Origin: Saccharopolyspora ipomoeae
Lineage (GTDB): Bacteria > Actinomycetota > Actinomycetes > Mycobacteriales > Pseudonocardiaceae
Length of the DNA: 64,000 nt
Assembly (NCBI RefSeq): GCF_029952525.1
Contig: NZ_JASAOF010000002.1
Span: 372,001-436,000, forward strand
Direction: 5' to 3'
Positions within the stretch are counted from its first letter, which is position 1. The number at the start of each line of letters is the position of its first letter. Shown here piece after piece: positions 1 to 64,000 of this stretch. The notes beneath the pieces were generated by a model, which was given only the letters and a program-made list of their open reading frames with translations, ran no database searches and was not told the DNA's origin. Both the position numbers and the translations under genes were made by a program.

Positions 1-1617
1 GATCAGCTGCTGGAGCTCGGCGAGGGCACCTTCCCAGGTGCCGACATGTCGACCAAGCTCAAGCTGCTCGGTGTCGACGTGGCCAGCTTCGGCGACGCGC
101 ACGGCACCACCGAGGGCGCGCTGGAGGTCGTCTACGCCAACAACGCGGCGGGCACCTACGCCAAGCTGGTGCTCTCCGACGACGCCCGGGTGCTGCTGGG
201 CGGGGTGCTGGTCGGTGACGCGAGCGCCTACGCGGTGCTGCGTCCGCTGGTGGACCGCGAGCTGCCCGCACCGCCGGAGCAGCTGCTGCTGCCCGCCGGG
301 TCCGGTGTGGACTCCGGTGCGCTGCCCGACGACGCGACGGTGTGCTCCTGCAACAACGTGACCAAGGGCGAGATCACCTGCGCGATCGCCGAGCACGGGC
401 TGGCCGACGTGCCGGAGGTCAAGTCCTGCACCAAGGCCGGCACCAGCTGCGGCTCGTGCGTGCCGATGCTCAAGACGCTGCTGAACGAGTGCGGCGTGGT
501 GACCTCGAAGGCGTTGTGCGAGCACTTCACCCAGTCGCGGGCGGAGCTGTTCGAGATCGCGCAGGCCACCGGCATCGGCTCGTTCTCGGAGCTGATCGCC
601 AAGCACGGGTCCGGACGCGGCTGCGACATCTGCAAGCCCGCGGTGGCCTCGATCCTGGCCAGCCTCGGCAACGGCCACATCCTGGAGGGCGAGCAGGCGT
701 CGCTGCAGGACACCAACGACCGGTTCCTGGCCAACATCCAGCGCAACGGCACCTACTCGGTGGTGCCGCGGGTGCCCGGCGGGGAGATCACCCCGGAGAA
801 GCTCATCGTGCTCGGCGAGGTCGCCAAGGAGTTCGGCCTCTACACCAAGATCACCGGCGGGCAGCGCATCGACCTCTTCGGCGCGCGGGTGGAGCAGCTG
901 CCGGAGATCTGGAAGAAGCTGGTGGACGCCGGTTTCGAGTCCGGGCACGCCTACGGCAAGGCGCTGCGGACGGTGAAGTCCTGCGTCGGCAACGACTGGT
1001 GCCGCTACGGCGTGCAGGACTCGGTGAGCATGGCGATCCGCCTGGAGCTGCGCTACCGGGGTCTGCGCTCGCCGCACAAGCTCAAGTCCGCGGTGTCGGG
1101 GTGCGCCCGCGAGTGCGCCGAGGCGCGCGGCAAGGACTTCGGCGTCATCGCCACCGACAAGGGCTGGAACCTCTACGTCGGCGGCAACGGCGGGTTCACC
1201 CCGCGCCACGCCGAGCTGCTGGCCGCCGACCTCGACGACGAGCGGCTGATCCAGCTCATCGACCGGTTCCTGATGTTCTACGTGCGCACCGCCGACCGGT
1301 TGCAGCGCACCTCGGCGTGGGTGGAGTCGCTCGACGGCGGGCTGGAGCACCTCAAGGAGGTCGTCGTCGAGGACTCGCTGGGCATCGCCGAGGAGCTGGA
1401 GGCCGCGATGCAGCGCCACGTCGACACCTACTCCGACGAGTGGGCGGGCGTGCTGTCGGACCCGGGCAAGCTCTCGCGGTTCGTGTCGTTCGTCAACGCC
1501 CCCGACGCGCCCGATCCCACCATCCGCTTCATCGAGGAACGCGGTCAGATCCGCCCGGGCCCGGTGAGCCTGCCGATGCCCGAGATCGTCGCCCCGAAAC
1601 AGGAGGTCCGCTCGTGA
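1..1617 (+). CDS. nirB: Nitrite reductase [NAD(P)H] large subunit, 3' part (5' end outside window)
   Basis: This is the C-terminal 538 residues of the cytoplasmic assimilatory nitrite reductase large subunit, which reduces nitrite to ammonium with NAD(P)H. The frame is open from base 1, so the FAD/NAD half lies upstream of the window. Numbering from the window edge, a BFD-like [2Fe-2S] domain shows C115-x-C117 and C150-x2-C153, followed by a GCDICKPA segment near 208. The sulfite/nitrite reductase domain has the siroheme/[4Fe-4S] ligand pairs C328-x5-C334 and C368-x3-C372. The TGA stop overlaps the nirD GTG start by 4 bases, which suggests translational coupling. The downstream genes contribute to siroheme, its cofactor. 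Identity is close to certain; only the N-terminal half is unseen. Confidence 0.95.
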   Translation, partial: DQLLELGEGTFPGADMSTKLKLLGVDVASFGDAHGTTEGALEVVYANNAAGTYAKLVLSDDARVLLGGVLVGDASAYAVLRPLVDRELPAPPEQLLLPAGSGVDSGALPDDATVCSCNNVTKGEITCAIAEHGLADVPEVKSCTKAGTSCGSCVPMLKTLLNECGVVTSKALCEHFTQSRAELFEIAQATGIGSFSELIAKHGSGRGCDICKPAVASILASLGNGHILEGEQASLQDTNDRFLANIQRNGTYSVVPRVPGGEITPEKLIVLGEVAKEFGLYTKITGGQRIDLFGARVEQLPEIWKKLVDAGFESGHAYGKALRTVKSCVGNDWCRYGVQDSVSMAIRLELRYRGLRSPHKLKSAVSGCARECAEARGKDFGVIATDKGWNLYVGGNGGFTPRHAELLAADLDDERLIQLIDRFLMFYVRTADRLQRTSAWVESLDGGLEHLKEVVVEDSLGIAEELEAAMQRHVDTYSDEWAGVLSDPGKLSRFVSFVNAPDAPDPTIRFIEERGQIRPGPVSLPMPEIVAPKQEVRS

Positions 1618-1937
1618 ACTGGCACCAGATCTGCGACATCGAACTGCTGCTGCCCGAGTACGGCGTTCCGGCGCTCATCGGCGAGCACCCGGTGGCGGTG
1701 TTCCGCACCCACGACGACGAGCTGTACGCGATCGGCAACGTCGACCCGTTCTGCGGGGCCGGGGTGATGAGCCGCGGCATCGTCGGTGACCGGGGCGGGG
1801 AGCCGACCGTGGCCTCGCCGATGCTCAAGCAGGTGTTCTCGCTGCGCACCGGGGAGTGCCTGGACGACCCGGGCGCGCGGCTGCCGGTGTTCCCGGTGCG
1901 CCGCCGCGAGACCGTCGTGGAGGTCGCGCTCCCTTGA
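1614..1937 (+). CDS. nirD: Nitrite reductase small subunit
   Basis: A 107-residue Rieske-fold small subunit that partners NirB in nitrite reduction. It starts at a GTG overlapping the nirB stop (GTGA) and reads VNWHQICDIELLLPEYG, typical of NirD N-termini. The length matches the family (about 105-120). As usual for NirD, the Cys/His pairs that bind the [2Fe-2S] cluster in true Rieske proteins are not present: the loop around CGAGVMSRGIVG has only one Cys and no CxH. It ends in a TGA that overlaps the TTG start of the next gene, so three genes are chained by 4-base overlaps. Confidence 0.93.
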   Translation: MNWHQICDIELLLPEYGVPALIGEHPVAVFRTHDDELYAIGNVDPFCGAGVMSRGIVGDRGGEPTVASPMLKQVFSLRTGECLDDPGARLPVFPVRRRETVVEVALP

Positions 1938-3079
1938 GCGAAGAACTGACCGGATACACCGTCGCGGTCACCGCGGCGAGACGGGCCGAGGAGCTGGGCT
2001 CGTTGCTGGAGCGCCGCGGCGCGCGGGTCGTGCACGGCCCGGCGCTGCGGATCCTCCCGCTGGCCGACGACACCGAGCTGCGCCGCGTCACCGACGAGTG
2101 CCTGCAGCACCCGCCGGACGCGGTCGTGGCCACCACCGGCATCGGCTTCCGGGGCTGGGTGGAGGCCGCCGACGGCTGGGGCGTGGGTGCCGAGCTGCTG
2201 GACGCGCTGAGCTCGGCGCGGCTGCTGGCGCGGGGGCCGAAGGCGCGGGGCGCGGTGCGGGCGGCCGGGCTGCCCGACCCGTGGTCGCCGACCTCGGAGT
2301 CCTCGGCGGAACTGCTGGAGCACCTGCTCGCCGAACCCCTCGACGGGCTGCGGATCGCGGTGCAGCTGCACGGCCAGCCGCTGCCGGACTTCGTCGAGGC
2401 GCTGCACTGCGCCGGGGCGAAGGTCATCGAGGTGCCGGTGTACCGGTGGACGGCACCGGCCGACATCACCGCGCTGGAGAGCCTGCTGGCGGCGGTGTGC
2501 GCGCACCAGGTCGACGCGGTGACCTTCACCAGCGCTCCGGCGGCGGCGAGCCTGCTGTCGTTGGCCGCCGAGCGGAACTGCCGGGACGAGCTGCTGACGG
2601 CGCTGCGCGGTCCGGTGCTGGCGGCGTGCGTGGGTCCGGTGACGCACGCGCCGCTGGCCGACCGCGGGGTGCCCGCGGTGATCCCGGAGCGGTTCCGGAT
2701 CGGCGCGCTGGTGCGGTCGTTGTGCGAGGCGCTGCCGATGCGCTCGCCGACGCTGCCGGTGGCCGGGCACAGCCTCCAGGTGCGCGGGCACGCCGCCATC
2801 CTCGACGGCGAGGTCAGGCAGCTGTCGCCGCAGGGAACGACGCTGCTGCGGGCGCTGGCCGAGCGGCCGGGCCGGGTGGTTTCGCGGCCGGCGCTGGCCG
2901 CGGCGCTCAACTGCGCCGGTGGCGGTGCCGCCGACGAGCACGCCGTCGAGCAGGCGGTGGCGCGGCTGCGGTCCTCGCTCGGCCGGCCGCAGCTGGTGCA
3001 GACCGTGATCAAACGCGGATACCGACTTCCGCTGGAACCGATGGGGGACTCCCCGCGATGCGCCGATCCGTTGCCGTGA
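1934..3079 (+). CDS. Uroporphyrinogen-III synthase fused to a C-terminal winged-helix DNA-binding domain
   Basis: A 381-residue protein. Residues about 1-265 look like uroporphyrinogen-III synthase (HemD fold): N-terminal YTVAVTAARRAEELGSLLE, a TGIGFRGW segment and a TFTSAPAAASLL segment like the second HemD lobe. HemD cyclises hydroxymethylbilane to uroporphyrinogen III, the branch point to siroheme. Residues about 275-375 form an OmpR/PhoB-type winged helix ending in TVIKRGYRLPLE, the usual wing of that family. The start is taken as TTG 1934 because it overlaps the nirD TGA by 4 bases like its neighbours; an upstream ATG at 1856 would run deep into nirD. Mycobacteria carry a similar HemD-like/regulatory fusion beside a sirohydrochlorin chelatase-like gene (known from memory). 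Whether it is enzyme, regulator or both cannot be read from sequence. Confidence 0.85.
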   Translation: MSEELTGYTVAVTAARRAEELGSLLERRGARVVHGPALRILPLADDTELRRVTDECLQHPPDAVVATTGIGFRGWVEAADGWGVGAELLDALSSARLLARGPKARGAVRAAGLPDPWSPTSESSAELLEHLLAEPLDGLRIAVQLHGQPLPDFVEALHCAGAKVIEVPVYRWTAPADITALESLLAAVCAHQVDAVTFTSAPAAASLLSLAAERNCRDELLTALRGPVLAACVGPVTHAPLADRGVPAVIPERFRIGALVRSLCEALPMRSPTLPVAGHSLQVRGHAAILDGEVRQLSPQGTTLLRALAERPGRVVSRPALAAALNCAGGGAADEHAVEQAVARLRSSLGRPQLVQTVIKRGYRLPLEPMGDSPRCADPLP

Positions 3080-3756
3080 ACCCCGCGCACCCGCCGCTGC
3101 TGCTGGTGGCCCACGGAACCCGCGACCCCGGGGGGCCGCGGGTGATCGAGCACCTGGCCGAGGCCGCCGCGCACCGGCTCGACGTGCCGGTGCACGTCGG
3201 CTACGTCGACGTCATCGGCCCGACCGTGGCCGAGGCGCTGGAGCAGGTGCCGGGTCCGGTGGTGGCGCTGCCCGCGTTCCTGGCGGCCGGGTACCACGTG
3301 CGCACCGACCTTCCCGAGCAGGTCGCGACCACCGACCGGCGGGACGTGACGATCACCGAACCGCTGGGGCCGGCGCGGGAGATCACCGAAGCGCTGCGGG
3401 ACCGGCTGACCGAGGCCGGTTGGCGCCCGGGTCACCGGGTGCTGTTCTCGGCGGCCGGATCCTCCGACGAACGCGCGCTGGCCGATGTGCGGGCGGCCGC
3501 GCGGCGGCTGGGTCGCGCGTGCGGGCAGTGGCTCAACCCCAGCTACGTCACCACGGCCGCCCCGGCGACCGAGGAGATCCACCAGCCCGGTGACTTCGTG
3601 GCCCCGTACCTGCTGGCCCCGGGCCTGTTCCACCGGCGGCTGGCCGCGCTTCCGGTGGCCGGGGTCGCCGAGCCGATCGGGGTGCACCCGGCGGTGGTGG
3701 AGTTGATCGCGCGCCGCTACCGCGCTGCGGCGCGCAGCGGCAGCACCGCGGCCTGA
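3076..3756 (+). CDS. Sirohydrochlorin chelatase-like protein (CbiX/SirB family)
   Basis: A 226-residue protein with the CbiX/SirB signature LLLVAHGTRDP near the N-terminus (catalytic-type His about residue 13) and a second conserved stretch FLAAGYHVRTDLP about residue 75. This family inserts Fe2+ or Co2+ into sirohydrochlorin. Beside nirBD and a HemD-like gene, ferrochelation to siroheme is the likely role. The length of two tandem chelatase half-domains fits. GTG 3076 is chosen because it overlaps the preceding TGA by 4 bases, matching the other junctions of this operon; an ATG at 3058 would give a 22-base overlap. Confidence 0.87.
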   Translation: MNPAHPPLLLVAHGTRDPGGPRVIEHLAEAAAHRLDVPVHVGYVDVIGPTVAEALEQVPGPVVALPAFLAAGYHVRTDLPEQVATTDRRDVTITEPLGPAREITEALRDRLTEAGWRPGHRVLFSAAGSSDERALADVRAAARRLGRACGQWLNPSYVTTAAPATEEIHQPGDFVAPYLLAPGLFHRRLAALPVAGVAEPIGVHPAVVELIARRYRAAARSGSTAA

Positions 3757-3852
3757 GCCGACCGTCGTGCGCGGACACCGCTCGTTCACCCGACACCACT
3801 GCCCTGTTCGCAGTAGCCTGAGCTGGTCCTGAAGTCGTAGAAGGGCACCGCG

Positions 3853-4242
3853 ATGGCCACCACCAGCTCCACGCACACCCAGCGCGGCCGCAAGTCGTCG
3901 GGGCCGAAGCAGACACGCTCGTCGGCTTCCGGTTCCAGTGCTCAGAAGACGGCGAGCGCGAAGAAGCCCGACTCCACCGGCGCCTCGATCCCGGTCCCCT
4001 ACGTCACCGCGTCCTGGCACACCACCCGGATCCCGCTGCCCGAGATGCCGGGCCGCGACAACCTCGCCTCCACGGTCACGGCGGTGCGCTCGAACCTGCC
4101 GTCGCCGGAGCAGATGCTGTTCTACGGCGGTCTGACCGCAGCGGCGGCGCTGAGCGTGATCGAGTGGCCGGTGGCCGCGGCGATCGGCATCGGCGCGGCC
4201 GTGATGCGGCGCAGCTCCGGACAGGACGCCGACCAAGACTGA
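3853..4242 (+). CDS. Small membrane protein of unknown function upstream of the P-type ATPase
   Basis: A 129-residue protein with no family I can name. Residues 1-45 are Ser/Thr/Lys rich and basic (many SSGPKQT/SAKK runs). The middle is a short amphipathic segment (YVTASWHTTRIPLPEMPGR). Residues about 88-120 are strongly hydrophobic (two short helices around YGGLTAAAALSVIEWPVAAAIG) before a basic/acidic tail, so it is probably membrane-associated with a basic cytoplasmic N-terminus. A GGGCAC stretch lies before the ATG. It ends 16 bases before the ATPase start, so the two are very likely co-transcribed. It could be an accessory subunit of the pump; that is inference from position only. Confidence 0.75.
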   Translation: MATTSSTHTQRGRKSSGPKQTRSSASGSSAQKTASAKKPDSTGASIPVPYVTASWHTTRIPLPEMPGRDNLASTVTAVRSNLPSPEQMLFYGGLTAAAALSVIEWPVAAAIGIGAAVMRRSSGQDADQD

Positions 4243-4258
4243 CCGCACTGGAGTGCCG

Positions 4259-7200
4259 ATGCCGCTGCGCCGGCTGCTGTCGCGAGCCGCCCAGATCGCC
4301 GCGCCGGTGCTGCGGGCCGCCCAGGTGGCCACTTCCTCCCCGTTCGATCGCCGTGTCTGGCGCGGCAGGGAGCGCAGCCACCTGGAGATGCGCGGTGTGC
4401 ACCTGCCCGACAACGAGCTCGCCGCCCAGGAGGTCGAACGACGCCTGGCGGAAATACCCGGCGTCCACGCGGCCGAGGTCAACGCCGTGCTCGGCCGCGT
4501 GGTGCTGCGGCACGATCCGGAACTGCCCGATCTCGACGAGCCGGTCCGGGTCGTCGGTGAGGTCGAAGCGGGCTTCGGCCTGGGTGATGCGGAGGTCGCG
4601 CCGCGCAGCGACCGGCATCCCGGCAACGCCGATGCGGTGCTGCGCGACGCCGGTGCGGTGGCGGTCTCCGCCGTCGGGCTCGGCTACTCGAGCCTGACGG
4701 CGTTGCTGCCGCTGCGGCTGGTCTCCCCGCTGGTGCCGGCCGCGGTGTCACTGGTCGACACGGTGCCGTGGATGCGGCGCGGGGTGCGCCAGGTCGTCGG
4801 ACGGACGCCGCTGGAGATCGCGCTCGCACTGGGCGGTGCCGCCGGGCAGGGCCTGGCCGGCCGACCGCTGGGGGCGCTGACCGATCTGTGCGGCCGGTTC
4901 TGCTCCGCTCGGGAAACCCTGTCGCGACACCAGGCCTGGCAGCACTGGGAGGGCAGGCTGCCGCACCGCTGCGCGGCGCTGCCGGTGCCGCCGCGGCCGT
5001 GCCCGCCGCCGGACGGTCCGGTCGAGCGCGTCGCCAACGCCTCCGGCACGGCCGCGGTGGGCGGCGCGACCACGGTGTACCTCCTCTCGCGCGCCCCGCA
5101 GCGGGCGCTGGGCGCGTTGCTGGCGGCGGTGCCCAAGCCCGCGGTCGCCGGGCGGGAGGCGTTCGCGACGTCGCTGAGCACCTCGCTGTCGGCACACGAA
5201 GGCCTGGTGCTGGAGCCGGACGCGCTGCGGCTGCTGGATCGGCTGGACACCGTGGTGTTCGACGCCGCGACGCTGCTGACCGGGCGCCGCGTGGTCGATT
5301 CGGTGATCGCGCTCGACGAGGAGGGCGAGGATCCGGCGCGGCTGTACGCCCGCGCGGCCGAACTCATCGACCCGGCCGAACCGAACGCGCCCCGCCACCA
5401 GGACCGCTGGGCGGTGCTGCCGCTGGACGACTGCGACCCGTTGCCCGATGCGATCGCGCAGGCCGCGGAGGACGAGACCGCGCGCGGAGCCACGGTGGTC
5501 GCGTTGCGGCGCGACGGCAGCACCGTGGCGCTGGTGGTGGTGGCCGACGAGCTCGATCCGCTGGCCGAGGCCCTGGTGGACACCGCCCGCGGCGTGGCGT
5601 CGAGCGTGCTGGTCGCCGGTTCCCGGGGCGGCCTGGACCGGCGGCTGGGCCTCGACGGCGCGATGCCCGGTGGCTCCCGGCTGGTCAGGGCCGTGCACCG
5701 GTTGCAGCGCGACGGCGCGGTCGTGGCGGTGGTCTCGCACCGCGACAGCGCCGCGCTGGCGGCCGCCGACCTCGGCATCGGACTCTCCACATCGGACCCG
5801 GCAGGGTGGGCCGCCGACGTGCTCTGCCCGCACGCCGGTGTGTTGCACACACTGCTCGGCTCAGCCGAGAACGCGCGCACCGCGAGCAGGTACGCCACCG
5901 GGATCTCCATGACCGGAGGCGTGCTGGGAGCGCTGTTCGCCGCGTTCGGCCCGGCCACCGGCGCCCCCGCGCGGGCCTCGATGCCGGTGCACGTGGCCAC
6001 CCTCTCCGCGTACGCGACCGGAACCTGGATCGCGCTGCGCGCGGCCAGCCTGCCCCCGCCCCTGCCGCGGGAGCGCACCCCGTGGCACGCGATGCCCGCC
6101 GCGGCGGTGCTCGCGACGCTGAACAGCTCCGAGCAGGGCCTGACCCAGGCGGTGGCCGCCGAGCGGCACCGTCCCACCGACGGCGCCGGCGACTCGCCGG
6201 GGGTGCTCGCGGCGACCATCGAGGGCCTGATCACGCCGATCACGCCGGTGCTGGGTGCCGGGGCGGTGATCTCGGCGGGCCTGGGATCGGTGATCGACGC
6301 GGTGCTCATCGGCGGCGTGCTGCTGGCCAGCGCCCTGATCGACGGCATCCAGCGCCGGGCCACCGACCGGGAGCTGGGCAAGTTGCTGGAGGCCGGGCAG
6401 ACCCCGGCCCGGCTGCGGCGCGAGGGCTGCAGCGAGATCGTGCCCGCCGACCGGCTGGTGCCCGGTGACGTCGTCGAACTGCGCGCGGGAGACGGTGTTC
6501 CGGCCGACTGCCGGGTGCTCGAGGCCGAATCGCTGGAGGTCGACGAATCCGGGCTGACCGGTGAGTCCCAGCTGGTCGCCAAGAACGCGGCCCCGACCAC
6601 GGCGCCGGCGGTCGCCGATCGGACCTGCATGCTCTACCAGGGCACCGTCATCGCCAGCGGCAGTGGCCTCGCGGTGGCGGTCGCCGTCGGCGGGCACACC
6701 GAGATGGGCCGCACCACCGCGCAGGTCACCGCGACCGACGACGAGACCGGGGTGGAGGTCCGGCTGGCGGAGCTGACCAAGAAGGTGCTGCCGGTCTCGA
6801 TCGGCGCCGGCGTGCTGCTGTTCGCCTCCGACCTGCTGCGCGGGGTGCCGATGGGGCAGACCATCGCGCGCTCGGTCGGCCTGGCGGTGGCCGCCGTTCC
6901 GGAAGGGCTGCCGTTCGTGGCCACGCTCGCCGAGCTGGCCGCCGCGCGCCGGATGTCGCAGCGCGGCGTGCTGGTGCGCAGCCCCGCGACCATCGAGGCA
7001 CTCGGCCGGGTCGACGCGCTGTGCTTCGACAAGACCGGCACCCTGACCCAGGGCCGCATCGCGCTCGGCGAGGTCTCCGACGGCCGCGAGTGCCGGGACA
7101 TGGACGAGCTGGAGCCGGTGCACCGGGAGATCGTGGCGGCGGCGCTGCGCGCCACTCCCCGACCGGAGGACGACCACCCGCTGCCGCACCTGACCGACCG

Positions 7201-8596
7201 CGCGGTGCTCGAAGGCGCGCGCGGAATCGGTCTGGACACCGACGGCGCGGTGCTCGCGGAGCTGCCCTTCGAGCCCTCGCGCGGTTTCCACGCCGTGCAC
7301 ACCGACCGGCTGCTGTCGGTCAAGGGCGCACCGGAGGTGATGCTGGAACGCTGCGCCCGCTGGCGGCGCGACGGGCAGCCGCACCCGTTCGACGAGCAAG
7401 CCCGCGCCGACATCGAGGCCGAGGTGGAACGGCTGGCACTGCGCGGCTTCCGGCTGCTGGCCGTCGCCGAACGCCGGGTGGACCCCGGTTTCGGGCTCGA
7501 CGAATCCACCGTGGACGACCTGGAGCTGGTGGGGCTGCTGGGTCTGGCCGATCCGGTCCACGCCACCGCGGCGGAGGCGGTGGGCCGGCTGGGTCGTGCG
7601 GGCGTGGACGTCATCATGATCACCGGCGATCACCCCAGCACCGCCGAGGCCATCGCCGCCGAGCTCGGCATGCTCGGCGACAAGCGCGTGCTCACCGGCG
7701 CCGAGCTGGACCTGCTCGACGACGAGCAGCTCGCCGGCGAAGTGCCGAAGGTGGCGGTGTTCGCCCGGGTCAGCCCGGGCCAGAAGGCGCGGATCGTGCG
7801 CTGCCTGCGCGATGCGGGCCGAGTGGTCGCCATGACCGGCGACGGCGCCAACGACGTGCCCGCGATCAACCTGGCGCACGTGGGCATCGCCTTCGGCTCC
7901 CACGCCACCCCCGCCGCCCGCGATGCCGCCGACCTGGTGGTCGCCGACGACAGGATCGAGACGCTCACCGAGGGCATCGCCGAGGGCCGGGGCATGTGGA
8001 TCTCGGTGCGCGAGGCGCTGGCGGTGCTGCTGGGCGGCAACCTCGGCGAGATCGGCTACGCGCTGGGCACGGGGTTGATCAGCCCCTCGGCCGCGCTCAA
8101 CGCCCGGCAGCTGCTGGTGGTCAACATGCTCACCGACGTGCTGCCCACGATCGCGATCGCGGTCCGCCCGCCCGCCGACCGGACCCCGGAGAAGCTGCTG
8201 TCCGAAGGCCCGGACGCCTCGCTGGGTTCGACCCTGGCCCGCGAGATCGGCGCCCGCGCCGTGGGCACCGCGGTCGCAGCCGGACTGTCCTGGACGCTGA
8301 CCCGGCCGCTGGCCACCGCCGGGCAGGCCCGCACCGCGGGGCTGGTGGGCTTGGTGTCCACCCAGCTGGCCCAGACGCTGACCTCGCGCGGCCGCACCCC
8401 GCTGGTGGTGCTGGCCGCCGCGGGCTCGGCGCTGGTGCTGGTCGCGCTGGTGCAGATCCCCGGCGTGAGCCAGTTCTTCGGCAGCACCCCGCTGCTGCCG
8501 CACCAGTGGGCGATCGCGCTGGGCGCCTCGGTCGTGGTGGCGCTGGCGGTGCAGGTGTGGCAGCAGTGGCCCGCGGGGCGCATGATCACTGCTTGA
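4259..8596 (+). CDS. Very large P-type cation-transporting ATPase (CtpI-like) with a degenerate second P domain
   Basis: A 1445-residue integral membrane ATPase, about twice the usual length and comparable to mycobacterial CtpI. The C-terminal half is a complete pump: TGES actuator loop at about 767-770, PEGLP in the ion-binding helix at about 881-885 (class II type), phosphorylation motif DKTGTLT with Asp about 924, MITGDHPST hinge and GDGANDVP starting about 1195. Paired hydrophobic helices follow at the end. The N-terminus has an HMA-like fold without CxxC (EVERRLAEIPGVHAAEVNAV). Residues about 325-510 resemble a P domain that has lost its catalytic residues: VVFDAATLLTG with Asp about 335, and SHRDSAALAAADLGIGLS about 493 where GDGxND would sit. 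ATG 4259 is preferred over GTG 4253 because GGAG at 4250-4253 is then 5 bases away. The transported ion is unknown. Confidence 0.9.
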   Translation: MPLRRLLSRAAQIAAPVLRAAQVATSSPFDRRVWRGRERSHLEMRGVHLPDNELAAQEVERRLAEIPGVHAAEVNAVLGRVVLRHDPELPDLDEPVRVVGEVEAGFGLGDAEVAPRSDRHPGNADAVLRDAGAVAVSAVGLGYSSLTALLPLRLVSPLVPAAVSLVDTVPWMRRGVRQVVGRTPLEIALALGGAAGQGLAGRPLGALTDLCGRFCSARETLSRHQAWQHWEGRLPHRCAALPVPPRPCPPPDGPVERVANASGTAAVGGATTVYLLSRAPQRALGALLAAVPKPAVAGREAFATSLSTSLSAHEGLVLEPDALRLLDRLDTVVFDAATLLTGRRVVDSVIALDEEGEDPARLYARAAELIDPAEPNAPRHQDRWAVLPLDDCDPLPDAIAQAAEDETARGATVVALRRDGSTVALVVVADELDPLAEALVDTARGVASSVLVAGSRGGLDRRLGLDGAMPGGSRLVRAVHRLQRDGAVVAVVSHRDSAALAAADLGIGLSTSDPAGWAADVLCPHAGVLHTLLGSAENARTASRYATGISMTGGVLGALFAAFGPATGAPARASMPVHVATLSAYATGTWIALRAASLPPPLPRERTPWHAMPAAAVLATLNSSEQGLTQAVAAERHRPTDGAGDSPGVLAATIEGLITPITPVLGAGAVISAGLGSVIDAVLIGGVLLASALIDGIQRRATDRELGKLLEAGQTPARLRREGCSEIVPADRLVPGDVVELRAGDGVPADCRVLEAESLEVDESGLTGESQLVAKNAAPTTAPAVADRTCMLYQGTVIASGSGLAVAVAVGGHTEMGRTTAQVTATDDETGVEVRLAELTKKVLPVSIGAGVLLFASDLLRGVPMGQTIARSVGLAVAAVPEGLPFVATLAELAAARRMSQRGVLVRSPATIEALGRVDALCFDKTGTLTQGRIALGEVSDGRECRDMDELEPVHREIVAAALRATPRPEDDHPLPHLTDRAVLEGARGIGLDTDGAVLAELPFEPSRGFHAVHTDRLLSVKGAPEVMLERCARWRRDGQPHPFDEQARADIEAEVERLALRGFRLLAVAERRVDPGFGLDESTVDDLELVGLLGLADPVHATAAEAVGRLGRAGVDVIMITGDHPSTAEAIAAELGMLGDKRVLTGAELDLLDDEQLAGEVPKVAVFARVSPGQKARIVRCLRDAGRVVAMTGDGANDVPAINLAHVGIAFGSHATPAARDAADLVVADDRIETLTEGIAEGRGMWISVREALAVLLGGNLGEIGYALGTGLISPSAALNARQLLVVNMLTDVLPTIAIAVRPPADRTPEKLLSEGPDASLGSTLAREIGARAVGTAVAAGLSWTLTRPLATAGQARTAGLVGLVSTQLAQTLTSRGRTPLVVLAAAGSALVLVALVQIPGVSQFFGSTPLLPHQWAIALGASVVVALAVQVWQQWPAGRMITA

Positions 8597-8711
8597 CCTG
8601 CAGAGTTGAGCACCGGTTCACCGGCCGGTCACCTGCGTTGCGAACACGGCTAACCCGCCGCCCGCACGCTCGGAGGCGTTCCGCACCACCGACACCGACG
8701 AGGGCGCCACG

Positions 8712-8810
8712 ATGCCTCAGTTCCTGACCACGATCATCACCGGCGTGGCGATCGCCCTGCTTGAGACGCTGGTCGTCCACCTGGTCAAGAAAGCCGTGCG
8801 CGCGGCCTGA
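8712..8810 (+). CDS. 32-residue single-span membrane peptide
   Basis: A small open frame starting at ATG 8712 with an AGGG ribosome site 7 bases upstream. It encodes a peptide with one hydrophobic helix (ITGVAIALLETLVVHLV) followed by a basic tail (KKAVRAA), the usual inside-positive topology signal. It lies 115 bases after the P-type ATPase on the same strand. A protein of this size would be missed by most gene callers. The ribosome site, hydrophobic core and charged tail together make it plausible. Role unknown; a regulator of the neighbouring pump is possible but speculative. Confidence 0.55.
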   Translation: MPQFLTTIITGVAIALLETLVVHLVKKAVRAA

Positions 8811-8984
8811 ACCGGTCCGCGACCGCTGACGCCAGAACAAACGCACACGGGAAACCCCGGTGGGGCGCCATAGGGCGACACCGCCGGATGTCCGCATTCG
8901 CCGGGCCGGGCCATCCGGTCCGGCGAATTTCGCGCCCCGGCGGGTGTGCCAGAACGGAAACGCGGTGTTGCGGACTGGAAACAC

Positions 8985-9019
8985 CTGGCGTTTTTCACGT
9001 TTTGGCGAGAAACGCCCAG
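8985..9019. promoter_or_regulatory. Inverted repeat upstream of the aconitase promoter
   Basis: Arms CTGGCGTTTTTC and GAGAAACGCCCAG are complementary apart from one extra base and one mismatch, with a loop of about 10 bases. It lies just upstream of the predicted acnA -35 box. It could bind a regulator of acnA or act as a weak upstream terminator; the sequence alone does not decide. Confidence 0.4.
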
Positions 9020-9036
9020 AGTCAGGTCACCCTGTG

Positions 9037-9066
9037 TTGAGCGCCTTTATAGGACACGCGTACTGT
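9037..9066 (+). promoter_or_regulatory. Predicted housekeeping promoter of the aconitase gene
   Basis: TTGAGC at 9037-9042 and TACTGT at 9061-9066 are separated by 18 bases, a fair match to the actinobacterial vegetative -35/-10 pattern (TTGACn, TAnnnT). Transcription would start near 9073, giving a leader of about 90 bases before the GTG at 9165. Confidence 0.5.
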
Positions 9067-9082
9067 TAGCTGTGAAGAGCGC

Positions 9083-9120
9083 GAGTCCCCGCGCACGCTC
9101 AGCTGACGTGCGCGAGACTC
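9083..9120 (+). promoter_or_regulatory. Leader stem-loop in the aconitase 5' UTR
   Basis: GAGTC (9083-9087) pairs with GACTC (9116-9120), and CGCGCACG (9090-9097) pairs with CGTGCGCG (9107-9114), leaving a 9-base loop and a small internal bulge. It falls between the predicted transcription start and the ribosome site. A regulatory role is possible; no match to a known riboswitch is recognised. Confidence 0.45.
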
Positions 9121-9164
9121 GCAATCGTTCCCGAACTTGCGCCCGTCGCGAGATGGAGTTGAAC

Positions 9165-11963
<2,799 letters not shown>

Positions 11964-11992
11964 CCTGCATTATCCCTCGCAGGAATGTGAGA

Positions 11993-12042
11993 GACCGGGC
12001 CCGGTCCGGAGCCACAAGCTCCGGCTGGGTCCGGTCTTTCGT
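11993..12042 (+). terminator. Rho-independent terminator of the aconitase gene
   Basis: A stem of about 19-20 base pairs (11993-12012 against 12018-12036, few mismatches) with a CACAA loop is followed by TTTCGTT, 30 bases after the acnA stop. Strong GC stem plus short T run. Confidence 0.85.
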
Positions 12043-12158
12043 TCACTGACAAGACTCTGTGGTCTCTTTGCGTGGCGGTTCCGGAAGCGGAACCTGAGCG
12101 GCGGTGCCAGTTGCTTGCTCGGGGCAAGGAGAAAGCGCCTGCGGCGCTTGCTTGACGG

Positions 12159-12842
12159 TCAGGCTGGCAGGTTCGGGCGCCTGCAGACGTAGGTCCTGGC
12201 CGGGGGGACGTTGCGCCAGATCGTTCGGGTGGTCAGGACTTCGTCGAAGCTGACGTCGAGGCGACGGCGGAACTGGCGGGCGCCGTTCATGCCCAGGGCG
12301 TGCAGGTAGGCGAACGTGGTGAACGCGCCGCCCGGGGTGAGCACCGAGCCGACCTGCTGCAGGATGTCGTGCTGCAGCTTGGCCGGGAAGATCGACCACG
12401 GCAGGCCGCTGACGACCGCGTCCACCCGGTCGATGCCCGCATCCGCCAGCAGAGCGCCCAGGTGCGAGGCGTCGCCCTGGATGACCTCCAGCCACGGCAG
12501 TTCCCGGTCGAGGTGCTCGATCATGCCCGCGTCCAGCTCGATGGCCAGCTGGCGGCCACCAGCGGGCAGCCGGTCGGCGATGGCCGAGCTCAACGCACCC
12601 GTGCCCGGGCCGAGCTCCACGACCACCGGCTCACCGGTGCGCGGCACCACCGAGGCGATCTCGCGAGCCAGGTGCGGCGAACTGGGCGCCACCGCGCCGA
12701 CCTGGCCGGGCTTGCTCGCCGCGCGCTGCAGGAAGGTCCGGTAGTTCTGCAGCACCGATCCCCCGCCGCGGCCGCTCCCCGGCGCCTGCGCAGCGGGCGT
12801 CGTCGAGGTCTGCGGGCTGCTGGGCGTGTGCGATGAGGTCAC
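12159..12842 (-). CDS. SAM-dependent methyltransferase, phospholipid N-methyltransferase-like
   Basis: A 227-residue class I methyltransferase. After a Ser/Pro-rich N-terminus (residues 1-30), residues about 33-55 read LQNYRTFLQRAASKPGQVGA, then the SAM-binding glycine loop VVELGPGTGALS about residue 74, AIELDAGM (acidic residue for the ribose) about 99 and DAVVSGLPWSIFP about 140. The FLQRAASKPGQVGAVAPSSPHLAR opening and the GLPWSIFP motif resemble the PmtA phosphatidylethanolamine N-methyltransferase family, but rRNA dimethylases share parts of this pattern, so the substrate is open. GTG start with GGGAAGG 5-8 bases upstream. It converges on the acnA terminator. Confidence 0.75.
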   Translation of the reverse strand: MTSSHTPSSPQTSTTPAAQAPGSGRGGGSVLQNYRTFLQRAASKPGQVGAVAPSSPHLAREIASVVPRTGEPVVVELGPGTGALSSAIADRLPAGGRQLAIELDAGMIEHLDRELPWLEVIQGDASHLGALLADAGIDRVDAVVSGLPWSIFPAKLQHDILQQVGSVLTPGGAFTTFAYLHALGMNGARQFRRRLDVSFDEVLTTRTIWRNVPPARTYVCRRPNLPA

Positions 12843-13072
12843 GGATGCCTTCCCGATCGGTGCGGCCGGTCGTTGGTGCGCACCAGCCTATCGGGCGATG
12901 TGCGACCGGGCGCACAGCAGTGCCCCACACCACGCGGTGCGAGGAGATCGAGAAGTCGAGATCGGGTTTCCCGCAATTCGCCGAAACGAAACCGGCCGGT
13001 AGCGGAATGGGCGCGAAGACGGCGCCGGAAATGGTGTAACGAAATGCGTTCCGAGAACGATTGAAGAAGCTT

Positions 13073-13104
13073 CACGGGCTTGTCCCAGCGGGAACAAGCC
13101 CGTG
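13073..13104 (-). terminator. Perfect 11-bp stem-loop downstream of the 44-residue membrane protein gene
   Basis: CACGGGCTTGT (13073-13083) and ACAAGCCCGTG (13094-13104) are perfect complements around a 10-base loop. On the minus strand this lies 12 bases past the stop of the small gene and is followed by a pyrimidine-rich stretch, so it is most likely its terminator. Confidence 0.7.
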
Positions 13105-13116
13105 CGCGCGCTTACC

Positions 13117-13251
13117 TCAGGCGGTCTGCCCGGCGGGCTCGACGACTTGACCCGAAACCTCGCTGGGACGACGAACCCAGCTGGTCAGCGCTCCGGCCGC
13201 AGCCAGGAGAACGATCGCCTCGGCCGCGAGGGCCACCCACACCGTTGCCAC
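13117..13251 (-). CDS. 44-residue single-span membrane protein
   Basis: A GTG start at 13251 is preceded, on the minus strand, by an ideal AGGAGG ribosome site 6 bases upstream. The product has one hydrophobic helix (VWVALAAEAIVLLAAAGALT), a short basic patch (WVRRPSE) and a hydrophilic tail ending in VEPAGQTA. A perfect stem-loop follows the stop. The ribosome site, helix and terminator together argue that it is a real gene. An in-frame ATG at 13302 lacks a ribosome site. No family is recognised. Confidence 0.65.
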   Translation of the reverse strand: MATVWVALAAEAIVLLAAAGALTSWVRRPSEVSGQVVEPAGQTA

Positions 13252-13586
13252 TTCTTGCCTCCTCTCCACTGTCCTCCCCGCCTTCCGAACGCGCGCACGC
13301 ACACCCCCGCCCGAAGGCAGGTCGATCGGAAGAAGGTTTGGGTGATAACCCGGTACAAACCAATCCTAGGGCCGCGGTTCCCGAACACCCAAACCGGGCG
13401 GATGTAATGTGCGCGACACCCGAACAGTCGATTCGTGTGAGACCCTCTCCGTCACCCCTCCGGGGGATAGATGCAGGTGACGAAAGCGTGTGCGACGCAG
13501 GGGGAAACGGATGCCGCTCATCCCCTTAACGGAGTACCGGTCGTGCGACAATCCGCCGCAAGCACACCAGGGCCGAATCGAGGATC
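13252..13586. other. Divergent intergenic region between the small membrane gene and the TetR gene
   Basis: About 335 bases. It must hold the promoters of the leftward 44-residue gene and the rightward tetR. I see no well-matched -35/-10 pair or clean operator palindrome. From 13471 a 39-codon frame with a GGGGGA stretch just upstream runs into the TetR start with an ATGA overlap (stop 13588-13590). It might be a leader peptide or chance. Confidence 0.4.
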
Positions 13587-14246
13587 ATGACCACCACCGA
13601 CACGACGCCGCGACTGCGCGCGGACGCGCGCCGCAACCGGGACCGGATCATCAGCGCTGCTCAGGCCGTGTTCACCGAACGCGGTACGGAGGTGCCGATG
13701 GAGGAGGTCGCCCGCTCCGCCGGGGTGGGCGTGGGCACCCTCTACCGTCGGTTCCCCGACCGCGATTCCCTGATCCGGGCCGTTGCCCAGGACGCCTTCG
13801 CCACCGTCCTGGAGGACACCCGTGCCACCATAGAGCAGGAGCCCGACGCGTGGACCGCGTTGAGCCAGATCATGCACCGCGGCCTCGCGCTGCGCACCGT
13901 GGTCCGGCTCACGGTCCTGTCCTCCCGGGCCCGGGCGCTCATCAACGCCGACCCCAACACCGAGGCCGTCAACAAGCAGTTCCTGCAGCTGGTCGGCGAC
14001 CTCGTCCGGCGCGCCCAGGCCGACGGGAAGCTGCGCGACGACATCAGCACCGGTGACATCGCCGTGCTCAGCGGCCTCGCGCTGCAGGGCATGCAGGCGC
14101 TGCCCGAGGAGCTGCGCAGCCTCGCCCCCGCCCGCTACATCGCGGTGCTGCTCGACGGCCTGCGCGCCGAGAACAGCCGCCCGCTGCCGGGCAGGCCGAT
14201 CGAGGCCGACGAGGTCGTCATCCGCACGCCGGAGATCGAGCTCTAA
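13587..14246 (+). CDS. TetR/AcrR family transcriptional regulator
   Basis: A 219-residue regulator. The N-terminal helix-turn-helix spans about residues 14-60: RRNRDRIISAAQAVFTERGTEVPMEEVARSAGVGVGTLYRRFPDRDSLIRAV, a textbook TetR DNA-binding domain. The C-terminal ligand domain is not assignable. Its TAA overlaps the TAG of the convergent permease gene by 3 bases, so the two genes are packed tail to tail. It is a candidate regulator of the neighbouring pyrimidine cluster, but no operator was identified near it. Weak GAGG ribosome site. Confidence 0.9.
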   Translation: MTTTDTTPRLRADARRNRDRIISAAQAVFTERGTEVPMEEVARSAGVGVGTLYRRFPDRDSLIRAVAQDAFATVLEDTRATIEQEPDAWTALSQIMHRGLALRTVVRLTVLSSRARALINADPNTEAVNKQFLQLVGDLVRRAQADGKLRDDISTGDIAVLSGLALQGMQALPEELRSLAPARYIAVLLDGLRAENSRPLPGRPIEADEVVIRTPEIEL

Positions 14247-15583
14247 GCCCGACGCGCAGTGGTCGCGCGCAGCAGGTGGTAGCCGATGAGCGTGACCAGC
14301 GTGCCCAGGGCGATGCCGCTGAACTCGAACGACGGGGTGATCTGCAGCGACACCCCGCCGATGCCGGCGACCAGTCCGGCCGCCAGCGGCAGCAGGTTGA
14401 CCGGGTCGGCGAAGTCGACCCGGTTCTCCACCCAGATCTTGGCGCCGAGCAGGCCGATCATCCCGTAGAGCACGACGGTGATGCCGCCGAGCACACCGCC
14501 CGGCGTCGCGGCGATGATCGCGCCGAACTTCGGGCACAGGCCGAAGGCGATGGCCACGACCGCCGCCACCCAGTACGCGGCGGTCGAGTAGACGCGGGTG
14601 GCGGCCATGACGCCGATGTTCTCCGCGTAGGTGGTGGTCGGCGGTCCGCCGACGGCGCTGGACAGGGCGCTGGCGAACCCGTCGGCGAAGATCGCCCGGC
14701 CCAGGCTGCCGTCCAGCCGCGCCCCGGTCATCTGCTCGACGGCCTTGACGTGACCGGTGTTCTCGGCGATCAGCGCGATCACGGCCGGCAGCACGACGAC
14801 GATCGCGGCCAGGTCGAACGACGGCCCGTGCAGCTGCGGCAGCCCGAACCAGGGCGCGTCGCCGACGCCGCTGAGGTCCAGCCGCAGGTGGGTGCCGACG
14901 TTGCCGTCGGCGTCCGGCGCCGTGATCGGGCCGAAGACCACGTCGAACACCCAGGACAGCGCGTAGCCCGAGGCCAGGCCCAGGAACACCGCGATGCGCC
15001 CCCAGAACCCGCGCAGCAGGACGGTGGTCGCGAGCACGATCACCATCGTGATCAGCGCGATCCACTGGTCCTGCGGCCAGTAGGTCTCGGCGACCACGGG
15101 CGCGAGGTTGAAGCCGATCAGCATCACCACGGCACCGGAGACCGCGGGCGGCAGGATCCGGTGCACCGCCCCGGCACCGACGAAGTGCACGATCACCCCG
15201 ACCGCGCCGAGCACCAGCGCGCAGATCAGGATCGCGCCGGTCACCGCGGAGCTGTCGCCACCTCCGGCCCGGATGACGGTCACCGCGCCCACGAACGAGG
15301 CGCTGGAGCCGAGGTAGCTGGGGATCTTGCCCTGCACGATGAGCAGGAACAGGATCGTGGCCACGCCCGAGACCAGGATCGCCAGGTTCGGGTCGAGCCC
15401 CATCAGGACGGGGAAGACGAAGGTGGCGCCGAACATCGCCACCACGTGCTGGGCGCCGAGCCCGATGGTGCGCCCCCAGGAGAGGCGCTCGTCGGGAGCG
15501 ACGGCCTCCCCGGGGCGCGGCGTGCCGCCGTCGCCGTGCAGTCTCCACCCGATGCCGAGCCTGGCGCCCAATCCCTGCCGCAT
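14243..15583 (-). CDS. NCS2 family nucleobase:cation symporter (uracil/xanthine permease)
   Basis: A 446-residue membrane protein with about 14 helices. Two NCS2 hallmarks are present: AENTGHVKAVEQMTG (helix 8, proton/substrate Glu) about residue 260-275 and the GGPPTTTYAENIGVMAATRVYS stretch (helix 10, second Glu) about 300-320, the UraA-type pattern. It imports a nucleobase, probably uracil or a related pyrimidine, with H+. It is the last gene of the minus-strand pyrimidine/hydantoin unit, 111 bases after the LLM oxidoreductase. ATG with AGGAAGG 7 bases upstream. Substrate is inferred from context. Confidence 0.9.
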   Translation of the reverse strand: MRQGLGARLGIGWRLHGDGGTPRPGEAVAPDERLSWGRTIGLGAQHVVAMFGATFVFPVLMGLDPNLAILVSGVATILFLLIVQGKIPSYLGSSASFVGAVTVIRAGGGDSSAVTGAILICALVLGAVGVIVHFVGAGAVHRILPPAVSGAVVMLIGFNLAPVVAETYWPQDQWIALITMVIVLATTVLLRGFWGRIAVFLGLASGYALSWVFDVVFGPITAPDADGNVGTHLRLDLSGVGDAPWFGLPQLHGPSFDLAAIVVVLPAVIALIAENTGHVKAVEQMTGARLDGSLGRAIFADGFASALSSAVGGPPTTTYAENIGVMAATRVYSTAAYWVAAVVAIAFGLCPKFGAIIAATPGGVLGGITVVLYGMIGLLGAKIWVENRVDFADPVNLLPLAAGLVAGIGGVSLQITPSFEFSGIALGTLVTLIGYHLLRATTARRA

Positions 15584-15694
15584 GGCGCACCTTCCTGTTC
15601 CGCCCGCAGCGCGGGAACCCCGAATCGAGGCGGAACTCTACAAACCACCGCCCTTGTGATCGGCACCTCGGGCCGGGAATTCACGCGGAATTGA

Positions 15695-16693
15695 TCAGCG
15701 CAGCGCCGGGATGATCTTCTCGCCGTAGGCCCCGAGGGTGCCGTCGACGGCGTCGTGCATCGCGTAGATCGCGAACTGGTCGACCCCGATCTCGCGGAGT
15801 TCGGCGAGCCGTTCCAGGTGCGCGGCGGGCTCGCCGAGCAGGCAGAACCGGTCCACGATCTCGTCGGGCACGAACTCCGCGCTGGCGTTGCCGGCGCGGC
15901 CGTGGTGCGAGTAGTCGTAGCCGTGCCGGTCCTTGATGTAGTCGGTGAGCGCGGCAGGCACGGCACCACCGGTGTCGCCGTAGCGGGCGACGAGGTCGGC
16001 GACGTGGTTGCCGACCATGCCACCGAACCAGCGGCACTGCTCGCGCGCGTGCGCGAGGTCGTCGCCGACGTAGGCAGGAGCCGCCACGCACACGGTCACC
16101 TCGTCGGGATCGCGTCCGGCCCGCCGCGCGGCGTCGCGGACGTGCTCGACCATCCAGCGGGTCAGGTAGGGGTCGGCGAGCTGCAGGATGAACCCGTCGG
16201 CCTGGCGTCCGGCCAGTTCCAGGGCCTTCGGGCCGTAGGCGCCCATCCACACCGGCAGCCGCCCGTCGCGGACCCAGGGCAGGCGCACGGGTGTGCCGTT
16301 CGGGCTCGCCTCGCGGCCCTCCGCGAGATCCTTGATCACCGCCATCGCCTCGCCGAGCCGCGCCAGCGTGGCGGGGGTGCCGCCGGTGACGCGCACGGCC
16401 GAGTCACCGCGGCCGATGCCGCAGACGGTGCGCGGGCCGAACATGTCGTTGAGGGTGGCGAACAGCGAGGCCGTGACCGTCCAGTCCCGGGTGCTGGGGT
16501 TGGTCACCATCGGGCCGACGCGCAGCCGCTCCGTGGCGGCGAGGACCTGGCTGTAGATGACGAACGGTTCCTGCCACAGCACGCAGGAGTCGAAGGTCCA
16601 GCCGTGGGTGAAGCCCAGCGCTTCGGCCTGCCGCATCCGCTCGACCACCAGGGAGGCGGGCGGGTCGGTCTGCAGGACCACTCCGAAGTCCAT
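15695..16693 (-). CDS. LLM class flavin/F420-dependent oxidoreductase (TIGR03842-like)
   Basis: A 332-residue luciferase-like TIM-barrel oxidoreductase: MDFGVVLQTDPPASLVVERM start, RVGPMVTNPSTRDWTVTA about 78-95, GIGRGDSAVR about 114, VWMGAYGPKALELAGRQADG about 165-184, all typical of LLM proteins binding F420 or FMN. I recall the subgroup linked to hydantoinase/pyrimidine clusters in actinobacteria. It starts 10 bases after the dihydropyrimidinase stop, so it is in the same operon. It could reduce or open the pyrimidine ring, since no PydA-type dehydrogenase gene is in the cluster and RutA, a known pyrimidine oxygenase, is also an LLM protein. The reaction is not proven. Confidence 0.82.
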   Translation of the reverse strand: MDFGVVLQTDPPASLVVERMRQAEALGFTHGWTFDSCVLWQEPFVIYSQVLAATERLRVGPMVTNPSTRDWTVTASLFATLNDMFGPRTVCGIGRGDSAVRVTGGTPATLARLGEAMAVIKDLAEGREASPNGTPVRLPWVRDGRLPVWMGAYGPKALELAGRQADGFILQLADPYLTRWMVEHVRDAARRAGRDPDEVTVCVAAPAYVGDDLAHAREQCRWFGGMVGNHVADLVARYGDTGGAVPAALTDYIKDRHGYDYSHHGRAGNASAEFVPDEIVDRFCLLGEPAAHLERLAELREIGVDQFAIYAMHDAVDGTLGAYGEKIIPALR

Positions 16694-16703
16694 CTCCGCC
16701 TCC

Positions 16704-18098
16704 TCAGGTCAGGTAGCCGCAGGCGTCGCGGTGCAGGAACCGTCCGCGTCCCGGTCGTCCGCGGTACTCGCCGTCGTCGACGATCACCTCGCCGCGGGAC
16801 AGGACGGTGCGGGCCCGGCCGATCACGCGCCTGCCCTCGTAGGCGTTGTAGTCGACGTTCATGTGGTGGGTCTCGGCGGAGAGCACCTGCTCGGCGTCGG
16901 GGTCGTAGAGCACCACGTCGGCGTCGGAACCGGGCGCGATGGTGCCCTTGCGCGGGTGCAGCCCGAACATCCGCGCCGGAGCGGTGCACGCCAGTTCCAC
17001 CCAGCGGCGGCGGCTGATGCGGCCGGCGACCACGGCGTCGTGCAGCAGGTCCAGGCGGTTCTCCACGCCGGGCATCCCGTTGGGGATCTTGGAGAAGTCG
17101 TCGCGCCCGAGGTCCTTCTGGCCCGCGAAGCAGAACGGGCAGTGATCGGTGGAGACCACCGAGAGGTCGTCGGTGCGCAGCGCCCGCCACAGCGCCGCCT
17201 GGTGCTCGACGGGGCGCAGCGGGGTCGAGCAGACGTACTTGGCCCCGTCGAATCCCGGTGCGTCGAGCTCGTCGACGGTCAGGAACAGGTACTGGGGGCA
17301 GGTCTCGCCGAAGACGTTGTGGCCCTCGTGGCGGGCGCGGGTGATCTCGGCGACCGACTCGGTGGCCGAGACGTGCACGACGTACAGCGGTGATCCGGCC
17401 ACTTTGGACAGCTGGATGGCGCGGTGGGTGGCTTCGGCTTCCAGCAGCGGGTGGCGGACGCGTCCGTGGTGCTTCGGGTCGGTCAGCCCGGCGTCGAGCG
17501 CCTGGCGGACCAGGACGTCGATGGCGATGCCGTTCTCGGCGTGCATCATGATCAGCGCGCCGTTGTCGGCGGCCCGCTGCATGGCCCGCAGGATCTGCCC
17601 GTCGTCGCTGTAGAACACGCCGGGGTAGGCCATGAACATCTTGAAGCTGGTGATCCCCTCCCCCACCAGCGCGTCCATCTCCTTGAGCACGCCGTCGCCG
17701 ACGTCGGAGAGGATGCCGTGGAAGCCGTAGTCGATGGCGCAGCGGTCGTCGGCCTTGGCGTGCCAGGTCTCGACGCCCTCGCGCAGCGTGCGACCGACGG
17801 GCTGGATGGCGAAGTCGATGATGGTGGTCGTGCCGCCCCAGGCCGCGGCGCGGGTGCCGGTCTCGAAGGTGTCCGAGGCGTAGGTGCCGCCGAAGGGCAT
17901 CTCCATGTGGGTGTGGGCGTCGACCCCGCCGGGGATGACGTAGCGGCCGGTCGCGTCGAGCACCGCGTCGGCGGTCCACTCCCGCGCCAGCGCGGGGGTG
18001 GCGATGGCGGCGATCTTGTCGTCCTCGATGAGGACGTCGGCCTCGGTCTCCTCGGTCGCGGTGATCACCAGGCCACCGCGGATGATGGTTCTGCTCAT
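16704..18098 (-). CDS. Dihydropyrimidinase / D-hydantoinase
   Basis: A 464-residue cyclic amidohydrolase that opens 5,6-dihydrouracil/dihydrothymine or hydantoins to N-carbamoyl amino acids. Binuclear metal ligands are visible: H62-x-H64 (GGVDAHTHMEMP), the carboxylated-type Lys K153 (TSFKMFMAYPG), H186 (MMHAENG), H242 (VVHVSAT) and D318 (STDHCPF). The length equals the family norm. ATG 18098 follows a GGAG-type site and lies 11 bases after the upstream amidohydrolase. Step 2 of reductive pyrimidine degradation; hydantoin substrates are also possible. Confidence 0.93.
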   Translation of the reverse strand: MSRTIIRGGLVITATEETEADVLIEDDKIAAIATPALAREWTADAVLDATGRYVIPGGVDAHTHMEMPFGGTYASDTFETGTRAAAWGGTTTIIDFAIQPVGRTLREGVETWHAKADDRCAIDYGFHGILSDVGDGVLKEMDALVGEGITSFKMFMAYPGVFYSDDGQILRAMQRAADNGALIMMHAENGIAIDVLVRQALDAGLTDPKHHGRVRHPLLEAEATHRAIQLSKVAGSPLYVVHVSATESVAEITRARHEGHNVFGETCPQYLFLTVDELDAPGFDGAKYVCSTPLRPVEHQAALWRALRTDDLSVVSTDHCPFCFAGQKDLGRDDFSKIPNGMPGVENRLDLLHDAVVAGRISRRRWVELACTAPARMFGLHPRKGTIAPGSDADVVLYDPDAEQVLSAETHHMNVDYNAYEGRRVIGRARTVLSRGEVIVDDGEYRGRPGRGRFLHRDACGYLT

Positions 18099-18109
18099 CG
18101 CGGTCTCCT

Positions 18110-18952
18110 TCAGGGCCGGGTCAGCGGCTCGTAGGCATCAGGGCGGCGGTCGCGGTAGAAGGCCCACGTGCGGCGGACCTCGTCGATGATCCCCAGGTCG
18201 AGGTCGCGGACCAGCAGTTCCTCGTCGGTGTCGCTCGCGGGTTCGCCCACGAACCGCCCGTAGGGGTCGACGAAGTAGCTGGTGCCGTAGAAGTCGTTGT
18301 CGCCGTACTCCTCGACGCCGACGCGGTTGATGGCGGCGATGAAGTACTCGTTGGCGACCGCGGCGGCCGGTTGTTCGAGCTTCCACAGGTAGGACGACAG
18401 ACCGCGGCTGGTGGCCGAGGGGTTGTACACGATTTGTGCGCCCGCGAGGCCGAGCGCGCGCCAGCCCTCCGGGAAGTGCCGGTCGTAGCAGATGTAGACG
18501 CCGACGCGGCCCGCGGCGGTGTCGAAGACGGGCCAGCCGAGGTTGCCGGGGCGGAAGTAGTACTTCTCCCAGAATCCGGGCAGGTGCGGCAGGTGGTGCT
18601 TGCGGTACTTGCCGAGGTAGCTGCCGTCGGCGTCGATCACGGCGGCGGTGTTGTAGTGGAAGCCGGGGCCGTCGATCTCGAAGACCGGCACGACGATGAC
18701 CATCGACAGCTCCCGGGCCAGCGCGCACATGCGCTGCACCGTCGGGCCGTCCGGCACCGCTTCGGCCCACCGGTGGTGCTGGTCCTCCTGGACCTGGCAG
18801 AAGTAAGGCGCGTTGAACACCTCCTGGAACCCGATGATGCGCGCGCCCTGTGCGGCGGCGGCTCGGGCGTGCTGCTCGTGCGCGTCGACCATGCTGGCGG
18901 TGTCCCCGGTCCACTTGGCCTGCACCAGCGCTGCGCGAACGATGTCGGGCAT
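18110..18952 (-). CDS. Nitrilase-superfamily amidohydrolase, beta-ureidopropionase type
   Basis: A 280-residue carbon-nitrogen hydrolase with the catalytic triad E44 (GFQEVFNAPYF), K118 (GKYRKHHLP) and C155 (GVYICYDRHFPEGWR). In the dihydropyrimidinase operon it would hydrolyse N-carbamoyl-beta-alanine to beta-alanine, CO2 and NH3. The start is ATG 18952 (MPDIVRAALVQAKW) with an AAGGGG site; the frame stays open 34 codons further upstream but without family similarity. First gene of the minus-strand operon, so its promoter should lie in 18953-19154, which otherwise holds nothing I recognise. Confidence 0.9.
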   Translation of the reverse strand: MPDIVRAALVQAKWTGDTASMVDAHEQHARAAAAQGARIIGFQEVFNAPYFCQVQEDQHHRWAEAVPDGPTVQRMCALARELSMVIVVPVFEIDGPGFHYNTAAVIDADGSYLGKYRKHHLPHLPGFWEKYYFRPGNLGWPVFDTAAGRVGVYICYDRHFPEGWRALGLAGAQIVYNPSATSRGLSSYLWKLEQPAAAVANEYFIAAINRVGVEEYGDNDFYGTSYFVDPYGRFVGEPASDTDEELLVRDLDLGIIDEVRRTWAFYRDRRPDAYEPLTRP

Positions 18953-19154
18953 CGGCGAAACCCCTTGCTCGCTCGGACCCCCGCCGGATCTCAGCGGATG
19001 GGAACGAACGTAGGCCCGGCGGTGAACACCCGCAATCACCGACCGGACACGCACGGTGATCGACGGCGGGCGTGCGGGGCCGCTGCGTGGGACGACGGGT
19101 TCGGGGCCGGTTCCGGGAATTCGCCCGGCCGGATCACCCGCCGGTGTGCCGGGC

Positions 19155-19559
19155 TCACTCCCACCAGGGGCGGTAGCCGACGCCGTGCTTGTTGGCGCGG
19201 TCGAGGTCGCGGCGCATGGCGCGGGTGTCCCGGGCGACGCCCGGTGGGAACCCGTGCTTGATGGCGCGGTGCTCGCCGGTCTCGCCCATGTAGCACAGCG
19301 AGTAGAACAGCCCGACCAGCACGCCGAGGGTCAGCGAGCTCAGCCGGATCGACAGCGGACCGGGCACCAGCATGAGCACGGCGCAGAACGGGGCGAGCTG
19401 GGTCAGCGCGCGGGCGATGTGGCGCAGCACCCACGTGCGGCAGGTGACGTCGTGCAGCACCCACTCGGCGCACCGGTCCGGCAGCTTGCCTCCGAAGGCG
19501 TACCAGACCCATTGCGCCGGATTGGGTCGCGTCCTCGGCGCGGGCGGGGTGGTCGCCAT
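19155..19559 (-). CDS. DUF5313 family membrane protein
   Basis: A 134-residue protein matching the pattern I recall for DUF5313: WVWYAFGGKLPDRCAEWVLHD (22-42), a central pair of hydrophobic helices (LTQLAPFCAVLMLVPGPLSI and LTLGVLVGLFYSLCYMGE) and a conserved polar tail rich in His/Arg ending GYRPWWE. It is probably an inner-membrane protein with two helices. Function unknown. ATG 19559 is the natural start. It stands alone, with a 200-base gap on each side. Confidence 0.8.
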   Translation of the reverse strand: MATTPPAPRTRPNPAQWVWYAFGGKLPDRCAEWVLHDVTCRTWVLRHIARALTQLAPFCAVLMLVPGPLSIRLSSLTLGVLVGLFYSLCYMGETGEHRAIKHGFPPGVARDTRAMRRDLDRANKHGVGYRPWWE

Positions 19560-19775
19560 GGCTCCAGGTTAGTCCTCGTCGCGGGGCTGCTCGGCGGTCC
19601 GTTCGGCCGCTGCGGCAGATCCTATGCACCGGTTTCCCGGCGACATGACGCGACCACCGGAGGTGATGTGAGACACATTCGGGTGAAGTCGCGCCACGCT
19701 CGCGGGTGATGCGCGTCCCCCTAGTAACGAGGGATTGCGGGAGCTCGATACCGCAGGCAGATAGGGGAGGACAAA

Positions 19776-19928
19776 GTGTTCGTCGTCGTCGTGGCAATGC
19801 TGTTGGTTCTGGTTCTGGGTTTCGTCATGTTCACCGACGCGCTGGAGGGCACCGGGTCGATGAGCACCCGGCGCGGTCTCAAGGAGATCGTGGCGCAGGT
19901 GAAGCGGAGCGCCCGTCTGGGCGACTGA
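19776..19928 (+). CDS. 50-residue single-span membrane protein
   Basis: GTG 19776 has GGGGAGGA 5 bases upstream, an excellent ribosome site. The product begins with a hydrophobic helix (residues 2-18, rich in V/L), then a polar segment (FTDALEGTGSMSTRRG) and an amphipathic basic helix (LKEIVAQVKRSARLGD). The design suggests a small membrane anchor with a cytoplasmic basic tail. It is followed after 35 bases by a perfect 38-base palindrome that could end transcription. Similar small proteins occur in actinomycetes but I do not recognise a named family. Confidence 0.7.
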   Translation: MFVVVVAMLLVLVLGFVMFTDALEGTGSMSTRRGLKEIVAQVKRSARLGD

Positions 19929-19963
19929 GCGCGTGACCGCCTCGGGGGCGAGGTGGTCACTTC

Positions 19964-20001
19964 TGGGGTGGGGAAGTTTTCATGAAAACTTCCCCACCCC
20001 A
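19964..20001. repeat. Perfect 38-base palindrome of the TTTTCATGAAAA family (bidirectional terminator or protein site)
   Basis: The 38 bases read identically on both strands: outer arms TGGGGTGGGG / CCCCACCCCA around the core AAGTTTTCATGAAAACTT, with no loop. It lies between two convergent stop codons (19928 on plus, 20010 on minus), where a two-way terminator is expected. The same core occurs at 49533-49550, 49646-49663 and 57488-57503. Confidence 0.85.
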
Positions 20002-20009
20002 CAAACGGC

Positions 20010-21176
20010 CTAGAGCAGTCCGCGGTGGACGAGGTTGGCGAGCAGGGAGCGCACGCCGAAGGTCCACCGCGGGCACTGCTCGCTGCGGTTGACCCGGTTG
20101 GCGAGCGTGCCGAGCTTCGGCGTGGAGATCCGCACGACGTCACCGACGTGGTGGGTGAAGCCCTTGCCGGGCGCGCCGCGGTCCTCGGTGGGAGCGAACA
20201 GGGTTCCGGTGTAGAGGATCAGCCCGTCCGGGTACTGGTGGTGCGCGCCGAGCGCGGCCGCGGCCAGCTCCTCGGGATCCCGGCTGATCTCGCGCATCGA
20301 GCTCAGCCCGTCGAGGACGAAGCCGTCCTGCCCCCGGACCTCCAGGCGCACGTCGAGGTCGCGGACGTCGTCGAGACCGAACCCGTCGTCGAACAGCCGC
20401 AGGAACGGGCCCAGCGAGGCCGAGGCGTTGTTGTCCTTGGCCTTGGGCAGCAGCAGGGCGCTGCGCCCTTCGACGTCGCGCAGGTTGACGTCGTTGCCGA
20501 GCGCGGCGGCCACGATCCGGCCGTCGGAGCGCACGGCCAGGGCGACCTCGGGTTCGGGGTTGTTCCAGTCCGAGCCCTCGGCGATGCCGATCTCCGCGCC
20601 CGCGCCCACCGCCGACAGCAGCGGCGCCTTGGTGAAGATCTCCGGGTCGGGGCCGAGCCCGACTTCCAGGTACTGCGACCACAGCCCGTCGCGCACCAGC
20701 ACGTCCTTGACCGCGCGGGCCTCGTCCGAGCCGGGGCGCACGGCCGCGAGGGCACCGCCGATGGCGGTCTCGACCTGCCGGCGGATCTCCGCCGAGCGGG
20801 TCACGTCACCGGCGGCGCGCTCCTCGATGACGCGTTCGAGCATGCTCTTCACGAAGGTGACGCCGGCCGCCTTGAGGACCTGCAGGTCCGCGGGCGCGAG
20901 CAGTCTCGGCCCCGGACCTCCGTCGAGCGTCGCGGCCAGCACGGCCCGCAGCGGCCAGCTCTTGCGCGGGGCGGCGGTGCGGGCGAGCTCGACGGGCTCG
21001 GGGTGTTCGAGCAGGTCGGTCAGGGTCGGGGCGGCGCCGCTGAGGTCGACCACCTCGTCGCCGCGCACGGCGACCACGGCCGGGCCGCCCTCGTCCGGGT
21101 CGTGCAGGCGGCCGACCAGCGTGGCCGCGTCGTGATCGGCGGGCAGCACGTCACGGGCGTCGTCGAGCAGCTTCAC
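20010..21176 (-). CDS. Fumarylacetoacetate hydrolase (FAH) family protein
   Basis: A 388-residue FAH-superfamily enzyme. The catalytic domain (from about residue 105) shows NNPEPEVALAV about 205-215 (metal-binding acidic residues), GNDVNLRDVEGRSALLLPKAKD about 227-248 and YTGTLFAPTEDRG about 322. The N-terminal 100 residues are a less conserved cap typical of the longer FAH members (acylpyruvate or 2-keto-3-deoxy-sugar dehydratase type). The substrate cannot be named. GTG 21176 has GAGGTGA 4-5 bases upstream. Single gene; its 3' end faces the perfect palindrome. Confidence 0.85.
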   Translation of the reverse strand: MKLLDDARDVLPADHDAATLVGRLHDPDEGGPAVVAVRGDEVVDLSGAAPTLTDLLEHPEPVELARTAAPRKSWPLRAVLAATLDGGPGPRLLAPADLQVLKAAGVTFVKSMLERVIEERAAGDVTRSAEIRRQVETAIGGALAAVRPGSDEARAVKDVLVRDGLWSQYLEVGLGPDPEIFTKAPLLSAVGAGAEIGIAEGSDWNNPEPEVALAVRSDGRIVAAALGNDVNLRDVEGRSALLLPKAKDNNASASLGPFLRLFDDGFGLDDVRDLDVRLEVRGQDGFVLDGLSSMREISRDPEELAAAALGAHHQYPDGLILYTGTLFAPTEDRGAPGKGFTHHVGDVVRISTPKLGTLANRVNRSEQCPRWTFGVRSLLANLVHRGLL

Positions 21177-21374
21177 GTCTCACCTCTCGTTCGCACTCGC
21201 CGATCAACCTAGCGGCCCGAACACCTCCCGACCGCGCTCGGAACGGACGCTCCTCCCCCGGTTTCGGGGTGCTGGCGGGAGTCCCCCGCGGTGACGTAGG
21301 GTTCGACCCGCCTTCACACGTTCGGGTGAAGGTCTGTGGTCGGAATGGATCATTCGACAGTGGGGTGAGTTGCA

Positions 21375-21989
21375 GTGGGCAGGTCGTCGTTGGCGCGGGC
21401 CGGGCGCGGGCGTCATCGCCGTGGCGCCGCGTGGCGCTACACCGCACCGGTTCTCGGTTACACGACCGCGGCGGTGCTGGCGGTCATCGCCGCCACCAGC
21501 GCGCACTACTCGCAGACCCGCGCCGAGGAAGCCTCGATGCCCGAGCCCGCCAACGCGGTGCGCGCGCACGCCGGAGCGCCAACGCGGCAGTACCTGCCGC
21601 AGCTCGTCGATCCCGCTCCCGGCCCGGCCGCTCCCCCGGTCGCACCGCCCGCGCCGACCACTCCGGCGCAGGCCGCGCCCGAACCCGCCGCGGGCACGTC
21701 GACCAGCGAGGAGACCACGCGCCGTTCGGCGCCGACCTCGACCGGCGAGGCCGGCGAGCCGACGCAGACCTCCGAGCCCGCTCCCACGTCGGAGCCCGCT
21801 CAGACCTCGGCACCGACGCAGACTTCCGAGCCGACGCAGACCTCGGAACCCGCCCAGACGACCCAACCCAGCGAGACGACCCAGCCCGGCGAGACGCAGC
21901 CCGGCGAGACGAGCGAGCCGCAGCCGGCCCTGCTGCCGCTGGTCGGCGACGTGGTGCAGGGCCTGACCGACCCGCTGCTGGGGCGCTGA
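21375..21989 (+). CDS. Membrane-anchored protein with Pro/Thr/Ser/Glu-rich repeat tail
   Basis: A 204-residue protein. A basic N-terminus (RAGRGRHRRGAAWR) is followed by one hydrophobic helix (APVLGYTTAAVLAVIAATSA, about 24-43), so most of the chain is probably outside the membrane. Residues about 75-185 are low complexity, with many copies of a short unit like (S/A)EP(T/A)QT. The last 20 residues (LLPLVGDVVQGLTDPLL) form a possible amphipathic helix. GTG start; no clear Shine-Dalgarno. It may be a cell-surface or wall-spanning stalk. No family recognised. Confidence 0.7.
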   Translation: MGRSSLARAGRGRHRRGAAWRYTAPVLGYTTAAVLAVIAATSAHYSQTRAEEASMPEPANAVRAHAGAPTRQYLPQLVDPAPGPAAPPVAPPAPTTPAQAAPEPAAGTSTSEETTRRSAPTSTGEAGEPTQTSEPAPTSEPAQTSAPTQTSEPTQTSEPAQTTQPSETTQPGETQPGETSEPQPALLPLVGDVVQGLTDPLLGR

Positions 21990-22044
21990 CGCCGCTCGCG
22001 GGAGCCGCGCACGGGTGGGATCGTCGATCCCGGGAGGTGCCGGC

Positions 22045-22851
22045 ATGGACACGGTCGCGATCACCGGTGGCACCGGCCACCTGGGGCGCCAGCTGGTGCG
22101 GCTGCTCAAGCCGACGCACCGGGTGCGGGTGCTGACCCGCCACCCGGGCACGGATCCCGAAATCCAGTGGGTGGCGGGGGATCTGGCGACCGGATCCGGT
22201 GTGGACGAGCTCGTGGACGGGGCCCGGACCGTGGTCCACGCCGCGACCTCCTCACCGGCGGCGCAGCGCGGGTTCCCGCACCCGGTCGACCTGTGGCGCA
22301 GCCCGCCGGAGGTCGACGTCGACGGCACCTCGCGGCTGCTGGAGGCCGCCGCGACGGCGCGGGTGGAGCACTTCGTGCACGTCTCGATCGTCGGCGTGGA
22401 CCGCCCGGCGCTGCCGTACCTGCGGCTCAAGCACACCGCGGAGGAGCTGGTCAGCGTCTCCGACGTGCCGTGGTCGATCGCGCGGGCGACCCAGTTCCAC
22501 TGGCTGCTGGACCGGATGTTCGGTCACGCCGCGCGGTTCCCGCTCCTGCCGCTGCCGGGGTCGCTGCCGACGCAGCCGGTCGACGACCGGGACTTCGCCG
22601 ATCACTTGGCCACCTGCGTGGCCGAAGGACCGGCGGGGCGCCGAGCCGACTTCGGCGGGCCGGAGGTGCTGACGCTCGACGAGGCGATGGCGACGTGGCG
22701 CCGGATGCGCGGGGTGCGGCCGCGCATCATCGGCGTCCCGGCGCCGAAGCGCCTGCGGCGCATCGCTTCCGACTGGACGTGCCCGAACGACCGGCACGGC
22801 CGCACCACCTGGGCGGAGTGGCTGCACGACCACCCCGCCCAGGGGCGGTAG
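22045..22851 (+). CDS. NAD(P)-binding NmrA-like/atypical SDR protein
   Basis: A 268-residue Rossmann protein starting MDTVAITGGTGHLGRQLVRLL, whose TGGTGHLG is the atypical-SDR/NmrA dinucleotide loop. AATSS about 72, a YLRLKHTAEELV stretch and a C-terminal substrate domain follow. Proteins of this type act as NAD(P)H-binding reductases or sensors. ATG 22045 has GGAGGT 7 bases upstream. The TAG stop is one base from the TGA of the convergent reductase, so there is no room for a terminator between them. Confidence 0.85.
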   Translation: MDTVAITGGTGHLGRQLVRLLKPTHRVRVLTRHPGTDPEIQWVAGDLATGSGVDELVDGARTVVHAATSSPAAQRGFPHPVDLWRSPPEVDVDGTSRLLEAAATARVEHFVHVSIVGVDRPALPYLRLKHTAEELVSVSDVPWSIARATQFHWLLDRMFGHAARFPLLPLPGSLPTQPVDDRDFADHLATCVAEGPAGRRADFGGPEVLTLDEAMATWRRMRGVRPRIIGVPAPKRLRRIASDWTCPNDRHGRTTWAEWLHDHPAQGR

Positions 22852-22852
22852 C

Positions 22853-23857
22853 TCAGGCGATCTTGACCAGCATCTTGCCGGTGTTGTCGCCGCGCATCAG
22901 GCCCAGGAAGGCGTCGGGGGCGTTGCCCAGGCCCTCGACGACGGTCTCCCGGTAGCTGATCTTGCCCTCGGCCAGCCAGGCCCCGACCTCGGAGAAGAAC
23001 TGGTCCTTGATGTGGGCGTGATCGCCGACGATGAAGCCCTGGATCTTGAGGCGCTTCTGCACGATCATCATCAGGTTTCGCGGGCCGGGCTGCGGGGTCT
23101 CGTTGTTGTACTGCGAGATCATGCCGCACTCGGCGGCGCGTCCGAAGTCGTTGAACGCGGAGATCGCGGCTTCCAGGTGCTCCCCGCCGACGTTGTCGAA
23201 GTAGACGTCGATGCCCTCCGGAGCGGCCTCGGCGAGCTGCTCGCGGACCGGACCGTCGTGGTAGTCGAAGGCGGCGTCGAAGCCGACCTCGTCGAGCAGG
23301 TACTTGACCTTCTCCGGGGAACCGGCGGAGCCGATGACCTTCTTGGCACCGCGCAGCTTGGCGATCTGGCCGACCAGCGAGCCGACGGCGCCCGCCGCGC
23401 CGGAGACGAACACGACGTCGCCCTCCTTCTGCTCGGCGACGTCGACCAGGCCCGCGTAGGCGGTCATGCCGGGCATGCCGAGCACGTAGAGGTAGGCGCT
23501 CGGGGAGGCGATGCCGGCGTCGACCTTGGTGGCGTGCTTGGCGGGCACGACGGCGTAGTCGCGCCAGCCGAACATGTGCAGCACGAGGTCGCCGGTCTGG
23601 TAGCCCTCGACGTTGCTGCTCACGACCTCGCCGACGGCGCCGCCCTGCAGGGCCTCGCCGAGCTCGAAGGGCGGGACGTAGGACTTGCCCTCGTTCATCC
23701 GGCCCCGCATGTAGGGGTCGACGCTCATGACCAGGTTGCGGACCAGCAGTTCGCCCTCGCCCGGCTGCGGAGCCTCCACCTCGACGAAGTCGAAGTTGTC
23801 CATCGTCGGCAGACCCTGCGGCCGGGACGCGAGGCGGATCTCCAGACCCTTGCTCAT
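22853..23857 (-). CDS. NADP-dependent zinc-free MDR oxidoreductase (YncB/CurA, 2-alkenal reductase type)
   Basis: A 334-residue medium-chain reductase. It has the leukotriene B4 dehydrogenase/CurA N-terminal pattern (SVDPYMRGRMNEGKSY about 46-61), GMPGMTAYAGL about 127, the NADPH loop VSGAAGAVGSLVGQIAKLRGA about 150-170 and YFDNVGGEHLEAA about 235. No structural or catalytic zinc ligands are seen. It reduces alpha,beta-unsaturated carbonyls. ATG 23857 has AAAGGAG 9 bases upstream, a strong site. Confidence 0.9.
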   Translation of the reverse strand: MSKGLEIRLASRPQGLPTMDNFDFVEVEAPQPGEGELLVRNLVMSVDPYMRGRMNEGKSYVPPFELGEALQGGAVGEVVSSNVEGYQTGDLVLHMFGWRDYAVVPAKHATKVDAGIASPSAYLYVLGMPGMTAYAGLVDVAEQKEGDVVFVSGAAGAVGSLVGQIAKLRGAKKVIGSAGSPEKVKYLLDEVGFDAAFDYHDGPVREQLAEAAPEGIDVYFDNVGGEHLEAAISAFNDFGRAAECGMISQYNNETPQPGPRNLMMIVQKRLKIQGFIVGDHAHIKDQFFSEVGAWLAEGKISYRETVVEGLGNAPDAFLGLMRGDNTGKMLVKIA

Positions 23858-23876
23858 AAAAGTGCTCCTTTCACTA

Positions 23877-23890
23877 GAACAGTTTCGTTC
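23877..23890. promoter_or_regulatory. Inverted repeat upstream of the MDR reductase gene
   Basis: GAAC-N6-GTTC, 19 bases upstream of the reductase ATG on the minus strand and just before its ribosome site. The position suits an operator, but it is short and could be chance. Confidence 0.3.
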
Positions 23891-23935
23891 GGCAACTTTA
23901 CGCTGCCCGCCTCGCCCCGGCCACGAGCCGGTGGT

Positions 23936-24928
23936 TCAGGACGGGTTGCGGGTGCGCCCGCGAGCCCGCAACGCCGCGTTCGGCAGGGCCGGGGCGGGCA
24001 GCGCCGGCGAGTGGTACCCGTGCACGACGCCGAAACGCCCGCGGCCGTCGGACTTCTCGCGTCCCCGCTCCCACTCGGCGCGAGCTCCGGCGACCTCGTC
24101 GTGGGTGCGGCCGACGAAGTTCCACCACATGACGATCTCCTCCTCGAACGGCACGCCGCCGAGCAGCATCGCCCGCCCCTCGCCGGCCGAACCGATCGTC
24201 ACGTCGTCGCAGCCCGTGCCGACGTAGAGCATGTCGCCGGTGGTGACCTCGCGCCCGTTGACGGTGATGTCCGACAGCGCCAGCACCGCGTGCTCGAACC
24301 CGGTCTCCACCGGGATGCGCATCGTCCGCCCCGGGTTGATGAGCAGTTCCGCGCCGACCAGCGGCGTGTAGGACTTGGCCGGGGACGTGCCGCCGAGCAG
24401 CGAGCCCATCAGCACCGTCGCGGTGCCCTCCGGGGTGGTGATCACCGGCAGGTCGCCGTGGTGCTCGAAGTGCGGGTCGACGCCGCGCTGATCGGCGGGC
24501 AGCGCGACCCACAGCTGGACGCCGTGCAGGATCGCCGAGTGGTCGGCCGGGGACTCCTCGGAGTGCGAGATGCCGTGCCCCGCGGTCATCAGGTTCAGCT
24601 GGCCCGGTTCGATGAGCTGGACGTTGCCGAGGCTGTCGCGGTGCAGCACCTGCCCGTCGAGCAGCCAGCTGACGGTCTGCAGACCGGTGTGCGGGTGCGG
24701 CGGGACCTGCATGCCGGCCTGGCCGGTGATGTCGGCCGGGCCGTAGAAGTCGGTGAAGCACCAGGCCCCGACCATGCGGCGGTCGCGGTTGGGCAGGGTC
24801 CGGCCCACCAGCATCGCGCGAGGTCCGCCGAGCGGGACCTCCCGGGGTTGCAGCAGTTCTGGTTCCGGCGCTGCGGTGGCCACGCCACCGCAGCGCAGCT
24901 CGTCCGGTCGGTTCTCGACGTTGCTCAC
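23936..24928 (-). CDS. Pirin family protein
   Basis: A 330-residue bicupin. The N-terminal cupin carries the pirin metal site PPHPHTGLQTVSWLLDG about 72-88 and MTAGHGISHSEES about 115-127 (His/His/Glu pattern). The C-terminal cupin domain follows from about 180. Bacterial pirins are often quercetin 2,3-dioxygenase-like, with unclear biology. GTG 24928 is preferred to the in-frame ATG 24946 because the six extra codons themselves contain the GGAGG ribosome site. It is divergent from the GNAT gene over a short gap. Confidence 0.88.
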   Translation of the reverse strand: MSNVENRPDELRCGGVATAAPEPELLQPREVPLGGPRAMLVGRTLPNRDRRMVGAWCFTDFYGPADITGQAGMQVPPHPHTGLQTVSWLLDGQVLHRDSLGNVQLIEPGQLNLMTAGHGISHSEESPADHSAILHGVQLWVALPADQRGVDPHFEHHGDLPVITTPEGTATVLMGSLLGGTSPAKSYTPLVGAELLINPGRTMRIPVETGFEHAVLALSDITVNGREVTTGDMLYVGTGCDDVTIGSAGEGRAMLLGGVPFEEEIVMWWNFVGRTHDEVAGARAEWERGREKSDGRGRFGVVHGYHSPALPAPALPNAALRARGRTRNPS

Positions 24929-25002
24929 GTCCTCAGCCTCCTCCATCGGCCACGCGCGTGCACAATATTGCTTGAAAGGTCATCTATCGACGGGAGCACG
25001 CC

Positions 25003-25314
25003 GTGAGCACCGAGCCCGACGTCAAGGACAACCCCGACGCGAGCCGCTTCGAGATCCGCGTGGACGGCGCCCTCGCCGGGTTCGCCGAGTACAAGCTCAA
25101 GCCCGGCCAGATCTCGTTCACCCACACCGAGATCGACGACGGCTTCAGCGGCCAGGGCCTGGCGGGCAAGCTCGTTCGGGCCGCGCTGGACGAGGTGCGC
25201 GGCCGGGACCTGGCGGTGCTGCCGTTCTGCCCGTTCGTGCGCGGCTGGATCGGCAAGCACCCCGACTACCTCGACCTGGTGCCCGCCGAGCGCCGCGCGG
25301 ACTTCGAGCTCTGA
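25003..25314 (+). CDS. GNAT-like small N-acetyltransferase (YidJ/NATD1 type)
   Basis: A 103-residue short GCN5-related acetyltransferase. FEIRVDGALAGFAEYKL, the acetyl-CoA loop FSGQGLAGKLVRAALDEVR about 47-65 and CPFVRGWIGKHPDYLDLV about 77-94 give the compact NATD1 pattern of one half GNAT domain. Substrate unknown. GTG start with GGGAG 6-8 bases upstream. The gap to the divergent pirin gene contains an AT-rich CAATATTG palindrome (24963-24970). Confidence 0.87.
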   Translation: MSTEPDVKDNPDASRFEIRVDGALAGFAEYKLKPGQISFTHTEIDDGFSGQGLAGKLVRAALDEVRGRDLAVLPFCPFVRGWIGKHPDYLDLVPAERRADFEL

Positions 25315-25322
25315 GCCCACCT

Positions 25323-25352
25323 CCCGGATCGTGAGCATTGCTCACGACCGGG
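25323..25352. terminator. Stem-loop between the GNAT and aldo/keto reductase genes
   Basis: CGTGAGC-ATT-GCTCACG forms a perfect 7-base stem, extended by CCCGG/CCGGG, 9 bases after the GNAT stop. No T run follows, so it may equally be an operator for the aldo/keto reductase gene starting at 25405. Confidence 0.5.
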
Positions 25353-25404
25353 TCTAGGCTGTCCGGTGAACCACATCCGCACTCGGAAATGAGGAGTCGA
25401 TCTC

Positions 25405-26388
25405 GTGTCCGACGCTCCCCCACGCCGCCGGCTCGGCCGCAGCGGTCCCGAGGTCAGCGCCATCGGCTACGGCGCGATGGGCCTGTCCGGGGTCTACGGC
25501 AACGCCGACGACGCCGAGTCGGCGCGGCTGCTGGAGCAGCTGCTCGACCTCGGCGTGAACTTCCTCGACACCGCCGACGTCTACGGCGACGGCCACAACG
25601 AGGAGCTCATCAGCGGACTGCTGGCCCACCGCCGCGACGAGGTCGTGCTGGCCACCAAGTTCGGCGCCAACAAGGAGACCGGCGGTGGCAAGCCCGACTA
25701 CGTCCGGAAGGCGGTCGAGGCCAGCCTGACGCGGCTGGGCACCGATCACATCGACCTCTACTACCTGCACCGGCTGGACAAGACCACGCCCATCGAGGAC
25801 ACCGCGGGCGCGATGGGCGAGCTGGTCGCCGAGGGCAAGATCCGCCACGTCGGGCTGTCGGAGATCAGCGCGGCGACCCTGCGCCGCGCGCACGCGGTGC
25901 ACCCGATCACCGCGGTCCAGCAGGAGTACTCGCTGTTCACCCGCGAACCGGAGGACGACCTGCTGCCGACGACCCGCGAGCTGGGCGTGAGCCTGGTGGC
26001 GTACTCGCCGCTGGGCCGCGGGGTGCTCACGGGCGCGTTCTCCAGCGTCTCCGACGTGGAGAACCTGGAGGTGCGGGCGAAGCGCTACCCGCGCTTCCAG
26101 GAGGAGAGCCTCCAGCGCAACATCGAGCTGACCCGGCCGCTGCGCGAGCACGCCGAGTCCCTCGGGATCACCCCGGCGCAGCTGGCGCTGGCGTGGCTGC
26201 TGGCCCAGGGCGAGGACATCGTGCCGATCCCGGGCAGCCGCCGCATCGAGCGCGTCCGCGCCAACCTCGAAGCCGCGAGCGTCACCCTCACCCCGGACCT
26301 GGTCGCGGAGCTGTCCGCCCGGTTCCCGCCCGGCGCGGCCGAGGGCGAGCGCTACCACCCGGACGGCATGTCCCGGCTGGATCGCTGA
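25405..26388 (+). CDS. Aldo/keto reductase
   Basis: A 327-residue NADPH-dependent TIM-barrel reductase. The tetrad is visible: Asp in [14 protein letters not shown] (about 50), Tyr in the same motif (about 55), Lys in LATKFGANK (about 82) and His in LYYLHRLDK (about 122). The C-terminal cofactor motif [18 protein letters not shown] (about 273-290) is of the YajO/Tas-like group. GTG 25405 has GAGGAG about 10 bases upstream. Single gene ended by a strong convergent terminator. Substrate unknown. Confidence 0.92.
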
Positions 26389-26389
26389 T

Positions 26390-26435
26390 CGAGGCGCGGG
26401 TCCGCGGGCCCTCACCGACCCGCGGACCCGCCTCG
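26390..26435. terminator. Bidirectional terminator between convergent aldo/keto reductase and VIT1-like genes
   Basis: A near-perfect GC-rich stem of about 17 base pairs (26390-26408 with 26419-26435) and a 10-base loop lies between the two stops, ending one base before the minus-strand TGA at 26437. Confidence 0.8.
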
Positions 26436-26436
26436 G

Positions 26437-27543
26437 TCAGCCGACCGTGGCGCCGAAGAGGAGGCCGAGGAGGTAGGTGACGCCTGCCGCGCCGAGGCCG
26501 ATGGCGAGCTGGCGCAGGGCGCGCGGCAGCGGGGCGGCTCCGGACAGGACGCCGACCGTGGCGCCGGTGAGCATCAGCGCGAGACCGACCAGGACGATCG
26601 CGATCCCGACCGCCGGGCCCCCGCTCAGCCCCACCGCGAACGGCAGGACCGGGACGAGTGCGCCGGAGGCGAAGAACACGAAGCTCGACACCGCCGCCTT
26701 CGCGCCCGTGCCCACCACCTCGTGGTCGCCGGAGGTGTCGGCGGACGCCTCGCCGGCACCCGCGTGGGTGGTCTCGGAGGCGGCCTCGGGCTTCAGCTGG
26801 AGCTTCTGCAGCAACGCGTCGGCGCGGCGCTGGGCCTCGCCCTCGTCCATGCCCCGGGCGCGGTAGACCAGGGCGAGTTCGTTGGCGTCGACGTCGAGGT
26901 CCGGGACGACCGCGCGGGCGCGCGGGTCCGGGGCGGCCGCCGCCAGCAGCTCGCGCTGCGAGCGGACCGAGATGTACTCGCCCGCACCCATCGACAGAGC
27001 ACCCGCCAGCAGGCCGGCCAACCCGGTGAGCAGGACGGCCTCGGTGGGGAGGCTGCCGCCGATGACGCCCAGGACGAGGGCGAGGTTGCTGACCAGGCCG
27101 TCGTTGGCGCCGAAGACCGCCGCGCGGAACGAGCCCGACACGCGGGCGCGGCCCCGGGCCGCCAGGGCGCGCACCACCTCCTCGTGGATGCGCTCGTCGG
27201 CGGCCATCGAGGCCGGGACGTCCTGGTCGTAGCGGTACGGCGAGTGGCTCTCCGCGCGCTGGGCCAGGGCCAGCACGAACACCGAGCCGAAGCGGCGCGC
27301 CAGGGCGACCAGGATGCGCATGTGGAACTGGCCGCGGCGGTGCGGGCCGATGTCGTCGCCGAGCAGTTCCTCCCAGTAGCGGGCGTGGCGCTCCTCGGCC
27401 TCGGCGAGCCCGAGGAGGATCTCGCGCTCCTCGCCGCTGCGGCGAGCGGCCAGGCTGCGGTAGACCCGCGCCTCCTCGCGCTCGTCGGCGAGCCTGCGGC
27501 GCCAGCGCCGGATCGAACGGCCGTCGGTGATCTCGTCCTGCAC
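26437..27543 (-). CDS. VIT1/CCC1-family iron/manganese transporter with N-terminal ferritin-like domain
   Basis: A 368-residue membrane protein. Residues about 10-130 are a ferritin/rubrerythrin-like helical domain (EEREILLGLAEAEERHARYWEELLG, with E-x2-H pairs). From about 135 the VIT1 core begins with FRAAVFGANDGLVSNLALVLGV and GALSMGAGEYISVRSQ, then a His/Glu-containing cytoplasmic stretch and three C-terminal helices. The family moves Fe2+ or Mn2+ out of the cytoplasm. GTG 27543 (VQDEITDGRSIRRW) fits family N-termini; another GTG at 27579 is possible, and neither has a good ribosome site. Confidence 0.85.
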   Translation of the reverse strand: MQDEITDGRSIRRWRRRLADEREEARVYRSLAARRSGEEREILLGLAEAEERHARYWEELLGDDIGPHRRGQFHMRILVALARRFGSVFVLALAQRAESHSPYRYDQDVPASMAADERIHEEVVRALAARGRARVSGSFRAAVFGANDGLVSNLALVLGVIGGSLPTEAVLLTGLAGLLAGALSMGAGEYISVRSQRELLAAAAPDPRARAVVPDLDVDANELALVYRARGMDEGEAQRRADALLQKLQLKPEAASETTHAGAGEASADTSGDHEVVGTGAKAAVSSFVFFASGALVPVLPFAVGLSGGPAVGIAIVLVGLALMLTGATVGVLSGAAPLPRALRQLAIGLGAAGVTYLLGLLFGATVG

Positions 27544-27704
27544 GGTTGCAGCTTCGCAGCGCCGACGAGCGGTCTCCACTCGACTCGCCGCGCACCCGAC
27601 CCCCCCGGGGCGGCGACACGCATGACCCCGTCGCGTGACGGCTGGGGCGGGTGCGCGAGGTAGGGTGCCTGCGGCGCGCCGGGCGGACCGACGGAGGCTG
27701 ATCC

Positions 27705-27890
27705 ATGAACCGCAAAGCCGTGACCGTGATCGTGATCGTCGTGGTGCTGGTCTGCGGCTCGCTGCTGGTCCGCGACCCCGTGTCGGCGGCGCAGACCGTC
27801 CGCGACGCCTTCACCACCGTCATCGCCGCGCTGACCACCGTGATCAGCTCGCTCACGACGTTCTTCCAAACCCTCTTCCACGGCAAGTAA
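27705..27890 (+). CDS. 61-residue membrane peptide
   Basis: ATG 27705 has GGAGG about 8 bases upstream. The product has a basic start (MNRK), a hydrophobic helix ([15 protein letters not shown], residues 8-22) and then a long Thr/Val/Ala/Ser-rich amphipathic segment with FFQTLF near the end. It could be a signal-anchored peptide or small secreted amphipath. It lies between the VIT1-like and qcrB genes; no family known. Confidence 0.65.
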
Positions 27891-27994
27891 CACCTGTTGA
27901 GGGCCCTGGCGCCGGAAAAATCAGCTGCTCAGCGGCGCCGGAGGCATTAGTCTGGTCGCGCGGTGTCGCGCATTCCGGCGTGCCTGGAGTCGAC

Positions 27995-29632
27995 ATGAGC
28001 AAGCTGACGCAGCCGACGAAACCCGAGAGCAGGCTGTCCCGTTCGGCGGCCCACGGCGCCGACGAGCTGGACCAGCGGTTCCGCGCTGCACCCGGCATCC
28101 GGCGGCAGCTGAACAAGGTCTTCCCCACCAACTGGGGCTTCCTGCTCGGCGAGATCGCCCTCTACAGCTTCATCGTCCTGCTGCTCACCGGCACCTACCT
28201 GGCCTACTTCTTCGACCCGTCGATGGCCGAGGTCGCCTACGACGGCCGGTTCGCCAACCTGCGCGGCGTGGAGATGTCGCGGGCGTTCGAGAGCACCCTC
28301 GACATCTCCTTCGAGGTCCGCGGCGGGTTGTTCGCGCGCCAGCTGCACCACTGGGCCGCGCTGATCTTCATGGCCGCGATCACCGCGCACATGTTCCGGA
28401 TCTTCTTCACCGGAGCGTTCCGACGCCCGCGCGAGACGAACTGGCTCATCGGCATCGGTCTGTTCGTGCTGGGCATGTTCGAGGGCTTCATCGGCTACTC
28501 GCTGCCCGACGACCTGCTCTCCGGCACCGGCCTCCGCATCGCCTCCGGCATCCTGCTGTCCATCCCCGTCATCGGTACCTGGCTGCAGTGGTTGCTGTTC
28601 GGCGGGGAGTTCCCCGGCACCGAGATCATCCCGCGCTTCTACCTGTTCCACGTGTTCCTGCTGCCGGGCATCATCCTGGCGCTGGTGGCCGCGCACCTGG
28701 CGATCGTCTGGTACCAGAAGCACACCCAGTACCCGGGTCCCAAGCGCACCGAGTCCAACGTGGTCGGGGTGCGGATCATGCCGGTGTTCGCGGTCAAGGC
28801 CACCGGGTTCTTCCTCATCGTCACCGGCGTGCTGGCGATCATGAGCGGCATCTTCCAGATCAACTCGATCTGGAACTTCGGACCCTACGTCGCCTCCCAG
28901 GTGTCCGCGGCGTCCCAACCCGACTGGTACATGATGTGGACCGACGGGATGGGCCGGTTGTGGCCGCCGTGGGAGCTCTACCTCGGCCCGTTCACCATCG
29001 GCGCCCCGTTCTTCCCGCTGATCCTGGGGCTGGGCCTGGTGTTCACCGTCGCCGCGGCCTACCCGATGCTGGAGCGCAAGCTCAGCGGCGACGACGCCCA
29101 CCACAACCTGCTGCAGCGGCCGCGCGACAACCCGGTGCGCACCTCGCTCGGGGTCATGGCGATCGCGTTCTTCCTCGTGGTGCTGATCTCCGGGATGAAC
29201 GACATCGTCGCCTTCGTGTTCGGGCTGTCGCTGAACATGATGACCTGGGCCGGCCGCGTCGGCGTGCTGGTGCTGCCGCCGCTGGCCTACTACATCACCT
29301 ACCGGATCTGCCTGGGGTTGCAGCGCAGCGACCGGGAGGTGCTGGACCACGGCGTGGAGACCGGCATCATCCGGCGGTTGCCGCACGGCGAGTTCATCGA
29401 GATCCACCAGCCCCTGGGCCCGGTGGATTCGCGCGGTCACCCCGAGCACCTGGACTACCAGGGCGCTCCGGTGCCCAAGAAGATGAACAAGCTGGGCGCG
29501 GCCGGGCATTCGGTTCCCGGCAGCCTGCTGCGGCCCGATCCGCAGGAGGAGACCGCAGCGCTGGAGTCCGCGCGGGAACACCAGGAGGAATCCCAGGTGA
29601 AATCCTCCCGACCCGGCCGGCCCGAGGCGTGA
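27995..29632 (+). CDS. qcrB: Cytochrome bc1 complex cytochrome b subunit, orphan copy
   Basis: A 545-residue actinobacterial-type QcrB, the quinol-oxidising cytochrome b of the bcc complex. Haem ligand pairs are H118/H132 (QLHHW ... AHMFR) and H219/H234 (FHVFLL ... [12 protein letters not shown]). The Qo-site motif is PDWY at 309-312 (PEWY variant usual in actinobacteria). The extended polar C-terminus after residue 440 is typical. ATG 27995. In this phylum qcrB normally follows qcrC and qcrA; here neither is adjacent, the upstream neighbour is a 61-residue peptide and the next gene is RNase Z. It is therefore probably a second, stand-alone copy. Confidence 0.93.
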
Positions 29633-29675
29633 CGGCGTCTCCGCCCGGAGGGATCGGCGGCATAGGGTGACCGGC

Positions 29676-30590
29676 GTGTCCAACCGGGAACTCGTCGTGC
29701 TCGGCACGGCCAGCCAGGCTCCGACCCGCACCCGCAACCACAACGGATACCTGCTGCGCTGGGACGGGACCGGGCTGCTGTTCGACCCGGGCGAGGGCAC
29801 GCAGCGGCAGATGACCTTCGCCGGGGTCAGCGCCAACGACGTCGACCACCTGTGCTTGACGCACTTCCACGGCGATCACTGCCTGGGCGTGCCCGGGCTG
29901 ATCCACCGGATGTCGACGGACCGGGTGCGCGGCGCGGTGCACGCGCACTACCCGGCGTCGGGGGCGAAGTTCTTCCAGCACCTGCGCTACGCCTCGGCCT
30001 ACGACGACTCGGTGCGCCTCGACGAGCACCCGATCACCCGGGACGGGGAGGTCGCGCGCGGCCGGTTCGGGACGTTGCGGGCCGTGCGGCTGGATCACCG
30101 GATCGAGGCGTTCGGCTACCGGCTGGAGGAACCCGACGGCCGTCGCATGCTGCCCGGGCGGCTGGCCGAGCTGGGCGTGCGCGGCCCCGACATCGGCCGG
30201 CTGCAGCGGGAGGGCTCGGTGCGGGTCGGCGACCGGGCGGTGGCGCTGGCGGAGGTCAGCGAGGCCCGGGCCGGTCAGCGGTTCGCGTTCGTGATGGACA
30301 CGCGGCTCTGCGACGGGGTGTTCGAGCTGGCCGACGGCGCGGACATGCTGGTGATCGAGTCGACGTTCCTGGAGGCCGACGCCGCGCTGGCCGAGCGCTA
30401 CCGGCACCTCACCGCCGCGCAGGCGGGCCGGGTCGCCGCCGAGTGCGGGGTGCGGTGCCTGGTGCTGACCCACTTCTCGCAGCGCTATCCGGACCCGCGC
30501 CGCTTCCACGACGAGGCGGCGTCGGCCTTCGACGGGCGGATCGTGGTGGCCGCCGACCTCGACCGGATCCCGGTGCCACCGCGCCGCTGA
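29676..30590 (+). CDS. rnz: Ribonuclease Z (tRNA 3' endonuclease)
   Basis: A 304-residue metallo-beta-lactamase-fold nuclease that trims tRNA 3' trailers. The zinc motif LTHFHGDH has H63, H65, D67 and H68. [15 protein letters not shown] and [11 protein letters not shown] near the N-terminus are RNase Z hallmarks, and the exosite region is compressed as in actinobacterial ElaC. Further ligands are in VMDTRLCDG (Asp) and [10 protein letters not shown] (His). GTG 29676 ([10 protein letters not shown]) fits family N-termini; GTG 29667 is a 3-codon longer alternative. Confidence 0.92.
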
Positions 30591-30687
30591 CAAACACACC
30601 GGGAGCGAAAAGCGCTGCCGCGGCGGGGGACGCGCCGTACGGTTGTCGGCACCAGCGTGTGCATCCGGATGTGAGGAGCGGGGCCCG

Positions 30688-31197
30688 ATGACCAGCGCCG
30701 ATGTGCTTGTCGATGCGTTCAGCAGGGTTCAGGAGGCGGTGCACGAGGCGGTCGACGGGCTCGACGAGGAGCAGCTGGCGCACCGGATCGACGACGGGGC
30801 GAACTCGATCGCCTGGCTGGTGTGGCACCTCGCGCGGGTGCAGGACGACCACATCGCCGACGTCGCCGAGATCGAGCAGGTGTGGCTGGCGCAGAACTGG
30901 GCGTCGCGGTTCGCGCTGCCGCTGGACGAGGAGGACACCGGCTACGGCCACGACACCGACCAGGTGGAGTCGGTGCGCGCCCCCGGTGAGCTGCTGACCG
31001 GCTACTACGACGCGGTGCACGAGCAGACGCTGCGGTTCGTCACCGGCCTCGACGACGCCGAGCTGGACGAGGTCATCGACGCGAGCTGGTCCCCGCCGGT
31101 GACGCTGGGCGTGCGGCTGGTGAGCGTCATCGCCGACGACCTGCAGCACGCCGGTCAGGCGGCGCTGCTCAACGGGTTCCTGCGCCGCACCGCCTGA
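30688..31197 (+). CDS. DinB superfamily (DUF664) protein
   Basis: A 169-residue four-helix-bundle protein with the DinB/mycothiol S-transferase pattern: LDEEQLAHRIDDGANSIAWLVWHLARVQDDHI (His about residue 51, metal-type) and DDLQHAGQAALLNGFL (His about 155). Actinobacterial members use mycothiol or remain uncharacterised. ATG 30688 has GAGGAG 9-10 bases upstream. Confidence 0.85.
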   Translation: MTSADVLVDAFSRVQEAVHEAVDGLDEEQLAHRIDDGANSIAWLVWHLARVQDDHIADVAEIEQVWLAQNWASRFALPLDEEDTGYGHDTDQVESVRAPGELLTGYYDAVHEQTLRFVTGLDDAELDEVIDASWSPPVTLGVRLVSVIADDLQHAGQAALLNGFLRRTA

Positions 31198-31247
31198 CAT
31201 CGGGACGTCGTTGCCGGGCACTGGATCGTTGCCGGACACTGGGAGGC

Positions 31248-31748
31248 ATGAGCGAGCGCAAGCCTCCGGGGGTCACGTTCGAGTCGTGGGTGGACCGGCA
31301 GATCCGCACCGCCCAGGAGCGCGGTGAGTTCGACGACCTGCCCGGTGCGGGCAAGCCGCTGCCGGGGGCCGGTGCACCGCTGGACGAGCAGTGGTGGGTC
31401 AAGGAGCAGATCCGCCGCGAAGGCCTGTCCGGGGACGCGCTGCTGCCCACTCCCCTGCGGCTGCGCCGCGAGGTCGAGCGGTTGCCGTCGACGGTGGCGG
31501 AGCTGACCAGCGAGCAGTCGGTGCGCGACCTGGCCGCCGAGCTCAACCGCCGGATCGTCGAGCACCTGCGCTTCCCGGAGGGACCGCGGGTGGCGGTCGC
31601 GCCGGTCGACGTCGAGGACGTGGTCCGGCGCTGGCGGGCCGACCGGGCGGCCGCGGAACGCGACGAGCCGAAACTCGACGAACCGGAACCCGCTCCCGAA
31701 CCGCCTCGCAAGCCTCACCGCCGGTTCCTTCGCTGGTTCCGGCGCTGA
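31248..31748 (+). CDS. DUF1992 (DnaJ-homologue subfamily C member 28-like) protein
   Basis: A 166-residue protein. The N-terminal 65 residues match DUF1992: FESWVDRQIRTAQERGEFDDLPGAGKPL then DEQWWVKEQIRREGLS, without a J domain. The C-terminus is acidic/proline-rich and then basic (PHRRFLRWFRR). Function unknown. ATG with GGGAGG 3-7 bases upstream. The 50-base gap before it contains two copies of a CGTTGCCGG-CACTGG direct repeat. Confidence 0.85.
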   Translation: MSERKPPGVTFESWVDRQIRTAQERGEFDDLPGAGKPLPGAGAPLDEQWWVKEQIRREGLSGDALLPTPLRLRREVERLPSTVAELTSEQSVRDLAAELNRRIVEHLRFPEGPRVAVAPVDVEDVVRRWRADRAAAERDEPKLDEPEPAPEPPRKPHRRFLRWFRR

Positions 31749-31945
31749 CCTGTGCGTTCTCACCGTGCGGACACCCTTTGACCGCATCTGTGGGACCTGA
31801 TTCCATCTTGTGGCATGGCCACGGGAACGCTGCTCGTGCAGCGTGCGCACATCGACCTGCTGCGGGTCGCCTCCGCGGCGTGTCCGCGCGGTTGAGCTCT
31901 GCCGCTCCCGCCCGTTCACACCCCGCAGCGATGGAGAAACGTGCC

Positions 31946-32434
31946 ATGACGCTGGAACCGACAGCAGCGGACTTCGCCCCGGAGGACGCCGAGCTGGTCG
32001 AGGTCAACGCCCGATTCGTGATCACCCGCGAGGACCTGGGACTGCTGGAACGCATCCTGACCCGCAACGCCGAGGCGCGCGGCTCGATCCCCGTCCAGTC
32101 CATCGTGGACACCGCGCCGGCGGCGCCGCCGCAGCTGCGAATCCTGGTGGCGGCCAGGCAGATCGTGCGCCCGGACGGCACCCTCGTCCGCTTCACGCGA
32201 CTGGAGTTCGACCTGCTCCTGTTCCTGGCCCGCAATCCCGGCCGCGTGCACCACCGCAACACGCTGCTCGCCGCCGTGTGGGACTTCGCCAGCGAACCCC
32301 GCACCCGCACGGTCGACGTCCACGTCCGCCGCATCCGCACCAAGCTCGGCCCCGACCTCGATCTCATCACCACCGTCCGCGGCGTCGGATATCGCCTGGA
32401 TCACGCGGAACGCGTCCGGATCGTCACCGACTAG
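31946..32434 (+). CDS. Orphan winged-helix (OmpR-type) DNA-binding protein
   Basis: A 162-residue protein. Residues about 75-155 are a complete OmpR/PhoB winged helix: FTRLEFDLLLFLARNPGRV, RTRTVDVHVRRIRTKLG and TVRGVGYRLD. The N-terminal 70 residues (EVNARFVITREDLGLLERIL) are not a receiver domain: no phospho-acceptor Asp cluster. ATG 31946 has GGAG 9 bases upstream; ATG 31931 lacks a site. It should bind DNA, but what it senses is unknown. Stands alone. Confidence 0.85.
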   Translation: MTLEPTAADFAPEDAELVEVNARFVITREDLGLLERILTRNAEARGSIPVQSIVDTAPAAPPQLRILVAARQIVRPDGTLVRFTRLEFDLLLFLARNPGRVHHRNTLLAAVWDFASEPRTRTVDVHVRRIRTKLGPDLDLITTVRGVGYRLDHAERVRIVTD

Positions 32435-32585
32435 CGCGGCGGCACCCGCCGTTTCAGGTGCGGGCCCCACCTTTCCGCCGCGCGGAGCAACCACGACGCA
32501 CTTCCTCTCCGGATCACGTTGACCGCGTCTCCGGTTCGCGCAATCCTGGTGAAGTTTCGTCGGCGAAACGAATCCGGGTGGCGAC

Positions 32586-33875
32586 ATGAGCGTGGTGATC
32601 GGCGTGCTGGTGCACGCGCGGCGCCAGGAGGTCTTCCGCCAGGCCGCGAGCACCGTCACCGGCACGACCGCGCGCTGGGGTGTCCACGGTGCACCCGAGG
32701 AGGTGTCCGACCGGTTGCGGGAGCTGCTGTCCTCGCCCGGTGTGGACGGTCTGCTCCTCGGCCCGCACGCCTACGACGCGGTGCGCGACCAGATCCCCGA
32801 GCGGATGCCGGTTGCGGTGGTGCGACCGGGTCCGCTGGAGCTGGCGCTGGCCGTGGGCCGGATGCGCGCGGAGTTCCCCGAGCACCGCCGGGCCAGCATC
32901 GACTCCTTCGACCACCACGTGATCCAGGAGGTCGCCACCTCGCTCGGCGTGCGCCACTCGGCGCTGCCCTACGCGCCGGGCCAGCCGGTCGAGGAGATCG
33001 TCGCGCACCACCGGGAGGCGTTGCGCAACGGCGGGGTGGTGCTCACCCCGCGCAGGCAGGTCGCCGACTCGTTGCGCGCCGAGGCGCCGGTGGTCGAGGT
33101 CGAGCTGCCCGCGTCGACGGTGCGGACGCAGCTGCAGGAGCTGGCGCTGCGGGTGCGCGCCGACCAGGCCGAGGATTGTCGCGTCGCCGCAGGGGTTTTC
33201 CAGATCCGCGACGGCGACGACGTGGACCGGGCGCGAGCGGCCCTGCGGGAGTTCCTGCTGCAGGACCCGCAGCTGGCCGGGTCCTGGGTGGAGAACCGCG
33301 GCAGGCGCGGGCTGGTGCTGTTCGGGCACAAGGCGCTGCTGGAGCGGGCGACCTCGGACTGGCAGGTGGTTCCGGGGCTGCAGCGGGCCGAGCGCGACAT
33401 GAACGTGCGCATCGCGGCCGGGTTCGGGCTGGGACCGTCGGTGCGGGAGGGCATCTCGCTGGCCGAGCGCGCGGTGGTGCGCGCCGAGGCCGAGCCGTAC
33501 TCGTGCGGGTTCGTCATCCAGGACAGCGGGGTGATCATCGGGCCGATCGGCGGGTCCGGGCGGCGGGCGGAGTTCGCCTACCGCGATCACAGCGCGGAGC
33601 TGGAGCGGCTGGCCCGCGACGTCGGGTTGAGCCCGACGACGTTGTCCCGCCTGGTCTCGCTGGAGCGGGAGCTGCACGGCCGGGCGGTCTCCCCCAGCGA
33701 GCTGGCGACGCTGATGGGCATCACCGATCCGAGCGGCAGGCGGTTGATCCGCAAGCTCGGCACCGCCGAGCTGGTCACCTCCGAGGGCAGTGCGCAGCCG
33801 ACCCGCCGCGGCCGCCCCACCCGCCTCTACCGCCTGCGCCTGGGCGACGTCCTGGGCGGTTCGGCCCCGGAGTAG
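32586..33875 (+). CDS. Multidomain transcriptional regulator (sensor, degenerate GGDEF-like, winged helix)
   Basis: A 429-residue protein I cannot assign to a named family with certainty. Residues 1-185 look like a PrpR_N-type sensor (DGLLLGPHAYDAV, VEEIVAHHREAL, NGGVVLTPRRQVAD). Residues about 190-335 contain a GGDEF-fold-like region without the catalytic motif (NVRIAAGFGLGPSVREGISLAE about 272-293). Residues about 345-420 form a winged helix-turn-helix (LSPTTLSRLVSLERELHG, SPSELATLMGITDPSGRRLIRKL). ATG 32586 follows GGGTGGCG. It probably regulates by effector binding. Targets unknown. Confidence 0.7.
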   Translation: MSVVIGVLVHARRQEVFRQAASTVTGTTARWGVHGAPEEVSDRLRELLSSPGVDGLLLGPHAYDAVRDQIPERMPVAVVRPGPLELALAVGRMRAEFPEHRRASIDSFDHHVIQEVATSLGVRHSALPYAPGQPVEEIVAHHREALRNGGVVLTPRRQVADSLRAEAPVVEVELPASTVRTQLQELALRVRADQAEDCRVAAGVFQIRDGDDVDRARAALREFLLQDPQLAGSWVENRGRRGLVLFGHKALLERATSDWQVVPGLQRAERDMNVRIAAGFGLGPSVREGISLAERAVVRAEAEPYSCGFVIQDSGVIIGPIGGSGRRAEFAYRDHSAELERLARDVGLSPTTLSRLVSLERELHGRAVSPSELATLMGITDPSGRRLIRKLGTAELVTSEGSAQPTRRGRPTRLYRLRLGDVLGGSAPE

Positions 33876-33918
33876 CCGTCGGCGCCCGGCGTGCGGACCA
33901 CCGAGTTCGGCAACGGAG

Positions 33919-33948
33919 TTGACAAGTTTGCGCAAGGTTGGTCAATAT
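33919..33948 (+). promoter_or_regulatory. Predicted promoter with embedded operator palindrome before the LacI gene
   Basis: A perfect TTGACA at 33919-33924 is separated by 18 bases from CAATAT at 33943-33948. The spacer contains TTGCGCAA (33928-33935), a palindrome with the central CG step typical of LacI-family operators. The arrangement fits autorepression of the lacI/mannitol dehydrogenase/transporter operon. Confidence 0.6.
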
Positions 33949-33994
33949 CTGCTCTGCCCGGTGCCGCACCGGGACGTGCGAGAGCGGAGGGGCG

Positions 33995-34972
33995 ATGGCG
34001 CCGACCTTGACCGACGTGGCCAAGCGGGCCGACGTCGCCCTGTCCACGGCGTCGCGGGCGTTCAGCGACCCGCAGCGGCTCGGCCCGGACACCTTGCGCA
34101 AGGTCCTCGCCGCCGCCCAGGAGCTGGGCTACCAGGGCGCCAAGCCCGGTGAGCCCCAGGCCGCCGGATCCACCGTGGCGATGGTGGTGCCCGACATCGC
34201 CAACCCCGTCTACGGCACGCTGGTCAAGGCCGCCCAGGGCGAGGGCAGGCGGCGCAAGCAGACCCTCGTGCTGCACGACACCGACCGCGATCCGGAGCGC
34301 GAGCGCGAGGCGATCACGCACCTGCGCAGCCAGGTCGCGGCGATCGTGCTGTGCTCGTCGCGACTGCCCGCCGACGAGCTCGTCGAGCTGTGCGGGTCCA
34401 CGCCGTCGGTGCTGATCAACCAGGAGCACGACGACGTCGACTGCGTGCTCGCCGACGCCGCGGACGGCCTCCGCCAGGCCGTCGACTACCTCGCCGCGCT
34501 CGGCCACCGGCGGATCGCGTTCGTCTCCGGCTCGCACCACTCGTGGTCCAGCCCCCGCCGGGTGCGGCTCGTCGAGGAGCTCACCGCCGAGGCGGGCATC
34601 GAGCTGGAGGTGCTGGACTGGCAGGCCGAGACGGTCGCCGCGGGCACCGCCGTGGCCGCCAGCGTCCTGGCCACCGGCGCCTCGGCGGTGATCACCCACA
34701 ACGACCTGGTCGCCATCGGCGTGATCAAGGGCGCCCGCGCGCTGGGCGTGGACGTGCCCGACGGGCTCAGCGTCATCGGCATCGACGACGTGGCGCTCAC
34801 CGAGGTCTCCCGCCCCTCGCTGACCAGCATCTCCATCCCCTGGTCCAAAGCTGGAGCGCTCAGCGTGGAGCTGCTCGGCCCGATCCTGGGCGGTCACCGG
34901 ATGCCGCCGCGCAAGCACCTGCTGCCCGCGCAGCTGGTGGTGCGCGAATCCACCGCTCCCGCCTCCCGCTGA
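33995..34972 (+). CDS. LacI family transcriptional repressor
   Basis: A 325-residue repressor. The helix-turn-helix opens the protein (TLTDVAKRADVALSTASRAFS) with the hinge helix around LRKVLAAAQELGYQG. The periplasmic-binding-like effector domain shows VAMVVPDIANPVYGTLV, GHRRIAFVSG and SVIGIDDVALTEVSRPSLTSI. Start ATG 33995 after GGAGGGG. First gene of an operon with a mannitol dehydrogenase-type enzyme and an MHS transporter, so the effector is probably a polyol or sugar acid. Confidence 0.93.
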   Translation: MAPTLTDVAKRADVALSTASRAFSDPQRLGPDTLRKVLAAAQELGYQGAKPGEPQAAGSTVAMVVPDIANPVYGTLVKAAQGEGRRRKQTLVLHDTDRDPEREREAITHLRSQVAAIVLCSSRLPADELVELCGSTPSVLINQEHDDVDCVLADAADGLRQAVDYLAALGHRRIAFVSGSHHSWSSPRRVRLVEELTAEAGIELEVLDWQAETVAAGTAVAASVLATGASAVITHNDLVAIGVIKGARALGVDVPDGLSVIGIDDVALTEVSRPSLTSISIPWSKAGALSVELLGPILGGHRMPPRKHLLPAQLVVRESTAPASR

Positions 34973-35001
34973 TTTCCCCTTCCCGCACCGATTGGCTCGC
35001 C

Positions 35002-36474
35002 ATGCAACGACTCTCCGCGTCCACCACGCCCGTTTCGGCCCTGCAGCACCACCGCTCGCTGGGCGCGCCGGGCATCGTCCACCTCGGACTCGGCAACTTC
35101 CACCGGGCGCACCAGGCCGTGCACACCGCCCGCGCGCTGGAGCACACCGAGGGGCCGTGGGCGATCGTCGGGGTCGCGAACTCCTCGGCGGCGGTCGCGC
35201 AGGCGATGCGGGACCAGGACATGCGCTACGGCGTCGTGGAGATCTCCCCCGAACGCACCGAGGTCGGCGTCCCGGCCGTGCACAGCGACGTGCTGGTGGC
35301 CGCGCAGCAGCCGGAGGCCGTGCTCGACGCGCTGGCGGCGCAGGAGACCCGGATCGTCACGCTCACCGTCACGGAGAAGGGATACAGCTACTCTCCGCGC
35401 ACCCAGCGGCTCGACCTCGACGACCCGGCCGTGCGGGCCGACCTCGACGGCGGCGCGCCGCGCACCACCGTCGGCAGGCTGGCCCGCGCGCTGCAGCGCC
35501 GCGCCGCCACGCACGCGGCACCGGTGGCAATCCTCAGCTGCGACAACCTCACCGGCAACGGCGAGCTCACCGGGCGCCTGGTGCGCGAGTTCGCCGAGGC
35601 GCTGCCCGCGCCCGAGCGCGAAGACCTGCTGGCCTACCTGCGGGACTCGGTGAGCTTCCCGAACGGCATGGTGGACCGGATCGTGCCGGCCACCACCGAC
35701 GCCTACCGGGCGGCGGTGGCCGAGCGGCTCGGCCTGCGCGACGAGGCGCCGGTGCCCGCCGAGCCGTTCAGCATGTGGGTGCTGGAGGACCGCTTCGCCG
35801 CCGGCCGGCCCGCGTGGGAGCACGGTGGGGTGACCTTCACCGACGACGTCGAGCCCTACGAGCTGATGAAGCTGCGGCTGCTCAACGGCACCCACTCGCT
35901 GATCGCCTACCTGGGCGCGCTGGAGGGCTGCGACCTCATCGCCGACTCCACCGCGCGCCCGCACATCGCCGAGGCGGCCCGGCAGGTGATGCGCGCCGAC
36001 TACCTGCCGAGCCTGACGATGCCGTCCGACATCGACTTCGACGACTACGCGGCCCAGCTGTTCACGCGCTGGAGCAACAGCGCCCTGGGGCACCGGACCC
36101 GCCAGGTCGGTTCCGACGGCTCGACCAAGCTCGCCCAGCGCGTCCCGGTCCCGGCTGCGCTGCACCTGGCCGCGGGCCGGATGCCGCAGCACCTGGCGCT
36201 GTGCGTGGCGGCCTACCTGCGCGCCACGACCGCGCCGGAGACCAACGAGCACACCGCGGCGATCGTCGACCCCGCCGCCGAAGCGCTGCGCGAGGCGCAC
36301 GCCGGGGCCGCGAGCACGCGCGAGTTCGCGGCGGCGGCGCTGCGCGACGGTCTGCTCGGCGACGAGCTGGCCGCCCACGGCGAGTTCCAGGCCCGGGTCG
36401 CGGAGTTCATCGACGTGCTCGCCACCCACGGGGTCGCGGCCGCCACCGAGGAAGCCCTGCAAGCCCAGAGATAA
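35002..36474 (+). CDS. Mannitol dehydrogenase family protein (mannitol 2-dehydrogenase/fructuronate reductase type)
   Basis: A 490-residue long-chain polyol dehydrogenase oxidising mannitol, fructuronate or a related polyol/uronate with NAD+. Motifs: GLGNFHRAHQAVH (about 26-38, cofactor domain), VTEKGYSYSP, SCDNLTGNG, SFPNGMVDRIVPATT (about 217-231) and KLRLLNGTHS (about 290-299, catalytic Lys region). The length is typical. It begins 29 bases after lacI. Downstream is an MHS transporter, so the three likely form an uptake and oxidation unit. Confidence 0.9.
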   Translation: MQRLSASTTPVSALQHHRSLGAPGIVHLGLGNFHRAHQAVHTARALEHTEGPWAIVGVANSSAAVAQAMRDQDMRYGVVEISPERTEVGVPAVHSDVLVAAQQPEAVLDALAAQETRIVTLTVTEKGYSYSPRTQRLDLDDPAVRADLDGGAPRTTVGRLARALQRRAATHAAPVAILSCDNLTGNGELTGRLVREFAEALPAPEREDLLAYLRDSVSFPNGMVDRIVPATTDAYRAAVAERLGLRDEAPVPAEPFSMWVLEDRFAAGRPAWEHGGVTFTDDVEPYELMKLRLLNGTHSLIAYLGALEGCDLIADSTARPHIAEAARQVMRADYLPSLTMPSDIDFDDYAAQLFTRWSNSALGHRTRQVGSDGSTKLAQRVPVPAALHLAAGRMPQHLALCVAAYLRATTAPETNEHTAAIVDPAAEALREAHAGAASTREFAAAALRDGLLGDELAAHGEFQARVAEFIDVLATHGVAAATEEALQAQR

Positions 36475-36499
36475 CCGCACGAGAAGATTGCGTGGTCCG

Positions 36500-37837
36500 A
36501 TGAGCGAACAACGAAGTTCCACAGTGGACACCACCGAGACGCCGGCCGACCGGAAGGCCGTGCGGCGAGCGGCGTGGGCCGGACTGATCGGCACGACGCT
36601 CGAGCAGTACGACTTCGTCATCTACGGCACGGCGTCAGCGCTGATCTTCAGCAAGCTGTTCTTCCCGAACATCTCCCCCGTCGCCGGGATCCTGGCCTCG
36701 TTCAGCGCTTACGCGGTGGGCTTCGCCGCGCGACCGCTGGGCGGGCTGATCTTCTCCCGCTTCGGTGACCGGCTGGGCCGCAAGTGGGTGCTGGTGGCCA
36801 CGCTGCTGCTCATGGGCGGCTCGACGCTGGCGATCGGCCTGCTCCCGACGTACTCGCAGGTGGGACTGCTGGCGCCGGTCCTGCTGGTGGCGTGCCGGTT
36901 CTTCCAGGGCATGGGTGCCGGCGCCGAGCAGGCCGGTGGGGCGACGCTGCTGACCGAGACCGCCGGGCGCGGCAAGCGCGGCGCGCTGGCGTCGCTGGTG
37001 ATGACCGGGGCCGCGCTGGGCACCGCCCTGGGCGCGGTGGCGTGGATCCTGGCGCAGGCGCTGCCCGAGGACGCGCTGATGAGCTGGGGCTGGCGGCTGG
37101 TGTTCGGCAGCAGCCTGCTGGTGACCATCGCCGCGCTGGTCATCCGCCGGAAGCTCAACGAGAGCCCGGTGTTCCAGGAGCTCAAGGAGCAGGTCGGCGA
37201 GACGAAGGCCCCGATCGCCGAGACGTTCCGCGAGGGACGGCGGCCGCTGCTGCTGGCGTTCTTCCTCAACGTCGGGTCCAACGCCCAGTCCTACACCTAC
37301 CAGGTGTTCATGGCCTCCTACCTGGTGTCGACGGTGGGCGTGGACAAGTCGTTCGTGCCGAAGGTGCTGCTGCTGGGCGCGATCTGCGGCGGCATCGCGG
37401 CCTTCGGGTTCGGCGCCCTGTCGGACGTGCTGGGCCGCAAGAGGGTCTACTCCACGATCATGGGTGCGCTGGTGCTGCTGCCGGTGCCGACGTTCGTCGC
37501 GCTCAACACCGGCTCGCCGGTGGCGATCACGGTGGCCATCGTGATCGGGTTCGTCCTGGCCTGCCACGGCTCGGTGGGCGTGCAGATGAGCTACTTCCCG
37601 GAGCTGTTCGGCAACCGCTACCGCTACGCGGGCGTGGCGCTGGGCCGCGAGTTCTCCTCGGTCGTGGGCGGCGGTGTGGCTCCGCTGATCTGCGCCGGGC
37701 TGATGGCCGCCTTCGGCGGCTCGTGGGTGCCGGTGGCGATCTACATGATGGTGATCATGGCGATCAGCTTCGCCGCCTCGCTCATCGCCCCGGAGACCAA
37801 GGACCGCGACCTCAACGTCCCGCACGACGCGGCCTGA
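36500..37837 (+). CDS. MFS transporter, metabolite:H+ symporter (MHS) family
   Basis: A 445-residue 12-helix transporter. MHS hallmarks: GLIGTTLEQYDFVIYGTAS in helix 1, RFGDRLGRKWVL (loop 2-3) and ALSDVLGRKRVYS (loop 8-9, the repeated MFS signature). The family carries organic acids, betaines or shikimate-like compounds with protons. Following LacI and a polyol/uronate dehydrogenase, it probably imports that enzyme's substrate or its acid form. ATG 36500, 25 bases after the dehydrogenase stop. Confidence 0.9.
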   Translation: MSEQRSSTVDTTETPADRKAVRRAAWAGLIGTTLEQYDFVIYGTASALIFSKLFFPNISPVAGILASFSAYAVGFAARPLGGLIFSRFGDRLGRKWVLVATLLLMGGSTLAIGLLPTYSQVGLLAPVLLVACRFFQGMGAGAEQAGGATLLTETAGRGKRGALASLVMTGAALGTALGAVAWILAQALPEDALMSWGWRLVFGSSLLVTIAALVIRRKLNESPVFQELKEQVGETKAPIAETFREGRRPLLLAFFLNVGSNAQSYTYQVFMASYLVSTVGVDKSFVPKVLLLGAICGGIAAFGFGALSDVLGRKRVYSTIMGALVLLPVPTFVALNTGSPVAITVAIVIGFVLACHGSVGVQMSYFPELFGNRYRYAGVALGREFSSVVGGGVAPLICAGLMAAFGGSWVPVAIYMMVIMAISFAASLIAPETKDRDLNVPHDAA

Positions 37838-37947
37838 TCTCCAGCCATCTCGTTCTGGTGGGCATCGACCTGCGGGCCGATGCCCACCACGCGCGGGTCG
37901 GCCTCGTGGACGAGGTCGTGCCCGCGCGGATGCCCTAGCCTCGGGAC

Positions 37948-39150
37948 GTGCAGAACGAAGTACCCACCGAGACGGCACCGCTGCCCCGTCCCGCTCACCA
38001 CGCGCTGGCCGCCGGGCTGTGCGGGATCCTGCTGCTGGTCTGGTTGCTGGACCTGGAGTCCTCCGACGGGATCCGCGACGTCCACGGCGCCTGGATCGCA
38101 CCGCTGGTCTCCGGTGCGCTCGCGGCGGCCCTGCTGGCCGTGCCCGACCGGTACCTGCCGCTGCACCTCCGGTCGTGGATCGCCGCGATCGGATCGCTCG
38201 CGCTGACCGCGACCATGCTGCTCACCACCGGTGCAGCCGCCACCTGGGGCGCGCTGGAGTCGGTGTGCCTGCTCATCCTGCTGTGCCAGGCCTGCCGCCG
38301 GATCCGAGTGCCGATGGTGGCGATCGCGCTCACCGCAGCGGTGATCTCCGGCCCGCTGCGCACCTACGACTGGGACCCGGACCAGTTGACCTCGGTGCTG
38401 AGCTTCTCGTTCCTGCTGACCTTCGCCGCCGGTGGTGTGATCGGGCTCGGCTGCTACCTGCGCGTGCTCGACGCCCGGAGGGCCCGCGCGGTGCGGGCCG
38501 TGCGGGAGGGCGAGCGCCTGGAACTGGCGCGGGACCTGCACGACTTCGTGGCGCACCACGTCACCGGGATCGTGGTGCAGGCCAACGCGGCTCGTGCCGT
38601 CCGCGAGACCGCGCCCGAGCGGATCGACGCGATCCTGGCCGACATCCACGACGCGGGCGTCGAGACCCTCGACTCGATGCGTCGGCTGGTGCACGTGCTG
38701 CGGGACGCCGACGGACGGCCGCGCCGCCAGGGCGAGCTGTTCGGCGAACTCGCCGCCCTGGTCAGCGACTTCTGCACCGCCGATCAGCAGTTCGCGACGC
38801 TCGCGGTCGCGGCGTCGGCGCGCGGTGCCCGGCTCGCACCGGAGGTGGAGACCTCGGTGCTCCGGGTGGTGCAGGAGGCGCTGACCAACGCGCGCAGGCA
38901 CGCGCCCGGCACGGTGGTGACCGTTGAGGTCGACCTGACCGGCGACCGGCTGCGGGTCGAGGTGCGCAACACCGCGCCCGCCCGGTCACCCGCGCTGCCG
39001 GTCGGCGGTCGCAGCGGGTTCGGGGTCGTCGGACTCCACGAGCGGGTCTCGGCGGTGGACGGGACCATGGAAGCCGGTGCCACGCCCGACGGTGGTTGGC
39101 GCATCGCAGCCGACTTCCCGGTGCTGGGCGTGGCAGACTCCGCCAGGTGA
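37948..39150 (+). CDS. NarL-type sensor histidine kinase
   Basis: A 400-residue membrane kinase. About five or six hydrophobic helices (residues 20-175) form the N-terminal input part. The HisKA_3 dimerisation helix [21 protein letters not shown] has phospho-acceptor His198. The ATPase domain (about 285-395) has [16 protein letters not shown] (N box), and [19 protein letters not shown] (G box). GTG 37948. Its TGA overlaps the response-regulator GTG by 4 bases, so the pair is translationally coupled. Signal unknown. Confidence 0.92.
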
Positions 39151-39839
39151 GCGAGAAGACCACCGGGAATCCCACGCGCGTGCTCATCGCCGACGATCAG
39201 CGGCTGGTCCGCAGCGGGTTCCGGATGATCCTCGACGCCCAGCCGGACGTCGAAGTGATCGGTGAGGCCGCCGACGGCGTGGAATGCGTCGAACTGGCCA
39301 GGCGACTGCGACCGGACGTCTGCCTGGTCGACGTTCGGATGCCCGGGCTCGACGGGCTCGAGGTGACCCGGATCCTGGCCGGTCCCGGGACCACCGAACC
39401 GGTGCGCGTCGTGGTCGTGACGACGTTCGACCAGGACGACTACGTGCACGCGGCGCTGCGCAACGGCGCCTGCGGGTTCCTGCTCAAGGACGCCAGCCCG
39501 ACGCTGCTGATCGAGGCCGTCGAGGCCGCCCGCCGCGGTGACGCGCTGATCTCACCGGCGGTGACCGTCCGGCTGCTGCACCGGCTGGCGCCCCGGGAAG
39601 CGCCCCCGGGCCGATCAAGCGCTCGACGAGCGGCGCTCTCCGAGCGGGAACTCGACGTGGCGCGACTGGTCGCGGTCGGGAACACCAACCAGGAGATCTG
39701 CGCTGAGCTCCACATCTCGCTGGGCACCATCAAGACCCACCTGACCAACATCCAGTCCAAACTGGGCGTGCGCAACCGGGTGGAGATCGCCGCGTGGGCG
39801 TGGTCGACCGGCACCGTCACCACCGACCCCGCCGGTTGA
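39147..39839 (+). CDS. LuxR/NarL family response regulator
   Basis: A 230-residue regulator. The receiver has the acidic pair D16/D17, phospho-acceptor D62 (CLVDVRMPG) and K114 (FLLKDASP). The C-terminal LuxR helix-turn-helix is [50 protein letters not shown] 39147 overlaps the kinase stop (GTGA); an earlier in-frame ATG at 39096 would sit inside the kinase gene. It probably controls the adjacent DUF418 gene, by position only. Confidence 0.93.
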
Positions 39840-39874
39840 GATCTCGGCCGGTTCCGGACTTTCGGCCGATGCGG

Positions 39875-39892
39875 CTCGGCCCGCAGGCCGAG
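39875..39892 (+). terminator. Short stem-loop after the response regulator gene
   Basis: CTCGGCC-CGCA-GGCCGAG, a perfect 7-base stem with a 4-base loop, 36 bases past the stop. No T run; a weak terminator or attenuator before the DUF418 gene. Confidence 0.35.
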
Positions 39893-39926
39893 GCGCGAAG
39901 GCGGGGCGCGGCGCAGGCTGGTCGTC

Positions 39927-40979
39927 ATGAACACCCGAGCCAGCACGCCGACCGCGCCGACCGCCGCTTCCGGTGAGCGGTCGCCGTCCCGGATCACCGA
40001 GTGGGACGCGCTGCGCGGTTTCGCCCTGTGCGGCATCCTCCTGATCAACATCCCGCAGATCACCCGGCTGTCCCCCGCTGCGGACAGCACCACGTCGAAC
40101 CTGGTCTCGGACGGGCTCGGAATGGTGGTGGAAGGCCACTTCTACCCGATCTTCGCCTTCTTGTTCGGGTTGAGCTTCGCCCTGTTCCTCGACGGCGCCG
40201 AGAGGCGGTCGAAGCACCCCCGGCTGCTGCTCGTCCGCAGGCTCGTCCTCCTCGGCCTGCTCGGCGTCGGGCACCACCTCCTGCAGCCCGGCGAGGCACT
40301 GCTGCCCTACGCCATCGCCGGACTGCTGGTCCTGCTTCCGGCGTCGTGGCTGCCGAACGCGGTTCTGGTGCCGGTGAGCGTTCTGGTGGCCGTCGCGGGC
40401 TTCACAGCGGCCTCGGGCGGGACGTTCAGCATCCCCGGACTGTTCCTGCTGGGACTGGCGTGCGCGCGGACCGGGCTGGCCGACACCGTTCCCCGCCGAC
40501 CGGGGCGACTCCGCGTCGTGCTGGCGGTCGCGGTGCTGCTGAGCGTGCCGACCGTGTGGGCGGAACTGGTGTACCCGGTGGACGGGCCGCTGGCCTCCCG
40601 GATCTCCGCGCTCGTGGGTGTTCTCGGTGCGATCGGTTACGCGGCGGCCTTCCTGCTCGTCCTCCGGACGCGGCTGGGCCGCCCGGTGCGCGCGCTGTTC
40701 GAGCCGCTCGGGAGGATGGCCCTGACCAACTACCTCACGGCCACTCTGATCGTCGTCGCGGTCGCGGGAGCGCTGGGCCTGCACGAGTCCTCGGCCTGGT
40801 CCACCGCGCTGCTGCTGGCGTTGATCATCCTCGCGATCCAGGCCGCGTTCAGCCGCCGGTGGCTGCGGAAGTTCCGCTACGGCCCGGTGGAATGGGCGCT
40901 GCGCAGCATCACCTGGTGGGAACTGGTGCCGCTGCGGCGCCGGTCCGTCCCCGCGGGCGGGATCGCCAGCGCTCGGTGA
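39927..40979 (+). CDS. DUF418 family membrane protein
   Basis: A 350-residue polytopic membrane protein with the DUF418 opening RITEWDALRGFALCGILLINI (about 22-42), the FYPIFAFLFGLSFALFL segment, PLGRMALTNYLTATL (about 262-276) and the C-terminal FRYGPVEWALRSITWWELVPLRR. This family (YeiB-like) is of unknown function and related to acyltransferase-3 membrane proteins. ATG 39927. It follows the two-component system on the same strand. Confidence 0.88.
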   Translation: MNTRASTPTAPTAASGERSPSRITEWDALRGFALCGILLINIPQITRLSPAADSTTSNLVSDGLGMVVEGHFYPIFAFLFGLSFALFLDGAERRSKHPRLLLVRRLVLLGLLGVGHHLLQPGEALLPYAIAGLLVLLPASWLPNAVLVPVSVLVAVAGFTAASGGTFSIPGLFLLGLACARTGLADTVPRRPGRLRVVLAVAVLLSVPTVWAELVYPVDGPLASRISALVGVLGAIGYAAAFLLVLRTRLGRPVRALFEPLGRMALTNYLTATLIVVAVAGALGLHESSAWSTALLLALIILAIQAAFSRRWLRKFRYGPVEWALRSITWWELVPLRRRSVPAGGIASAR

Positions 40980-40984
40980 ACGCG

Positions 40985-41773
40985 TCAGCGTTCCAGGGCG
41001 AAGTCGAGGTAGCGGGTGGCGGAGCGCTGGACGATCTCGTGGGCGCCGGTGGGGATGACGGTGTCCCACCAGGCCCCGTGCAGCGAGTCGAAGGCGTAGC
41101 CGTCGAGGATCTCGGCGGCGCGGCGCACCACCGACGGCCGCTCCGGGATGAGGTTGGGGTAGCTGTACATGAAGGCGACGTGGGTTCGGTCCGGGATGAC
41201 CTGCACGATGTCGCCGGAGAACAGCGACCCGGCACCGGCGGCGTGGTGCAGGACGGTGCCGCCGGCGAAGTGCACGCCCAGGTTGATCAGCGTCAGCCCC
41301 GGGGCGAGTTCGTGGGTGGTGCCGCCCCAGAACCGCAGCGCGCGGTCGGGGCGCCCGACCCACTGGCGGTCGGATTCGTGCAGGTGGACCGGCACGTCGA
41401 AGGCGCGGGCCCACTCGACCATCGTGGTGTAGTAGTGCGGGTGGCTGATCGCGATGCCGATCAGCCCGCCGAGGTCGGTGATGGTGCGGACGATCTCGTC
41501 GTCGAGGTAGGCGGTGCAGTCCCACAGCACGTTGCCCGCCTCGGTGCGCACGAGCAGGGCGCGCTGGCCGATGGCGAACTTCGGCGCGCAGCCGATGCCC
41601 AGCACTCCGCCCTCCTCGCGCAGGTCCGCCTCGTGCTCGGCGCGCAGGGCCTGGAGGTCGGTCCACTGCTGGCCGTCGCGCGGAACCCACTGGCGCTCGT
41701 CCTCGCAGATCGGGCAGTCCTGGCGGGCCTGTGCGTACTGCGTCCCGCAGGTCGCGCAGATCGGCAGCGTCAT
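40985..41773 (-). CDS. Metallo-beta-lactamase fold hydrolase with N-terminal zinc ribbon
   Basis: A 262-residue protein. A zinc ribbon lies at the very N-terminus (C6-x2-C9 ... C20-x2-C23). The MBL fold follows: AISHPHYYTTMVEWARAFDV (about 108-127; HPHYY in place of the canonical HxHxDH), INLGVHFAGGTVLHH (about 165-179) and LFSGDIVQVIPD (about 186-197, metal Asp). The altered first motif means metal binding may be reduced. ATG 41773; the frame continues upstream but overlaps the divergent DUF2277 gene. Its stop faces the DUF418 stop 5 bases away. Confidence 0.85.
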   Translation of the reverse strand: MTLPICATCGTQYAQARQDCPICEDERQWVPRDGQQWTDLQALRAEHEADLREEGGVLGIGCAPKFAIGQRALLVRTEAGNVLWDCTAYLDDEIVRTITDLGGLIGIAISHPHYYTTMVEWARAFDVPVHLHESDRQWVGRPDRALRFWGGTTHELAPGLTLINLGVHFAGGTVLHHAAGAGSLFSGDIVQVIPDRTHVAFMYSYPNLIPERPSVVRRAAEILDGYAFDSLHGAWWDTVIPTGAHEIVQRSATRYLDFALER

Positions 41774-41846
41774 CGTCTCCTCCGGGGTCGGTGGCCGCTC
41801 CACGCTAACCCTGGTCGGTGTCGGTGGGCAGGCGGACAATGCGGGC

Positions 41847-42056
41847 ATGTGCCGCAGCATCAAGACCCTCCGCCCGCCCTACGCCGAGCAGGTCACCGAC
41901 GCCGACATCCGCGCCGCAGCCCTGCAGTACGTCCGCAAGATCTCCGGTTTCCGGGCCCCGGCCGCCCACAACGCCGAGACCTTCGAACAAGCGGTGGACG
42001 AGGTCGAACGCGCCACGGCCAAGCTCCTGGACTCCCTCCAGGTCCGCGGCCGCTGA
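41847..42056 (+). CDS. DUF2277 family protein
   Basis: A 69-residue protein with the characteristic opening MCRSIKTLRPPYAEQVTDADI and the conserved AALQYVRKISGFRAPAAHN, ending in an amphipathic helix (VDEVERATAKLLDSL). DUF2277 proteins are short, widespread and of unknown function. ATG 41847, divergent from the MBL gene by 73 bases and 3 bases short of the convergent amine oxidase stop. Confidence 0.9.
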   Translation: MCRSIKTLRPPYAEQVTDADIRAAALQYVRKISGFRAPAAHNAETFEQAVDEVERATAKLLDSLQVRGR

Positions 42057-42059
42057 CCG

Positions 42060-43970
42060 TCAGGACCCGCAGTGCCCGCCGGAGCGCGGGACGTCGAGGG
42101 TGGGGTTGCGGTCGAAGAACCCCTGGGGCACGAGGGTGAAGCCCGAGCGGTCGACGGGCATGATCGGCCAGTCCTCGGGCCTCGGGAAGTGGGTGAGGCC
42201 GAAGGTGTGCCACAGGACGATGTCCTGGCCGTCGATGCCGCGGTCGGCCTCGGTCCAGGACGGCAGACCCGCGCCGCCCGGGTTCTGGTTGACGAAATCG
42301 CCCGCCGGGTAGCGCTGTTCGGAGTCGTAGCGGGTGACCCACAGGTGCCGGGTGGCGAAGGTGCCGCGAGCGTGCACCGAGGACGACTCGTCGGCGAGCA
42401 TCACCGGCTGTCCCTCGGGCCGCAGGACGTAGGACACCGGGTCGCCGTGGCGGTTGAGGCGCTCCGGGTTGACGACGTGCCAGGTGCGGGCGCGCGAGTT
42501 GTCGGCCAGGCGGGCGGCCTGGGACTCGGTGGTCAGGCGGGTTCGCCTCGCGCGGAAGGCGTTGCCGTGCGGGTTGGCGTCGCTGACCGGCAGGGCCTCG
42601 GCCTCTACTTCGTCCACGGCGTTGCGCGGCCCGTCGATCGCGACGTCCAGCCGGGCGCAGAACAGGTGCTGGTGGAACGGCGCGGCCAGACCGGGCGCGA
42701 CCCGGGTGGCGTGCTCGTGGCCCTCCTCCGGGTAGGCCCCGGTGAAGGTGATGCCGGTGGCCTTGGTCTCCAGCTCGATGGTTCCGTCCAGGTAGAGGTA
42801 CCAGTAGAAGCCGTAGTCGTAGTTGCCGACGGTGGTGAAGAACGAGATCACGAGCCTGCGCTGGCGCCGGGTCTCCCGCGAACCGGTGAACAGGTCGGTG
42901 TGCTTCCACAGCACCCCGAAGTCCTCCTCGTGGAGGCAGATCCCGTTGCGGATGGTGCGCGGGCGCCCGAAGTCGTCGGCGACGACCGCGTCGAAGTAGT
43001 GGATCTCGCCGAGGCAGTCGCAGCCCAGTTCCAGCGGGTTGGTGTAGCGGGCGAACATGTACTCGCCGCAGTCGAAGTAGTTCTGCCAGAACCGCACCGG
43101 TGACGGGTCGGCGTAGGGCACCACCATCTCGGCGATCGAGGCGCGGTGGAGCACCGGCCGGTCGTGGAACGACAGCTGGTGCAGGGTCAGGCCCTCGCGC
43201 TCGTTGAACCCGATCCGCAGGTCCCAGTTCTCCCAGCGCACCCGATGACCGTCGACGCTGAAGCTCGGCCCCTCCGGCTGGGTGATCTCGATGGGCTTGA
43301 GGCTGGTGCGCGGCGGCCCGGTCACCTCGGGGTCGTCGAAGTTGCCGGGTTCGGGCGGGACGGGGAGGTCGCGGTGGTCGATGACGCGGGTGACCTCGCG
43401 GTGGGTGAGATCGACGTAGGCGCACAGTCCGTCGACGGGGTGCGCCCACGGGTGGTCGGCGGGGTGGAACTGCTGGAAGCCCAGCGAGCGGATGATCCGC
43501 CGTCCCCGCTCACCCGGCTCGTCGTAGACGCCGGCCGACAGCGGAGCGGCCCGCACGGTGGCGGGGTCGATGCCGCGGCGGCGCAGCGCGGAGGTCCAGC
43601 GCTCGTCGGCGTTGACGATCTCCTCGACCAGCTCGAACTCGGTGTCGATGATCGGTGGCTGCCCGTCGGTGACCGGGTCCAGCCGCCGCACCGTGTCCAC
43701 CGCGGAGCGCGTGGTGGACACGACGGCGTCGTGGGAGACACCGGTGGCCAGGTCCAGCAGCACGGCGCGGAACCGGCGGTCGACCGGCTCGCCCGGGCGG
43801 TGCGCGAGCACGGCGGCCTTGTCGGGTTCCTCCGGCGCCACGAAGGTGAACCGCACGTGCTCGCCGAGCAGCCCGGCGTCCTCCAGCGCCGCGCGGAGGG
43901 CGTCGACCTCCTCGGCGCTCATCGGGTCCAGCGGGTGAGCGGTGGTGGTGGGCTGGTCGGCGATCGTCAT
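42060..43970 (-). CDS. Copper-containing primary amine oxidase
   Basis: A 636-residue quinoprotein that oxidises primary amines (such as tyramine or phenylethylamine) to aldehydes, with H2O2 and NH3. Key residues are all seen: the tyrosine that becomes topaquinone Y384 (GNYDYGF), catalytic base D300 (YFDCGEY) and copper ligands H433, H435 (HQHLF) and H594 (LTHFPRP). These numbers sit two above those I recall for Arthrobacter globiformis amine oxidase. ATG 43970 has GGGGAGG 7 bases upstream; the frame is open much further upstream, but that part is antisense to the M20 gene. Confidence 0.95.
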   Translation of the reverse strand: MTIADQPTTTAHPLDPMSAEEVDALRAALEDAGLLGEHVRFTFVAPEEPDKAAVLAHRPGEPVDRRFRAVLLDLATGVSHDAVVSTTRSAVDTVRRLDPVTDGQPPIIDTEFELVEEIVNADERWTSALRRRGIDPATVRAAPLSAGVYDEPGERGRRIIRSLGFQQFHPADHPWAHPVDGLCAYVDLTHREVTRVIDHRDLPVPPEPGNFDDPEVTGPPRTSLKPIEITQPEGPSFSVDGHRVRWENWDLRIGFNEREGLTLHQLSFHDRPVLHRASIAEMVVPYADPSPVRFWQNYFDCGEYMFARYTNPLELGCDCLGEIHYFDAVVADDFGRPRTIRNGICLHEEDFGVLWKHTDLFTGSRETRRQRRLVISFFTTVGNYDYGFYWYLYLDGTIELETKATGITFTGAYPEEGHEHATRVAPGLAAPFHQHLFCARLDVAIDGPRNAVDEVEAEALPVSDANPHGNAFRARRTRLTTESQAARLADNSRARTWHVVNPERLNRHGDPVSYVLRPEGQPVMLADESSSVHARGTFATRHLWVTRYDSEQRYPAGDFVNQNPGGAGLPSWTEADRGIDGQDIVLWHTFGLTHFPRPEDWPIMPVDRSGFTLVPQGFFDRNPTLDVPRSGGHCGS

Positions 43971-44141
43971 CTCGTGCCTCCCCCGAAGCGGCCGCCGGTC
44001 GGACGGCTCGGTCCCCTCCAGCATGGCGGTGACCCGGCGGGCGGGCGAGCACGATCGCTCGAACAGAGTCGTCACCGCCGCTTCACACCGCCGGGACGGG
44101 CGAGGTGCGAGGCTGGTCCGGTCGCGAGGAGAGGAGCGTGC

Positions 44142-45395
44142 ATGTCGGGGTTGCTGGCGGGGCTGGACGAGCGCATCGGGGGGATCCGCGAGCTCTACGA
44201 GGACCTGCACCGGAATCCGGAGCTGTCGTTCCAGGAGGTGCGCACCGCCCGGGTGCTGGCGGAGCGGCTGCGGGCCGCCGGGTACGAGGTGACCACCGGG
44301 GTCGGAGGCACCGGGGTCGTCGGGGTGCTGCGCAACGGTGACGGACCCGGGGTGCTGCTGCGGGCCGACATGGACGCGCTGCCGGTGCGCGAGGTCGAGG
44401 TCGTGGACTACCGCAGCACGGCCACCGGCGTCGGACCCGACGGCGCCGAGACGCCGGTGATGCACGCGTGCGGGCACGACACGCACATGGCGGCGCTGAT
44501 CGCCGCGGCCGAGCAGCTCGCCGACCGGCGGGAGTCCTGGTCGGGGACGGTGCTGGCGGTGTGCCAGCCCGCCGAGGAGGTCGGCGGCGGTGCGCGGGCG
44601 ATGATCGAGGACGGTTTCCTCGAGCGGTTCCCCGGTTTCGACGTCGCTCTGGGCCAGCACATCGCCTCGGCGCCCAGCGAGCACCTCTACGTACGGCCGG
44701 GGACGTTCATGGCCGCCGCCGACAGCCTGCGCGTCACCGTGCACGGCAGGGGCGGGCACGGCGCGCAGCCGCAGGCCGCGGTCGACCCGATCGTCATCGC
44801 CTCCTCGATCGTGCTGCGGTTGCAGACCGTGGTGGCGCGCGAGATCTCCCCCGAGGACGTCGCGGTGGTGACGGTGGCCGCGGTGCACGCGGGCAACAAG
44901 GAGAACGTCATCCCCGCCACCGCCGAGCTCAAGCTCAACGTGCGCACCTTCGACCGCGCGGTGCGGGAGACCGTGCTGGAGGCCATCGGCCGCATCGTCC
45001 GGCACGAGGCCGCCGCGGCGGGAGCGCCGCGCGAACCCGACATCGAGCCGATCAACTCGTTCCCGATGCTGGTCAACGACGTCGACGCCGCCCGGCGCAT
45101 CAGCGAGGCGTTCACCGGGGAGTTCGGGGACGGTTTCGTGCACGAGCCACCGGCCAAGGCGGGCAGCGAGGACTTCGGCGCGTTCGGCACCGCGGCCGGG
45201 GTGCCGTCGGTGTTCTGGAACTTCGGTGGTTTCGACCCGGCCGACTACCCGGACCCGGCGAGGCCGAACGCGGCGGTGGCGGCCGGGCTCGCACCGGGCA
45301 ACCACTCCCCCGAGTTCGTGCCGACCGGCCTCGAACCGACCCTGCGGCGGGCCGCGGCGGCGCTGGTCACCGCGGCCGCTCTGTGGCTGGCGTGA
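44142..45395 (+). CDS. M20 family amidohydrolase (N-acyl-amino acid/hippurate hydrolase type)
   Basis: A 417-residue dinuclear zinc peptidase-like amidohydrolase. LYEDLHRNPELSFQE (about 18-32), LRADMDALPVRE (about 73-84), HACGHDTHMAAL (about 106-117, metal Cys/His region), CQPAEEVGGGARAMIEDG (about 146-163, catalytic Glu pair) and the C-terminal SEDFGAFG metal segment are the IAA-amino acid hydrolase/hippuricase pattern. Cytosolic. ATG 44142 after GAGGAG. Divergent from the amine oxidase. Possibly both serve amine/amide catabolism, but that is inference. Confidence 0.9.
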   Translation: MSGLLAGLDERIGGIRELYEDLHRNPELSFQEVRTARVLAERLRAAGYEVTTGVGGTGVVGVLRNGDGPGVLLRADMDALPVREVEVVDYRSTATGVGPDGAETPVMHACGHDTHMAALIAAAEQLADRRESWSGTVLAVCQPAEEVGGGARAMIEDGFLERFPGFDVALGQHIASAPSEHLYVRPGTFMAAADSLRVTVHGRGGHGAQPQAAVDPIVIASSIVLRLQTVVAREISPEDVAVVTVAAVHAGNKENVIPATAELKLNVRTFDRAVRETVLEAIGRIVRHEAAAAGAPREPDIEPINSFPMLVNDVDAARRISEAFTGEFGDGFVHEPPAKAGSEDFGAFGTAAGVPSVFWNFGGFDPADYPDPARPNAAVAAGLAPGNHSPEFVPTGLEPTLRRAAAALVTAAALWLA

Positions 45396-45473
45396 CGTGG
45401 TCGACCGGAGCGACCGCCGCCCGAGCGATTATGTTCGGGGCGGACGGGTCGGACGAGCGGAGGGGAACACCGG

Positions 45474-46250
45474 ATGTCGCAGCGAACCGTGATCGGCGTG
45501 CTGGGCCTGGGCGAGGCCGGCGGCGCGTTCAGCGCCGACCTGGCGGCGGCGGGCGCGCAGGTGCGCGGCTACGACCCTGCCGTGCCCGCCGGGCCGGGCC
45601 TCGTCGCGGCGAGCAGCGAGGCCGACGCCGCGACCGGCGCGGACCTGGTGCTCAGCGTGAACCGCTCGGCCGTCGCGGTCGAGGTGATGGAGGCCGGGAT
45701 CGGTGCGCTGCCGGAGGGTTCGGTGTGGGCGGACCTCAACACGGCGTCCCCGGCGAAGAAGGAGCGGCTCGCCGAGATCGCCGAGCGGCACGGGATCGCC
45801 TTCGCCGACATCGCGATCATGGCCCCGGTACCCGGGCCCCGACTTCAGGTGCCGATGCTGGTCAGCGGTCCGGGAGCGGTGCGCGCGGCGGAGCTGCTGA
45901 GCGGTTTCGGCGCTCGGGTGGAGGTCCTCGACGGGCCGCCGGGCCTGGCGGCGACGCGGAAGCTGTTGCGCAGCGTGTACTTCAAGGGCATGGCGGCCTC
46001 GATCGTCGAGGCCCTGGAGGCCGCGCGGGCGGCCGGTTTCGAGGACCTGCTGCGGGAGAACATCATCGCCGACCTCACCGCGGCCGGTGAGTCCACTGTG
46101 GAGCGCATCGTCTCGGGCACCTACCAGCACGCGGTGCGCCGCACCGACGAGATGGCCGCCGCCACCGAGATGCTCACCGACCTCGGCGTCACCCCCAGCA
46201 TGGCCGCCGGCAGCCGGGACCTGCACGCCCGCCTGAGCGAGGACAGCTAG
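45474..46250 (+). CDS. 6-phosphogluconate/3-hydroxyisobutyrate dehydrogenase-like NAD(P) oxidoreductase
   Basis: A 258-residue beta-hydroxyacid dehydrogenase-like protein. GVLGLGEAGGAFSADLAAAGA is the Rossmann loop, followed by LVLSVNRSAVAVEVM and MAPVPGPRLQVPMLVSGPG (about 124-142). The catalytic-type Lys lies around RKLLRSVYFKGMAASIVEALEA (about 162-183). The C-terminus fits DUF1932. Substrate unknown. ATG 45474 has GGAGGGG 8-10 bases upstream. Confidence 0.85.
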   Translation: MSQRTVIGVLGLGEAGGAFSADLAAAGAQVRGYDPAVPAGPGLVAASSEADAATGADLVLSVNRSAVAVEVMEAGIGALPEGSVWADLNTASPAKKERLAEIAERHGIAFADIAIMAPVPGPRLQVPMLVSGPGAVRAAELLSGFGARVEVLDGPPGLAATRKLLRSVYFKGMAASIVEALEAARAAGFEDLLRENIIADLTAAGESTVERIVSGTYQHAVRRTDEMAAATEMLTDLGVTPSMAAGSRDLHARLSEDS

Positions 46251-46315
46251 GGGCGGTCGGCGCACGCGGCGCAGCCGCGCCCTCTCCCGCCGCGCGGGGC
46301 AAGCCCTCGCAGGTC

Positions 46316-47122
46316 TCAGGCCAGGGGCATTCCGCGGCGCATTCGCTGCCGCAGGTCCCAGAGGGCGAGGTCGTAGGGCAGGCGGCGCAGCGGGCGCGGG
46401 GTGAGGTTCTGGACGGCGGCCACGACCCGGATGATCCGGTCGAAGCGGGCCTGGTCCTTCTCGGTCCAGGGCAGCCGCATCTCCTCGCGGAAGCGCGGCG
46501 GCAGGAATCCGGTGGTCATGAACACGTTGAAGCCGCCGAACGCGGTGCTGAGCGGGGCGGGCAGGAACTTCAGCGCGGCCACGTCGTGCAGGAAGTCGCG
46601 GACGGTGTCGTCGATGTGGACGTTGTCGAGCTGCTCGGTCCAGTAGCGCTCGAACTCGGCGCGGTCGGCGGGCCACATGTCCTCGCGCACCTGCAGCGTG
46701 GTCCCCAGCGCGGCCGACTCGCGGTAGACCTCCTCCAGCGCGTCGGGGTCGGTGATGTCGCCGAACAGGCGGTAGATGTCCTCGACGCCCTTGTACAGGC
46801 ACGCCGCGACCCACAGCTGGAGATCGGGGTCGAACGCGTTGTAGGACACCGGGCTGCGCTCGGTGGAGCGGACCTGGGCGTGCTGGCGGTTGACGGCGCG
46901 GCGGAAGGCGGCGCGCTCCTCGTCGGTGCCCTGCAGGGCGACGGCGAGGTAGGTGATGGTGGTGCGGGTGCGCTTGACCGGGCGCTTGAAGAGGTTGCCG
47001 CTGTCGACGCGGCTCTCCACCACGCCGTGGCCGACTCCGGGGCGGCTGAGCTGCATGATCACGTTCGCCGCGCCGGCCAGCAATCCCGCACCGAGCACCG
47101 AGTCGTCCACGCCGCTGGGCAT
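46316..47122 (-). CDS. Oxygenase MpaB family (DUF2236) protein
   Basis: A 268-residue helical protein of the DUF2236/latex-clearing-protein-like group. Conserved parts: PGVGHGVVESRVDSGNLFKRPVKRTRTTI, FRRAVNRQHAQVR (about 78-90, haem-type His/Arg), AFDPDLQLWVAACLYKGVEDIY and FLPAPL(S) with the C-terminal RRLPYDLALWDLRQRMR. Related proteins bind haem b and cleave isoprenoid or alkyl substrates. ATG 47122 has GGGAGGT 6 bases upstream. Divergent from the TetR gene, sharing a palindromic operator at 47145-47166. Confidence 0.87.
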   Translation of the reverse strand: MPSGVDDSVLGAGLLAGAANVIMQLSRPGVGHGVVESRVDSGNLFKRPVKRTRTTITYLAVALQGTDEERAAFRRAVNRQHAQVRSTERSPVSYNAFDPDLQLWVAACLYKGVEDIYRLFGDITDPDALEEVYRESAALGTTLQVREDMWPADRAEFERYWTEQLDNVHIDDTVRDFLHDVAALKFLPAPLSTAFGGFNVFMTTGFLPPRFREEMRLPWTEKDQARFDRIIRVVAAVQNLTPRPLRRLPYDLALWDLRQRMRRGMPLA

Positions 47123-47144
47123 CGCAGGACCTCCCGAGGAGCGA

Positions 47145-47166
47145 TCTGGTAACAGTCGTTATCAGA
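47145..47166. promoter_or_regulatory. Palindromic operator between the MpaB-like and TetR genes
   Basis: A 22-base dyad with half-sites TCTGGTAAC and GTTATCAGA around 4 bases; 16 of 22 positions are symmetric. It is centred 33 bases before the MpaB-like ATG and 53 bases before the TetR GTG, as expected for a TetR autoregulatory site. Confidence 0.7.
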
Positions 47167-47207
47167 ACCATGAGACGAGTGGGCGATCGAGATGTCAAGA
47201 TGGCCGG

Positions 47208-47852
47208 GTGGCCACCACTCCTCTGCGCGTCTACGGCGGCGTGACGGGCTCGGACCGCCAGGCCGAGCGCCGCGCACTGTTCCTCGAAGCCGGGCTGGAA
47301 CTGCTCGGCTCCCCCGACGGCGACCCGAGCCTGACGGTGCGCGGGGTCTGCCGCCAGGCAGGGCTGGCCAACCGCTACTTCTACGAGAACTTCACCGACC
47401 GCGACGAGCTCGCCACCGCGGTCTACGACCACGTGGTCAACGAGATCGCCACCACCGCCCTGGACGCCGTGACCGTCGTCGATGACGCCGAGATGAAGGT
47501 GCGCACCGGACTGGCCACCATCGTGCGGCTCATCGCCGCGGATCCCCGGCGCGGCCGGCTGCTGTTCTCCCCGTTCCTGGCCGGAACACCGCTCGCGCAC
47601 CGGCGCACCGAGTCCACCCGCCTGTTCACCCAGCTGCTGGGCACCCAGGCCCGCCAGGTCTACGGCGTGCAGGGCGGTGCGCGGCTGGAGCTGCTGTCGA
47701 GCTTCCTGGTCGGCGGGCTGGCCCAGACGTTGACCGCGTGGCTGGACGGCGACCTGGCCGCCTCCGAGACCGAGATCGTCGAGTGGTGCAGCGAGATCTT
47801 CCTGGCCACCTCCGAGCTTCCGCAACGACCGCGAGACGGGAGAGCACCGTGA
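47208..47852 (+). CDS. TetR family transcriptional regulator
   Basis: A 214-residue regulator with the HTH at about 17-65 (ALFLEAGLELLGSP, LTVRGVCRQAGLANRYFYENFTDRDELATAVYDHV). The RYFYENF recognition helix belongs to the AcrR-like subset. GTG 47208 sits after GGCCGG with no strong ribosome site. Its TGA overlaps the CoA-transferase GTG by 4 bases. It probably represses itself, the CoA transferase and the divergent MpaB-like gene through the dyad at 47145-47166. Confidence 0.9.
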   Translation: MATTPLRVYGGVTGSDRQAERRALFLEAGLELLGSPDGDPSLTVRGVCRQAGLANRYFYENFTDRDELATAVYDHVVNEIATTALDAVTVVDDAEMKVRTGLATIVRLIAADPRRGRLLFSPFLAGTPLAHRRTESTRLFTQLLGTQARQVYGVQGGARLELLSSFLVGGLAQTLTAWLDGDLAASETEIVEWCSEIFLATSELPQRPRDGRAP

Positions 47853-49315
47853 CGCTGACCGACCGGATCACCGAGGCCGTGGCAGCACCCCGCACCGACG
47901 ACGCCTTCGACGCCCACGCCGAGTTCGCCGAGGTGCTGGCCGGGATCGGGATGAGCCCGTCGGACACCGGCGGTCAGGTCCGGTTCCTCGGCGCCGACCC
48001 GGTGGTGCCCAGCACCCTGCGACTCGGTGGCGCGGCGGCGATCACCCTCGCGGCGAAGTCGGCCGCGATCGCGCGCCTGTGGCGGCTGCGCGGTGGCGAG
48101 GGTCAGGACATCGAGACCGACCTGCGGGTGGCTCCGCACCGGCTGTGCCCGTTCTACGACCGCAGGTGGGAGCTGCTCAACGGCTATCCCGGCGCCGGGG
48201 ATTCCAACCAGGCCTTGGGCTTTCGCTTCTACCCCACCGCCGACGAGCGGTGGGTGATGCCGCTCAACCCGTACCCGAAGATCAAGGCCGGGGCGCAGAA
48301 GCTGCTCGACGTGCCCGAGGACTCGGCGTCGGTGGCGGCGGCCATCGCCGGGTGGAAGGGACGTGATCTCGAAGAGGCCGGTGCCGAGGCGGGTGTGGTG
48401 ATGCCGCTGCTGCGCCGCCCCGAGGAGATCCTGGCCGAACCGCAGTACCGCGACCACTTCGCCGAGATGCCGCTGGTGGAGATCGAGCGCATCGGCGACG
48501 CCGAGCCCGAGCCGCTGCCGCCGGGCGTCGAGCAGCCTCTCTCGGGCATCCGCGCGCTGGGCATGGGCCACGTCATCGCCGGGGCCGGGACGGGCCGGGC
48601 GATGGCGCTGCACGGCGCCGACGTGCTGAACCTGTGGCGGCCGGGCGAGTTCGAGCACGAGGGCGCCTACATGAGCGCCAACGTCGGCGTGCGCTCGGCG
48701 ACGGTGGATCCCCGCGCGCACCAGGCGAAGGTGGCCGAGCTGCTGGCGGGCGCGGACGTGTTCTACGCCAACCGGCGTCCCGGCTACCTGGCCTCGATCG
48801 GGCTGTCACCGGAGGAGGCCGCGCAGATGCGGCCGGGGATCGTGCACGCGACGACGACGCTCAACGGCGAGCGCGGGCCGTGGGCCGACCGGGTCGGTTT
48901 CGACCAGACGGCGGGCAGTCTCGTCGGGATGATGGACCTGGAGGGCGACGGCACCACTCCGAAGCTCTCGCCGATCCTGGTGGTCAACGACTACATCGTG
49001 TCGTGGCTGCTCACCGCCGGGGTCGTCGCGGCCCTGACGCGGCGGGCCACCGAGGGCGGCAGCTGGCGGGTGCACGTCTCGCTGACCCGCGCGGCGCTGT
49101 GGATCCTGAGCCTGGGCGTGTTCGACCAGGCCTACGCCGCGGAGACTGCCGATCGCGGCGAGCAGCACCGCTACCTCGATCCCGAGACCTTCACCGCGGA
49201 CACGCCCCTCGGCCGCTACCAGGGCGTCACCGACCAGGTCCGCATGTCGGCAACCCCGGGCCACTACCGCCACGTCCTCCTCCCCCGAGGCGCCTCCCGC
49301 CCAGCATGGCTCTAG
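47849..49315 (+). CDS. CaiB/BaiF (family III) CoA-transferase-like protein
   Basis: A 488-residue diverged family III CoA transferase. From about residue 235 the CaiB pattern is clear: PLSGIRALGMGHVIAGAGTGRAMALHGADVLNL, ANVGVRSATVDPR, ADVFYANRRPGYLASIGLSPEE and GFDQTAGSLVGMM. The first 220 residues are a longer, weakly conserved half including LRLGGAAAITLAAKSAAIARLWRLRGG. Family members transfer CoA between organic acids. I could not place the catalytic Asp confidently. GTG 47849 overlaps the tetR stop (GTGA). Last gene before the inverted-repeat island. Confidence 0.85.
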   Translation: MTLTDRITEAVAAPRTDDAFDAHAEFAEVLAGIGMSPSDTGGQVRFLGADPVVPSTLRLGGAAAITLAAKSAAIARLWRLRGGEGQDIETDLRVAPHRLCPFYDRRWELLNGYPGAGDSNQALGFRFYPTADERWVMPLNPYPKIKAGAQKLLDVPEDSASVAAAIAGWKGRDLEEAGAEAGVVMPLLRRPEEILAEPQYRDHFAEMPLVEIERIGDAEPEPLPPGVEQPLSGIRALGMGHVIAGAGTGRAMALHGADVLNLWRPGEFEHEGAYMSANVGVRSATVDPRAHQAKVAELLAGADVFYANRRPGYLASIGLSPEEAAQMRPGIVHATTTLNGERGPWADRVGFDQTAGSLVGMMDLEGDGTTPKLSPILVVNDYIVSWLLTAGVVAALTRRATEGGSWRVHVSLTRAALWILSLGVFDQAYAAETADRGEQHRYLDPETFTADTPLGRYQGVTDQVRMSATPGHYRHVLLPRGASRPAWL

Positions 49316-49327
49316 GACGTTCCGAAA

Positions 49328-49550
49328 GAAACGCGACCAAAACGACCCAAGCTTCGGTAAACGCGACCCACTACGGGTACGTTTCGAAAGGCAGGGGAAA
49401 TTTCGTTCGAAATTGGCGGACCGCACACGCAAGAAACCCCCAAGACGAAGCCAATTTCGGACGAAATTGCCCCTCCGCGCCCACCCGAAGCACCCCGCGA
49501 AGCGCTCCCAAGGCGCCCCCGAGGGGGTGGGACAGTTTTCATGAAAACTG
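49328..49550. repeat. Left arm (223 bases) of the large inverted repeat
   Basis: The sequence pairs with the reverse complement of 49646-49868 over its whole length with no net gap. Its outer 58 bases (49328-49385) match about 52 of 58 positions. The inner part includes long identical runs such as GACCGCACACGCAAGAAA and GCGAAGCGCTCCC. Nested palindromes lie at 49399-49414 (AATTTC-GTTC-GAAATT), 49452-49469 (CAATTTC-GGAC-GAAATTG) and 49533-49550 (CAGTTTTCATGAAAACTG). Confidence 0.9.
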
Positions 49551-49615
49551 TGTCACTCCACCCACAAGACGGAACCCCAAAACCCCAGTTCAACCACCTC
49601 GAGAACCCTGGAGTC

Positions 49616-49643
49616 CACCCCACAGAGAGACCCCGTGGGGTGG
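49616..49643. repeat. Small inverted repeat in the spacer of the large inverted repeat
   Basis: CACCCCAC and GTGGGGTG flank about 11 bases within the 95-base spacer (49551-49645). The right half is also the flank of the TTTTCATGAAAA palindrome, as in the copies at 19964 and 57475. Confidence 0.6.
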
Positions 49644-49645
49644 GA

Positions 49646-49868
49646 CAGTTTTCATGAAAACTGCACCACCTCCACGGGGGTCTTCGGGAGCGCTTCGCGG
49701 GGTCGAGCTGCTTGCGTGCGGAGTGACAATTTCTCCAGAAATTGGCTGCGTTTCGTGGTTTTCTTGCGTGTGCGGTCTGCCAATTTCAGAAGAAATTGCC
49801 ACTGCCTTTCGAAACGTACCCGTAGTGGGTCGCGTCTACTAAAGCTTGCGTCGTCTTGGTCGCGTTCC
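49646..49868. repeat. Right arm (223 bases) of the large inverted repeat
   Basis: Reverse complement of the left arm. Nested palindromes lie at 49646-49663 (CAGTTTTCATGAAAACTG), 49727-49744 (CAATTTC-TCCA-GAAATTG) and 49781-49798 (CAATTTC-AGAA-GAAATTG). The stems are kept in both arms while the 4-base loops differ. Confidence 0.9.
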
Positions 49869-49945
49869 TAGCGAAACGTACCCGTAGTGGGTCGCGTCTA
49901 CCAAAGCTTGGGTCATCCTGGTCGCGTTCCTTTTGAAACGTATCC
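49811..49945. repeat. Tandem repeat with 62-base period, two full copies and one partial
   Basis: Copies at 49811-49868 and 49873-49930 (each 58 bases plus a 4-base joiner) start GAAACGTACCCGTAGTGGGT and end GGTCGCGTTCC; a third begins at 49935 (GAAACGTATCCC) and breaks off at the TRAP gene stop codon (49946). One inverted copy forms the outer end of the left arm at 49328-49385. Each unit contains ACCC-GTAGT-GGGT and a HindIII-like AAGCTT dyad. Confidence 0.9.
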
Positions 49946-51256
49946 CTAGGTGATGAGGCTCGGGAGGTAGGTAGCTGTGCCGGGGACGGCGATCATGAGG
50001 AGGATGAGGGCGAACTCGATCGCCAGGTAGGGGGCGATGCCGCGGAAGACGTCACCGAGGTCGAGTTCGGGGACCACCGATTTCATCGTGTAGAGGTTCA
50101 GGCCGACCGGCGGCGTGATCACCGCCATCTCCAGGTTGACCACCAGCAGCACGCCGAACCACAGCGGGTCGAAGCCGAGCTCCTCGATCGCGGGCACCAG
50201 GATCGGGGTGACCACCAGCAGCAGCGAGGCCGCGTCGACCAGGCACCCGAGCAGCACCAGCACCAGCATGATGCCGATCAGCACCACGTGGGGATGCACG
50301 TCGAGGCCGACGACGAAGTCGGTGAGCGTCTCGGGAACCCGCGCCACGACGAGCATCTGCGTGAACACGAACGCCGAGCCGACGATGGCCAGCATCGCCG
50401 CCGAGACCGTCGCGGTGGAGGCGAAGATGAGCTTGAGGTTGGCCCAGCCCAACTTCCGGTACACCAGGCCGGTCATGGCCAGCGCCAGCAGCGCGCCGAT
50501 CGCCGCGGCCTCGGTGGGCGTGGCGAAACCGGTGTAGATCGACCCCAGCACCAGGGCGATCAGCACCAGCGCCGGTGTGATCTTGCCTAGCGCGGCCCAG
50601 CGCTCCCGCCAGCCGAAGTGCTCGCCGTCGCGAGGCGCGCTGCCGGGGTTGAGCTTCGCGCGCACCACCACGTAACCGATCATGAGCAGCGCGAGCAGCA
50701 GGCCGGGCACGATGCCCCCGGCGAACAGCGAGGCGACGCTCTCGCCGGTCACCGAGGCGTAGAGGATGAACATGAGGCTCGGCGGGATCAGCATAGCCAG
50801 CGCCCCGGACGCGGCGACCGATCCGGCGGCGAAGCCCGGCTTGTAGCCGCGCGAGAGCATCTCGGGCACGGCCATCCGCCCGATCAGCGCCACCGAGGAG
50901 ATGCTGACGCCGGACATGGCGCCGAACAGCGTCGAGGACGCGATCGCCGAGGCCCCGAGCCCGCCGGGCACGCGGGTGAACCAGCGGTGCGCGGCGCCGA
51001 ACAGGTCGCGCCCGAGCCCGGTGACGGCCAGCGCCTCGCCGAGCAGGATGTAGAGCGGCGCGGCGACCAGCGCGTACTCCTGCAGCTGGGCGCCCATCGC
51101 CAGCGGTACGAGCTTGAGCCCGTCGAACCCGGACAGGCACAGCAGCCCGGTGATGCCGGAGACCGACAGGGCGATGAAGATCGGCGTGCGGGCCGCGATG
51201 AGCACCAGCAGCAGGGCGACCGCCAGCGCCACGACCAGACCGTCGGAGAGGATCAC
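49946..51256 (-). CDS. dctM: TRAP transporter large permease subunit (DctM type)
   Basis: A 436-residue polytopic membrane protein with about 12 helices, the ion-coupled transport subunit of a TRAP carboxylate/sulfonate importer. Typical stretches: LLGEALAVTGLGRDLFGAAHRW, STLFGAMSGVSISSVALIGRMAVPEM (about 112-137), LIPPSLMFILYA, ATPTEAAAIGAL and VITPPVGLNLYTMK near the C-terminus. GTG 51256 has GGAGGT 5 bases upstream and overlaps the dctQ stop by 4 bases. The stop codon abuts the outermost partial copy of the 62-base repeat. Confidence 0.93.
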   Translation of the reverse strand: MILSDGLVVALAVALLLVLIAARTPIFIALSVSGITGLLCLSGFDGLKLVPLAMGAQLQEYALVAAPLYILLGEALAVTGLGRDLFGAAHRWFTRVPGGLGASAIASSTLFGAMSGVSISSVALIGRMAVPEMLSRGYKPGFAAGSVAASGALAMLIPPSLMFILYASVTGESVASLFAGGIVPGLLLALLMIGYVVVRAKLNPGSAPRDGEHFGWRERWAALGKITPALVLIALVLGSIYTGFATPTEAAAIGALLALAMTGLVYRKLGWANLKLIFASTATVSAAMLAIVGSAFVFTQMLVVARVPETLTDFVVGLDVHPHVVLIGIMLVLVLLGCLVDAASLLLVVTPILVPAIEELGFDPLWFGVLLVVNLEMAVITPPVGLNLYTMKSVVPELDLGDVFRGIAPYLAIEFALILLMIAVPGTATYLPSLIT

Positions 51257-51786
51257 GCGGGACCTCCGTCCTCGGTGTCGGGGGCGCCGGCGGTGGTCGC
51301 GGCGAGCTCGGATTCGGCGTGCGGCGGGAACAGCAGCGCCACCACCAGCAGCAGCGCTCCGGAGACGCCGAGGATCGCGTCCGGCACCCACAGCGGAACG
51401 CTGAAGGTGCCCGAGCCGGTGAGACCGTGCCCGTAGGACAGCGCCGCGGAGTGGAAACCGGTGGCGGCCAGCACGATTCCCAGCAGCGCGGCGGCCGCGG
51501 CGGTCACCGCGTCGGCGATCCGGCGCAGCCCGCGCGGCAGCGCCCGGTGCACGAGGTCCATCGAGATGTGGTGGCCGGTGGCGTAGAGGTGCGGGATCGC
51601 CAGCACGGTCACCGCGAGCACGGCGCTGGAGTTGAGCGGGTACGCCCAGTCGGTGGGCGCGCGGAAGGCGTAGCGGGCGATGACGTCGTAGCTGATCGAC
51701 AGCATCATCAGCCCCACGGTGAGCATCGCCAGCACCGCCATCGACCGGGTGCCGATGAGCGCGATGCGGCGGAGGTGGTCGAGCAT
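51253..51786 (-). CDS. dctQ: TRAP transporter small permease subunit (DctQ type)
   Basis: A 177-residue four-helix membrane protein. VDVIARYxFxxP-type motif appears as SYDVIARYAFRAPTDWAYPLNSSAVL (about 32-57) and GHHISMDLVHRALP (about 71-84), the DctQ signature. It forms the membrane complex with DctM. ATG 51786, 9 bases after the dctP stop; its own stop overlaps dctM. Confidence 0.92.
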   Translation of the reverse strand: MLDHLRRIALIGTRSMAVLAMLTVGLMMLSISYDVIARYAFRAPTDWAYPLNSSAVLAVTVLAIPHLYATGHHISMDLVHRALPRGLRRIADAVTAAAAALLGIVLAATGFHSAALSYGHGLTGSGTFSVPLWVPDAILGVSGALLLVVALLFPPHAESELAATTAGAPDTEDGGPA

Positions 51787-51795
51787 CGTCGCTCC

Positions 51796-52803
51796 TCAGG
51801 CCGTGCGGATCAGGTCGAGGGCCCGCTGCGCGGCGACCGGGTCGCCCAGCAGGGCGCGCCAGCGCTCGTGCACGGCGGACACGGCGTCGCGGAACGGCCG
51901 CAGCCCGGCCTCGTCGAGCTCGATGAGCTCGACCCCGGCGTCGCGCACGGCGGGCAGGTACTGGTTCTGGTGGACGTCGAGGAGGGTGGCGGTGCCGTCG
52001 CGGAAGAGCACCTTCCCGGCCTCGTCGAGGGCGTGCCGCTGGTGCGGCGGCAGCGCGGCGTAGAAGTCCTGGCGGCAGTAGGCGTCGACGGTGTAGGCGC
52101 CGAAGTGCGCGGCGGTGCCGTAGCGCAGGATCTCCTGCAGGTCGCGGGAGACGACGGTGCCCAGGTAGCTCATCATCCCGTCGATCGTTCCGCGCTCCAG
52201 CGCCTGGTAGAGCTCGGCCGAGCCGAGGAACACGGGTGCGCCGCCGAGGGCTTTGACGGTCTCGCCCTCGATCTCGCCCGCCACCCGGAGCCGCAGGCCG
52301 CGCACGTCCTCGGGCGCGCGGATGGGTTTGTCGATGGTCCAGAGGTATTCGAACCCGGTGGCCATGCCGCCGAGCATCCGCATGTTCTGCCCGGTCAACC
52401 GCTCGTTGATCAGCGCCGAGACCGGGCTCGCCGGATCGCAGGCGCGCAGGTAGCGGTCGAAGTGCTCGGTGGTGAAGGGCAGTTCGAGCGAGCCGAGGAT
52501 CGGGAAGCTCGACGAGACGTAGGAGCTGGTCTGCAGCACGACGTCGGCGACGCCGTTGAGCAGGCCGGGCACGAGTTCCTCGGCTCCGAGCAGCTGCCCG
52601 GACGGGAAGACGTCGAAGTCGAACCCGCCGAGCGCGCGGGCGGTGTCGAGGAACCGCTCCACGCCCGGGTACAGGTCGTCGTAGGACGTGGTCAGGTAGG
52701 TGGCGGCGACCGGCCGGTGCGCGCCGGGCGCGCAGCCGGTGAGGGCGGCCAGGGCGCCGACCCCGGTGGCGGCCAGGAAGTTCCGCCTGCTCAGCGCGCT
52801 CAT
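51796..52803 (-). CDS. dctP: TRAP transporter substrate-binding protein (DctP type), Tat lipoprotein
   Basis: A 335-residue extracytoplasmic solute receptor. The N-terminus has a twin-arginine motif (SRRNFLAATG, residues 5-14) and a lipobox LTGC (Cys about 24), so it is exported folded and lipid-anchored. The binding domain shows FPSGQLLGAEELVPGLLNGVADVV, ASPV, GLRLRVAGEIEGETVKALGGAPVFLGSAELYQALERGTIDG (the Arg that binds carboxylate is about 172) and YLPAVRDAGVELIELDEAG. First gene of the TRAP operon. The ligand is probably an organic acid. Confidence 0.93.
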   Translation of the reverse strand: MSALSRRNFLAATGVGALAALTGCAPGAHRPVAATYLTTSYDDLYPGVERFLDTARALGGFDFDVFPSGQLLGAEELVPGLLNGVADVVLQTSSYVSSSFPILGSLELPFTTEHFDRYLRACDPASPVSALINERLTGQNMRMLGGMATGFEYLWTIDKPIRAPEDVRGLRLRVAGEIEGETVKALGGAPVFLGSAELYQALERGTIDGMMSYLGTVVSRDLQEILRYGTAAHFGAYTVDAYCRQDFYAALPPHQRHALDEAGKVLFRDGTATLLDVHQNQYLPAVRDAGVELIELDEAGLRPFRDAVSAVHERWRALLGDPVAAQRALDLIRTA

Positions 52804-52957
52804 CGGGCGCGCGCCGAAAGCCGTTGGGACGGCACGTCGTTCCCCGGAACGTTCACCGGCGGGCTCCCTTCGCGCTCAAGCCGCGGAAGGTTCGCACCAC
52901 GAACGGGAATTCGCCAAGTCGATCTTCCCGCCCAGCGGAAGGATCATGGTCGAGGGC

Positions 52958-53614
52958 TCAGGCGGGCGGCGTGGTGTAGCGCGCGACGAGGTCGCGCCAG
53001 GCGGCGTCGAGCCGGTCGAGGGGGAAGCCGCGCTGGACGACGAGGTGGTGCAGCAGCGGGGTGTCGATGGAGGCCAGCAACGTCTCGGCGGCGAGCTCGA
53101 CGTCGGTGGCGGCCTCGGTCTGCCGCAGCAGGATCGCCACGTGCGACCTGCGCAGCCCGCGCGCGGGGACCTGGCAGCGGCGTTCGACGGGCGGCTCGGC
53201 GGCGAGGTAGAGCTCGATGTGGTCGAGCTCGTGGCGCATCACGGCCGGACCGAAGGCGCGCAGCCGCTCGATCGCGGTGGCCTCGGGCCCGAGCGGCGGC
53301 GGGCCGGACAGGAAGGCGTGCTGGAGCCGATGCTCCTCGTGGTCGAGCAGAGCGAGCAGCAGGCCGTTGCGGTCGCCGAAGCGGCGGAACACGGTGCCCT
53401 TGCCGACCTCGGCTTCGGCGGCGACGGCGTCCATGGTCAGATTGGCCGCCCCGCAGCGGGTGACCAGGCGGGCGGCGGCGTCGAGCAGCTTGGCCCGGTT
53501 GCGCACGGCGTCGGCGCGGGGCTTGCGGCCCGCGTCGACGGGCGTGACCTCGAACTCGACCGGTCCGGCCAGGGCGTCACCGGTGGGTCCGATCCGGGGA
53601 ATGCCACCACTCAT
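52958..53614 (-). CDS. TetR family transcriptional regulator
   Basis: A 218-residue regulator. The HTH lies at about 38-83: NRAKLLDAAARLVTRCGAANLTMDAVAAEAEVGKGTVFRRFGDRNGLLLALLDHEE. The C-terminal domain (AFGPAVMRHELDHIELYLAAEP) is like regulators of oxidoreductases. ATG 53614 (or GTG 53620). It is divergent from an NADPH:FMN reductase gene, and two GGACC-N2-GGTCC palindromes lie in the shared promoter region. Confidence 0.9.
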   Translation of the reverse strand: MSGGIPRIGPTGDALAGPVEFEVTPVDAGRKPRADAVRNRAKLLDAAARLVTRCGAANLTMDAVAAEAEVGKGTVFRRFGDRNGLLLALLDHEEHRLQHAFLSGPPPLGPEATAIERLRAFGPAVMRHELDHIELYLAAEPPVERRCQVPARGLRRSHVAILLRQTEAATDVELAAETLLASIDTPLLHHLVVQRGFPLDRLDAAWRDLVARYTTPPA

Positions 53615-53645
53615 GCGCACAGCGTAACGCCTCCCACAGGGAACT

Positions 53646-53657
53646 GGACCTCGGTCC
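53646..53657. promoter_or_regulatory. Operator copy 1 (GGACC-TC-GGTCC) for the divergent TetR/FMN reductase pair
   Basis: A perfect 5-base dyad around 2 bases, followed by GC, 32 bases upstream of the TetR ATG. The second copy is 35 bases away and shares the GGACCnCGGTCCGCTT context. Confidence 0.7.
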
Positions 53658-53680
53658 GCTTCGGTGGTAGAAATGCAATC

Positions 53681-53692
53681 GGACCACGGTCC
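53681..53692. promoter_or_regulatory. Operator copy 2 (GGACC-AC-GGTCC) for the divergent TetR/FMN reductase pair
   Basis: Second perfect copy of the dyad, 39 bases upstream of the FMN reductase ATG at 53732. The AT-richer stretch between the two copies (GGTAGAAATGCAA) may hold a -10 box. Confidence 0.7.
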
Positions 53693-53731
53693 GCTTGTTC
53701 CCCACCTTACTCCTCACCTGGAGAGATACCA

Positions 53732-54283
53732 ATGTCGGTCAAGATCCTCGCGCTCGTCGGCAGCCTCCGCTCCGGTTCGCACAACCGCCAGCTCGCCGAG
53801 GCCGCCCGCACCCTCGCACCCGGCGATGTCGAGATCGAGATCTTCGACGGTCTCGGCGACCTGCCCTTCTACAACGAGGACATCGACACCGAGACCGACG
53901 TGCCCGCCGCCGCGACCCGGCTGCGCGACGTCGCCAACGCCGCCGACGCGTTCCTGCTGTTCGCGCCCGAGTACAACGGCACCATCCCGGCCGTGCTCAA
54001 GAACGCCATCGACTGGCTGTCCCGCCCGTTCGGCGCGGGCGCCCTGTCGGGCAAGCCCACCGCCGTGATCGGCACCGCCTTCGGCCAGTACGGCGGCGTG
54101 TGGGCGCAGGACGAGACCCGCAAGTCCGCGGGCATCGCCGGCGCCACGATCGTCGACGAGGTCAAGCTGAGCATCCCCGGCTCGATGACCCGGTTCGCCG
54201 AGACCCACCCGGCCGACGACCCGGAGGTCGTCGAGCAGCTGACCACCGCGCTGGGCAAGCTCAAGGCCAACATCAGCGCGTGA
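53732..54283 (+). CDS. NADPH-dependent FMN reductase
   Basis: A 183-residue flavodoxin-fold reductase: ILALVGSLRSGSHNRQLAEAA (FMN phosphate loop SGSHN), DLPFYNEDIDTE, APEYNGTIPAVLKNAIDWLSRP (about 78-99, FMN-binding) and GTAFGQYGG. It supplies reduced FMN or detoxifies quinones and metals. ATG 53732 after GGAGAG. Predicted repression by the divergent TetR through the two operator palindromes. Confidence 0.93.
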   Translation: MSVKILALVGSLRSGSHNRQLAEAARTLAPGDVEIEIFDGLGDLPFYNEDIDTETDVPAAATRLRDVANAADAFLLFAPEYNGTIPAVLKNAIDWLSRPFGAGALSGKPTAVIGTAFGQYGGVWAQDETRKSAGIAGATIVDEVKLSIPGSMTRFAETHPADDPEVVEQLTTALGKLKANISA

Positions 54284-54353
54284 GCCCCGCCCGGCGGCGG
54301 TGCGCTGGAGAGGGGCGTACCGCCGCCGGTGCGCACGGCGTTAACGTTGCTGC

Positions 54354-55583
54354 GTGGCTGGAACGAACTGGGCGAAGAACCTCACCTACCGGGCGAAGCG
54401 GCTGCACCGCCCGGTCAGCGTCGACGAGGTGCGGCGGATCGTCGCCGGATCCGAGCGGGTCAAGGTGCTGGGGTCGCGGCACTGCTTCAACGACATCGCC
54501 GACACCACCGAGGACCACCTCTCCCTCGACGCCCTTCCGGCCGAGGTCGAGATCGACGGTGACGTGGTGTGGGTGCCCGGCGGCATGCGCTACGGCGAGC
54601 TCGCCACCCACCTGGCCGCCTCCGGCCTGGCGCTGCACAACATGGCCTCGCTCCCGCACATCACCGTCGTCGGGGCCACCGCCACCGGCACCCACGGGTC
54701 GGGGGTCGGCAACCGGTCGCTCAGCGCGGCGGTGGCCGGGCTCGACCTGGTGCGCGCCGACGGGGAGCTGGTGCGGCTGCGCCCCGACGACCCCGATTTC
54801 CCCGGTGCCGTGGTGCACCTGGGCGCGCTGGGCGTGGTGACCCGCATCGGTCTGCGCGTGCAGCCCGCGTTCGACGTGGCCACCACGGTGCACCTGGGGC
54901 TGGGCTGGGACGCGCTGCTGGGCGAGTTCGACGCGGTGATGTCCGCCGCCTACAGCGTCAGCGTGTTCACCGACTTCGACGAGGTCATCCAGGTGTGGGC
55001 GAAGGCCCGCGTCGGAGATGAGGCGCGCGGCGAGCTGTTCGGCGCCCGCCCGGCCGAGGTGCCGACGCACATGCTGGGCGGCACCGGCATCGAGAACCTC
55101 ACCGACCAGCTGGGTGCGGCGGGTCCGTGGCACGACCGGTTGCCGCACTTCAAGGCGGGTTTCACCCCCAGCAACGGCGACGAGCTGCAGAGCGAGTACT
55201 TCGTCCCGGCCGAGCACGGGGCCGCCGCGCTGGCGGCGCTGCGGCCGCTGGCCGACAAGATGGCGCCGCTGCTGCAGATCAGCGAGGTGCGCACGATCGC
55301 CGCCGACGACCTGTGGCTGAGCCCGGCGCACGGCGCGGACTCGGTGGCGTTCCACTTCACCTGGTGGCCCCAGCAGTCGGCGGTGGAGGCGCTGCTGCCC
55401 GACATCGAGGCGGCGCTGGAGCCGTTCGGCGGCCGGCCGCACTGGGGCAAGCTGTTCGCCACCGAACCCGCCGACCTGGACCTCCTGTACCCGAAGTTGG
55501 CCGATTTCCGGTCGCTGGCACGGCGTTTCGACCCCGACGGCAGGTTCACCAACGACTTCCTCGCGCGCACGATCGGGCTGTGA
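54354..55583 (+). CDS. FAD-linked alditol (xylitol) oxidase
   Basis: A 409-residue VAO-family flavoprotein oxidase. The FAD-binding domain contains VLGSRHCFNDIADT, with H43 in the place of the histidine that binds FAD covalently in Streptomyces AldO (H46 there). SLPHITVVGATATGTHGSGVG (about 99-119) and GALGVVTRIGLRV follow. The C-terminus ends DPDGRFTNDFLARTIGL, typical for AldO/gulonolactone oxidase. It oxidises polyols with O2 to aldose and H2O2. GTG 54354. The stop TGA overlaps the ATG of the IclR regulator (TGATG). A CGTTAACG palindrome at 54339-54346 is upstream. Confidence 0.88.
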   Translation: MAGTNWAKNLTYRAKRLHRPVSVDEVRRIVAGSERVKVLGSRHCFNDIADTTEDHLSLDALPAEVEIDGDVVWVPGGMRYGELATHLAASGLALHNMASLPHITVVGATATGTHGSGVGNRSLSAAVAGLDLVRADGELVRLRPDDPDFPGAVVHLGALGVVTRIGLRVQPAFDVATTVHLGLGWDALLGEFDAVMSAAYSVSVFTDFDEVIQVWAKARVGDEARGELFGARPAEVPTHMLGGTGIENLTDQLGAAGPWHDRLPHFKAGFTPSNGDELQSEYFVPAEHGAAALAALRPLADKMAPLLQISEVRTIAADDLWLSPAHGADSVAFHFTWWPQQSAVEALLPDIEAALEPFGGRPHWGKLFATEPADLDLLYPKLADFRSLARRFDPDGRFTNDFLARTIGL

Positions 55584-56344
55584 TGGCCGCGCGGCGCGGC
55601 GGACCGGGTGGCCCGACGGGCCCGGTGGTGCGCCGCGCGCTGCAGCTGCTCGACGCCTTCTCCCCCGACCGCACGGCGATGACGCTGAGCGAACTGGCGC
55701 GCCACACCGGCATGCCCGCTTCGACGACGTACCGGATGCTCGGCGAGCTGGTTGACTGGGGCGCGCTGGAGCGCGGTGACGACGGCGCCTACCGGATCGG
55801 GCTGCGGCTGTGGGAGCTCGGGGCGCTGGCTCCGCGCGGCCTCGGGCTGCGGGAGCACGCGCTGCCGACGATGGAAGACCTCTCGGCGGTGACCAGGGAG
55901 AACGTGCAGCTGGCGATCCGCGAGGGCACCGAGGTGGTGTTCGTCGAGCGGATAGCGGGCACCGGAGCGGTGCCGGTGCGCACCCGGGTCGGTGGTCGGT
56001 TCGCGCTCACCGCGACGGGCGTGGGCCTGGTGCTGCTGGCGCATGCCCCGGCCGAGGTGCAGGACGTGGTGCTCGGCGGCGAGATACCGCGTTTCACCGA
56101 CTTCACGGTGACCGATCCGGCGGAGCTGCGACGGATGCTGGCCGAGACGCGGGCCTGCGGTTTCGCGGTGAGCGACCGGCAGGTCACCGACGACGCGCTG
56201 TCGGTGGCGGCACCGGTGATCGACCAGCGCGGCGAGGTGGCGGCCGCCGTGTCCCTGGTCGTGCGGCACGGCACCGCCACCCCGCACTCGCTGAGCGCCC
56301 TGGTGCGCGCGAGCGCCCGCGCGATCTCGCGCGCCATCGCCTGA
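55583..56344 (+). CDS. IclR family transcriptional regulator
   Basis: A 253-residue regulator. The N-terminal winged helix reads VRRALQLLDAFSPDRTAMTLSELARHTGMPASTTYRMLGELVDWGALERG (about 17-66), and the C-terminal effector domain has VFVERIAGTGAVPVRTRVGGRFALTATGVGLVLLAH and a GFAVSDRQVTDDALSVAAPVID segment (about 190-211). ATG 55583 shares bases with the oxidase TGA, so the genes are coupled. It probably controls the alditol oxidase, maybe in response to polyols. Confidence 0.92.
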   Translation: MAARRGGPGGPTGPVVRRALQLLDAFSPDRTAMTLSELARHTGMPASTTYRMLGELVDWGALERGDDGAYRIGLRLWELGALAPRGLGLREHALPTMEDLSAVTRENVQLAIREGTEVVFVERIAGTGAVPVRTRVGGRFALTATGVGLVLLAHAPAEVQDVVLGGEIPRFTDFTVTDPAELRRMLAETRACGFAVSDRQVTDDALSVAAPVIDQRGEVAAAVSLVVRHGTATPHSLSALVRASARAISRAIA

Positions 56345-56373
56345 TTTACGCTTTCCCGGTTTACTGTCAAGAT
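56345..56373 (+). promoter_or_regulatory. Possible promoter of the 71-residue protein gene
   Basis: TTTACG (56345-56350) and CAAGAT (56368-56373) are 17 bases apart. Transcription would begin around 56380, a few bases before GTG 56386, so the message would be nearly leaderless. Confidence 0.35.
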
Positions 56374-56385
56374 CAACAGCATCTA

Positions 56386-56601
56386 GTGTGGGAACCGACC
56401 TCTGCGCGACAGGAGCCCACCATCGACACCACCTGCCTGACCCGCGAGAACGTCGAGCACCGCGTCGAGTGGACGCCCGGCGGGATGCGGGCGCTCTGCC
56501 GCTGCGGTGCCGAGCGCGAGTTCACCTCAGCAGCGCCGATGTGGGACTGGCTGCTCGCCCACCCCCACCTGCGCGATCAGGGGACGATCGAGTCGACGTA
56601 A
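56386..56601 (+). CDS. Small hypothetical protein with CRCG motif
   Basis: A 71-residue frame whose later part looks protein-like: TRENVEHRVEWTPGGMRALCRCGAEREF, then MWDWLLAHPHLRDQG. The C-x-C pair with surrounding aromatic and charged residues could be half a metal site. The start is uncertain: GTG 56386 would be almost leaderless. An AGGAG at 56408-56413 precedes an in-frame ATC, not a standard start codon. The last 25 bases overlap the convergent SDR gene. No family is recognised. Confidence 0.45.
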   Translation: MWEPTSARQEPTIDTTCLTRENVEHRVEWTPGGMRALCRCGAEREFTSAAPMWDWLLAHPHLRDQGTIEST

Positions 56602-57371
56602 CCGCCGTCGACGCGGACCGCGGCGCCCGTGGTGGCCGAGGCCAGCGGGGAGCCGAGGTAGACGACCATGTTGGCGATCTCCTCGGGCTCGATGAGCCGC
56701 TGCAGCAGCGACTGCGGCCGGTGCTCGCGCATGAACTGCCGCTGCGCCTGGTCCCACGGCAGCGACGAGTCGACCATCTCGTAGACGAACTTCTCGACAC
56801 CGCCGGTGTGAGTGGGCCCGGCGATCACGGAGTTGACGGTCACCCCGGTCCCGGCGGCCTCCTTCGCGAAACCCCGGGAGGCGGCCAGCAGCGCGGTCTT
56901 GGACATCCCGTAGTGGATCATCTCCGCGGGGATGACCACCGCCGAGTCGCTGGCGATGTACTGGATGCGGCCCCAGCCCCGCTTCACCATGCCCGGCAGG
57001 TAGGCGCGGGTGAGGCGCAGCGCGGAGAGCACGTTGACCTCGAAGTAGCGGCGCCAGTCGTCGTCGGTGATCTCCATCGCCGGCTGGGCCCCGAAGATGC
57101 CGAGGTTGTTGACGAGCACGTCGACCCGCGGCAGCACCTCCAGCAGTCCGGCCGTGCCGTCCTCGGTGGTCACGTCGGCGGTCGCGGCGATCGCCTCAGC
57201 ACCGGGCACGTCCTGCTGGATCTGCCGCACGGCCTCCTCGACGCGCTCGGCGGTGCGGCCGTTGATCGCCACCCGCGCCCCCGCGCGGGCCAGCCCCTGC
57301 GCGATGGCGTACCCGATTCCCTGGGTGGAGCCGGTGACGAGAGCGGTGCGTCCGGAAAGATCTAGCTGCAT
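56577..57371 (-). CDS. SDR family NAD(P)-dependent oxidoreductase
   Basis: A 264-residue classical short-chain dehydrogenase: cofactor loop TGSTQGIGYAIAQGLA (about 14-29), NNLGIFG about 87, catalytic Ser about 140 (ASDSA), YGMSK with Tyr/Lys about 153-157, and C-terminal VDGGYVDS. Substrate unknown. ATG 57371. The upstream 200 bases (57372-57572) hold the fourth TTTTCATGAAAA palindrome. Its stop codon is overlapped by the end of the small convergent gene. Confidence 0.93.
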   Translation of the reverse strand: MQLDLSGRTALVTGSTQGIGYAIAQGLARAGARVAINGRTAERVEEAVRQIQQDVPGAEAIAATADVTTEDGTAGLLEVLPRVDVLVNNLGIFGAQPAMEITDDDWRRYFEVNVLSALRLTRAYLPGMVKRGWGRIQYIASDSAVVIPAEMIHYGMSKTALLAASRGFAKEAAGTGVTVNSVIAGPTHTGGVEKFVYEMVDSSLPWDQAQRQFMREHRPQSLLQRLIEPEEIANMVVYLGSPLASATTGAAVRVDGGYVDSIVP

Positions 57372-57474
57372 GCCGCGAGGATATGCCGCCTCTCCCTCCC
57401 CCGCCGCGCTGCGGGGGCACCCGGCCGAAGGATGTCGGGTTCGGGCTTTTCGCGACTGAACGCGCTCTTTCGTC

Positions 57475-57515
57475 GTGGGGTGGGGGGAGTTTTCATGAAA
57501 ACTTCCCCACACCAC
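57475..57515. repeat. Imperfect palindrome of the TTTTCATGAAAA family
   Basis: Core AGTTTTCATGAAAACT at 57488-57503, with GTGGGGTGGGGG on the left and TCCCCACACCAC on the right. It lies downstream of the VOC gene stop (57573, minus strand) and upstream of the SDR start, so it may end VOC transcription. Same element as at 19964-20001. Confidence 0.8.
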
Positions 57516-57572
57516 CACAATCAGGTGATCCCGTGAGCACCCGGAGTGGCTCACGCCCGGGGTCAGGGCCGT

Positions 57573-57950
57573 TTACCCGTTCCAGTCGACGAGCTGGACG
57601 ATGACGCCGTTGGGGTCGCGGACCTGGAAGGCGCGCTCTCCCCACTCCTCCGCTGTGAGCGGCATGGTGATCGTGACGCCTTCGCCTTCCAGGCGAGCGA
57701 GTTCGCCCTCCAGGTCGTCGACCTCGAACGCGAGGATGAGGCCGCTCGCGTGATCGTCGCGCTGGTCGGCCGGGAGCGAGGCCAGGCCGCGCCGCAGGAA
57801 CACCACGTTGGCCCCGGCGTCGTCCCTGGTCAGGGAGGCGAATCCGTCGGCGGCCATGACCTCCTGAAACCCGAAGTGCTCCACCAGGAACCGGCTCGAC
57901 GCGGCCACGTCTTCGACGTTGAGCGACACCGCCGTCGCGTTGATCTTCAT
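57573..57950 (-). CDS. VOC family (glyoxalase/bleomycin resistance fold) protein
   Basis: A 125-residue single VOC module: INATAVSLNVEDVAASSRFLVEHFGFQE at the start, LILAFEVDDLEGELARLEGEGV in the middle and AFQVRDPNGVIVQLVDWNG at the end. Two halves of beta-alpha-beta3 make one domain, so it would dimerise. ATG 57950 has GGGGGAG 4 bases upstream; ATG 57962 is 4 codons longer with the site too close. Divergent from a TetR gene and probably its target. Confidence 0.88.
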   Translation of the reverse strand: MKINATAVSLNVEDVAASSRFLVEHFGFQEVMAADGFASLTRDDAGANVVFLRRGLASLPADQRDDHASGLILAFEVDDLEGELARLEGEGVTITMPLTAEEWGERAFQVRDPNGVIVQLVDWNG

Positions 57951-58017
57951 GTGCTCCCCCATCTCCCTCGACGCCCCCTGCGTCGTCTACTGTACGGAGC
58001 TCAGAGGTGGTGGTGAG

Positions 58018-58779
58018 GTGGTCGAGCGGACCGGCGCCGGTGATCCCGGGCGCACGCTGGAACTGCTGTGGCGGCACAAGCTCGGTGAGCCCTCGGCGCA
58101 GCGCGGACCGCGCAAGAGCCTGAGCATCGACCAGATCGTGGACGCCGCGGTGGAGCTCGCCGACTCCGACGGGCTGGCGGCGGTGACGATGCGTCGGCTC
58201 GCCGACAGCCTCGGGGTCTCGACGATGTCGATGTACACCTACGTGCCCGGCAAGGCCGAACTGCTGGACCTCATGCTCGACCGCCTCTTCCAGCAGATGC
58301 CGCGCGCGCCGCTGGACGGCCTGCCGTGGCGGGAGCGGGTGACGCTGGTCGCGGCGCAGAACCGCGAGCTCTACCGCGAGCACCGCTGGGCGATGCAGGT
58401 CTCGACGAACCGGCTGCCGCTGGGACCCGGCCTGATCGCCAAGTTCGAGCACGAGGTGGGTGCGTTCCTCGACCTCGGCCTCGACGACGTGCACCTGGAG
58501 AAGGCCCTGACGCTGGTGCTGGACTTCGTGCAGTCCTCCACTCGCTCCGAGGTCGAGGCCCAGGCGGCCCAGCGCGACAGCGCCACCACCGACGAGCAGT
58601 GGTGGCGCGCCAACGAGACGCTGCTGACCGAGGTCTTCGACCCCGCCGAGTACCCCAACACCTTCCGGGTCAGCGAAGCCGCAGGCGCCGAGCACCTCGC
58701 AGCGCGAAGAGCCGACAGCACCTACGAATTCGGCCTCCAACGCATCCTCGACGGCCTCGCCGCACTGATCGAGAACTAG
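58018..58779 (+). CDS. TetR/AcrR family regulator with TetR-type C-terminal domain
   Basis: A 253-residue regulator. The HTH lies about residues 35-80 (LSIDQIVDAAVELADSDGLAAVTMRRLADSLGVSTMSMYTYVPGKAELLDLMLD). The long C-terminal domain is of the TetR_C class found in regulators of drug-inactivating or efflux genes. GTG 58018 has AGAGGTG about 9 bases upstream. The 67-base gap to the divergent VOC gene contains TACTGTACGGAG, resembling sites of this regulator class. Confidence 0.88.
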   Translation: MVERTGAGDPGRTLELLWRHKLGEPSAQRGPRKSLSIDQIVDAAVELADSDGLAAVTMRRLADSLGVSTMSMYTYVPGKAELLDLMLDRLFQQMPRAPLDGLPWRERVTLVAAQNRELYREHRWAMQVSTNRLPLGPGLIAKFEHEVGAFLDLGLDDVHLEKALTLVLDFVQSSTRSEVEAQAAQRDSATTDEQWWRANETLLTEVFDPAEYPNTFRVSEAAGAEHLAARRADSTYEFGLQRILDGLAALIEN

Positions 58780-58850
58780 GAGGTCGGAGCTCGGCGGTCG
58801 GCGAGGCGCTGGTCGCCCACCCGGGTCGCCGGGCTCCTCCGGCACACCGG

Positions 58851-59444
58851 CTACGGCCGGGGAACGACCTCCGCGAACTCCGCGTCCACTCCCACGACCA
58901 GCTGATCCAGCCACGACGGGACCGAAGCATCTTCGGCAGGCACGTCGGTGCTCTGCACCTGCACGAGGTACTGCCCGTAACGCAGGTCCACCCACCAGGT
59001 GTCGCAGGCGCCGGGCCTGCCCCGGATCTCCCCGCACACGAAGCGCACGTCGTCGGCCTCGCGCGGTGGCACCCGCGGGAAGCGCTGCGAGGTCTCGTCG
59101 AAGCCCTCGCCACCACGCGGGTCCACCCGACCGAAGGCCCAGCCCGCCCACCGCGCGGAGGCGTAACGCCGCACGGTGTAGTCGACCTCGACGGCCTCCG
59201 GAGCGCGCCACGAAGCCGTCGCCTGCTCCTGCGCACCCCAGTCCGACGACAACCGCCCAGGATCAACCACTTCGGCCGTCCAGCGCCCCGGCAGCGCCGG
59301 AGGCGCGACGTCGACGAGCTCGGCCGCACCGACCACCCGCCGCTGCTCCCCCGGCGCCACCAACCACCACACCAGGGCACCCACCAGCACGAGCGCGAGC
59401 ACCCCGACGACGGTGACGACGACCCGCTTTACGGTGCGGTCCAC
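58851..59444 (-). CDS. Membrane-anchored protein, candidate immunity partner of the upstream toxin
   Basis: A 197-residue protein: a short basic N-terminus (DRTVKR), one hydrophobic helix (VVVTVVGVLALVLVGALVWWLV, about 8-29) and an extracytoplasmic domain of about 165 residues, rich in Trp/Val/Asp/Arg, with two Cys (VCGEIRGRPGACDTWW) that could form a disulfide. GTG 59444 lies inside the toxin gene end (16-base overlap), with CAGGTG upstream; the two are certainly co-transcribed. The overlap and anchored outward-facing design suit an immunity protein against a secreted toxin. I know no family; the role is inferred from position. Confidence 0.65.
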   Translation of the reverse strand: MDRTVKRVVVTVVGVLALVLVGALVWWLVAPGEQRRVVGAAELVDVAPPALPGRWTAEVVDPGRLSSDWGAQEQATASWRAPEAVEVDYTVRRYASARWAGWAFGRVDPRGGEGFDETSQRFPRVPPREADDVRFVCGEIRGRPGACDTWWVDLRYGQYLVQVQSTDVPAEDASVPSWLDQLVVGVDAEFAEVVPRP

Positions 59445-60532
59445 TTGCGCACCTGCTGCAGGTTCGGCCTCTCGTCATCGATCTGGTCGATCACCTGGTG
59501 GACCTTGGCGCGGAGCTGGGACAACGTCAGGTCCTGCTCGTGCTCGTCCCAGAGGTCCATCCCGGCCTGCATGGTCAGGACATCGCCCTTGTCGTGCTCG
59601 CCGGTCCCGGGCAACGTCGGAGCCGTGTGCAGGACGTCCTCGTCGAAGCCGCACGACCGGCCGACGTAACCGTAGTGAACGTTCGACCAGATGTCGTAGA
59701 AGACCTCCCGGCCCTCGTCGTCGCCGGGAATCTTGAAGTACAGCTCGTCGGCGTTCCCGGTGTCCAGGTCCTCCCGGGCCGCGATCTTGGGCTTGTGGTC
59801 CCAATCCATTCCCGGCGCGACCTTCACCGCGAAGATCAGCGTCGGTGTCGGACGGCCGGCCGCCTGCTCGACGAGCTCCAACCACTTGGCCCACTCGGGA
59901 CCTCCGAACAGCTTCCCCGCGATATCCCCGATCGAGGAACCCAGCCCGCCGAAGTTCAGGGCCCAGATCGCCCACGCGATGGCCGAATTCCCATTCGTCA
60001 TCATCTCGCCGTAGATGTACTCCAGGGTCCGGTTGAAACGGGCTTCGCTGAGATCGGCCCAGTCGGCCCGCTTGCGGGAACCCCCGGAACGGGACGAATC
60101 CTGCCGCTTCCCAGAGCTCTCGGCGTTCTCCAGCAGATCCCGTGCGCGGTCCTCGGCTTCCGCGTAACGACCCGGGTAAGCGGAGCGCTGCACCTCCTGC
60201 GCGAGCTCGTCGGCGCTGAACTTCGGGTTGTCCTCCTCGGCCTCGACTGCGCGGGAGAAGAACTGCCTCGACGCGTAGTTCACGTTCATGCAGTCCTTCG
60301 CGGAGCCCCAACCTTGGCTGGGACGTTGCTGGAAGACACCCACGGAGTCCCGATCCCCGTAATCGAGGTTCTCCATCCCCGACTCCACCAATGCGGCTTC
60401 GAATGCAGCCAGCATCACCCGGTCGGACACGTCGAGGTGCTCACCGACGGCATGGATGACCCGTCCCACGTCCGGGTCAGGACGACCCGTCGCTCGGCCT
60501 GCCGACGGCCCTTCAGGTAACTTTTCCGCCAT
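59429..60532 (-). CDS. Predicted polymorphic toxin: lysozyme-like N-domain plus toxin-44-like C-domain
   Basis: A 367-residue protein with two parts. Residues about 20-130 match a transglycosylase/lysozyme-like module found in actinobacterial and phage cell-wall proteins: LVESGMENLDYGDRDSVGVF then FQQRPSQGWG, with Glu50 as the likely catalytic acid. A basic Ser/Arg linker (138-155) follows. Residues about 165-310 resemble polymorphic toxin type 44 (predicted RNase): WDHKP about 244-248 and YDIWSNVHYGYVGR about 279-292, rich in conserved Asp/His/Tyr. No signal peptide is visible, so export would need a dedicated route. The start ATG 60532 has a weak ribosome site. Codon third positions look looser than neighbours. 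The downstream overlapping gene may be its immunity gene. Confidence 0.7.
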   Translation of the reverse strand: MAEKLPEGPSAGRATGRPDPDVGRVIHAVGEHLDVSDRVMLAAFEAALVESGMENLDYGDRDSVGVFQQRPSQGWGSAKDCMNVNYASRQFFSRAVEAEEDNPKFSADELAQEVQRSAYPGRYAEAEDRARDLLENAESSGKRQDSSRSGGSRKRADWADLSEARFNRTLEYIYGEMMTNGNSAIAWAIWALNFGGLGSSIGDIAGKLFGGPEWAKWLELVEQAAGRPTPTLIFAVKVAPGMDWDHKPKIAAREDLDTGNADELYFKIPGDDEGREVFYDIWSNVHYGYVGRSCGFDEDVLHTAPTLPGTGEHDKGDVLTMQAGMDLWDEHEQDLTLSQLRAKVHQVIDQIDDERPNLQQVRKWTAP

Positions 60533-60683
60533 TTCGCTGATCGACCCCCATGCGTTGGTTTCCCCCCGATGTCCGGAGACTCGCAGGGATGCGCGGGGTC
60601 GTCCGGCGATCCGGGTGGAATCACTCGGACAGCGGAGTGGGATCGCGACCGGTCGAGGCGCCTCGCTCTCGGCGGACCTCAGG

Positions 60684-61508
60684 TCAGATCGCGACCTGGC
60701 CGTCGATGCAGGTGACCGTGCTGCCGCCGACCCACACCGCGCCGCTGTCGTCGGTGTCGACGCGCACCGTTCCGGCCCGGCCCAGCGCCGTGCCCTGCCG
60801 CGCGGTGTAGGGCGCGGTGGTGCGCCCGGAACCGAGCAGCCACTGGGCGAGGGACGCGTTGAGGCTGCCGGTCACCGGGTCCTCGACGCAGCCCGCGCCG
60901 CCGAGCGGGGCGAAGGCGCGGACCTCGAACCGCGCGGGCCCGCCCGCGGGGTGCGGGCCCGCGACGCCGATCTTGATGTCCTCCCGGTAGGACGGTTCCA
61001 GCGCCAGCACCGCGTCGGCGTCGGCCAGCAGCACCGCGACCCAACCCGGTCCGTTGTCGGCCCACTGGGCGTCGACGATCTCGCCGGTGCCGATCCCGAG
61101 GTGCTCGGCGACCCGCTCCAGCACGTCGGGTTCCACCGGGCCGGAGCGCAGCAGCGGCGGCGCGGCGAAGGCCAGCCCGCCGCCCGAGCGCCGCACCGTC
61201 ACCGGTCCGGCGCCGCACTCCTGCACCACCGAGTCGCGGTCGCCGTGCACCGACAGCCAGGCGTGGCAGGTGCCGAGGGTGGGGTGACCGGCGAAGGGCA
61301 GCTCCTCGGACGGGGTGAAGATCCGCACCCGGTAGTCGGCGCCGGGGTCCTCCGGGGGCAGCACGAACGTCGTCTCCGACAGATTCGTCCACGCCGCGAA
61401 CCGCTGCATCGCCTCGTCGGACATGCCCTCGGCGTCGAGCACCACCGCCACCGGGTTGCCGTAGTACGGGGTGTCGGTGAACACGTCGACCTGCTGAAAC
61501 CTCCGCAT
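60684..61508 (-). CDS. PhzF family phenazine biosynthesis-like isomerase/epimerase
   Basis: A 274-residue DapF-fold protein. RRFQQVDVFTDTPYYGNPVAVVLDA opens it, NLSETTFVLPPE (about 44-55) holds the catalytic Glu, PFAGHPTLGTCHAW (about 74-87) and EDPVTGSLNASLAQWL (about 206-221) complete the PhzF signature. Substrates vary in this family. ATG 61508. Divergent from an MDR reductase. Confidence 0.9.
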   Translation of the reverse strand: MRRFQQVDVFTDTPYYGNPVAVVLDAEGMSDEAMQRFAAWTNLSETTFVLPPEDPGADYRVRIFTPSEELPFAGHPTLGTCHAWLSVHGDRDSVVQECGAGPVTVRRSGGGLAFAAPPLLRSGPVEPDVLERVAEHLGIGTGEIVDAQWADNGPGWVAVLLADADAVLALEPSYREDIKIGVAGPHPAGGPARFEVRAFAPLGGAGCVEDPVTGSLNASLAQWLLGSGRTTAPYTARQGTALGRAGTVRVDTDDSGAVWVGGSTVTCIDGQVAI

Positions 61509-61590
61509 GACCGCCGACCTTAGCGGCCCGCTCGGAGTGAGGAGTTCAACGGTGCGGAATAGCCGCTTCCGGGGGCGGGTTGTGATCGAC

Positions 61591-62529
61591 ATGCGTGTTT
61601 TGGGTTTCACCGAATTCGGCGGTCCGGACGTGCTGGGGATCCACGACGTGCCCGAGCGGCACGCCGGCCCCGGCGAAGTGCGGATCCGCGTGCGCGCGGC
61701 GGCGGTCAACCCGACCGACACCGCCGGACGCGCCGGCTGGTTCACCGAGCGGTACCGCGATCTCGAACCTCCCTACGTGCCGGGCATGGACGCGGCCGGG
61801 GTCATCGACGAGATCGGTGCGGGCACCGACACGGACCTGCGGGTCGGTGACGACGTGATGGCCATCGTCGTCCCGTCGGGCTCGCACGGCGCCTACTCGG
61901 AGAGCCTCGTGGTGCCCGCCGACTCGGTCGCCCGCGTCCCGGCGGGCGCCGACCACGCGGCCGCCTCGACGCTGCCGATGAACGGGTTGACCGCGCGCCT
62001 GGCGCTCGACAGCCTCGCCTTGGCGCCCGGGAGCCTGCTGGCCGTCACCGGTGCCGCGGGCACGCTCGGCGGCTACGTCGTGCAACTGGCCAAGGCCGAC
62101 GGGCTGCGGGTCCTCGCCGACGCGAAGGACTCCGACCGCGAGCTGGTTGCCTCCTTCGGTGCCGACGAGATCGTCGAGCGCGGCGAGGACGTCGCGACCC
62201 GCTTCCGCGAGATCGCGCCCGACGGCGTGGACGCGGTCGTGGACGCCGCGGTGCTCGACGACAAGGTCGAGCCCGCCGTGCGCGACGGCGGCGGTCTCGC
62301 GACGGTGCGCTTCTTCTCCACCGAGTCCGACCGCGGGGTCACCTATCACCGGGTGCTGGTCAGCGACTACTGGAAGGAGCGGGACAAGCTCGACAAGCTG
62401 CGGCAGCAGGCCGAGGACGGGGTGCTGACGCTGCGCGTCGCCGACACCATCCCGGCCGAGCGAGGCGCCGAGGCGCACCACCGCCTCGAAGCGGGCGGCA
62501 CGCGCGGCCGCCTGGTCGTGCTGTTCTGA
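61591..62529 (+). CDS. NADPH:quinone reductase-like zinc-free MDR oxidoreductase
   Basis: A 312-residue medium-chain reductase: MRVLGFTEFGGPDVLGIHDVP, VNPTDTAGRAGW, PGMDAAGVIDEIGAGT (about 58-73), the NADPH loop TGAAGTLGGYVVQLAK (about 152-167) and FGADEIV. No zinc ligands are visible. ATG 61591 (an earlier in-frame GTG at 61582 is possible). Quinone or enal reduction is likely. Confidence 0.9.
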   Translation: MRVLGFTEFGGPDVLGIHDVPERHAGPGEVRIRVRAAAVNPTDTAGRAGWFTERYRDLEPPYVPGMDAAGVIDEIGAGTDTDLRVGDDVMAIVVPSGSHGAYSESLVVPADSVARVPAGADHAAASTLPMNGLTARLALDSLALAPGSLLAVTGAAGTLGGYVVQLAKADGLRVLADAKDSDRELVASFGADEIVERGEDVATRFREIAPDGVDAVVDAAVLDDKVEPAVRDGGGLATVRFFSTESDRGVTYHRVLVSDYWKERDKLDKLRQQAEDGVLTLRVADTIPAERGAEAHHRLEAGGTRGRLVVLF

Positions 62530-62563
62530 TCCCGCCTGTTCTGGTCCCGCGTGGAGGCCGGGC

Positions 62564-63493
62564 TCACCCGGCCTCCACCAGGTCTTCCCAGAGCTCCTCC
62601 GGCACGGGCGCGTCGAAGGCTTCGGCGTGGCCGCGGACCTCGTCCGGCGTCCGCGCCCCGAGCACCACCGACGCCACCGCCGGGTGCCGCCGCGCGAAGG
62701 CGATCGCGGCCTGCGGCAGCGACACCCCGCGCCGGTGGCAGATCTCGGCCAGCCGCTGCGCTCTCGCCACCAGTTGCGGCGGGGCGGGGCGGTAGTCGTA
62801 GACCGCGTGGGCCGCCGGGTCGTCGGTGGCCAGCAGGCCGCCGTTGAACACGCCCGCCACCAGCACCGAGACGCCGCGCCGGGCGCATTCGTCGAGCAGC
62901 GGTTCGCCGGAGGAGTCCAGCGGGGTGAAGCGGCCGGCGAGCATGACGGCGTCGACGTCGGTCTCGGTCGCGAAGCGGTGCAGCATCGGCCACTGGTTCA
63001 TGCCGACGCCGATCGCCCCGATGACTCCCTGCGCGCGCAGGTCGTGCAGGGCCGGGTAGGCCTCGTCGACGGCCTGCTGCCAGTGGTCGTCGGGATCGTG
63101 CAGCAGCACGAGGTCGACGTGGTCGAGCCCGAGCCTGTCCGCACTGGATTCCAGGGAGCGGCGGACGCCGTCGGCGCTGAAGTCCCACCGGCGGGCGAAA
63201 TCGGCGGGGACGGCGAACCCGGCCGCGTCGTCTCGGGTTCCGCGCGGGTTGTCGACCGGGTCGAGGATCCTCCCGACCTTCGTGGACACCGCGAACTCGT
63301 GTCGGGGGTGTCCCGCCAGGGCGGCACCGAGGCGGCGTTCGGCCAGGCCGAGTCCGTAGTGCGGGGCTGTGTCGAAGTAGCGGACCCCGGCGTTCCAGGC
63401 CGCGTCCACGGTGGCGGCGGCCGTGTCGTCGTCGACCTCGCGGTAGAGGTTGCCGATGACCGCTCCGCCGAAACCCCAAGGGCTCACCCGCAT
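62564..63493 (-). CDS. Aldo/keto reductase (aldose/L-fucose dehydrogenase type)
   Basis: A 309-residue TIM-barrel oxidoreductase of the D-threo-aldose 1-dehydrogenase group: WGFGGAVIGNLYREV, YFDTAPHYGLGLAERRLG (Asp/Tyr, about 39-56), VSTKVGR (Lys about 71), LVLLHDPDD (His about 132) and VNQWPMLHRF-like GMNQWPML. It starts 3 bases after the stop of the SDR gene upstream. With an SDR partner, sugar (such as fucose) oxidation is a reasonable guess. Confidence 0.88.
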   Translation of the reverse strand: MRVSPWGFGGAVIGNLYREVDDDTAAATVDAAWNAGVRYFDTAPHYGLGLAERRLGAALAGHPRHEFAVSTKVGRILDPVDNPRGTRDDAAGFAVPADFARRWDFSADGVRRSLESSADRLGLDHVDLVLLHDPDDHWQQAVDEAYPALHDLRAQGVIGAIGVGMNQWPMLHRFATETDVDAVMLAGRFTPLDSSGEPLLDECARRGVSVLVAGVFNGGLLATDDPAAHAVYDYRPAPPQLVARAQRLAEICHRRGVSLPQAAIAFARRHPAVASVVLGARTPDEVRGHAEAFDAPVPEELWEDLVEAG

Positions 63494-63496
63494 GCG

Positions 63497-64000
63497 TCAC
63501 TTCCGCAGCCGCAGGCCCTGCATGCCGCCGTCGACCGCCAGCGACGTCCCGGTCGTGGCCCCCGCCGACGGGCCCGCCAGGTAGGCGACCGCGGCCGCCA
63601 CCTCCTCGGCCGACACCAATCGGCCGGACGGCTGGCGGGCGTTGAGCGCGGCGAGTTCCGCGTCGGGATCGTCGGCGGCCGACAGCAACCGGCGCACCCA
63701 CGGGGTGTCGGCGGTTCCCGGGTTGACGCAGTTGACGCGGATGCCCTCGCGGATGTGATCGGCGGCCATCGCCTGCGTCAACGACAGCACCGCTCCCTTG
63801 CTCGCGCTGTAGGCCGCGCGATCCGGGAGTCCCGCCGTGGCCGCGATCGAGCAGGTGTTGACGATCGACGCCGCCGCCGACTTCCGCAGGTGCGGCAGAG
63901 CGGCCCGCGTGGTGCGCACGATGCCCAGCACGTTCACGTCGAACACGCGGTGCCACTCCTCGTAGGAGTTCGTCTCGACGGTGCCCTGGGCCCCGATCCC
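63497..64000 (-). CDS. SDR family oxidoreductase, C-terminal part (start outside window)
   Basis: The frame runs to the window edge without a start codon, so the N-terminal cofactor loop is missing. What remains (167 residues) shows GAQGTVETNSYEEWHRVFDVNVLG, catalytic Ser about SIAATAGLP, YSASKGAVLSLTQAMA (Tyr/Lys), the GIRVNCVNPGTADTPW segment and the C-terminal GTSLAVDGGMQGL. Classical SDR. It forms an operon with the aldo/keto reductase (3-base gap). Confidence 0.9.
   Translation of the reverse strand, partial: GIGAQGTVETNSYEEWHRVFDVNVLGIVRTTRAALPHLRKSAAASIVNTCSIAATAGLPDRAAYSASKGAVLSLTQAMAADHIREGIRVNCVNPGTADTPWVRRLLSAADDPDAELAALNARQPSGRLVSAEEVAAAVAYLAGPSAGATTGTSLAVDGGMQGLRLRK

What the first reader, a model, noticed from the sequence alone, without database searches (positions are those of the whole stretch)
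49328..49930. Large inverted repeat: two 223-base arms with no net gap around a 95-base spacer
49328-49550 pairs with the reverse complement of 49646-49868 over its full length, in a 630-base non-coding island between convergent genes. The outer 58 bases match about 52 of 58 by hand count; further inside are long identical runs. Equal arm lengths after this much divergence suggest selection on the folded structure or a single inversion/duplication event. There is no transposase. It may be a non-autonomous element, a protein-loading site, or a source of long hairpin RNA.
Basis: seen in the sequence. Interest (0 to 1): 0.82.

Follow-up and report, generated by a model that had tools for sequence, protein, structure and literature searches.

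The report
Multicopy foldback mobile element, no transposase
The large inverted repeat is one copy of a small, gene-less jumping-DNA element that has spread between genes in this Saccharopolyspora bacterium and its close relative S. flava, sometimes landing inside other short palindromic repeats.

Summary
The inverted repeat is real: arms 171/223 identical ungapped; 3,000 same-geometry controls reached at most 0.44. It is not a local accident. The 630-bp unit (49316-49945) is one of 9 copy segments found in this genome and of 18 loci examined in Saccharopolyspora flava; the other 98 of 100 related genomes gave no match. It lies between CTAG repeats that hold the stop codons of both convergent genes; S. 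flava has it at the same site. Another S. flava copy lies between CTAA repeats inside a hairpin of a second repeat family, uninterrupted in this genome.

Best reading: a non-autonomous MITE-like foldback element, probably moved in trans by a YTAR-duplicating, IS5-type transposase; no source was found here. The two arms barely co-vary, so selection on one long hairpin is not supported. Each arm has a local hairpin with paired changes.

It carries two copies of a palindrome with 159 sites here, nearly confined to these two species (3 of 390 family genomes). Those palindromes form arrays with preferred spacings, mostly at gene 3' ends, which remain unexplained.

The parts
49316..49945 (.). the repeated element as a unit (630 bp)
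   Evidence: bounded by CTAG/CTAG; the same unit at other loci of this genome and of S. flava; occupied orthologous site in S. flava with the same flanks
49312..49315 (.). left copy of the 4-bp repeat CTAG; includes the TAG stop of the CoA-transferase gene
   Evidence: sequence; same junction in S. flava
49946..49949 (.). right copy of CTAG; includes the stop codon (CTA on +) of the DctM gene
   Evidence: sequence; CTAGGTGATG also at this gene end in congeners G007 and G010, which lack the element there
49317..49483 (+). left arm, outer part, pairs with 49713-49879 (84%)
49713..49879 (-). right arm, outer part
49805..49928 (-). two tandem copies of the 62-bp terminal module
   Evidence: the number of modules varies between copies
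49390..49480 (+). left-arm hairpin (AATTTC..GAAATT pair), 19 contiguous pairs predicted on +
   Evidence: z -5.05 on +, -3.27 on -, raw energies nearly equal (-39.9 and -40.3 kcal/mol); covariation
49716..49806 (-). right-arm hairpin, more stable on the - (inward) strand
   Evidence: z -5.86 and -35.6 kcal/mol on -, z -2.80 and -32.0 on +; covariation
49524..49559 (.). palindrome 1, core ACAGTTTTCATGAAAACTGT at 49532-49551
49637..49680 (.). palindrome 2, core ACAGTTTTCATGAAAACTGC at 49645-49664; 113 bp from palindrome 1
47849..49315 (+). CoA-transferase family III gene (PF02515), converging on the element
49946..51256 (-). TRAP transporter DctM gene (PF06808), converging on the element

Best explanation
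The inverted repeat is one copy of a non-autonomous, MITE-like foldback element with terminal inverted modules of about 62 bp that vary in number, two arm hairpins and two central palindromes. SHOWN: it is multi-copy; it was found in only two of 100 related genomes; at the clearest sites it lies between 4-bp repeats CTAG, TTAG or CTAA; two copies lie inside a hairpin of another dispersed repeat; S. flava has it at this same site. FOLLOWS FROM THAT: it entered here before the two species split, and the doubled CTAG leaves both convergent genes a stop codon. INFERRED: a DDE transposase of IS5 type (YTAR duplication) recognised the GGRTACGTTTC ends in trans; that enzyme was not found in this genome (my odds for this step about 0.45). 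INFERRED: the arm hairpins, read inward from the two genes, now act as terminators or mRNA 3' ends, which would help explain why most copies sit at gene 3' ends (about 0.35). The confidence given is for 'MITE-like mobile element' as such.
For: Multi-copy: 9 segments here (five near-full, one half, one hairpin only, two at contig ends) and 18 loci examined in S. flava. Restricted: 2 of 100 relatives at E 1e-8; a 20-base pattern in genome-contig hit 19 stretches, 18 in S. flava and one in Vibrio europaeus (own genome may be left out there). Two-sided 4-bp repeats: here (CTAG, also in S. flava), C22:197k (TTAG), S. flava C8:66k (CTAA). Right-hand junction at a YTAR in 9 of 28 segments, three of them only if the element's last C is counted. 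Seven orthologous loci: 4 occupied in both species (one pair as partial copies), 3 only in S. flava. Internal spacing nearly constant while terminal modules vary. Context of 25 classifiable loci: 15 convergent, 9 tandem, 1 divergent (my own simple gene caller).
Against: No autonomous parent: PF01609 has 0 matches in this genome and 5 in S. flava, none with this terminus in the 1.5-kb flanks held, some cut by contig ends; other DDE families were not searched; the 22-base terminus, up to 3 mismatches, occurs here 12 times, at known copies only (S. flava not scanned). In 19 of 28 segments no YTAR was recognised at the right junction and many ends are eroded. No live transposition was observed. 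Wobble evidence for an RNA role rests on about four columns, and the central palindromes show none (GT 124, AC 162).
Confidence: 0.77

Rival explanations
1. A host-maintained structural site: the whole arm-to-arm hairpin (DNA cruciform or long RNA) is what selection keeps, e.g. as a protein-loading site or a source of long hairpin RNA.
For: Very stable predicted fold (-390.9 kcal/mol, z -26 against 20 shuffles); equal arm lengths; within-copy arm identity slightly above cross-copy (0.808 vs 0.802, permutation 0.010).
Against: The excess is 0.6 points; left arms resemble left arms (0.875) and right arms right arms (0.913) of other copies more than the opposite arm of the same copy. Three of seven loci compared differ in occupancy between the two species.
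Confidence: 0.08
2. A REP/BIME-like composite: the palindromes are the real units, and the long inverted repeat is a mosaic built from them that serves mainly as a bidirectional transcription terminator or mRNA 3'-end stabiliser. This overlaps with the best explanation as regards function.
For: 159 sites of the palindrome in the genome, many in arrays; in 1.26 Mb tiled from contigs C11 and C22 they fall in 20 of 135 convergent, 14 of 409 tandem and 0 of 193 divergent spacers; arm hairpins show paired changes.
Against: The unit is repeated as a whole with nearly constant geometry; no U-rich tail of a classical terminator (by eye); no RAYT-type transposase (PF01797: 0 matches in this genome, S. 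flava and G001). In the larger, repeat-chosen sample 7 of 163 palindromes were called divergent.
Confidence: 0.3
3. A single local inverted duplication, or an assembly artefact at a repeat.
For: Two contig ends of this assembly lie inside copies (C17 end, C42 start).
Against: The copy here is internal to a 662-kb contig and occupied at the same site in a separate S. flava assembly; many other copies.
Confidence: 0.01

Closest known systems
Bacterial MITEs in general (review PMC10969869: start of the abstract in the listing, and a term search that found no actino-, Streptomyces, Mycobacterium, Saccharopolyspora, nested or CTAG in its text)
   Same: short, no coding capacity seen, inverted terminal repeats, dispersed, short target duplication (definition recalled)
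   Different: arms span nearly the whole element; no related autonomous element found; terminal modules vary in number
BrickBuilt MITE of Porphyromonas gingivalis (PMC4596501, outline and abstract seen)
   Same: a species-restricted intergenic MITE that contains tandem repeats
   Different: BrickBuilt has a 23-nt tandem repeat between leader and tail; here 62-bp modules form the inverted ends and the interior is a symmetric set of hairpins
Insertion sequences that target REP palindromes (Tobes and Pareja 2006, PMC1525189, abstract and passages seen)
   Same: mobile DNA inserting into dispersed extragenic palindromes; IS5 is among the five families named
   Different: here the mobile unit has no transposase and the palindromic target is a Saccharopolyspora repeat
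IS5 target choice (YTAR duplication, PMC10359306, passages seen)
   Same: 4-bp YTAR duplication
   Different: no transposase of this kind found in this genome with PF01609
GTAG/CGTC REPs (PMC3733652, passages seen)
   Same: small palindromes in high copy, predominantly in convergent and unidirectional spacers; CGTC REPs also lack a dedicated transposase
   Different: no such end tags seen by eye in the CATG palindromes; arrays have preferred spacings with weakly similar spacers

Membership tests
MITE | short, non-coding | tested here: met
   630 bp; the ORFs there run in from a flanking gene or are short; module number varies between copies and 62 is not a multiple of 3
MITE | terminal inverted repeats | tested here: met
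MITE | target-site duplication | tested here: met
   two-sided 4-bp repeats at three loci; not recognised at most other copies
MITE | dispersed copies, with presence/absence between relatives | tested here: met
   the one uninterrupted hairpin has a left flank that differs by about 0.75 kb
MITE | shares ends with an autonomous element | tested here: not met
   no such element in this genome by terminus pattern or PF01609; it may be lost or lie outside what was searched
IS5-mobilised element | YTAR target duplication | tested here: met
   CTAG, TTAG, CTAA at three loci
IS5-mobilised element | matching transposase present | tested here: not met
   PF01609: 0 in this genome; other DDE models not tested
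REP/REPIN with RAYT | IS200-like tyrosine transposase | tested here: not met
   PF01797 in 1 of 8 genomes (G010, which lacks the palindrome) and in none of the three repeat carriers among them
REP/REPIN with RAYT | GTAG or CGTC end tag | not tested
   only looked at by eye
Bidirectional terminator | ends both convergent transcripts | not testable with these tools
   no expression data

The most novel reading that the evidence does not exclude
The element is one carrier of a genome-wide system of TTTTCATGAAAA palindromes, abundant in only two of 390 family genomes (one stray hit in a third), set at preferred distances (37-38, 45-46, 67-69, 73-75, about 111 bp) with weakly similar spacers and rare in divergent spacers. 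If spacing itself is selected, the palindromes would be sites for an unknown protein that binds cooperatively at gene 3' ends, seeded in pairs 109-113 bp apart by this foldback element.
Probability: 0.15. Interest if true: 0.78.

Novelty: new variant of a known kind. Interest (0 to 1): 0.5.

Why it matters
It turns an isolated hairpin into a traceable mobile family: two close species, shared and species-specific insertions, and nesting in another repeat's hairpin. That makes S. flava and its relative a test bed for how transposase-less elements and palindromic arrays arise and are kept at gene 3' ends in actinomycetes. The preferred-spacing palindrome arrays, abundant in only two species, are the part a specialist would not expect.

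Tried and rejected
Long-hairpin selection: tested by within-copy versus cross-copy arm identity and largely rejected (21 of 28 segments used, the rest too partial; one motif position was set by hand in two of the 21). RNA wobble bias in the central palindromes: none (GT 124, AC 162). RAYT: none in the carriers. Autonomous parent by terminus: none. Plasmid or phage origin: no match at E 1e-5. Rfam: one sub-threshold hit, MIR8565, 57.1 bits against a gathering score of 136, E 2.3e-9, taken as a chance match to a long hairpin. tRNA-linked insertion: no tRNA in the window. A decayed palindrome in the 74-bp spacers: looked for by eye in a few, none seen, not tested. A tree of 21 copies was poorly resolved (2 of 18 inner branches well supported).

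Literature: I found no paper on this repeat. Searches: Saccharopolyspora + palindromic + repetitive + intergenic (3 listed, none opened); MITE + actinobacteria + inverted repeat + IS5 + non-autonomous; REP sequences and IS hot spots (7 listed, 1 opened in part); Saccharopolyspora flava (12 listed, none opened); MITE and YTAR (101 papers, 15 listed, 3 opened in part); REP/RAYT/actinobacteria (4 listed, 1 opened in part); Saccharopolyspora + miniature inverted; palindromic + convergent genes + terminator + Streptomyces (3 listed, one of them the paper opened).

Full report
OBSERVATION. The arms 49328-49550 and 49646-49868 are complementary at 171/223 positions without gaps, and with 185 identities, 37 mismatches and one 1-base gap in each arm when aligned; the outer 58 bases match 52/58. 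3,000 same-geometry pairs from the window average 0.295 and reach at most 0.439. No other inverted repeat listed for the window comes close among pairs up to 1 kb apart (25 longest of 33 shown). The true unit is 49316-49945, 630 bp, between CTAG at 49312-49315 and CTAG at 49946-49949.

ANATOMY. From outside in: a 62-bp terminal module (once at the left; twice plus a short end at the right), an arm hairpin made of two AATTTC....GAAATT palindromes 54 bp apart, a 28-bp paired block, and a palindrome with core CAGTTTTCATGAAAACTG; then the mirror image. The two central palindromes are 113 bp apart. The flanking genes encode a CoA-transferase (PF02515) and the DctM part of a TRAP transporter (PF06808). 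Their stop codons lie in the two CTAG copies.

COPIES. The window lies in contig C22 of a 6.63-Mb genome. In the stretches I examined there are 9 copy segments in that genome (five near-full with this one, one half copy, one arm hairpin only, two at contig ends) and 18 loci in G015 (16 near-full, one partial, one interrupted by an assembly gap); 28 segments in all, because the gapped locus counts twice. G015 is taken to be Saccharopolyspora flava DSM 44771 because seven contig lengths agree. Of 100 related genomes searched at E 1e-8, five candidates scored in each, only these two match. A 20-base pattern with one degenerate position, searched in 84,980 species' genomes, hit 19 stretches, 18 in S. 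flava and one in Vibrio europaeus, probably chance; the tool warns that the window's own genome may be left out. There was no match among 72,556 plasmid and 50,697 phage records. In the near-full copies the AATTTC pairs are 54-56 bp and the central palindromes 109-113 bp apart, while the number of terminal modules varies.

INSERTION. S. flava has the element at the same place, with CTAG on both sides and more terminal modules; its centre is an N run in that assembly. Congener G007 has only about 54 bp between the two genes, G001 about 324 bp with a different repeat, G010 about 522 bp of other sequence. A second copy here (C22:197k) lies between TTAG repeats inside another repeat, called family 2 below. 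The S. flava copy C8:66k splits the hairpin GGACAGTTTTCA[CTAA]AACTGTCC; in this genome the corresponding hairpin is uninterrupted, GGACAGTTCTCACTGGAACCGTCC, and its right flank agrees, but left of the hairpin this genome has about 0.75 kb, with a gene, that S. flava lacks. So this is good but not perfect evidence of an unoccupied site. Right-hand junctions fall at a YTAR in 9 of 28 segments, three of them only if the element's last C is counted; in the other 19 none was recognised. Of seven orthologous loci compared, four are occupied in both species (one pair as partial copies) and three only in S. flava; the sample is weighted towards S. flava copies, and two near-full copies of this genome had no counterpart among the stretches held. 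At one of the three (C11:228.6k here) the spacer carries four CATG palindromes and a family-2 repeat instead.

DO THE ARMS FOLD UNDER SELECTION? Across 21 near-full copies, left arms average 0.875 identity to each other, right arms 0.913, left to right within a copy 0.808 and between copies 0.802 (permutation 0.010). So the arms diverged before the element spread and have barely tracked each other since; the slight excess may be occasional arm-to-arm conversion. Inside each arm the picture differs: over 42 arms the hairpin keeps pairing through changes on both sides (G-C 20 / T-A 21 in one pair, G-C 14 / T-A 28 in another), with T-G wobbles on the strand read inward from the genes. Predicted folds agree for the right hairpin (-35.6 kcal/mol inward, -32.0 outward); for the left one only the z-score favours the inward strand (-5.05 against -3.27), the raw energies being nearly equal. 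Few columns carry the wobble signal, so it is suggestive only.

THE WIDER REPEAT SYSTEM. The central palindrome has 159 sites in this genome at up to 3 mismatches in 20. With up to one mismatch in 18 it occurs 108 times here, 155 in S. flava, once in one other genome and not in the other 387 of 390 family genomes. In 1.26 Mb tiled from contigs C11 and C22, the window included, it lies in 20 of 135 convergent, 14 of 409 tandem and 0 of 193 divergent spacers of 30 bp or more; of 79 sites, 4 called genic and 5 at stretch edges were set aside. Fisher: 7e-8 for convergent against the rest, 3e-5 for divergent against the rest. In the larger sample, chosen for repeats and including S. flava, 163 sites were 95 convergent, 48 tandem, 7 divergent and 13 other. 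Gene calls are from my own simple caller. Neighbouring palindromes prefer distances of 37-38, 45-46, 67-69 and 73-75 bp: 60 of 85 spacings under 100 bp; these bins were chosen after seeing the histogram, and the top three single values hold 38, never reached in 20,000 uniform draws, a crude control. The S. flava sample is small: it has a few spacings of 37, 46, 74 and 75 but also 58 and 70. Inner parts of equal-length spacers are weakly alike (0.37-0.48 against 0.28-0.30 shuffled, four length classes), and two of the four 74-bp spacers are plainly related, so descent from a few composite units is not excluded. Arrays such as 37-74-37 and 46-67-46 give 111-113 bp between every second palindrome, close to the distance inside the long element. 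Array sizes can differ between the two species at the same locus (5 against 2, L033/L097) or agree (3 and 3, L034/L099).

MECHANISM. Shown: whole-unit repetition, 4-bp repeats at the clearest junctions, occupancy of this site in both species, differing numbers of terminal modules. Inferred: a YTAR-duplicating DDE transposase acting in trans. PF01609 finds none here and five in S. flava without this terminus; PF01797 finds none in the carriers; the terminus occurs here only at known copies. The family may be stranded without its enzyme. Inferred: the arm hairpins serve as 3' ends of the convergent transcripts.

COMPARISON. It fits the MITE definition except for the missing autonomous partner. 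It resembles BrickBuilt (PMC4596501, outline and abstract) in carrying tandem repeats, and REP-targeting ISs (PMC1525189, abstract and passages) in using hairpins as targets. YTAR as the IS5 motif is from PMC10359306 (passages). The CATG palindromes resemble REPs in place and number (PMC3733652, passages) but no RAYT was found in the carriers.

Noticed in passing
genome-wide; in the window also at about 19975 and 57488: TTTTCATGAAAA palindrome arrays with preferred neighbour distances (37-38, 45-46, 67-69, 73-75 bp) and weakly similar spacers, abundant in only two of 390 family genomes
   Followed up: partly
L142:2144-2236 and many places: A second dispersed repeat (starts CAGGGGACAGTTTTAGTGAAAACTGTCC, ends AAAACTGTCCCCTG, about 80-93 bp), also in a third congener (G001); at least two long elements lie inside copies of it
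   Followed up: partly
L089 (G015 C14:137.9-138.3k): Terminal 62-bp modules expanded in tandem to about six copies at one end of an S. flava element (match list)
   Followed up: no
L130 (G015 C7:112k): A hybrid hairpin that mixes the AATTTC arm motif with the CAGTTTTAG motif of the second repeat family
   Followed up: no
window 49484-49707, - strand: Sub-threshold Rfam hit MIR8565 (57.1 bits, gathering 136), presumably a chance match to a long hairpin
   Followed up: no
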